22,549 nucleotides of DNA. It comes from a virus. Shown here piece by piece: positions 1-22,549 of this stretch (its first letter is position 1; every line of letters starts with the position of its first letter). The translations under genes and the position numbers were made by a program. The stretch lies in IMG/VR virus record IMGVR_UViG_3300034094_000119, positions 1 to 22,549 of that record; one strand, written 5' to 3'. The notes beneath the pieces were generated by a model that was given only the letters and a program-made list of their open reading frames with translations, was not told where the DNA came from and made no database searches.

Positions 1-291
1 ATCTCCACGACCGCGTTAGTGGCCGATCAGTGGTCGCACGTTGCGCTCGTTATCACTTCGACCGGCAGCACGACGCTCTACATTGACGGCGTGGCCGACG
101 CTTCGTTTACAAATATAAACGTGCCTTACGCCAGTAACGGCAGCGACACTACCGTCTTTATCGGCGCGGGCGGCGACGGGCAATATAGCGGCTACATAGA
201 CGAACTCCGCATCACCAAGGGCCTCGCCGTCTACACCGCCAACTTCACGCCACCGGCCGCCCCGCTGTCGGCAACGGTGACGCCGATCTAG
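1..291 (+). CDS. LamG/concanavalin A-like domain protein, C-terminal fragment
   Basis: The reading frame is open from base 1, so only the last 96 residues are seen. They match the end of a LamG (laminin G-like, concanavalin A-like) beta-sandwich: QWSHVALV, then TTLYIDGV, a variable loop, FIGAGGDGQYSGYIDELRI and the closing TKGLAVYTANFTPP. In phages such domains usually sit at the end of tail fibre, tail tip or baseplate proteins and bind carbohydrate; this role is inference. A 25-bp repeat with a small stem-loop begins right after the stop codon. It is probably the last gene of the structural module. The domain call is strong, the protein role is open. Confidence 0.8.
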   Translation: MSTTALVADQWSHVALVITSTGSTTLYIDGVADASFTNINVPYASNGSDTTVFIGAGGDGQYSGYIDELRITKGLAVYTANFTPPAAPLSATVTPI

Positions 292-316
292 TGCGCTCTT
301 CACCTTAGAGACGGTC
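292..316 (+). repeat. Post-stop stem-loop repeat, copy 1
   Basis: A 25-bp sequence, identical to 1192-1216, starts directly after the LamG stop codon. It contains CTCT (296-299) and AGAG (307-310) around a 7-nt loop, followed by ACGGTC. A third, more palindromic relative lies at 1912-1935. The position after stop codons suggests a role at transcript 3' ends or between cistrons. Confidence 0.75.
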
Positions 317-323
317 GCGCCGA

Positions 324-351
324 TTGCCTGCCGTATCCGACTGGGTACAAT
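324..351 (+). promoter_or_regulatory. Promoter of the HTH gene with embedded operator
   Basis: TTGCCT (324-329), 16 nt and TACAAT (346-351) form a sigma70-like promoter. Inside it lies an imperfect palindrome, GTATCC GACT GGGTAC, related to the perfect one at 559-574. The -10 ends only 6 nt before the ATG at 358, so transcription should start at or very near the A of the start codon and give a leaderless mRNA. Autoregulation by the HTH protein is a natural inference. Confidence 0.6.
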
Positions 352-357
352 CGGGGC

Positions 358-543
358 ATGGCAAAACGAATCGACCCTGACGAGTACGTCCGCGTCGGCA
401 CAGCCGCCAGCCTCGCAGGAGTGACGCGGGCCTATATCAACCGGCTGATAGCCCAAGGCCGGTTTCCGGCAATCTGCATCGACGGGCAAAACTTTGTCCG
501 GCGGGCCGACGCCGAGAAGTTTGCGAATCCACCGAAAAACTAA
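358..543 (+). CDS. Excisionase-like helix-turn-helix protein
   Basis: A 61-residue protein of the MerR/excisionase-like HTH type (HTH_17). The VGTAASLAGVTRAYINRLIAQGRF segment carries the helix-turn-helix, followed by a basic wing around residues 41-50 (DGQNFVRRADAEKF). It is clearly related to the protein at 20439-20645, which shares DPD, TAAS, RLA/RLI, GQ.FV and DAE.F in the same order. No Shine-Dalgarno is visible and the promoter -10 is 6 nt upstream, so a leaderless transcript is likely. The palindrome in its own promoter and in the next promoter (559-574) makes it a candidate repressor or activator of both. It could instead be an excisionase; no integrase is seen in the window. Confidence 0.8.
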   Translation: MAKRIDPDEYVRVGTAASLAGVTRAYINRLIAQGRFPAICIDGQNFVRRADAEKFANPPKN

Positions 544-548
544 AGGGC

Positions 549-577
549 TTGACAAGCCGTATCCGATCGGATACAAT
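549..577 (+). promoter_or_regulatory. Consensus sigma70 promoter with a 16-bp palindromic operator
   Basis: TTGACA (549-554), a 17-nt spacer and TACAAT (572-577) are close to ideal for a housekeeping sigma factor. The spacer and -10 are overlapped by the perfect palindrome GTATCCGATCGGATAC (559-574). A protein bound there would block RNA polymerase. Downstream, GGCGGGCA (586-593) pairs with TGCCTGCC (599-606), a hairpin like those of the eleven cassettes further right, and GGAGG (611-615) serves the ATG at 621. Confidence 0.8.
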
Positions 578-620
578 AGTTGCGTGGCGGGCAACTGGTG
601 CCTGCCGATTGGAGGTCGCC

Positions 621-926
621 ATGGGCTGGTCGTTTGCAAGTCCTGATGGTTATTTGCGTCAGAGGTTCCGCGTCAGTTGGGATTGGCTAGAGCGTCGATA
701 TGGATTGCAAGAGTCAGGCTCCTACGACGCCGACCGTATCCGCCGCTATCTGCAAGGATGCACGAACCGCAAATACATCCTCATCGACCCAAAGGACATG
801 AGCCTAGTGCGAGAGATCATGGAGAAGGCTGGAGAAGTGCTGAAGCGTTCGGGCTTGCCCGCTGGTGAGCGGCTGGTTGCCAGCAACATTGCCAAGCGGG
901 CGAAGAAATGGCTGGAGGATGTATGA
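621..926 (+). CDS. Small hypothetical protein, tandem paralogue 1
   Basis: A 101-residue soluble protein of unknown function. The ATG at 621 is chosen because GGAGG lies 5 nt before it and a consensus promoter ends at 577; a longer in-frame start would begin inside the promoter. The sequence has FRVSWDWLERRY near residues 16-27, a middle YILIDPKDMSLVREIMEKA segment and the end AKRAKKWLEDV. The same pattern (FRVSSDW, SLVQEIV, RAKAWLADS) occurs in the next gene, so the two look like tandem duplicates. The stop codon overlaps the start of that gene (ATGA), which implies translational coupling. Confidence 0.75.
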   Translation: MGWSFASPDGYLRQRFRVSWDWLERRYGLQESGSYDADRIRRYLQGCTNRKYILIDPKDMSLVREIMEKAGEVLKRSGLPAGERLVASNIAKRAKKWLEDV

Positions 927-1189
927 AGCCGTTCCGCGTATCGTCGGATTGGATTTGGTACGCACATGGACCGGCTGCTGACGGTCGCCAGCCATCGGCT
1001 GTTGCCCTGTGCGAACTAGCATCCGAGAAGGACTATGCCCTAGTAGCGGATGCGTCGCTGGTGCAGGAGATCGTCAGCGTGGCCGAACTGTACGCAGGGT
1101 CATACGGCGGGGACAGCGAGGATCGGGCCATGGCAAGGCGGGCCGCCAAGGTTATTGAGCGGGCCAAGGCGTGGCTGGCGGATTCCTGA
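923..1189 (+). CDS. Small hypothetical protein, tandem paralogue 2
   Basis: An 88-residue protein starting at the ATGA overlap with the previous gene, with GGAGG just upstream inside that gene. It shares FRVS.DW near its start, an LV.EI segment in the middle and RAK.WL at its end with the 621-926 product, so I read the pair as diverged paralogues. No known domain is recognised. The 25-bp stem-loop repeat begins 2 nt after its stop codon. It probably belongs to the operator-controlled unit that starts at the promoter before 621. Confidence 0.7.
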   Translation: MKPFRVSSDWIWYAHGPAADGRQPSAVALCELASEKDYALVADASLVQEIVSVAELYAGSYGGDSEDRAMARRAAKVIERAKAWLADS

Positions 1190-1191
1190 AT

Positions 1192-1216
1192 TGCGCTCTT
1201 CACCTTAGAGACGGTC
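1192..1216 (+). repeat. Post-stop stem-loop repeat, copy 2
   Basis: Identical over 25 bp to 292-316 and exactly 900 bp downstream of it. It again starts just after a stop codon (TGA 1187-1189) and here ends 2 nt before the ATG at 1219, so it also forms the leader of the next gene. CTCT and AGAG can pair around a 7-nt loop. Confidence 0.75.
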
Positions 1217-1218
1217 TA

Positions 1219-1467
1219 ATGGGACGCATGAAAGACCTGCACATCACGATCCACAACGGCGGCGATGAGGCTGTCGCTGCGGTTGAGCGGATAGGCAAGG
1301 AGTGGCGGGAGCAACTGGAGCAGGCAGCATCCGAGATCGAAGGAATGCGACTCACCGACGCGGAGCGGGAGGCCATCAAAGAGGCGTGCGACGAGGGGCG
1401 TTGGTATCCGAAGGACTACCATCACATTCACACGATGCGGGCCTTGCTTGCACGAATGACGCTATAG
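1219..1467 (+). CDS. Small hypothetical helical protein
   Basis: An 82-residue protein, acidic and mostly helical by appearance. It opens with MGRMKDLHITIHNGGDEA, continues with a charged helix (RIGKEWREQLEQAASEIEG) and ends in DYHHIHTMRALLARMTL. A second in-frame ATG follows at 1228. No clear Shine-Dalgarno is present, because the 25-bp repeat occupies the leader; the stem-loop may bring a start signal closer or control it. No family is recognised. Confidence 0.55.
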   Translation: MGRMKDLHITIHNGGDEAVAAVERIGKEWREQLEQAASEIEGMRLTDAEREAIKEACDEGRWYPKDYHHIHTMRALLARMTL

Positions 1468-1524
1468 CACCAGAAGACGGCCGGTCGTTCCAGATTCCAG
1501 AATGAAATACAATGATCCAGCGAT

Positions 1525-1574
1525 CCCGGCGGGCAGGCACCGCACCGATAACGCGGCAAGCCGGCCCCGCCGGG
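1525..1574 (+). terminator. GC-rich stem-loop, possible terminator
   Basis: CCCGGCGGG (1525-1533) pairs perfectly with CCCGCCGGG (1566-1574) around a 32-nt loop, followed by GTCGTTCT. It lies in the 175-nt gap between the genes at 1219 and 1643. The gap also has a lone TACAAT at 1508-1513 without a convincing -35. The U-rich tail is weak, so termination is only possible. Confidence 0.4.
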
Positions 1575-1642
1575 GTCGTTCTAGACAAGACGCAAACCGT
1601 CGAAACGTGACAGTTTGTGCGCTATCGAAATCAGAGACAGTC

Positions 1643-1912
1643 ATGGACGATGAAACGATCATTGCCGTTGCTCGCAGGAGATTCCAGCCAATCGCCGGAT
1701 CGCGGCTCCTGTCGGGCACATGCAGCCGGTGCGGGATGCAGGTGCGAGTCACCGTCGAAACTGCGGCGAAGTCGATCACCAGCGACTACCACCGCATATG
1801 GTGCCTAGACTGCTCGCCCGGTGGCGGCGGCTCATACGGCGGCTCGCCGCAAAGCCGGGCCGACAACGCATATCACGGTGGCCGATACCATTCGGCCGAG
1901 TGGGAAGGCTAG
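1643..1912 (+). CDS. Small zinc-ribbon-like protein
   Basis: An 89-residue protein. GTCSRCGM (cysteines near residues 25 and 28) and WCLDC (near residues 51 and 54) form a CxxC-CxxC pair typical of a zinc ribbon, followed by a glycine- and serine-rich tail. The ATG at 1643 has only a weak purine tract upstream (GAGACAG). A longer frame reaches an ATG at 1502, but that stretch holds a strong hairpin and reads like untranslated DNA. The stop codon is followed at once by an 18-bp palindrome. Such small zinc proteins are common in phages and may bind nucleic acid; the function is not known. Confidence 0.6.
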   Translation: MDDETIIAVARRRFQPIAGSRLLSGTCSRCGMQVRVTVETAAKSITSDYHRIWCLDCSPGGGGSYGGSPQSRADNAYHGGRYHSAEWEG

Positions 1913-1935
1913 TTCGCTCTAGAGCGAACAGACGG
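1912..1935 (+). repeat. Post-stop palindrome, diverged copy 3
   Basis: A perfect 18-bp palindrome, GTTCGCTCTAGAGCGAAC (1912-1929), shares its first G with the stop codon of the preceding gene and is followed by AGACGG. It resembles the two 25-bp copies in CGCTCT, AGAG and ACGG and occupies the same place directly behind a stop codon. Confidence 0.6.
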
Positions 1936-1937
1936 CT

Positions 1938-1953
1938 ATACCCAAACGGGTAT
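1938..1953. promoter_or_regulatory. Third 6-4-6 palindrome, possible operator
   Basis: ATACCC AAAC GGGTAT is a palindrome with the same 6-4-6 layout as GTATCC GATC GGATAC (559-574) and GTATCC GACT GGGTAC in the promoter at 324-351. Here no good promoter overlaps it. A further hairpin follows (TAGCGGCG pairs with CGCCGCTA) before the HNH gene. Confidence 0.4.
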
Positions 1954-2004
1954 GACCCTATAGCGGCGAGAGACGGCGCTTGACGCCGCCGCTACGGTGG
2001 CGGC

Positions 2005-2334
2005 ATGTTCGGCTGGCTTCGCAAATCCTTCGACGCATTCGGCCGCGACTCTCGCTGGCCCGCCGTCCGTCGCCGCCACATTGAGCGGGTCCCGACATGC
2101 GCCGCCTGCGGTGCATCCGAGAACATCGAGGTTCATCACGTGATTCCGGTGGGCCACGCTCGCCGAATCGGCCGCGCTGAATTGGAGTTGGACCCCCTCA
2201 ATTTGATCAGCTTGTGCGGACCGCCTCGCGATTGTCACTGGTGGTTAGGCCACGCATGCAACGACCGCAAGTGGCGGCCGGACGTGCGCAGGCTCGCCGC
2301 GGCGATTCTTGAGAGCGAAGTGCGGGAGCAGTGA
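2005..2334 (+). CDS. HNH endonuclease
   Basis: A 109-residue HNH nuclease. Cysteines C32 and C35 (TCAAC) with later cysteines around C71 and C77 hold the structural zinc, EVHHVIPV (H44, H45) is the catalytic strand, N66 lies in DPLNLISLC, and CHWWLGH supplies the last histidine. HNH proteins of this size in tailed phages often assist the terminase or act as small nucleases. The start has GGTGG 4 nt upstream. Its TGA is followed directly by the ATG of the CAP-domain gene. It is one of two HNH genes in this region (see 3960). Confidence 0.85.
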   Translation: MFGWLRKSFDAFGRDSRWPAVRRRHIERVPTCAACGASENIEVHHVIPVGHARRIGRAELELDPLNLISLCGPPRDCHWWLGHACNDRKWRPDVRRLAAAILESEVREQ

Positions 2335-2700
2335 ATGTACAACGTCACGAAGCTCATTGCTCTGCACAACGCCGCTCGCTCAAAGAGTTGGTGGAAGCTC
2401 AAGCCGTTGAGCGAAGACGCCGCGCTCATGCACTATGCGCAGGAGTGGGCGGCGACGATGGCGAGGCGACGGTCCATGACGCACTCGTCAATGCGCGACA
2501 TTCTCAAGCTCGGGTACAGCCGCGCTGCGGAAAACATCGCATGGAATCAGAAGAGCGAAGAGGATGTCATGAACGCGTGGCTGTGGAGTCCGGGCCATAG
2601 GTGGAACGTCATGAGCAGCGGGTCAAACGTCATTGGCGCCGGCGTGTGCGACGCTGGCGGCGGCCCGTATTGGTGCGTCTGTTTCGCGAGGGTGCCGTGA
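2335..2700 (+). CDS. CAP/SCP-domain protein
   Basis: A 121-residue protein that is nearly all CAP domain (cysteine-rich secretory protein, antigen 5, PR-1; SCP). Visible signatures are HNAAR at the start, LMHYAQEWAATMA, MTHS (H50), AAENIAW (E66), WLWSPGHRWNVM (H88) and the end IGAGVC with PYWCVCF. No signal peptide is present, so it stays inside the cell unless released at lysis or built into the virion. CAP proteins bind sterols, lipids or act as peptidases in other settings; their use in phages is not established. The start follows the HNH stop with no gap, and the stop overlaps the GTG of the lipid desaturase gene, so the three genes are coupled. Confidence 0.85.
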   Translation: MYNVTKLIALHNAARSKSWWKLKPLSEDAALMHYAQEWAATMARRRSMTHSSMRDILKLGYSRAAENIAWNQKSEEDVMNAWLWSPGHRWNVMSSGSNVIGAGVCDAGGGPYWCVCFARVP

Positions 2701-3218
2701 TTTACGTGATAGCGGCGTGGCTTGTCGCCGACATGATCAGCGGCGTCGTGCATTGGTGGGAGGACCGATACGGGAATCCAGAGTGGCCGATCCTCGGGAC
2801 GTTCGTCGTGAAGCCCAACATTCGGCACCACCTGTCTCCGCGCGAGCTTGCGGGGCTTGGGTACTGGGAGCGCAACTGGACGACGATTCTCCCGGCACTG
2901 ATCGCAGCGTCTGCCTTCTACGCTTGCGGCTGGACGTTCGCCGCGACCGTAGCCGCGATGGTCAGCCAAGCGAACGAGGTTCACGCGTGGTCGCATCGCA
3001 GATGCTCGCGACCCGTGCGGGGCCTACAGCTACTCGGGGTTCTTTGCTCGCCAGAGCAGCACTCAGAGCATCATCGCCGCCCGTTCGACAGAAACTACTG
3101 CACGATGTCGGACTGGATGAACCCATTGCTGTCGGCATTCGGTGTCTGGGAGGCTTTGGAGTATTGCGTTTTCGTGGGCATTGGCGTGAGACCACGAGAG
3201 GAGAGAGCGACCGCATGA
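2697..3218 (+). CDS. PEDS1/CarF/Kua-type lipid desaturase
   Basis: A 173-residue membrane protein of the TMEM189-CarF-Kua lipid desaturase family. These enzymes make the vinyl-ether bond of plasmalogens in animals and myxobacteria. The protein has eight histidines in the family pattern: H19 (GVVHWW), H44-H45 (NIRHHL), H96 and H100 (NEVHAWSH), H122 and H125-H126 (EQHSEHH), presumably binding two irons. Hydrophobic stretches near residues 1-18 and 63-92 suggest membrane helices. GTG 2697 is chosen because it overlaps the stop of the CAP gene and has a GAGGG-like site upstream. At 173 residues it is close to the core length of the family. A desaturase next to a CAP protein in a phage region is unusual; the substrate here is unknown. 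Confidence 0.85.
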   Translation: MIYVIAAWLVADMISGVVHWWEDRYGNPEWPILGTFVVKPNIRHHLSPRELAGLGYWERNWTTILPALIAASAFYACGWTFAATVAAMVSQANEVHAWSHRRCSRPVRGLQLLGVLCSPEQHSEHHRRPFDRNYCTMSDWMNPLLSAFGVWEALEYCVFVGIGVRPREERATA

Positions 3219-3307
3219 TCAACAGATTCATCGCTGTGTGTGCCGTGTGTGCTGTTGCGTTTGCAACGGCGATCTGCTGGTACGTGATTTACTGGCAGGC
3301 AACCTGA
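3215..3307 (+). CDS. 30-residue single-span membrane peptide
   Basis: A short frame beginning in the ATGA overlap with the desaturase stop, with AGGAGAGAG well placed upstream. The peptide is one hydrophobic helix (IAVCAVCAVAFATAICWYVIYW) after a basic MINR start, with three cysteines. It could be a subunit or regulator of the desaturase, or part of the lysis system. The strong ribosome site and coupling are the main support. Confidence 0.55.
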   Translation: MINRFIAVCAVCAVAFATAICWYVIYWQAT

Positions 3308-3321
3308 CTGAAGGGCGTCTT

Positions 3322-3567
3322 ATGGAATCGCTTGCTTTGACGGCATCGGTGGCGTTTCTGGTGGCCGCTGTCTTGGGGCCGGCTGCGGCTGGGTTTTCCT
3401 TCTTTGGCTATGTCTACGTTGGAGGAACTATCGGCGTTCTGGCCGTCGGCTTCGGGGTGTGGTGGACGCTCGTGGCCGGCTGGCCGGCGGGCGTGGTTGG
3501 GGCCATATCTGTATGCCTTGGCCTATGGGCCGCTCTGCAAGCATGCCGGGCAGATAGGCCAGAATAA
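3322..3567 (+). CDS. Small membrane protein, holin-like
   Basis: An 81-residue protein that is hydrophobic almost throughout, with probable helices near residues 5-25, 27-48 and 55-74 and a short charged tail (CRADRPE). GAAGGG lies 6 nt before the ATG. Size, two or three membrane spans and a place after the structural genes fit a holin, but no family signature can be seen and no endolysin is recognised nearby. It may equally belong with the desaturase and the 30-residue peptide. Confidence 0.6.
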   Translation: MESLALTASVAFLVAAVLGPAAAGFSFFGYVYVGGTIGVLAVGFGVWWTLVAGWPAGVVGAISVCLGLWAALQACRADRPE

Positions 3568-3597
3568 AGGGGCCGAACTCTCAGGAGATGTCCATCC

Positions 3598-3957
3598 ATG
3601 TCGTCAGAGTCTTTGATCCGCCGCAATGTCCGCAGAGTGAGTATCACTCTTTTCTCAGCCTCATCCGCCTCCTCGACCGTCAGGCTTGACGACATGTCTG
3701 GCGGTGTTGTGTCTCTCGACACAATGCAGACTGCAAGCACTTCGCTTCAGATGTGGGGATCGACTGATGAGGCAGGCCCTTATCGCAGGCTCTACAAAGC
3801 GGATGGCAGCGTTGCTGACCTCACCCTTGCCCCGAGTACAGCGGATGGCCGCATCTACTCTCTCCCCGATGAGGTGTTCGCCCTTCCGTTTCTTCGACTG
3901 GTTGCGGGCAGTGCGGCCGGCACCGGGGCAGTTGGCATTGTGTCGCTGAAGAGTTGA
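3598..3957 (+). CDS. Hypothetical beta-rich phage protein
   Basis: A 119-residue protein with a good AGGAGA ribosome site. It is rich in Ser, Ala and Thr and alternates like beta strands. The last part, DEVFALPFLRLVAGSAAGTGAVGIVSLKS, ends in the strand pattern seen in small phage structural or decoration proteins that pair with virion proteins. I cannot name a family. It is followed after 2 nt by the second HNH gene, so the two are likely co-transcribed. Confidence 0.65.
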   Translation: MSSESLIRRNVRRVSITLFSASSASSTVRLDDMSGGVVSLDTMQTASTSLQMWGSTDEAGPYRRLYKADGSVADLTLAPSTADGRIYSLPDEVFALPFLRLVAGSAAGTGAVGIVSLKS

Positions 3958-3959
3958 GT

Positions 3960-4271
3960 ATGCCCAAGCGTGTAGCACTGTGGGTTCCGCCGCGGCCGAG
4001 CCATAAGATCAAGCGGGCAGAGAGCCGGCCGAACTCATACCAGAGAGGCTACTGTGACTCCCGGCATTTCGCATGGCGGAAGGCTGTGCTTCTGAGAGAC
4101 AACTACATCTGTTGCGATTGCCGCCGGCTCTGCTCTCAGAAGTCTCAGGCTCATGCGGATCATGTCATCCCGGTGAAGCTGCGGCCAGACTTGCGGTATG
4201 TGGTAGAGAATGGGGCATGTCGCTGCCACTCGTGCCACAGCCGGAAGACCGTCAGGGAAAACGGCGGCTGA
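3960..4271 (+). CDS. HNH endonuclease, second
   Basis: A 103-residue HNH nuclease. YICCDCRRLC (C51, C54) and CRCHSCHSRKT (C88, C91) form the zinc clamp, and HADHVIPVKL (D67, H68) is the catalytic strand; the ENG before CRCHSCH is typical of the phage families found beside terminase genes. The basic N-terminus (PPRPSHKIKRAESR) may help bind DNA. The ATG at 3960 is 2 nt after the previous stop. It differs enough from the HNH at 2005 to be a separate family member, not a recent copy. Confidence 0.85.
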   Translation: MPKRVALWVPPRPSHKIKRAESRPNSYQRGYCDSRHFAWRKAVLLRDNYICCDCRRLCSQKSQAHADHVIPVKLRPDLRYVVENGACRCHSCHSRKTVRENGG

Positions 4272-4298
4272 GAAATCGCGGGTATGGGCAAGATGGGA

Positions 4299-4384
4299 GG
4301 GGGGGGTCAAAAGCTACGGCCCCCCTGAGGAAAACCATATGTGATTGCCACGCCGGCGCGTCCGCGACTTTTCGTAGGGGGGGG
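4299..4384 (+). promoter_or_regulatory. Two G8 tracts and a C6 tract in the ParB leader
   Basis: G8 at 4299-4306 can pair with C6 at 4320-4325 over a 13-nt loop. A second G8 at 4377-4384 is the only possible Shine-Dalgarno for the ATG at 4393 and could pair with the same C6. The two pairings exclude each other, so the leader could switch between an exposed and a hidden ribosome site. This is a structural inference from the sequence only; the first hairpin could also be a terminator for the HNH unit. Confidence 0.35.
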
Positions 4385-4392
4385 TTTTTGGC

Positions 4393-4983
4393 ATGAAAAT
4401 ACGGGACCGCATACGCGAGCTTCGGCGGGTCCGCGCGGGCGACCTGACTCCGAACCCACGCAACTGGCGAACGCATCCCAAGGCTCAAGAGGAGGCCCTG
4501 AAGGGCATCCTCGGGGAAATCGGCTACGCCGATGCCCTGCTCGCACGCGAATTGCCCGACGGATCGCTCATGCTCGTGGACGGCCACCTCCGGGCCGGCG
4601 CGACCCCGGATCAGGAAGTACCCGTTTTGATTCTCGACATCACGGAGGCGGAGGCCGACAAGCTCCTGCTCTCGCTCGACCCGCTCGCGCAGTTGGCGGA
4701 GACGAACGCGCAGGCTCTGGAAGGTCTGCTCCGCGATGTGCAGACGGGCGACTCCTCGCTCGCCTCGATGTGGGAGGATTTGGCAAAGGAAAACGGGCTG
4801 CTGGAAGGCGGCGATGTCGAGGTCAAGCAGGTCGATGCCAAGGCGCCGCCAAAGATGGCGTGGGTTTTGGTCGGCGTGCCGACTGTTCGATACGGCGAGA
4901 TTCAATCGGCTGTCGATGCGATTGCGGCGGTGCCCGACGCGACAATCCTGAGTACCGTGAATGACGGCGCCGACAAGGACTGA
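4393..4983 (+). CDS. ParB/sulfiredoxin-like domain protein
   Basis: A 196-residue protein with an N-terminal ParB-like nuclease/CTPase fold. Signals are the family opening IRDRIRELRRV, the motif LTPNPRNWRTHPKAQEEAL (residues 18-36), IGYADALLARELPDGSLMLVDG and the ParB-type motif GHLRA (64-68). The C-terminal half is acidic and without a recognisable domain. In phages this domain is often fused or adjacent to DNA methyltransferases, and here the next gene, overlapping by 23 nt, is a Rossmann-type protein, so the two probably form a split version of that arrangement. The start follows a G8 tract. Confidence 0.85.
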   Translation: MKIRDRIRELRRVRAGDLTPNPRNWRTHPKAQEEALKGILGEIGYADALLARELPDGSLMLVDGHLRAGATPDQEVPVLILDITEAEADKLLLSLDPLAQLAETNAQALEGLLRDVQTGDSSLASMWEDLAKENGLLEGGDVEVKQVDAKAPPKMAWVLVGVPTVRYGEIQSAVDAIAAVPDATILSTVNDGADKD

Positions 4984-5602
4984 CAACGCTCTGCTCAAGA
5001 GCAAGCTTGAACTGCGGCGTCACGCGCTGCGGCGATACCACGCGGCCGGCGACATCCGTGTCTTCGACTGTTGCCAAGGCGGCGGCGTCATATGGTCGCG
5101 GCTCAAGGCCGAGTTCCCGGTGACGAGCTACTGGGGCGTCGATGTGAAGCCGAAGCGCGGCCGGCTCGCGGTGGACTCGCGGCGGATCGTGTGCCAGCCG
5201 GACCTGCGGTGCAACGTCATCGACATCGACACCTACGGCATGCCGTGGGATCACTGGGAGGGTCTGCTGCCGAACGTTGTCGAGCCGACGACTGTGTTCA
5301 TGACCATCGGCACCGCGACCCGCGGGCGAGGAACCGGCATGAAGATGCCGAAGACCGTGCTGCGGTCGCTTGGGATTCCCGGCGACTGGCCGCTGTCGCC
5401 GGCGTTCACGGAGTACCTTGTCGGTTTGTCTCTCAATCACTTCCTGTCGCTGGAGCCGGCCGGCGGCCATCGCGTTTCTGAGGTGTGGGAATCGACATCC
5501 GGATTCAGGACGCGATACCTCGCTGTTCGCATCGACAAGCCGACTGAGACTCCCCCTGCTCCGCCGCCGGCCACCCCCGCCGCGAAGCGCCGCGCGAAAT
5601 AG
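4961..5602 (+). CDS. Rossmann-fold protein, possible SAM-dependent methyltransferase
   Basis: A 213-residue protein. RVFDCCQGGGVIWSRL (residues 33-48) resembles methyltransferase motif I, in which a glycine-rich loop binds S-adenosylmethionine, and SYWGVDVK (56-63) fits the acidic end of strand 2. No DPPY or other DNA-methylase catalytic motif is obvious, so the target is unclear and it could be catalytically altered. The tail is Pro- and Lys/Arg-rich (PPAPPPATPAAKRRAK) and probably disordered. It overlaps the ParB gene by 23 nt. The ATG at 4961 has only a weak site upstream, which suggests coupling to the ParB gene. Confidence 0.6.
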   Translation: MTAPTRTDNALLKSKLELRRHALRRYHAAGDIRVFDCCQGGGVIWSRLKAEFPVTSYWGVDVKPKRGRLAVDSRRIVCQPDLRCNVIDIDTYGMPWDHWEGLLPNVVEPTTVFMTIGTATRGRGTGMKMPKTVLRSLGIPGDWPLSPAFTEYLVGLSLNHFLSLEPAGGHRVSEVWESTSGFRTRYLAVRIDKPTETPPAPPPATPAAKRRAK

Positions 5603-5614
5603 CCTTCAGGCTAT
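5599..5614 (+). terminator. Stem-loop over the stop codon
   Basis: ATAGCC TTCA GGCTAT, a perfect 6-bp stem with a TTCA loop that includes the TAG stop, followed by ATCTCTCC. It closes the 2005-5602 gene block. Confidence 0.45.
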
Positions 5615-5674
5615 ATCTCTCCGGGGGCCGCCGGCGACCCTGCGAAGCCGGCTCCTCTGAGGCACTGCAAGCAC

Positions 5675-5693
5675 GGCCCGCGGCCTCCGGGCC
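5675..5693. terminator. GC hairpin in a 234-nt gene-free stretch
   Basis: GGCCCG CGGCCTC CGGGCC is a 6-bp perfect stem. The stretch 5603-5836 has no credible gene; it holds this hairpin, a second T-run/A-run pairing near 5732-5755 (CTTTTC with GAAAAAG) that could terminate in both directions, and the first promoter cassette. Confidence 0.35.
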
Positions 5694-5764
5694 ACCCTAG
5701 CGAGTCCGGGCGGCTCCGCCGGCATTCTGGAGGCTCTTTTCTGCGCGAAAAAGCTGCCAGCCTG

Positions 5765-5824
5765 CGAACCTTATTATCGGCATTCGCGTATAACCTATGC
5801 GGTGAGGGCGGTGGTCGCCCCCGC
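5765..5824 (+). promoter_or_regulatory. Promoter plus 5' hairpin cassette 1
   Basis: CGAACC (5765-5770), 18 nt, TATAAC (5789-5794, within GCGTATAA), then a hairpin from 5799 to 5824: GCGG with CCGC, a 3-nt bulge, GGGCG with CGCCC. GAGGAGG and the ATG at 5837 follow. This is the most diverged cassette upstream of the -10 (TTCGCGTATAA). Confidence 0.7.
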
Positions 5825-5836
5825 GAGGAGGTTGCG

Positions 5837-6016
5837 ATGTCTGCTCTGAGGGGTTTTGCGGCGTGGTTCGGGTTTGATCGGCATGTCGATGCCGTGGTTG
5901 GCATGGTTCGATTCGACTACGCCGCGGAGGTTGCGAGGGTCAACGCCCTCTACGCCGTTGACCGGGACGCTTGGCGGGCCGCGCGGGCCGCGCTGTGGCG
6001 TCGGGCCGGTCGGTGA
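5837..6016 (+). CDS. Small hypothetical protein, 59 residues
   Basis: A 59-residue frame directly behind promoter cassette 1, with GAGGAGG 6 nt upstream of the ATG. The sequence starts MSALRGFAAWFGFDRHVDAV and ends with a run of Ala, Arg and Trp (WRAARAALWRRAGR) that looks like one amphipathic helix. No family is recognised. It is the only gene of its unit that I can support; a stem-loop at 6064-6095 and cassette 2 follow. Confidence 0.65.
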   Translation: MSALRGFAAWFGFDRHVDAVVGMVRFDYAAEVARVNALYAVDRDAWRAARAALWRRAGR

Positions 6017-6063
6017 CGAGACACGGCTTCCGGCTGTTTTGGCGAAAGCCACGAAGAAGCCAC

Positions 6064-6095
6064 GGGCGGGTGCTAATGCCGGATAAGCCCCGCCC
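6064..6095 (+). terminator. Probable terminator of unit 1
   Basis: GGGCGGG (6064-6070) pairs with CCCGCCC (6089-6095), followed by the pyrimidine-rich CTCCTTCTT. It lies just before promoter cassette 2. Confidence 0.5.
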
Positions 6096-6112
6096 CTCCT
6101 TCTTGAAGCTCG

Positions 6113-6161
6113 CGAACCAATTACTGGCAGGTGCGTATAATCTATGGCGGGAGTGACCGCC
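6113..6161 (+). promoter_or_regulatory. Promoter plus 5' hairpin cassette 2
   Basis: CGAACC (6113-6118), 17 nt, TATAAT (6136-6141, perfect -10), then GGCGG (6146-6150) pairing with CCGCC (6157-6161). The 17-nt spacer ends in GGCAGGTGCG, identical to cassette 3. Confidence 0.8.
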
Positions 6162-6186
6162 GGAAAGAAACGGGAGGTGACGAGTG

Positions 6187-6462
6187 ATGAATCAGTTCGA
6201 CTTCTGGATGATCATGGCGTCGTGTGACCGCAAGGGACCGCTCAAGAAGGCCGGGTTTCGCCCGGATCAGATTTATCGGAAGCTCGCCGGTTACAAGGTG
6301 TACGGCCGGAACCGCTACCCCCGGTATCGGTACGAGGCTGCGGCTGGCTTTGTCGATGCCCCGCTGGGGCGCGACGCGATCAACGCAGCGGAGGCCAGTG
6401 TCCGCGAGAGGTTCTCCGGCAGCGGTGTCTCGATCAGCGTGAAGTACGTCTGCCGCGACTGA
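6187..6462 (+). CDS. Hypothetical protein, 91 residues
   Basis: First gene of unit 2, behind GGGAGGTGA. ATG 6187 is preferred; an in-frame GTG lies at 6184. The N-terminus is MNQFDFWMIMASCDRKGPLKKAGF, followed by a Tyr- and Arg-rich middle (YGRNRYPRYRYEAAAGF) and an alternating end (SGVSISVKYV). Basic and compact, without a known domain. A strong perfect 10-bp stem-loop follows its stop (6471-6497), which may lower expression of the next gene or protect the upstream mRNA. Confidence 0.7.
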   Translation: MNQFDFWMIMASCDRKGPLKKAGFRPDQIYRKLAGYKVYGRNRYPRYRYEAAAGFVDAPLGRDAINAAEASVRERFSGSGVSISVKYVCRD

Positions 6463-6470
6463 ATCGGAAA

Positions 6471-6497
6471 GCCGCCCCGGTGCGTTGCCGGGGCGGC
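6471..6497 (+). terminator. Perfect 10-bp intercistronic stem-loop
   Basis: GCCGCCCCGG pairs with CCGGGGCGGC around TGCGTTG, 8 nt after the stop of the preceding gene. No T-run follows, so it may be an mRNA-stabilising or partial terminator element inside unit 2. Confidence 0.55.
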
Positions 6498-6535
6498 GCG
6501 GCGAACGGTCGGCAAAGTGAACGGAGGCAGAAGCA

Positions 6536-6751
6536 ATGAGTCAGAAGAAGGTGGCAGTGGGGGCCGTGGTTTTCTCTGTCGGCCCGAACGGCAAGCCGAA
6601 CGCGCACTCTGCCCGGATCGGCCGCGGCAGGGTCATCAGCCTCCACCAAGAGGTTGACGGCCTCGACGGCGCCCTCAAGAACTACGCCTACGTGGCGTTC
6701 TTCGACGGCAAGCGTGGATCGTGGCCGGTCGAGCGACTCGCGGTTGTGTGA
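6536..6751 (+). CDS. Hypothetical protein, 71 residues
   Basis: Second gene of unit 2, with GGAGG 9 nt before the ATG. The protein reads as a small beta fold: VAVGAVVFSV, then a basic loop, GRVISLHQEV, and YAYVAFFDGKRGSWPVERLAVV. The pattern of a strand-rich 70-residue unit ending in a surface-binding loop resembles SH3-like or KOW-like folds, but this is only an impression. The function is unknown. Confidence 0.7.
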   Translation: MSQKKVAVGAVVFSVGPNGKPNAHSARIGRGRVISLHQEVDGLDGALKNYAYVAFFDGKRGSWPVERLAVV

Positions 6752-6770
6752 CCGCCGGCCGAAACAAGCG

Positions 6771-6821
6771 CGAACCAATTACTGGCAGGTGCGTATAAAG
6801 GGTGTGGCGGCGGTTGCCGCC
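6771..6821 (+). promoter_or_regulatory. Promoter plus 5' hairpin cassette 3
   Basis: CGAACC (6771-6776), 17 nt, TATAAA (6794-6799), GGGTGT, then GGCGGC (6806-6811) GGTT GCCGCC (6816-6821). The stem begins 7 nt after the -10. GGAGGAG and the ATG at 6835 follow. Confidence 0.8.
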
Positions 6822-6834
6822 CGGAGGAGTCAAA

Positions 6835-7347
6835 ATGAAACAGTCGAATCATCCTTGGGAAGTCGCGGGTCTGGGGCAATACCCGTTCCGCGTCGTCGGT
6901 GTCGAGTCCCGCGTCGGGCCGATTCACCTCGCGAACGGCATGATGGTCGGCGCTCCCGGTCAGCCGATGGGCGTCTGCGACTACTGCGGTCAGGGCATCA
7001 AGGAGTGCTTCAAAATCCGCGCCGCGTGCGGCAAGCGGTTTGAGGTCGGTTGCGACTGCGTCCGGCGGGCATACATTGAGGCCGGCGAGCGTGTGCCTCG
7101 CGAGGTCGAGCAGTTTGAGCGGGAGAAGCGGCAGGAGAAGGCCAAGGCCAAGGCCAAGGCCGTTCAAGAGCGGCTCGATGCGATTCTGGCCGACCCGCCG
7201 GCGGTCCTTGTCGAGCAGGTGGTCCGGCTCCCGTGGGGCGAAGAGCGGAGCCTGATCGAAGACCTGAAGCGAGTGCTGCCGATGTGCGGTGCGGCGGGCA
7301 AGGCCCGGCACCTGAAGCGGATCGAGAAGGTGATCGCGGGAGAATAA
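6835..7347 (+). CDS. Cys-rich phage protein with lysine/alanine coil
   Basis: A 170-residue protein. The first 60 residues hold YPFRVVGVESRVGP, GMMVG and then GVCDYCGQGIKECFKI; the next segment, ACGKRFEVGCDCVRRAY, adds three cysteines, so a zinc site (CxxC with C-x-C) is likely. The arrangement F.VVG ... CDYCG ... GK.F.VG.DC is one I know from small conserved phage proteins of unknown role. Residues about 90-115 form a highly charged helix (REKRQEKAKAKAKAVQERLD). GGAGGAG lies 6 nt before the ATG. A nucleic-acid binding role is inference. Confidence 0.75.
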   Translation: MKQSNHPWEVAGLGQYPFRVVGVESRVGPIHLANGMMVGAPGQPMGVCDYCGQGIKECFKIRAACGKRFEVGCDCVRRAYIEAGERVPREVEQFEREKRQEKAKAKAKAVQERLDAILADPPAVLVEQVVRLPWGEERSLIEDLKRVLPMCGAAGKARHLKRIEKVIAGE

Positions 7348-7367
7348 CTGAGGCAGGAGGTGGGCAG

Positions 7368-7619
7368 ATGGACAGAAAGCTGGCCGCTCTGTCGCGCAAC
7401 AGAAAGGTTGAAAGAATCAGCGACGAGCGCAGGCCGGGAGAGTCTTACGGCGACGGCAACGGCGTGTGGGCTTACCTCAAGCCCGGATGGCGATGCCCCG
7501 CGAGCGACTCACACGCCTGTCACGAGTATTCGGTGGAAGAATTGGCGAAGGCTGTGCGATGGGCAGAGCCGTGCCGGTGCGAGGACTGCAAGCGAAACCT
7601 TGAGCAAGGGAGGAGATGA
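7368..7619 (+). CDS. Small Cys-containing hypothetical protein
   Basis: An 83-residue basic protein behind CAGGAGGTGG. It contains WRCPASDSHACHEYSVEEL and the ending PCRCEDCKRNLEQGRR, giving a CxxC pair plus two other cysteines and a histidine, which suggests a small zinc fold. Its TGA lies inside GATGACTATG, 2 nt before the next ATG. Second gene of unit 3. No family recognised. Confidence 0.7.
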   Translation: MDRKLAALSRNRKVERISDERRPGESYGDGNGVWAYLKPGWRCPASDSHACHEYSVEELAKAVRWAEPCRCEDCKRNLEQGRR

Positions 7620-7621
7620 CT

Positions 7622-7762
7622 ATGCCGGGAGAAATCAACTGGGCGAGGAAGGAAGCGGACGACATCCTCCACGACCTTCAGGACTTGATGGAGGATTATC
7701 CGCAGATCGCGGACAAGCTCGCGCCGATCATCGAGCGGCTTGCGGCGATGCTGGGCGTATGA
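7622..7762 (+). CDS. 46-residue acidic helical protein
   Basis: A short protein, MPGEINWARKEADDILHDLQ onwards, that is almost entirely a pair of amphipathic helices (ADDILHDLQDLMEDYPQ and IADKLAPIIERLAAML). ATG 7622 stands 8 nt after GGAGG; another in-frame ATG at 7616 is too near the site. The leucine/isoleucine spacing suggests a dimerising helix or a binding partner for the preceding protein. Last gene of unit 3. Confidence 0.65.
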   Translation: MPGEINWARKEADDILHDLQDLMEDYPQIADKLAPIIERLAAMLGV

Positions 7763-7767
7763 ATCGA

Positions 7768-7790
7768 CGGTCGCGTTGAGCGAGCGACCG
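7768..7790 (+). terminator. Stem-loop at the end of unit 3
   Basis: CGGTCGC (7768-7774) pairs with GCGACCG (7784-7790) around a 9-nt loop. The right arm overlaps the -35-like CGAACA of cassette 4, so end and start signals are fused. Confidence 0.5.
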
Positions 7791-7840
7791 AACACTAGGT
7801 CGGCAGATGCGTATAACAGGTGTCGGCGGGCGTTCCGCCG
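7789..7840 (+). promoter_or_regulatory. Promoter plus 5' hairpin cassette 4
   Basis: CGAACA (7789-7794), 17 nt ending GGCAGATGCG, TATAAC (7812-7817), AGGTGT, then CGGCGG (7824-7829) GCGTT CCGCCG (7835-7840). GGGAGGG follows before the ATG at 7870. Confidence 0.8.
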
Positions 7841-7869
7841 CGAGAGCAACGGGAAGGGAGGGTGATGCG

Positions 7870-8259
7870 ATGCCAGAAGCGGCTGTGGAGAACGGAGTCA
7901 GGGGGCGCTTCGTCGAGCGTTTCGCGCGGGTGCGGGACGCCTATGCCCGATCGCACGAGAAGTTCGGTCGCGACGCGGCAAACCCTGCGGACGCCGTAGC
8001 GTGGTGCGAGAGCGTGATCGAGGCGCAATACAAGTCCGAGGCGTTCTGGGTTGTTCAAGGATGCCTTGAAAGGGTCGGCAAGCGACACGGTTACGCTTCG
8101 GATCGCGAGGCCGTTGACGCCGGCGTGAAGCGGTGCCTCGACGAGGTGTTGCTGATGGTCGGCAACTTCGGAGGCGACGGGTTCCAGCGGGCCGTTCACG
8201 AAGCCAAGGCCGCCGGGTACGCCGCGGCTGTCAGGGAGATCAACGACTGGGTGCTGTGA
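7870..8259 (+). CDS. Hypothetical helical protein, 129 residues
   Basis: First gene of unit 4. The ATG at 7870 is 7-8 nt after GGGAGGG; an out-of-frame ATG sits at 7865. The protein is helical and mixed in charge: RGRFVERFARVRDAYARSHE, NPADAVAWCESVIEAQYKSE, FWVVQGCLERVGKRHG and a final AAGYAAAVREINDWVL. No motif identifies a function. Two cysteines, no predicted membrane segment. It is likely cytoplasmic. Confidence 0.7.
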   Translation: MPEAAVENGVRGRFVERFARVRDAYARSHEKFGRDAANPADAVAWCESVIEAQYKSEAFWVVQGCLERVGKRHGYASDREAVDAGVKRCLDEVLLMVGNFGGDGFQRAVHEAKAAGYAAAVREINDWVL

Positions 8260-8271
8260 TCAAAGGGTGGG

Positions 8272-8307
8272 GCCACCCGGCCCGCCGCAAGCTGCGAAAC
8301 GGGTGGC
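8272..8307 (+). other. Intercistronic stem-loop in unit 4
   Basis: GCCACCCG (8272-8279) pairs perfectly with CGGGTGGC (8300-8307). A competing smaller hairpin (GGGTGG with CCACCC) starts at 8265. It lies in the 80-nt gap between two genes of unit 4, and GGAGG for the next gene follows at 8327. Confidence 0.45.
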
Positions 8308-8339
8308 ACTTCCAAGCCGTCAGTATGGAGGAGCGACCG

Positions 8340-8576
8340 ATGAACAAGTACAAGATCGCGAGGCCGCTGCTCGATAGGAGGGATGCCGCCGCCGCCAGAT
8401 TCCGCGAGGCGGTCATCGAGCAGTTCGGCTTCACGGCCGATGAGGCGGCTCGCATCATGGCGGTCTACGTCAAGGCGAAGGCCGTCAAGCTCTGCCCTGT
8501 CATGGGGCAGTTCAATCTGACGGACGGCCGGCTGTGGGATCGAGACGTTATGGCTCGCGCGATTGAGCAGCCTTGA
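8340..8576 (+). CDS. Conserved-looking small phage protein, 78 residues
   Basis: A basic helical protein behind GGAGGAG. It begins MNKYKIARPLLDRRDAAAAR and has the segment FGFTADEAARIMAVYVKAKAVK followed by a structured end, GQFNLTDGRLWDRDVMARAIE. The last part resembles the end of other small phage proteins, but no family name can be given. Second and last gene of unit 4. Confidence 0.7.
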   Translation: MNKYKIARPLLDRRDAAAARFREAVIEQFGFTADEAARIMAVYVKAKAVKLCPVMGQFNLTDGRLWDRDVMARAIEQP

Positions 8577-8591
8577 CTGGCCCCGCTCTTG

Positions 8592-8651
8592 AGAACAGAT
8601 ATGTTGTCATGTGCGTATAAGGCATTGTTCGGAGCAAAGCACTTCCACAAT
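8592..8651 (+). promoter_or_regulatory. Promoter plus 5' hairpin cassette 5, AT-rich stem
   Basis: AGAACA (8592-8597), 18 nt, TATAAG (8616-8621, within TGTGCGTATAA). The hairpin is different in sequence but kept in form: ATTGT (8624-8628) pairs with ACAAT (8647-8651), and GGA (8631-8633) with TCC (8644-8646). This compensating change supports selection on structure. GGAGGG and the ATG at 8666 follow. Confidence 0.7.
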
Positions 8652-8665
8652 CGGAGGGCAATTCG

Positions 8666-8971
8666 ATGGAGGCGATCAAGAGAGGGAACAAGGTGTGGGT
8701 CGTTCGCGCCGCTGACTGGACTGTCGAGTCCGGAGTCATCACCAGTTCGTACGGAGACAGCGACGGCATCAACTATCGAGTCCGCTGGGGAGACGGCCCG
8801 TGGAGCGGCATCAGCACTTTCCGGCACACCGATGTGTTCAAGAAAGCGGCAGATGCGCGTGTCGCGCTTGCCTTGCGGTTGCGCAGCCGTGCTGATGAGC
8901 TTCTGTCGCTCGCTGGTCAGGAACTGGCTCCGTCCGAGGACAGAGAACCTGATGGCGCGGCAGCCACTTGA
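8666..8971 (+). CDS. Hypothetical protein with SH3-like start
   Basis: A 101-residue protein, only gene of unit 5, behind GGAGGG. Residues 6-60 look like a small barrel: RGNKVWVVRAADWTVESGVI, a turn SYGDSDG, INYRVRWGDGPW, then STFRHTDVF. This order (KVWVV, ESG.I, Y.V.WGDG, F) is like Tudor or SH3-like domains. The rest is helical (ADARVALALRLRSRADELL). Its partner is unknown. A hairpin (8991-9009) and cassette 6 follow. Confidence 0.7.
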   Translation: MEAIKRGNKVWVVRAADWTVESGVITSSYGDSDGINYRVRWGDGPWSGISTFRHTDVFKKAADARVALALRLRSRADELLSLAGQELAPSEDREPDGAAAT

Positions 8972-8990
8972 GCGTTTTCGCCGCGAAACA

Positions 8991-9009
8991 GGCGGCTTGA
9001 AAATCCGCC
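8991..9009 (+). terminator. Stem-loop at the end of unit 5
   Basis: GGCGG (8991-8995) pairs with CCGCC (9005-9009) around CTTGAAAAT, 20 nt after the stop codon and just before cassette 6. Confidence 0.45.
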
Positions 9010-9015
9010 GGCCAT

Positions 9016-9068
9016 CGAACACAATGGTTGGCACATGCGTATAAGAGGTGTCGGCGGGGCGACCGCCG
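9016..9068 (+). promoter_or_regulatory. Promoter plus 5' hairpin cassette 6
   Basis: CGAACA (9016-9021), 18 nt, TATAAG (9040-9045), AGGTGT, then CGGCGG (9052-9057) GGCGA CCGCCG (9063-9068). Confidence 0.8.
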
Positions 9069-9087
9069 CGAGATGAGGGAGACGGCA

Positions 9088-9312
9088 ATGGCGAAGGTCG
9101 GATTCAAGAAGGTGGCGCTCGGAACGAACATGGGCGCGATCACGTTCTACGCCGTCACGGGCCTCCCGGCCGGCGTGAAGTGGAGCGTCCTTCCGGAAGA
9201 CCCCTGCCGCCCCGGCGGCGAGTGGTACATCCGCGCGGGCAAGCGGACCGTCCGCTGCAAGTCGCTCGCGGACGCCAAGGGCAAGGCGGAGTCGATGGCC
9301 GCTGCGAAGTAG
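9088..9312 (+). CDS. Hypothetical protein, 74 residues
   Basis: First gene of unit 6; a GAGGGAG tract lies before the ATG. The protein is basic and strand-rich: VGFKKVALGTNMGAITFYAV, GVKWSVLPEDPC, GGEWYIRAGKRTVRC, followed by a short helix (LADAKGKAESMAAAK). The form of three or four strands plus a C-terminal helix recalls small RNA- or DNA-binding folds, but no family is seen. Confidence 0.7.
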   Translation: MAKVGFKKVALGTNMGAITFYAVTGLPAGVKWSVLPEDPCRPGGEWYIRAGKRTVRCKSLADAKGKAESMAAAK

Positions 9313-9344
9313 TTCCAGAAACGACATGGTCAAGAGTGTGACGC

Positions 9345-9363
9345 GATTGTTCGGGTGACCGAA
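9345..9363 (+). repeat. GATTGTTCGG-type hairpin, copy 1
   Basis: GATTG followed by TTCGG GTGA CCGAA (9350-9363) in the 92-nt gap between two genes of unit 6. The same sequence, with a different loop (CTTC), occurs at 11237-11255. Confidence 0.5.
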
Positions 9364-9404
9364 CCGCTGTTCGGCGAAGATAGTTGCGAGTGAGGGAGGC
9401 TCCG

Positions 9405-9626
9405 ATGCAAGGCAACGCCAACAGGTACTACCTCGATCTATCAAGGCCGCGGAAGATTTGTCACTGCGGCAGCGGGCAGTACCCGCAAACGCTGTACGAT
9501 GCTCGCGGCATCCCGGTCGGTCGGTGCTGCCGCGCGTGCGAGGCCAAGTTGAGGGCGAAGTACCGCCCGGAGATTTTCACCGACAGCCAATACGAATGTG
9601 ACGAGAGGATCGAGGAGTTGGACTAA
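9405..9626 (+). CDS. Small Cys-rich protein, zinc-binding candidate
   Basis: A 73-residue protein behind GGGAGG. It contains KICHCGSGQYPQTLYDARG and GRCCRACEAKLRAKYRPEIF: five cysteines and a histidine in the order C-H-C and CC-x-x-C, which fits a treble-clef or zinc-ribbon fold with a tyrosine-rich loop between the two halves. The acidic end (ECDERIEELD) is short. Second gene of unit 6. Similar small zinc proteins are frequent in this window. Confidence 0.75.
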   Translation: MQGNANRYYLDLSRPRKICHCGSGQYPQTLYDARGIPVGRCCRACEAKLRAKYRPEIFTDSQYECDERIEELD

Positions 9627-9651
9627 CCACAAACGAGAGAGGGAGGCGATC

Positions 9652-10017
9652 ATGAACGCAGTTTCGATTCCGCCGGTTCCGCGGCTTGACGTTGACCGGC
9701 AGGACATAGCGGACCGGGTTCTCAAGGCCAGCCACATTGTCGAGCGGCAGATCGCGTGGGCGCTGCTCCACCATCTCGCCGCGGAGTTTCCCGGAGTCAA
9801 AGTCGTCGTCGATGACGGCGGCGAGCGGATTCCTTGCGACAGCCCCAAGGATGCGATGGAGGCCATCTTCGCCGTCGATGAGGCTCACATCATCCTTGGA
9901 AAGTCGTGGGTGTTCCTTGTGCTTGGAAACGGCGAGGACGTAATCAGCGACTACGGAGTGAATGACGCCGTCGAGCGGGCTGTAGATGCGGCGATGGTTT
10001 CGGTCGGGCTTCAGTAG
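9652..10017 (+). CDS. Hypothetical protein, 121 residues
   Basis: An acidic protein with a GGGAGG site 7 nt before the ATG. After a proline-rich start (SIPPVPRLDVDRQDIADR) it has a helix with two histidines (HIVERQIAWALLHHLAAEF), strands (VKVVVDDGGERI), an alternating core (SWVFLVLGNGEDVISDYGV) and a last helix (DAVERAVDAAMVSVG). It looks like an alpha/beta sandwich without clear catalytic motif. Function unknown. Third gene of unit 6. Confidence 0.7.
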   Translation: MNAVSIPPVPRLDVDRQDIADRVLKASHIVERQIAWALLHHLAAEFPGVKVVVDDGGERIPCDSPKDAMEAIFAVDEAHIILGKSWVFLVLGNGEDVISDYGVNDAVERAVDAAMVSVGLQ

Positions 10018-10043
10018 GCAACATGAGGAAAGGAGCGAGCGCG

Positions 10044-10274
10044 ATGGAGACGAACTTCAGGACTGTTCACGGATGGCCGTTGAGCAAGGCCGACAGAACG
10101 CTATGCGAGTCTGCCCCGGAGCTTTATCACGAACTGGAGTCGGCGGTACGGCTGCTTGCGTGCTACTCGCGCAGAGAGCGCGAGGCCGGTCGCGTCTCGC
10201 AGGCAGAGGCCATCCAGAGACACATCGAGCGCAAGGCCGCAGCCATGCGGCGAGCGCTCCCGGCAGTGAATTGA
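10044..10274 (+). CDS. Hypothetical helical protein, 76 residues
   Basis: Last gene of unit 6. ATG 10044 is chosen because GGAG lies 8 nt upstream; an in-frame ATG at 10023 has no site. The protein is mostly two helices (ELYHELESAVRLLACYSRRE and SQAEAIQRHIERKAAAMRRA) and resembles small coiled phage proteins that begin with a short W-containing segment (TVHGWPLSKADRTL). No function can be assigned. Confidence 0.65.
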   Translation: METNFRTVHGWPLSKADRTLCESAPELYHELESAVRLLACYSRREREAGRVSQAEAIQRHIERKAAAMRRALPAVN

Positions 10275-10278
10275 TCGG

Positions 10279-10332
10279 CGAACAACGCGGTAGGCAGATG
10301 CGTATAAATGATGTCGGTGGCGGTCGCCGCCG
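10279..10332 (+). promoter_or_regulatory. Promoter plus 5' hairpin cassette 7
   Basis: CGAACA (10279-10284), 18 nt with TAGGCAGATGCG, TATAAA (10303-10308), TGATGT, then CGGTGGC (10315-10321) GGTC GCCGCCG (10326-10332) with one G-U pair. Confidence 0.8.
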
Positions 10333-10360
10333 GGACTGGACTTGAAGGGAGGTCTGGGCG

Positions 10361-10621
10361 ATGAGCAAAAGACATTCGCCGATTGCGTGGGCAGACTCGC
10401 TCATCTTTGGAAGCGATGTGAAGAGCCGTGGCGTTTACGGAGACGGCGGCTCTGGCGGGGTGTTCGTCATTCGCTTCTTCCGCTCTGCGGACGGGCGCTG
10501 CATCTCGCTCAAGCATGGCGGCGAGTTTGTCGGGGCGTTCAGGTCTGTAGGCGCAGCCAAGCGCCGCGCGGTGCAAATCGTGAACGAGGCAGTCGCGTCC
10601 AAGAAAGCAGTGCAGCCATGA
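10361..10621 (+). CDS. Hypothetical beta-rich protein, 86 residues
   Basis: First gene of unit 7 behind GGGAGG. It starts with a polar segment (SKRHSPIAWADSLIFGSD), then strands FVIRFFRSADGRCISL and GEFVGAFRSVGAAKRRAV, and a final helix. The layout VFVIRFF..DGR.ISL.HGGEF.G.F resembles small domains that sense or bind a ligand, but nothing specific. The stop overlaps the ATG of the next gene (ATGA). Confidence 0.65.
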   Translation: MSKRHSPIAWADSLIFGSDVKSRGVYGDGGSGGVFVIRFFRSADGRCISLKHGGEFVGAFRSVGAAKRRAVQIVNEAVASKKAVQP

Positions 10622-10947
10622 CCAACCGCCAGCGAGTAATCGACGCCTACAACGCCATCGGAGCCATCAGGCTCCGCGAAGAGGTGGCCTACTACATGGA
10701 CACCTACTCCGACGCCGAGGGGTATGAGGGGTACGATGTGGCCGACGCGATTCACGACGCTCTCGCTCATGCCGAGGCGAACGACATCAAGTCGATGGCC
10801 CGCGATTGCATCAATGTGCTGATAGCCGCCGGCTACTATCGGCCAAGAGTCGGCGAGGTCGCGTTCAGCGGCCCGGACCGGGCGCCGGTTCGTGGCGGGG
10901 TCCGACACGATCCAGCGGATGCGTGGTGCCTGTGGATCGAGAAGTGA
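10618..10947 (+). CDS. Hypothetical acidic protein, 109 residues
   Basis: Second gene of unit 7, coupled by ATGA. The protein is acidic in its first two-thirds (YYMDTYSDAEGYEGYDVADA), helical (IHDALAHAEANDIKSMARDC) and ends with a Pro/Arg-rich tail and DAWCLWIEK. I do not recognise it. The abundance of Asp, Glu and Tyr could fit a DNA-mimic or anti-host protein, but that is speculation from composition. Confidence 0.65.
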   Translation: MTNRQRVIDAYNAIGAIRLREEVAYYMDTYSDAEGYEGYDVADAIHDALAHAEANDIKSMARDCINVLIAAGYYRPRVGEVAFSGPDRAPVRGGVRHDPADAWCLWIEK

Positions 10948-10951
10948 CGCG

Positions 10952-11005
10952 CGAACAACCTAGTCGGCATGTGCGTATAAAGGGTGTCGGCGGCGGTTGC
11001 TGCCG
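10952..11005 (+). promoter_or_regulatory. Promoter plus 5' hairpin cassette 8
   Basis: CGAACA (10952-10957), 18 nt with TCGGCATGTGCG, TATAAA (10976-10981), GGGTGT, then CGGCGGC (10988-10994) GGTT GCTGCCG (10999-11005) with one G-U pair. It heads the longest unit, eleven genes up to 13913. Confidence 0.8.
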
Positions 11006-11028
11006 GGACCGGAGGTGAGGGAGTGGCA

Positions 11029-11238
11029 ATGAAGCGAGTTTCCTTTGCAGAGCGACGCGCGCCGGGCAAGGCGATCATCTACGTCGTCGGCGTGGCCGAG
11101 CCGGGGAAGCCCGGCTTGAAGATGGTTCGCGAGTTCTACCGAAAGGACAGCAAGCCGCGAGCGGACGACTACGCGGCGTGGCTGGGGCGACTGATCGTGC
11201 TGGAGGAGCAAGCTGCGGCCAAGCAGAAGCAGCGTTGA
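11029..11238 (+). CDS. Hypothetical basic protein, 69 residues
   Basis: First gene of unit 8. GGGAG lies about 5 nt before the ATG at 11029; an in-frame GTG is at 11023. Strands KAIIYVVGVAEP and LKMVREFYRKDS precede a helix (DYAAWLGRLIVLEEQAAAKQ). Small, basic at both ends, no domain recognised. The GATTGTTCGG hairpin begins at the last two bases of its stop codon. Confidence 0.65.
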   Translation: MKRVSFAERRAPGKAIIYVVGVAEPGKPGLKMVREFYRKDSKPRADDYAAWLGRLIVLEEQAAAKQKQR

Positions 11239-11255
11239 TTGTTCGGCTTCCCGAA
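11237..11255 (+). repeat. GATTGTTCGG-type hairpin, copy 2
   Basis: GATTG followed by TTCGG CTTC CCGAA (11242-11255), overlapping the end of a TGA stop. It shares the first ten bases and the right arm with 9345-9363, while the loop differs. Confidence 0.5.
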
Positions 11256-11273
11256 TCGAGAGGAGTGAAAGCA

Positions 11274-11717
11274 ATGAGGCGACGCAGGCGAGTCCCTCCG
11301 TCGGAGCGACGAAAAAACATTGAGCGAGACGCGTTCGTCAAGGATTTAGGTGATGGCGTCTACGTGGTTGGGCGGGTGGCTTATTGGCGAGGGCTGCGCG
11401 GAGGGCAAGGCCGAGGTTACTCGTTCGTAGCGTTCCCGGCCCACAAGGTCGAGCCTTCGCCGTACTACCCGCCCGGCATCTCCCCCTACCACCTACTCAA
11501 CAAGTTTCGCAATGATCGCGGAGTCCACCTTCCGGCGAAGTCGTTCGGGGTGTTTCTGTGCGGAGCCAAGCGGCTGCGCAAGGAAGACCTCGACGCCATC
11601 GCGGCGTCGGTGGCGCCGCGGTGCGGCGGGGCGGAAGCCGACGCCGTCGCGGACGCGTTCCGCAACGCCGAGCAAGAGGCGAGGGAGATTCTTGCTCAGA
11701 GGGTTCCGGCAGGGTGA
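11274..11717 (+). CDS. Hypothetical protein, 147 residues
   Basis: Second gene of unit 8, behind AGGAG. A strongly basic start (RRRRRVPPSERRK) leads into strands (DGVYVVGRVAYWRGL, YSFVAFPAHKVE), a proline/tyrosine loop (PSPYYPPGISPYHLLNKF) and a C-terminal helix (ADAVADAFRNAEQEAREILA). The basic N-terminus suggests nucleic-acid contact. No catalytic motif or family is recognised. Confidence 0.7.
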   Translation: MRRRRRVPPSERRKNIERDAFVKDLGDGVYVVGRVAYWRGLRGGQGRGYSFVAFPAHKVEPSPYYPPGISPYHLLNKFRNDRGVHLPAKSFGVFLCGAKRLRKEDLDAIAASVAPRCGGAEADAVADAFRNAEQEAREILAQRVPAG

Positions 11718-11743
11718 CAGCGAGAGAAAGGAAGGCGACTGCG

Positions 11744-11959
11744 ATGCACGTTCACGCGAAGCTGACGAAGTCCGAGGTCGGACTGCTCCTCGACGGAATA
11801 CAACTTCTGCTGATCGAGGAGAACAAGAAGAGCGGGAGGCGGTTCAGCGGGTGGAAGGCAACTCGCCGCTACAACGCTGCCGACGCACTGGAAGCGAGGT
11901 TGATCGAGCTAGTTGAGAGGGCCGGTTCAAACACTCAGCGACGGGAGGGCGAGCAATGA
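11744..11959 (+). CDS. Hypothetical protein, 71 residues
   Basis: Helical, basic protein of unit 8. AKLTKSEVGLLLDGIQLLLI forms a first amphipathic helix, KKSGRRFSGWKATRRYNAAD a basic turn, and ALEARLIELVERAG a second helix. The helix-turn-helix-like layout may be a small DNA or protein binder. ATG 11744 follows a GGAAGG-like tract. Its stop overlaps the next ATG (ATGA). Confidence 0.65.
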   Translation: MHVHAKLTKSEVGLLLDGIQLLLIEENKKSGRRFSGWKATRRYNAADALEARLIELVERAGSNTQRREGEQ

Positions 11960-12210
11960 TCAAGTGGACTAAGTACGGCGTGATCAGCGTCGGGTTCGAC
12001 GGGCCGGTCAAGCGGCTGGAGGTTCAGAAGGGCAAGGGAGTCAGCGGCTATCTCGTGCGGGCATTCGACCGAACCGGGAAGCTGATCGAGGGGCTGTCGC
12101 GACTGGGCAGCGTTGCGGAGGCGAGGCGAGCCGCAGAGCTACTGTATGAGGGCATTCTGGTGGCGGAGGCACGATACGAAAGGGAGGCGCACAATGAAAG
12201 CGTTCGGTGA
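11956..12210 (+). CDS. Hypothetical protein, 84 residues
   Basis: Coupled to the preceding gene by ATGA, with GGGAGG upstream. It opens MIKWTKYGVISVGFDGPVKR, continues with strands (GYLVRAFDRTGKLIEGL) and ends with a helix (VAEARRAAELLYEGILVAEA). The opening MIKW also occurs in another frame at 14672-14683 in unit 9, so the two may be distant relatives. It overlaps the next gene by 17 nt. Confidence 0.65.
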   Translation: MIKWTKYGVISVGFDGPVKRLEVQKGKGVSGYLVRAFDRTGKLIEGLSRLGSVAEARRAAELLYEGILVAEARYEREAHNESVR

Positions 12211-12424
12211 ATCCGACAACCCGTCGATCAGCGACTTCGCGAGGCTTGTAACGACTGGAAAAGAATACGCCATCGCGTTCGTCCGCACTGACGGAGAGTT
12301 CGACGTTGTGGAGCGATTCGTGGCAGCGGACGACGACGCGGCCAACGAGTACGCCGAGGCGAACCACGCCGGCGAGTGGTACGTTCTCGATGCCAGCGGC
12401 CGGAACATCAATGGAGGGAACTAG
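12194..12424 (+). CDS. Hypothetical acidic protein, 76 residues
   Basis: Starts inside the end of the previous gene with GGGAGG 7 nt upstream. The sequence runs MKAFGESDNPSISDFARLV, EYAIAFVRTDGEFDVVERF, VAADDDAANEYAEANHAGEW and YVLDASGRNINGG. The acidic helix in the middle and strands at both sides suggest a compact alpha/beta fold. Function unknown. Confidence 0.65.
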   Translation: MKAFGESDNPSISDFARLVTTGKEYAIAFVRTDGEFDVVERFVAADDDAANEYAEANHAGEWYVLDASGRNINGGN

Positions 12425-12429
12425 CAGCA

Positions 12430-12588
12430 ATGCGCAAACCAAGCGAGCTTGAGATGCGACTACTGATGCTCGGCGCATCGGTGGTCAAGGAAAGCCCCGC
12501 GATGGCGAGGATCATCGCCGATGCGATGGTCGAGCTTGAGAAGCACCGCGAGGCGAAGGCCAAGAGGAAGGGAAAACGCGTGCGCTGA
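12430..12588 (+). CDS. 52-residue basic helical protein
   Basis: A short protein of unit 8. GGAGGG lies 11 nt before its ATG. One helical core (LEMRLLMLGASVVKESPAMA and RIIADAMVELEKHRE) ends in a lysine/arginine tail (KAKRKGKRVR), so RNA or DNA contact is possible. No family recognised. A 38-nt gap without a clear stem-loop follows. Confidence 0.6.
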   Translation: MRKPSELEMRLLMLGASVVKESPAMARIIADAMVELEKHREAKAKRKGKRVR

Positions 12589-12626
12589 TTGTTTGTGTTT
12601 CCGACGTTTCAGAAAGAGAGGGACCG

Positions 12627-12980
12627 ATGAACGTCACGTATGAGAGCGAGTACCGGGTGAGCGACCGTGTGGTTCTCCAGCACGGCGACATCTTCCGGGC
12701 GAAGGACGGACCGTACTACCTCGCCGAACCGGCCGGCGGAGGGAAGCGGGTTCGCGTGAGCATGGCGGCGAAGGGGCCGTTCGTGTTCCTGCGGCTGGCG
12801 AAGTACAGAAGCCGCGCATGGATCGAGGCGTTCAGCAAGCGGGACGGCGGCTTCGCCGCGCTCGCCATCACGAAGCGGCGAAGCCCTGCGCCCGGCATCA
12901 TCGTCGCCCGGCCCTATCGGGTGACGGGGAAGGTGCGGTCGCTTGCCGGCAGGCCGAAGCGGCGGAGGCTCGCGTCATGA
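12627..12980 (+). CDS. Hypothetical basic protein, 117 residues
   Basis: Behind GAGAGGG. The first half is strand-rich (YESEYRVSDRVVLQHGDIFR, GPYYLAEPAGGGKRVRVS), typical of small barrel domains such as SH3-like folds with an FRA-KDGPYY loop. The second half becomes strongly basic (RPYRVTGKVRSLAGRPKRRR), suggesting nucleic-acid binding. The stop overlaps the ATG of the zinc-finger gene (ATGA). Confidence 0.7.
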   Translation: MNVTYESEYRVSDRVVLQHGDIFRAKDGPYYLAEPAGGGKRVRVSMAAKGPFVFLRLAKYRSRAWIEAFSKRDGGFAALAITKRRSPAPGIIVARPYRVTGKVRSLAGRPKRRRLAS

Positions 12981-13315
12981 GGATGGAGCTTCTCCAGATC
13001 ATGGCCTGCAAGCTGTGCAGGCTCGATATCACGAGAGAGAACGACGGCTTCGTTGACATTCAAGGGCTGACGGACATTCGCCGCTGCCCGTGCTGTGGAA
13101 AGTACGTCACGGATGAAGAGTTGAAGGATGCGAACTACCGGCGTCGGTTCGCCCGGTACGTGAAGAAACTTCTAGCAAAGGGAGACGGCAATGAGCAGCG
13201 CACGGACAAAGCGCCACATGTGGAAGACGCAGACCCTCTGGACGCGGTTCCCTGCCCGGATCGAGGGGCACCGCGGGGAAGACACCATCGGCCTTCTTGT
13301 GGTCGGGGAGCATGA
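12977..13315 (+). CDS. Zinc-finger-like protein overlapping the next gene
   Basis: A 112-residue frame coupled by ATGA. ACKLCRLDI and RRCPCCGKYVTDEELK give two CxxC pairs, a likely zinc ribbon in the first 45 residues, followed by a basic helix (YRRRFARYVKKLLAKGDG). From residue 72 on the frame overlaps the gene at 13191 by 125 nt and its sequence becomes low-complexity and Pro/Arg-rich. The conserved part therefore probably ends near residue 72, and the tail may be read-through after loss of a stop codon. Confidence 0.65.
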   Translation: MRMELLQIMACKLCRLDITRENDGFVDIQGLTDIRRCPCCGKYVTDEELKDANYRRRFARYVKKLLAKGDGNEQRTDKAPHVEDADPLDAVPCPDRGAPRGRHHRPSCGRGA

Positions 13316-13487
13316 GCCGGGGAAGTCGCCGGACAGAGCCTCGATCTTTCTGACAGCGAACGAGGCTACTGCCATCGCGGCGTGGATCGCAGATCAGGCG
13401 GAGCAGTTGATGTCGCAGGCCGCGCGGGCCGCAGCGCGGGCCGAGGCTCGCCGGGCCGCGCGGGCGGCACGGTCAAAGAAAGAGTAG
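13191..13487 (+). CDS. Hypothetical protein with Ala/Arg-rich helix, 98 residues
   Basis: Starts with GGGAG 5 nt upstream, inside the tail of the previous frame. The first 60 residues are a compact domain (MWKTQTLWTRFPARIEGHRG, TIGLLVVGEHEPGKSPDR, SIFLTANEATAIAAWIADQA); the last third is a long helix of Ala, Arg and Glu (AARAAARAEARRAARAARSK). Strand FPARIEG and GLLVVGE suggest an alpha/beta unit. Function unknown. Confidence 0.65.
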   Translation: MSSARTKRHMWKTQTLWTRFPARIEGHRGEDTIGLLVVGEHEPGKSPDRASIFLTANEATAIAAWIADQAEQLMSQAARAAARAEARRAARAARSKKE

Positions 13488-13519
13488 GCACACCACTACC
13501 ATCGCACGGAGACGCGAGG

Positions 13520-13651
13520 ATGACAGCGAACAGAGACAACCGGAAGCTTCGACGAGCCAAGTACCATGAATGGATGCGGCGCCGCTGGGAAGAGCGCAGC
13601 AAAGCAGCGGCCAAGAAACGGGAGCGGCGCGAGGGTGAACTGGCGCAGTAG
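13520..13651 (+). CDS. 43-residue basic helical peptide
   Basis: A very basic helix (NRKLRRAKYHEWMRRRWEER, then AAAKKRERREGE). GGAG lies 8 nt before the ATG. Too short for a family call; it could bind nucleic acid. It ends 7 nt before the GTG of the next gene. Confidence 0.5.
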   Translation: MTANRDNRKLRRAKYHEWMRRRWEERSKAAAKKRERREGELAQ

Positions 13652-13658
13652 GTGAACC

Positions 13659-13913
13659 GTGGCGAAGACTCGCATACACGTGAACCAGCACGTTATCAGG
13701 CGAAACGCCAAGACCGGCGCTCGCGAACCCGTGCTGACCGTGAAGCAAGGCCGCCGCAACACCTACTGCCACGCCGTCGAAATCGACGGGCCGTCGGTCG
13801 TCGTCTACAGCCCGGACAAGCCGCTGTCATGCGGCGCGCGTGTCTGGATCGAGACGACCGCGCCCGTCCGGACGGTCGGCGAACGCCACGACGGCTGCGG
13901 CTGCGGCGAGTAG
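13659..13913 (+). CDS. Conserved small phage protein, 84 residues
   Basis: Last gene of unit 8. It uses GTG 13659 after AGGTGA. The pattern HVNQHVIRRNAKTG..EPVLTVK, then AVEIDGPSVVVYSPDKPLSC and GARVWIETTAPV is one I know as a widespread small phage protein of unknown function found in several actinobacterial and proteobacterial phages. The end has GCGCGE with two cysteines. A perfect stem-loop and cassette 9 follow. Confidence 0.75.
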   Translation: MAKTRIHVNQHVIRRNAKTGAREPVLTVKQGRRNTYCHAVEIDGPSVVVYSPDKPLSCGARVWIETTAPVRTVGERHDGCGCGE

Positions 13914-13940
13914 CGCGTTTTCGTCAAACACCGTACCAAG

Positions 13941-13957
13941 CCCAAAAAATCTTTGGG
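13941..13957 (+). terminator. Stem-loop at the end of unit 8
   Basis: CCCAAA (13941-13946) AAATC TTTGGG (13952-13957), a perfect 6-bp stem 27 nt after the last stop of unit 8. It is AT-richer than the other stems. Confidence 0.45.
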
Positions 13958-13986
13958 ATGCCGGGGAGAGAAATCCGAGCGACGGC

Positions 13987-14036
13987 CGAACCATTAGTCG
14001 GCAGATGCGTATAAAGGATGTCGGGCGTGCCGCCCG
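13987..14036 (+). promoter_or_regulatory. Promoter plus 5' hairpin cassette 9
   Basis: CGAACC (13987-13992), 17 nt with GTCGGCAGATGCG, TATAAA (14010-14015), GGATGT, then CGGGCG (14022-14027) TGC CGCCCG (14031-14036). Confidence 0.8.
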
Positions 14037-14055
14037 GCGGAAGGAGAGATGGCTG

Positions 14056-14367
14056 ATGAGAAAGGGGAAGGCGGCGGTTGCGGCGGCGAAGTTCGCCGAT
14101 GCCTGCAAGGCCGCGGGGTGGCGCTGGTCCGTCAGGGGCAACGTGGTTTCCGTCGCGAAGCACTTTTCGCCCGGAGACAACGCGGCCTACGTCGCCGCGG
14201 ACGGCGAATACTACGGGCTGTTGAGCCTCGTTTCGGCGAGGGGCGGCAGCATGTGGGGGTCGGACGGTTCGGGTGTCGGCGGTTACTCGGCGCTGCTTCA
14301 CGGCCACTTCGTGGAGAACGTCAGCGGCGTGAGCAAGGGGTTTGCGGCGGCTCTCGCGAGCCTGTGA
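14056..14367 (+). CDS. Hypothetical protein, 103 residues
   Basis: First gene of unit 9. ATG 14056 has GGAG 9 nt upstream; another ATG at 14049 opens a different, low-complexity frame that I reject. The sequence AAKFADACKAAGWRWSVRG, VVSVAKHFSPGDNAAYVAAD, YYGLLSLVSARGGSMWGSDG and VGGYSALLHGHFVENVSG followed by CSKGF-like SKGFAAAL fits a conserved phage protein type of unknown role. The glycine-rich turns suggest an alpha/beta domain. Confidence 0.75.
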   Translation: MRKGKAAVAAAKFADACKAAGWRWSVRGNVVSVAKHFSPGDNAAYVAADGEYYGLLSLVSARGGSMWGSDGSGVGGYSALLHGHFVENVSGVSKGFAAALASL

Positions 14368-14389
14368 CAAGAGAGAGGGGAGAGCAACG

Positions 14390-14632
14390 ATGAACGACGC
14401 CGGTTATGCGGTTGGTTGGGCGATCGAGTGGGGATGCAACGCTCTTTATCGAAACATCCCCGTTGGCGGCAAGTTTCGATTCAGGGCTTCTGAGAACGGC
14501 ATCTACATGATCAAGGAGCGGCACGGCTACCGCATGTACCACCGGGGCGAGCAGTTCGGGCCAAAAAAGCTCTATCGGACCGGGGCGCGGGTGGCTGTGA
14601 TCTCGCTTCCCGACGACTACGCGGGCGAGTGA
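14390..14632 (+). CDS. Hypothetical basic protein, 80 residues
   Basis: Behind GAGGGGAGAG. Tyrosine- and arginine-rich, with strands (GGKFRFRASENGIYMIKERH, GYRMYHRGEQFGPKKLY, RVAVISLPDDY). The order of strands and the basic loop point to a small beta fold that could bind nucleic acid or a peptide. Its stop overlaps an in-frame GTG of the next gene. Confidence 0.65.
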   Translation: MNDAGYAVGWAIEWGCNALYRNIPVGGKFRFRASENGIYMIKERHGYRMYHRGEQFGPKKLYRTGARVAVISLPDDYAGE

Positions 14633-14655
14633 GGGAGGAGTGTTTCGCAAAGGCA

Positions 14656-14934
14656 ATGGGGTGGCATCATGATGATCAAGTGGAAAAAACGGGCAGGTGG
14701 GGCGGATGTGACACGCCCTTCTACGCGGCCCTCAACTCCAAGCCTCCGGTTTACATCGGCGGCAGGGTCGGAACGACGGGGGACAACATGAGGGGCTGGC
14801 GAAAGACCCGTCACTACGTCGTCACTGTCATTCGCGCTGGTTGCCTCGCAGAGGAAGTCGGGAGCGCCCGCACCGTCAAGCGGGCGAAGGTGATAGCTGA
14901 GAAGTTCCTGAAGAAAGAGGGGCAGATGCCATGA
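14656..14934 (+). CDS. Hypothetical protein, start uncertain, possible frameshift
   Basis: A 92-residue frame if ATG 14656 is used; GTG 14629 gives 101 residues but has no ribosome site. The C-terminal part is a good domain (GWRKTRHYVVTVIRAGCLAE, SARTVKRAKVIAEKFLKK). The N-terminus is unclear. In another frame ATG 14672 with GGGGTGG upstream would give MIKWKK, the same start as the gene at 11956, and that frame crosses into this one at an A6 run (14683-14688). A true start at 14669/14672 with a slip or a base error in the run is therefore possible. Confidence 0.55.
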   Translation: MGWHHDDQVEKTGRWGGCDTPFYAALNSKPPVYIGGRVGTTGDNMRGWRKTRHYVVTVIRAGCLAEEVGSARTVKRAKVIAEKFLKKEGQMP

Positions 14935-15101
14935 AACTGACGATCCGCATCGAGATGGGCAACGCAGCCTTTGAGGACGCCGGCGAGCTTGGCCGCATCC
15001 TCCACGAGCTTGCGGACAAGGTCGCGGCCGGCGCCGTGCATGACGAGGGGAAGATCAGGGACGCCAACGGAAACACGGTTGGCGAGTGGAGCGTGGAGTG
15101 A
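14931..15101 (+). CDS. Widespread small phage protein, 56 residues
   Basis: Coupled by ATGA to the preceding gene. MKLTIRIEMGNAAFEDAGEL, then GRILHELADKVAAG and KIRDANGNTVGEWSVE is a very common phage and prophage pattern: a strand ending in NAAF, an acidic helix (ILHELAD) and a closing D.NGN.VG hairpin. The family has no established function. Strong conservation of the motif in unrelated phages suggests a general accessory role. Confidence 0.8.
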   Translation: MKLTIRIEMGNAAFEDAGELGRILHELADKVAAGAVHDEGKIRDANGNTVGEWSVE

Positions 15102-15130
15102 CAGGTTCATTTCAAGAGGGAGGTGTTGCG

Positions 15131-15355
15131 ATGGCTATGGAGGTTCACAGCATTGACCGTAGCGAGGCATGGAACAAGAAAGCCGACTGCTACGTGGTGA
15201 AAAACAGCGGCGTCCCGGTCGGGCTTCTGGAGAAGCAGCGCGGCTCGCCGTGGAAGGCATACGTCGGGGTCGGCCACGGGAGCCGGTTCGTCGGCTCTTC
15301 ATACGAAGGCCGCGGGCACGCCATCGACCTGATTGCAAGGGAGGTAGCACAGTGA
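15131..15355 (+). CDS. Hypothetical protein, 74 residues
   Basis: Behind GGGAGG; a second in-frame ATG is at 15137. Strands DCYVVKNSGVPVGLLEK, PWKAYVGVGHGSRFVG and a last helix (GHAIDLIAREV) form a compact unit. The ending W.AYVG...RF.GSSYEGRG.AI resembles small phage proteins with a beta hairpin followed by a helix. The stop overlaps the GTG of the gamma-glutamylcyclotransferase gene, so both are likely translated together. Confidence 0.65.
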   Translation: MAMEVHSIDRSEAWNKKADCYVVKNSGVPVGLLEKQRGSPWKAYVGVGHGSRFVGSSYEGRGHAIDLIAREVAQ

Positions 15356-15738
15356 ACAATCGAGTTTTCGTCTACGGCACGCTCATGTCTGGCTTCGGCA
15401 ACAACCGGCTCATGCAGGGCCGGCTGGTTGGCCGGGCCACGACTGCGGGCATGCTCTACAACCTCAACGGCTTCCCCGGCCTCCGTCAGGACGACGGACA
15501 CGGGACCGTCTACGGCGAAGTATGGGATATCGACGATGCGTCGCTCGCGGCCCTCGACCGGCTGGAGGGCGTCGCGGTCGGCCTCTATGACCGAATCCGC
15601 GTCGTCGCCAATGTCGAGCGTCACGGCAGCGTGGAAGCGTGGGCTTACCAGATTTCCCAGCGGCATACCGTCGGCAGGCAACTGGTGCCCAACGGCGACT
15701 GGGCCGGAATGCGAGGCGACTCCGATGACGCCGCATGA
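15352..15738 (+). CDS. Gamma-glutamylcyclotransferase-like (AIG2/GGCT) protein
   Basis: A 128-residue protein of the AIG2/GGCT family. VFVYGTLMSG (residues 5-14) is the substrate-binding loop, TTAGMLYNLNGFPGL and GTVYGEVWDID follow, and LDRLEG gives the catalytic glutamate E72; LYDR and EAWAY complete the fold. Family enzymes cyclise gamma-glutamyl amines or peptides to release 5-oxoproline. It uses GTG 15352, coupled to the preceding gene, with GGGAGG 7 nt upstream. Two genes on, in the next unit, lie an amidoligase and a class II glutamine amidotransferase. This trio is known as a conserved neighbourhood for making and breaking isopeptide or gamma-glutamyl bonds. Confidence 0.88.
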   Translation: MNNRVFVYGTLMSGFGNNRLMQGRLVGRATTAGMLYNLNGFPGLRQDDGHGTVYGEVWDIDDASLAALDRLEGVAVGLYDRIRVVANVERHGSVEAWAYQISQRHTVGRQLVPNGDWAGMRGDSDDAA

Positions 15739-15982
15739 CCTATACGTGGCCGATGCGAAGTACGCGCACCAGACGCACAGACCGCGCGTGCTGGTCCGCT
15801 GTGCCAAGTGCGGGCACCTCGGCATCGGCATGATCGAGACGGCCGGCGACCGCGTCATCGCCCGGAGGTATGACACGGAGTTCGACACCGGCTGGTGGTG
15901 GGGCTTCGACGAACTGAAGCTGCTAGGCATGCCGACGGCCTGCCCGGCAGCGGGGCGCGAGGCTGGAGGCCACGCCGCCTAG
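15725..15982 (+). CDS. Small zinc-binding-like protein, 85 residues
   Basis: Overlaps the GGCT gene by 14 nt. It starts MTPHDLYVADAKYAHQTHRP, has a CAKCGHLGIG knuckle (two cysteines and a histidine), strands VIARRYDTEFDTGWWWGFDE and an Ala/Gly-rich tail with a third cysteine. The WWWGF segment is unusual. A zinc or partner-binding role is possible. Its stop lies inside a stem-loop (15974-15990). Confidence 0.65.
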   Translation: MTPHDLYVADAKYAHQTHRPRVLVRCAKCGHLGIGMIETAGDRVIARRYDTEFDTGWWWGFDELKLLGMPTACPAAGREAGGHAA

Positions 15983-15990
15983 CCGGCGGC
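15974..15990 (+). terminator. Stem-loop over the last stop of unit 9
   Basis: GCCGCC (15974-15979) TAGCC GGCGGC (15985-15990); the loop includes the TAG stop codon. The 81 nt to cassette 10 contain no gene. Confidence 0.5.
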
Positions 15991-16070
15991 TTCCGGGACG
16001 GCCAGAGACTCCGCCCTTCCTACGGCCAGCCAGCGGCCACGGCAGCAAAAGAAAAAAACGAACCGACGAC

Positions 16071-16124
16071 CGAACCCTTTATCGTCAGTTGCGTATAATC
16101 GGTGTGGCGGGCATGGCGCCCGCC
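16071..16124 (+). promoter_or_regulatory. Promoter plus 5' hairpin cassette 10
   Basis: CGAACC (16071-16076), 17 nt ending TTGCG, TATAAT (16094-16099, perfect -10), CGGTGT, then GGCGGGC (16106-16112) ATGGC GCCCGCC (16118-16124). GGGAGG lies directly behind the stem. Confidence 0.82.
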
Positions 16125-16138
16125 GGGAGGACACGAAG

Positions 16139-17023
16139 ATGGCACTTCGCTTTGCAGTCGAGATTGAAACCCACATGCCGGTCGGTTCGGTCAACCGCGG
16201 CCCCCACGGAAACGGCGCTCCGGTGCCGTGGCTCCCGGCGGGCTGGCTCGCGGACGCTGACCCTTCGATTGTCCCGCCCAACAGCGGGCGGTTCGGCGTC
16301 GAGTTCGTCTCGCCGATCCTCGACGGGGCCGATGGCCTGCGTCAGCTTCACGCGGTCGTCGCCGAGATCAAGGCTCGCGGCGGTCAGGTCAACGCCTCGT
16401 GCGGCCTTCACGTTCACATCGACTTCGACAAGAGCAACAAGGCCGCAAAGCGAAAGCTGGCGCAGCTTGTCGCGAACCACGAGAAGGCGCTGTACGCGGT
16501 CACCGGAACCCTCTCTCGCGAGCGCGGAGTCGGCGGCCGGTACGGAACCCACTGGTGCAAGTCGATCAAGCAATACGGGAGCGCCGGGCGGGCGATCCGG
16601 GCCTCCGAGTCTGATCGGTACCACTTGTTGAACCTGAAGACCGGCCGGAAGCCGACCGTCGAGTTCCGCGTCTTCGGCGCGAGCCTCAACGCGGTGAAGA
16701 TCAGCGCGTGGGTCCGGCTCTGCGTCGGGCTGGTGGAGAAGGCTGTCGAGTCCTCCGCTCCGGTGCCGTGGAACAACCCCGCCAAGGCGGGAGGCTTGTT
16801 CCGGACCAACGGTGCCGGTGAGAAGGAAGTCGCTCGGCTCGTCTTCTCCCTCGGCTGGACTTATGAGGGGTTCGGAACCCGGAAGTACGGCCGGAAGAAG
16901 TTCGGGGCGCTCGGGGCCGACAACCTCGACTCCGATGTCCGGGAAGTCTTGCGGCTCGCCCGGAAGTATGACGCCGCGTCCGCTGCCGCCGAAGGCGGCG
17001 GCGGCGACGGCGGGCAGGGCTGA
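16139..17023 (+). CDS. Amidoligase family protein (glutamine-synthetase-like fold)
   Basis: A 294-residue putative amidoligase, an ATP-dependent carboxylate-amine ligase of the glutamine-synthetase-like fold. FAVEIET (E8, E10) is the typical metal-binding start, GVEFVSPIL (E55) and GLRQL follow, ASCGLHVHIDF (88-95) is the family HxH motif, and YHLLNLKTGRKPTVEFRVF (E175, R177) closes the active site. The family forms amide bonds between a carboxylate and an amine, often with a glutamine amidotransferase that supplies ammonia, which is exactly the next gene. The Gly-rich tail (AAAEGGGGDGGQG) is probably disordered. The substrate is unknown; cell-wall peptide, protein or small-molecule targets are possible. 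Confidence 0.88.
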   Translation: MALRFAVEIETHMPVGSVNRGPHGNGAPVPWLPAGWLADADPSIVPPNSGRFGVEFVSPILDGADGLRQLHAVVAEIKARGGQVNASCGLHVHIDFDKSNKAAKRKLAQLVANHEKALYAVTGTLSRERGVGGRYGTHWCKSIKQYGSAGRAIRASESDRYHLLNLKTGRKPTVEFRVFGASLNAVKISAWVRLCVGLVEKAVESSAPVPWNNPAKAGGLFRTNGAGEKEVARLVFSLGWTYEGFGTRKYGRKKFGALGADNLDSDVREVLRLARKYDAASAAAEGGGGDGGQG

Positions 17024-17053
17024 TAAGCAAAAACCAAGAAGGAGGGCTTCGCA

Positions 17054-17701
17054 ATGTGTGGCGTGTTCGGTTTCGTGTCAAAGGGCAACAAGCGTGTAGA
17101 CCTTGCGGTTCTCAAGCAGATCGCACGGGTGACGGAGCTTCGCGGGCCTCACGCGTGGGGCATGGCGTGGGTGGACCGCCGCGGCAAGGTGCGGACCTTC
17201 AAGCAGCACGGCCGCGTGTCGAGTTCGCTTGGCCTGCTCGGCATGGCAGCGGGTGCGGAGATGCTGATCGGCCACTGCCGGTACGCGACTCACGGCGACC
17301 CCGCGAACAACCTCAACAACCACCCGCACGACGGCGGCGACTCGTGGGTCGTTCACAACGGTGTGATTCACCACTACGAATCGATTGTCAAAAAGCACCG
17401 GCTGCGAATGCAGACCGAATGCGACAGCGAGGTGATTGGCCTCATGCTCAAGAAGTTTCGCGGCAAGCCGATGAACCGGATGGTCCGGGCATGCAGCGAA
17501 GCTATGGGCGTCAGCCCGTTCGTGTCGCTCGCACTGTGGCCGGACCGGCTGATCGGCGCGCGGGCCAACGGCCAGCCGCTGCACATCGGAGAAACCGCCG
17601 GCGCGTTCTGGCTGGCTTCCCTGCGGCACGGCCTGCCGGGCAGTGTCAGCGAGTTTCCGGAGGGCGAGGTGTTGGAGTTCGGCGGGCGCGGTGCGGCCTA
17701 A
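17054..17701 (+). CDS. Class II glutamine amidotransferase
   Basis: A 215-residue Ntn-hydrolase glutaminase domain (GATase type II). After removal of Met1 the nucleophile Cys2 is exposed (MCGVFGF). Further motifs are RGPHAWGMAW (R30 region), GHCRYATHGD (73-82), NNHPH, VVHNGVIHHY (N102, G103) and TECDSEVIG (D124), all as expected for glutamine binding and hydrolysis. No synthetase domain is attached, so it must deliver ammonia to a partner, most simply the amidoligase upstream (30 nt apart, AAGGAGGG site). Length and motifs are complete, so it should be active. Confidence 0.9.
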   Translation: MCGVFGFVSKGNKRVDLAVLKQIARVTELRGPHAWGMAWVDRRGKVRTFKQHGRVSSSLGLLGMAAGAEMLIGHCRYATHGDPANNLNNHPHDGGDSWVVHNGVIHHYESIVKKHRLRMQTECDSEVIGLMLKKFRGKPMNRMVRACSEAMGVSPFVSLALWPDRLIGARANGQPLHIGETAGAFWLASLRHGLPGSVSEFPEGEVLEFGGRGAA

Positions 17702-17709
17702 CGCACCGC
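17688..17709 (+). terminator. Perfect stem-loop over the stop of unit 10
   Basis: GCGGTGCG (17688-17695) GCCTAA CGCACCGC (17702-17709), an 8-bp perfect stem with the TAA stop in the loop. No T-run follows; the next cassette starts 22 nt later. Confidence 0.55.
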
Positions 17710-17731
17710 CGCCGCCGGCAGAAAACCGTGG

Positions 17732-17781
17732 CGAACCGTTTGTAGGCAGATGCGTATAACAGGTGTCCAGAAGGGAGGACA
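17732..17781 (+). promoter_or_regulatory. Promoter plus 5' hairpin cassette 11, ribosome site in the loop
   Basis: CGAACC (17732-17737), 17 nt with GGCAGATGCG, TATAAC (17755-17760), then TGTCC (17764-17768) pairing with GGACA (17777-17781). Unlike the other cassettes the ribosome site GGGAGG (17773-17778) lies in the loop and right arm, so folding would hide it and could control translation. Confidence 0.72.
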
Positions 17782-17783
17782 GA

Positions 17784-18791
17784 ATGAACAACGCAGTGAT
17801 CGGTGACTTCGGGCAGAAGATCGCAGGTGCAAAAAAGGACCGCGCGGCCCCACGCGTCAACAAGCCGGAAGGCGACGCGGCGAAGCCGAAGAAGCCCCGC
17901 GGCGATGCCAAGCCGGCCGTGTTCGCGGCCTACCGCCACCGCGCGGCGAGCCTGTGGTGGATCGAGAAGAAGGGCGACCGCGGCCACCGCCGGCTGAAGG
18001 AGTTCGCATCGCGTGAGGCGCTCGCCGAGTTCTGGCGGCTCCCCGACTCCCGCGAAATCCTCCTCGCGCTGTGGAACGATGTCCGAGAGCGGGAGAAGGT
18101 GAACGACCTGAAGCTGCGCGGCGAGCGCAACATGCCGCGTGTCGGCCCCGACTATCGCGGCGGCGCCGATGTCGCTCCGGAGCGGTTCATGGAGGTGTTC
18201 AAGCCCTACGGCGTCCAATTCGGAAATTGGCAGAAGGACCGCGACCTGTGCCTCAATCAGGCGCACGACGCCTTCCTCGACCTCGCCAACTTCCTGCGGC
18301 TCGCGCCAGAGGCAATCGCCTTCGGCGGTCGCCTCGGCCTCGCGTTCGGCGCGAGAGGTCACGGCAAGGCTGCGGCCCACTACGAACTGGCACACAAGGT
18401 CATCAACCTGACCAAGCCGCACGGCGCGGGGTGCCTTGCTCACGAGTGGTTCCACGCTTATGACCACAACGCTTGCGTGTCGGCTGGCCTGCCGGGCCTG
18501 TCGGCCTCCGCCGGACTGCGGGAGGTGCTGCGAGCGATTCCTTACGGACTGCGGAAGCGGAGCGCGGAGGCGGATCGGTCGCGGTCCGGAGCGAAGTACT
18601 ACTCCAAGCCGGAAGAGATGCTGGCTCGGGCGTTTGAGGCATGGGTGCGGGCGAACGTCAACAATGACTACCTCGCGAACATCCTCAAGCTGAACCAGTT
18701 CGGCTGCGGCGAGGCACGGTATCCTTATCCGCTGGAGTCCGAGATGCCGGCAATCGACGCCGCGTTCCGGAAGCTGTTCGCACTGGACTGA
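17784..18791 (+). CDS. LPD1-domain protein with HExxH zincin motif
   Basis: A 335-residue protein. After a basic, disordered start (residues 15-45) a helical segment with WWIEKKG and FASREALAEFW leads into the LPD1 domain of phage and plasmid polyvalent proteins: GPDYRGGADV (121-130), FGNWQ (146-150), LNQAHDAFLDLA, GLAFGARGHG (185-194) and KVINLTKPHGAG with CLAHEWFHAYDH. HEWFH (220-224) is a HExxH zincin motif, and EEMLARAFEAW could give a third ligand region. Such domains occur in multi-domain polyvalent proteins injected into or made in the host; here it stands almost alone, as in short phage versions. Proteolysis of host or phage protein is inferred, not shown. Confidence 0.8.
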   Translation: MNNAVIGDFGQKIAGAKKDRAAPRVNKPEGDAAKPKKPRGDAKPAVFAAYRHRAASLWWIEKKGDRGHRRLKEFASREALAEFWRLPDSREILLALWNDVREREKVNDLKLRGERNMPRVGPDYRGGADVAPERFMEVFKPYGVQFGNWQKDRDLCLNQAHDAFLDLANFLRLAPEAIAFGGRLGLAFGARGHGKAAAHYELAHKVINLTKPHGAGCLAHEWFHAYDHNACVSAGLPGLSASAGLREVLRAIPYGLRKRSAEADRSRSGAKYYSKPEEMLARAFEAWVRANVNNDYLANILKLNQFGCGEARYPYPLESEMPAIDAAFRKLFALD

Positions 18792-18808
18792 ATCGAAGGG
18801 AGACTTTC

Positions 18809-19033
18809 ATGAGCTACGTTGTCGCCGGGACAAGGCTTGCGGTCGTGATTCACCACGGCTTCGCCTGCACGAAGGAGGAGTTGCCGCGAGCGCTTGCCAC
18901 GTACGCGATGGCTCGCGGCTCCGGTCTGGTGCTGCGGCATGAGGTGTACAGTAGTCGTGCGGCGGCGGAGGCCGCTGCCGCCGACTACAACTATCGATAT
19001 GGACACACGTGGATCAAGCCAGAGAGGGAGTAG
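18809..19033 (+). CDS. Hypothetical protein, 74 residues
   Basis: Second gene of unit 11 behind GAAGGGAG. It begins MSYVVAGTRLAVVIHHGFAC and continues with a helix (ELPRALATYAMARGSGLVL) and another (SSRAAAEAAAADYNYRYGHT), ending WIKPERE. The layout strand-helix-strand-helix is compact; no family is recognised. Confidence 0.65.
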   Translation: MSYVVAGTRLAVVIHHGFACTKEELPRALATYAMARGSGLVLRHEVYSSRAAAEAAAADYNYRYGHTWIKPERE

Positions 19034-19037
19034 TCTC

Positions 19038-19340
19038 ATGGCCCGAAGCACAATCAAAAAGCACGCGACGACCTGCGGACTCCTTCACGGGGCCGGCGGC
19101 CGTGCCAAGGTTGTCGGACGCGACGGAAACAAGCTGACGTACCGATGGCCTTGCGGCTATGAGAAGACGGAGGTGCTGATGCACGGGCCGGGGCGGCTGC
19201 GCAAGCCGGCGCCAGCGGACTTGGTGGCATTCTTCGCGAGGTACTGGGCGCAGGGCGTCACTTACGAATGCCCGCGGTGCCGGCGGAAGTCGCTTGCGGA
19301 GAAGAGGATGGCCGGCAAGGGCAAAACCAAGGGAGGCTGA
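19038..19340 (+). CDS. Small basic protein with CxxC pair
   Basis: A 100-residue basic protein, 4 nt after the previous stop and behind GAGAGGGAG. Strands GGRAKVVGRDGNKLTYRWPC and KTEVLMHGPGRL are followed by a helix (ADLVAFFARYWAQGV) and TYECPRCRRKSLAEK with a CxxC pair. Together with the earlier cysteines (C13, C39) this could hold one zinc. The Lys/Arg-rich tail suggests nucleic-acid binding. It overlaps no neighbour and is followed within 2 nt by the next ATG. Confidence 0.65.
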   Translation: MARSTIKKHATTCGLLHGAGGRAKVVGRDGNKLTYRWPCGYEKTEVLMHGPGRLRKPAPADLVAFFARYWAQGVTYECPRCRRKSLAEKRMAGKGKTKGG

Positions 19341-19341
19341 C

Positions 19342-19761
19342 ATGGGGAGGGGAAACAAGGCGAGGCGCCACCGAAAGCGGTGCGGCACATGCCAAGAGTG
19401 CTGCGTCGCGCTGTCCGTCGAGGCGGTCGCAAAGCCGGCTGGGCAAAGGTGTCAGCACCAGTGCGCCGCAGGCTGTGCAATCTACTCCACACGGCCGACG
19501 CCGTGCCGAGACTACAAGTGCATGTGGCTTCAGACGCCGATGCCGATGGAGCTACGGCCGGATAAGTGCGGAGTGATTCTGGAGACGCGGAGTACGAAGC
19601 TGGGGGCGGAAACGATCATCGCCAGAGAGACGCGGGCCGGCGGCGTCGCCGCCATGTGGGAATTTATAGCGAAGATGTCGGACGCCACTGGTTTCCCGGC
19701 TTACGTGATACTTCTGTCCGGGGAACGTCGAATCATCAGAAAGGAAGGGGTGCTGCCATGA
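19342..19761 (+). CDS. YkgJ-like cysteine cluster protein
   Basis: A 139-residue protein of the YkgJ-type metal-binding class (Fe or Zn). CGTCQECCVALSVEAVAKP carries the CxxCxxCC signature, followed by RCQHQCAAGCAIYSTRPTPC and RDYKCMWLQ, the usual cluster of cysteines with IY.-RP-.CR. In bacteria the family is thought to bind an iron-sulfur or zinc centre, of unclear function; in phages it is often seen in operons of small genes. The C-terminal third (ETIIARETRAGGVAAMWEF) is a helical extension. Fourth gene of unit 11, with its stop in the next ATG (ATGA). Confidence 0.8.
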   Translation: MGRGNKARRHRKRCGTCQECCVALSVEAVAKPAGQRCQHQCAAGCAIYSTRPTPCRDYKCMWLQTPMPMELRPDKCGVILETRSTKLGAETIIARETRAGGVAAMWEFIAKMSDATGFPAYVILLSGERRIIRKEGVLP

Positions 19762-20144
19762 ACTGCGAGAGTGACATTGCTGCCGACATCAACGCGAGGC
19801 TCGACATGGTTCGGAGGTTCGCGCCGAATCTGGTCTGCCTCCGCGCGGCCTTGATTCCGTTTGAGGACATCATTCTGTCGGAGATCGCCGGCCCGCAGCC
19901 GGACGCGGCCGGGTACGATCCAGAGGAAGAGCCGTATTTTGAGGTCGATGTCATGTGCGGCCAGACCGCAGCCGCCGTCGTCGCGATTCGTTTCACGGCG
20001 CAGGGCATCGCCGTTCAGGAGTTCATGATCGTCAAGGACGGCAAGAAATCGCGAGAGGTAGCCGTGGACGGGCCGCGGTCAATCACGCTTCAAGGGATGT
20101 TCAACTACCTGCGGCAGCTTCCCCGGCCAGTATCGTCGTTCTAG
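19758..20144 (+). CDS. Hypothetical acidic protein, 128 residues
   Basis: Last gene of unit 11, coupled by ATGA. Helix ADINARLDMVRRFAPNLV, a hydrophobic segment (LRAALIPFEDIILSEIAG), an acidic loop (DAAGYDPEEEPYFEVDV) and strands (AAAVVAIRFTAQGIAVQEF, MIVKDGKKSREVAVDG) form an alpha/beta protein. No motif identifies it. Its TAG overlaps, by the last bases, the stop codon of the minus-strand gene at 20141. Confidence 0.7.
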   Translation: MNCESDIAADINARLDMVRRFAPNLVCLRAALIPFEDIILSEIAGPQPDAAGYDPEEEPYFEVDVMCGQTAAAVVAIRFTAQGIAVQEFMIVKDGKKSREVAVDGPRSITLQGMFNYLRQLPRPVSSF

Positions 20145-20356
20145 CCGATGACCTCGTCATCGACAGGATCGAACGCCTCGCCGGCGTCGTTCACGGCGAA
20201 CGTCAGCGCAACGTCGAATGGTTCGCCGAACACCGGCTTTACAACCACGCAGTCGTCGCACTGAAACACGCTGCACTCTTGGTCGTTTGCGACGATGACG
20301 CCTGACGACTGAAGTTCAGATTTGCACAGGGGGCACTTCCAGACATCGACAATCAT
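20141..20356 (-). CDS. Zinc-ribbon protein, only minus-strand gene
   Basis: A 71-residue protein read on the minus strand: MIVDVWKCPLCKSELQSS holds C8 and C11, and QCDDCVVVKPVFGEPF holds C33 and C36, a classical zinc ribbon; C28 lies nearby. The rest is acidic (VNDAGEAFDPVDDEV). AAAGGG before the ATG supports translation. Its stop overlaps the convergent stop of the plus-strand gene by two bases, and its start diverges from the HTH gene over an 82-nt control region. It could be regulated by that HTH protein. Confidence 0.75.
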   Translation of the reverse strand: MIVDVWKCPLCKSELQSSGVIVANDQECSVFQCDDCVVVKPVFGEPFDVALTFAVNDAGEAFDPVDDEVIG

Positions 20357-20393
20357 CGGATGACCCTTTGCTTGCGTAGTGGATATATTAGCA

Positions 20394-20421
20394 GTCGCGT
20401 ACAGCGGCGACCGCGTACAAT
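20394..20421. promoter_or_regulatory. Divergent control region with repeats before the HTH gene
   Basis: Plus-strand -10 TACAAT is at 20416-20421. Two direct repeats CGCGTACA (20396-20403 and 20412-20419) lie 16 nt apart, and GTCGC (20394-20398) is mirrored by GCGAC (20407-20411). On the minus strand TAATAT near 20385-20390 could serve as -10 for the zinc-ribbon gene. No GTATCC palindrome is found here, so this operator differs from those at 324-577. Confidence 0.5.
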
Positions 20422-20438
20422 CATTAGGAGGGCTTACT

Positions 20439-20645
20439 ATGAAAATGAAATCGTTCGACCCGGATCAGTGGGTGTCAATCCACACGGCTGCAAGTATCGC
20501 GGATGTTCACAGAGAATGGATGAGAAGGCTCGCCAAAAGCGGGAAGGTGCGAGCGTTCAGCATCGAGGGCCAGTGGTTCGTCTACCGCAAGGATGCCGAG
20601 ACATTTGAGCGGAGTTCCCGCGGGCGACCCAAGGCCGAAAAGTAA
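20439..20645 (+). CDS. Excisionase-like HTH protein, second
   Basis: A 68-residue HTH protein, paralogue of the one at 358-543. Matching positions are FDPDQWVSIHTAASIADVHR, MRRLAKSGKVRAFSIEG and FVYRKDAETF. The helix-turn-helix spans about residues 15-35, the basic wing 43-60; an extra basic tail (SSRGRPKAEK) is added. GGAGGG is 7 nt before ATG 20439. It stands directly before terS, so it may control packaging and late genes, or be excisionase-like. Presence of two copies at the two ends of the window suggests linked regulation. Confidence 0.8.
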   Translation: MKMKSFDPDQWVSIHTAASIADVHREWMRRLAKSGKVRAFSIEGQWFVYRKDAETFERSSRGRPKAEK

Positions 20646-20665
20646 GCCCACAACACGGAGGCTTC

Positions 20666-21148
20666 ATGGGCAAGCGAGGCCGTCGGCCAGAGCCGACGAT
20701 TCTGAAGATCGCCAAAGGCAACCCCGGCAAAAGGGCGATCAACCACAACGAGCCGAAGCCGGCCAGTGACGGCATCTCACCGCCCGACTGGGTGACCGGC
20801 AAATCTCTGGACAAGTGGAACGAGCTTGTCCCGAAGCTTCTCGGCATGGGCGTCATGACGAACGCCGACATCGACACCGTTGCCCGCTACTGCTCCATGC
20901 ACGAGCAGTACCTGAAATACCTTGATCAGGTCCGTCGCGGGCTTGACGTTCTTGTTATTCGTGATGACTCCGGCAAGGTGAAGTACATGCAATCCACGCC
21001 GGCGGCGACCATGATGGCGAAGCTCGCGGCTTCGATGCTCCGCATCGAGCAAGAGTTTGGCTTGACTCCATCGTCACGGAGCGGCTTGAGTGCCTCGCAA
21101 TCGCAGCAACAAGACGAGCTTGACGACTTCCTCAAGCGAAACGCTTGA
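20666..21148 (+). CDS. terS: Phage terminase small subunit (P27 family)
   Basis: A 160-residue P27-family small terminase, the DNA-recognition component of the packaging motor. The basic start GKRGRRPEPTILKIAKGNPG with KRAINHNEPKP is typical, followed by PPDWVTGKSLDKWNELVPKL, a helical centre (ADIDTVARYCSMHEQYLKYL), and the conserved end TPAATMMAKLAASMLRIEQEF with GLTPSSRSGL. The ATG has CGGAGG upstream. The terL start lies inside its last 59 nt, in another frame, so the two are translated together. Length and pattern match the family. Confidence 0.92.
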   Translation: MGKRGRRPEPTILKIAKGNPGKRAINHNEPKPASDGISPPDWVTGKSLDKWNELVPKLLGMGVMTNADIDTVARYCSMHEQYLKYLDQVRRGLDVLVIRDDSGKVKYMQSTPAATMMAKLAASMLRIEQEFGLTPSSRSGLSASQSQQQDELDDFLKRNA

Positions 21149-22549
21149 CGACGAAGGCGGCGACTTCGACCCTGCCGCCGCCAACCGCGTGTGCCGCTTC
21201 TTTGAGGAGATGCTTCGGCACTCCAAGGGCGACCTCGCCGGCCAGCCGTTCTATCTCATGGACTGGCAGCGGAAGATGCTCCGCGAGCTTTTCGGAAGAA
21301 AGAATCCCGCCACGGGCGTTCGCAAGTACAGAACTGCCTACATCGAAGTCCCGAAAAAACAAGGAAAATCGACCACGCTTGCCGGAATTGCGCTCTACAT
21401 GCTCGTCGCTGATTCTGAAGCGGGCTGTGAGTGCTACGGTGCGGCGAGTGACCGTGAGCAAGCGGGAATTATCTACAGAGAGGCCGCCGCGATGGTGCGA
21501 GCCTCCCCTGCTCTGTCGAAGCAGCTAGAGGTCATCGACAGTCGCAAAACGATCCTTCATCGCAGGAGTAATTCTTTCTATCGCGTACTTAGCGCTGACG
21601 CATTCAGGGCGGAGGGCTTGAACATACATGCCCTCTTATTCGACGAACTGGGTTGCGCCCCCCGGCCTAGCGGCTGGGGGGCGCGACCCAGAAAAACCTG
21701 CACGCACAACGCGACCGCCGTTTATGGGACGCACTCCGTTACGGCGGCGCCGCGAGGAAGCAGCCGCTTCTCCTGTCCATCTCCACGGCCGGGTTTGATC
21801 GCCGGTCGATTTGCTGGGAGCAGCACCAGTACGCGGAAAGGTGCCTTGCCGATCCGGAGTTCGATCCGTCGTTCTACCCGCTGATCTACGCTGCGCCGCA
21901 GGACTGCGCGACCGACGGATCGTGGAAAGAGGAGCGGGTTTGGAGGATGGCGAACCCAAGCCTCGGCGAGACGATCACCGTCGAGTCATTTGCCGCGGAT
22001 GCCAGAGAGGCCGAGCGGAGTCCGACCAAGCTCAACTCTTTTTTGCGTTACAGGCTCAACGTCTGGACGACCCAAGATAATCGCTGGTTCAAGCCCGAAA
22101 CGTGGCAGTTGGGGAACCAGCCGCTGCGGCCGTTCGACGGCCGACCCGTCTACGCCGGCCTCGACCTCGCGACCACGTATGACCTGACGGCGATGGTGCT
22201 GGTCTGCCCGGACGCCACCGACGGCTCGATTGATGTGCTGCCGTTCTTCTGGATACCGGAGGCGAACGCCGTAGAGCGGATCAACCGGGACAAGGTGCCG
22301 TATGACGCGTGGATACGCGACGGCCACCTGCGGACCACGGAGGGGAACACTACCGACTACACGATCCTGCACAGGGACATCGTGGAAATCTGCCAGAAGT
22401 ACGGCGTGCGTCAGCTAGGAGTGGACATCAGGTTCAACGCGCAGATGCTGGCGAACACTCTGCAAGGGGAGGGGGTGGATGTGAGAGGATTTGCACAAGG
22501 CGGTCGCACCATGACTGGGCCGGCTCGTGCGCTTGAGAACCTTGTCCAA
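21090..22549 (+). CDS. terL: Phage terminase large subunit, interrupted by a 50-nt hairpin gap, 3' end outside window
   Basis: Large terminase (ATPase plus nuclease), the motor that cuts and packages DNA. GTG 21090 is used, GGAG 8 nt upstream. The first 187 codons hold WQRKMLRELFG, the Walker A-like motif VPKKQGKST (88-96) and Walker B ALLFDE (181-186) and end in CTG (Leu187, 21648-21650). Then 50 nt (21651-21700) interrupt the gene. From 21701 the frame two bases on reads HAQRDRRLWDALRYGG, the coupling motif LLSISTAG, and the nuclease start YAGLDLATTYDLTA without any stop up to the window end (283 codons). Without rescue the zero frame ends at 21884 and the upstream product lacks the rest of the motor. 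Sequence beyond the gap is intact, so the gene seems to be kept functional. Confidence 0.88.
21648..21700 (+). other. 50-nt hairpin gap in terL, candidate translational bypass element
   Basis: Bases 21648-21667 pair with 21672-21691: a 20-bp stem, CTGGGTTGCGCCCCCCGGCC with GGCTGGGGGGCGCGACCCAG, two G-U pairs and the loop TAGC. AAAAAC follows, then CTG (21698-21700). CTG also stands at the left base of the stem. Take-off CTG, 47 nt, landing CTG gives a 50-nt gap. In the resumed frame a TAG at 21668-21670 lies in the loop, so that frame cannot be entered before the stem. No related copy is seen elsewhere in the window. Confidence 0.6.

Follow-up and report, generated by a model that had tools for sequence, protein, structure and literature searches.

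The window analysed here, i.e., a whole IMG/VR virus record of 22,549 bases, encodes at 2697..3218 a member of the lipid desaturase family PF10520 that falls within a supported phage clade. We consider it fairly probable that this is an auxiliary gene of the phage, encoding a membrane-embedded, histidine-liganded di-iron oxidoreductase, which would desaturate acyl chains of host phospholipids in late infection. We refer to the phage side of the PF10520 tree as N-type. The original prediction had placed the protein with the plasmalogen-forming enzymes CarF/PEDS1 and had tied it to its CAP-domain neighbour; neither part was supported, while the phage origin, the histidine pattern and the gene overlaps were.

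Gene row of the window and family assignment

The region is viral, with a LamG/tail-like fragment at the left end of the window and both terminase genes near the right end. The desaturase lies in a coupled row whose order is HNH, CAP, Lipid_desat, 30-aa peptide, 81-aa hydrophobic ORF and 119-aa unknown. The genes referred to below are:

2005..2334, + strand: HNH endonuclease-like gene, 5' of CAP; ortholog in the related phage contig L193 (88% over 95 aa)
2335..2700, + strand: CAP-domain protein, 121 aa (PF00188 6.6e-15; 56.4 bits vs cut-off 21.1)
2697..3218, + strand: phage N-type Lipid_desat (PF10520) protein, 173 aa (Pfam match; AlphaFold model)
3215..3307, + strand: single-helix membrane peptide, 30 aa; homologue in L193
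3322..3567, + strand: hydrophobic ORF, 81 aa; no family match, missing in L193
3598..3957, + strand: unknown-family protein, 119 aa; homologues 3' of the peptide in L193 and 5' of the desaturase in L124 (the latter judged by eye)
20666..21148, + strand: terminase small subunit (PF05119 9.1e-21; phrog_83 1e-35)
21090..22549, + strand: terminase large subunit in two frames, running off the window (PF03354, phrog_9)

The desaturase starts with GTG in a 4-nt overlap with the CAP stop TGA, and the peptide starts with ATG in a 4-nt overlap with the desaturase stop TGA. Both overlaps had been predicted, and the two neighbours are real genes: the CAP-domain protein matches its Pfam profile, and the alignment score of the peptide with its L193 homologue is reached by 0/2000 shuffles.

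With regard to family, the 2697..3218 product matches PF10520 (Lipid_desat) with an E-value of 7.3e-41 and a score of 140.5 bits (cut-off 26.4). Its histidines at 19, 44, 45, 96, 100, 122, 125 and 126 are exactly those listed by the original prediction. Among 105 distinct full-length relatives (about 30-60% identity) these eight histidines are invariant, such that the pattern is not due to chance. The same holds for Asp23, Asn41, Asn93, Cys135 and Asn142, where it has to be considered that the HWxED and NE..H motifs were part of the search patterns while Asn41, Cys135 and the H..HH motif were not.

The AlphaFold2 model, computed from a 20-sequence alignment, is confident and all-helical (pLDDT 92, pTM 0.86). 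Among solved structures only those of Scs7p, which is a membrane-bound di-metal hydroxylase of fatty acids, clearly stand out (Z 6.6, rmsd 4.0, 138 residues); the next entry reaches Z 2.4. Since the Scs7p score is middling, we take this fold match as consistency and not as proof. Among viral models, a Harvfovirus Lipid_desat protein matches best (E 3.6e-6). A Foldseek search against the PDB gave no match at E<0.001, and a sequence search of the PDB gave no credible one. A di-iron site would fit both the histidine set and the Scs7p match.

The Scs7p match, together with a weak FA_hydroxylase profile match (22.4 bits vs cut-off 31), also speaks for an activity other than desaturation, i.e., that of a lipid hydroxylase or of a different di-iron oxidase acting on lipids. 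The PF10520 score is, however, far above the FA_hydroxylase score, and both characterised PF10520 members (PEDS1, FAD4) desaturate. We thus regard hydroxylation as unlikely, albeit the most likely of the rival explanations, and desaturation as the preferred reading.

Some further features of the window are listed for completeness. The phrog_9 profile matches of the large terminase end at 330 and restart at 410, so that there is an interruption or a sequencing error in this gene near 21.66-21.95 kb. A promoter search near 1000-6200 gave no result. Between 6131 and 17759, the + strand holds 10 copies (one mismatched; 0.68 expected) of the 10-mer RTGCGTATAA, located between short genes and inside longer repeats of 48-51 nt, some with a common CGAACC upstream; these repeats are possibly a repeated promoter or operator. 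Finally, genes similar to gamma-glutamyl cyclotransferase, amidoligase and glutamine amidotransferase lie near one another at 15352-17701 and form a glutamyl-amide cassette.

Comparison with CarF/PEDS1 and other desaturases

We compared the window protein with what is known of plasmalogen desaturases. Mouse PEDS1 needs the eight histidines, D100 (its mutation causes total loss), F118 (the alanine mutant has 6% activity) and a ninth histidine, H131 (7% left), whose CarF counterpart H113 is essential (PMC8960569, PMC9131029). The phage protein shares with CarF/PEDS1 (TMEM189) the Pfam family and the order of the eight histidines, and it has the essential Asp, i.e., Asp23, located four residues after H19, corresponds to D100. 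Unlike CarF/PEDS1, it comprises 173 aa (vs 270-281 aa) and is without the N-terminal part.

The differences continue at the two remaining positions. At the F118 site, three residues before the HH pair, the window protein has Asn41, and Asn is found there in 59/59 distinct viral sequences. At the ninth-histidine site, nine residues after HH, it has Leu54, and none of the 59 viral sequences has His. PF10520 proteins obtained by profile searches of genomes, mostly an unbiased Planctomycetota draw with a few from genomes known to hold an N-type copy, show the Phe in 20/38 and the ninth His in 15/38 cases. The NCBIfam CarF equivalog NF045946 matches along its C-terminal part (2.6e-22) and scores 79.5 bits vs a cut-off of 500, which also penalises a shorter protein.

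This is also reflected in the maximum-likelihood tree (IQ-TREE, 96 rows, plant FAD4 sequences left out, support given as UFBoot/SH-aLRT). Therein, the Phe-type PF10520 proteins from Planctomycetota genomes and human TMEM189 split off at 100/100, with the window protein outside this PEDS1 clade. The TMEM189 sequence used agrees in length (270) and at all eleven published residue positions; since the genome sequences have the same residues, the PEDS1 clade would stand without it. Furthermore, alphaproteobacterial and plant homologues without the ninth His failed to replace CarF (PMC9131029).

Given Asn41, Leu54, the low CarF score, the separate clade and this failed replacement, we do not file the protein as PEDS1. 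A true PEDS1/CarF that makes the plasmalogen vinyl-ether bond in an ether-lipid host, for which the common family, the eight histidines, the essential Asp and the C-terminal CarF match can be put forward, is next in likelihood after hydroxylation and improbable. As the best reading of the gene, a plasmalogen function is ruled out. An alignment scan of IMG/VR with planctomycete PEDS1-type sequences found no PEDS1-type copy in viruses; the scan is pattern based and as such no proof of absence.

A separate observation concerns the bacterial side of the family. PEDS1-type proteins in which Phe precedes HH, mostly with all nine histidines, are encoded by about 20 of 294 Planctomycetota genomes (L161-L179). 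The bacteria listed with CarF in a 2022 review are mainly myxobacteria, Leptospira and a few Alphaproteobacteria (PMC9131029), which makes these planctomycete genomes candidate aerobic plasmalogen makers.

The plant desaturase FAD4, which produces phosphatidylglycerol with 16:1 delta3-trans chains, is of the same Pfam family, has the eight histidines and, like the phage protein, misses the ninth. It differs at Asn41, where PEDS1 and FAD4 are said to share a conserved Phe (a comparison that follows the published statement and not FAD4 sequences). FAD4 requires the thiol protein PRXQ (PMC12456178).

Phage-borne lipid desaturases as such have precedents, i.e., the vFADs of cyanophages and of a sea-ice phage, which are proposed to alter host membranes (PMC7300359, which cites Roitman 2018 for the cyanophage work). 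Unlike the N-type proteins, these vFADs are compared with stearoyl-CoA desaturase (delta9/delta6 type), which has another histidine layout and belongs to another family. A literature search, with most subscription papers outside its scope, found no paper that deals with phage desaturases of the PF10520 or plasmalogen type. As far as the literature searched shows, the known phage lipid desaturases are only of the stearoyl-CoA type.

Phage clade, distribution and selection

In a scan of IMG/VR, relatives with 30-70% identity turned up at 67 loci, and an alignment-based scan yielded at least 184 stretches encoding relatives. One relative is from a lytic phage that has been cultured: Erythrobacter phage vB_EliS-L02 encodes, between phoH and portal, the N-type Lipid_desat protein UIS25202.1, which is annotated as 'hypothetical'. 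It is 38% identical to the window protein and branches outside the main phage clade, where its placement is unsure. The paper on this phage lists auxiliary genes and nowhere mentions a desaturase.

Within the tree, the window protein is part of a clade of 32 phage rows with support 99/91. This clade also contains two rows from planctomycete MAGs, of which L073 is probably a prophage, judged by eye from its phage-like gene layout, while L069 is too short to judge. For ten pairs of relatives, dN/dS ranges from 0.07 to 0.20; nine of these are phage-phage pairs, and in the tenth a phage locus is set against a probable prophage locus of a planctomycete MAG.

N-type relatives are also found on bacterial chromosomes, which would be expected if the gene were host DNA that had ended up in the contig by mistake, or a passenger in decay. 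Against this stand the 99/91 phage clade, the low dN/dS, the presence of terminase and tail genes within these 22.5 kb, and the fact that every invariant residue is intact; we find this explanation hardly credible and the least likely of all. Host contamination, which the original prediction had named as a refutation to be checked by phylogeny, is mainly refuted by the clade and the selection measure. That is, judged from the sequences, the desaturase is a phage gene under purifying selection and not a recent host contamination, and the claim of a phage-borne gene is borne out by the cultured phage as well. Among the neighbours of chromosomal N-type genes, no gene family is common beyond 2/58, and a plasmid search for desaturase relatives gave no match.

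For the host of the window's phage, the large terminase finds its best matches at 44% identity among named phages and at 46% in a Planctomycetota genome. At such identities, a planctomycete host is a lead only.

Several relatives are located among virion genes. At L133, the order is major head/protease, decoration, Trypsin_2, desaturase and then tail fibre, with comparable layouts at other loci. This suggests that the desaturase is co-expressed with virion genes. For the window's own desaturase, late expression is likewise what its position would imply.

Neighbouring genes and proposed function

The CAP neighbour was assessed from both sides. The related phage contig L193 (1-1260) aligns with the window at 2047-3957 and holds HNH, CAP, peptide and the 119-aa protein, while the desaturase is exactly absent. 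Its CAP is 75% identical to that of the window and overlaps the peptide directly, through GTGA. At this locus, the two differ by the desaturase gene itself, within the overlaps, and so provide a clear-cut case of a phage cargo gene that one contig has and the other lacks, be it by gain or by loss. CAP is present in 5/49 of the desaturase-bearing records examined, and PF10520 in 0/20 of the other records with the window's CAP type. A CAP structure predicted from one sequence was useless (pLDDT 42).

Two records point the other way. In L129 (6815-9379), a CAP that is 53-56% identical to that of the window is followed by a 260-aa protein, the desaturase and, with a 4-nt overlap, a patatin-like phospholipase, a row that is possibly a lipid-modifying cassette. 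In L130, CAP is about 1.2 kb from the desaturase on the opposite strand. Pairing and proximity make a loose CAP-desaturase preference possible.

Based on L129 and the three overlapping genes of the window, one could regard CAP, desaturase and membrane peptide as one lysis or envelope module. We give this little credence, and less than a true PEDS1, as L193 does without the desaturase and both counts are low. A general CAP-desaturase module is ruled out by the same three results, and the CAP-desaturase link is mostly incidental, in contrast to the functional tie that had been proposed. Nothing was found that would link the gene to virion lipids, as had been suggested; by its terminase and tail proteins, this is a tailed phage.

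More generally, the genes 5' of the desaturase vary by lineage and encode trypsin-like, papain-like, Tat-signal-like or membrane-anchored CxxC proteins. The last is found directly 5' of the desaturase in the group L049, L051-L059 and L061 and is kept in 11/11 members, where it overlaps or abuts the desaturase and is translationally coupled to it in most. It shows a weak thioredoxin match (phrog_22, 2.7e-4) with weak Pfam support and is absent from the window. By analogy to FAD4 and its PRXQ, the CxxC protein is a possible redox partner, which we note as a lead only.

For the preferred reading as an acyl-chain desaturase, we propose the following course. The gene would act as mobile cargo that slots between translationally coupled genes. 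Its product, a small integral-membrane di-iron enzyme, would desaturate acyl chains of host phospholipids in place and, late in infection, alter the physical state of the host membrane, presumably to the benefit of the phage.

More tentatively, and with clearly less confidence, the N-type proteins may constitute a third functional class within PF10520, distinct from both PEDS1 and FAD4, that makes an as yet undescribed unsaturated or oxidised host phospholipid. In some lineages the enzyme might be driven by a co-translated thiol-redox partner, and its expression with virion genes might bring about a late membrane change.

With its diagnostic Asn and its own clade, this widespread branch of phage proteins in the plasmalogen-desaturase family is a candidate enzyme class. 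Its cultured member in Erythrobacter phage vB_EliS-L02 puts both the chemistry and the role in infection within direct experimental reach.
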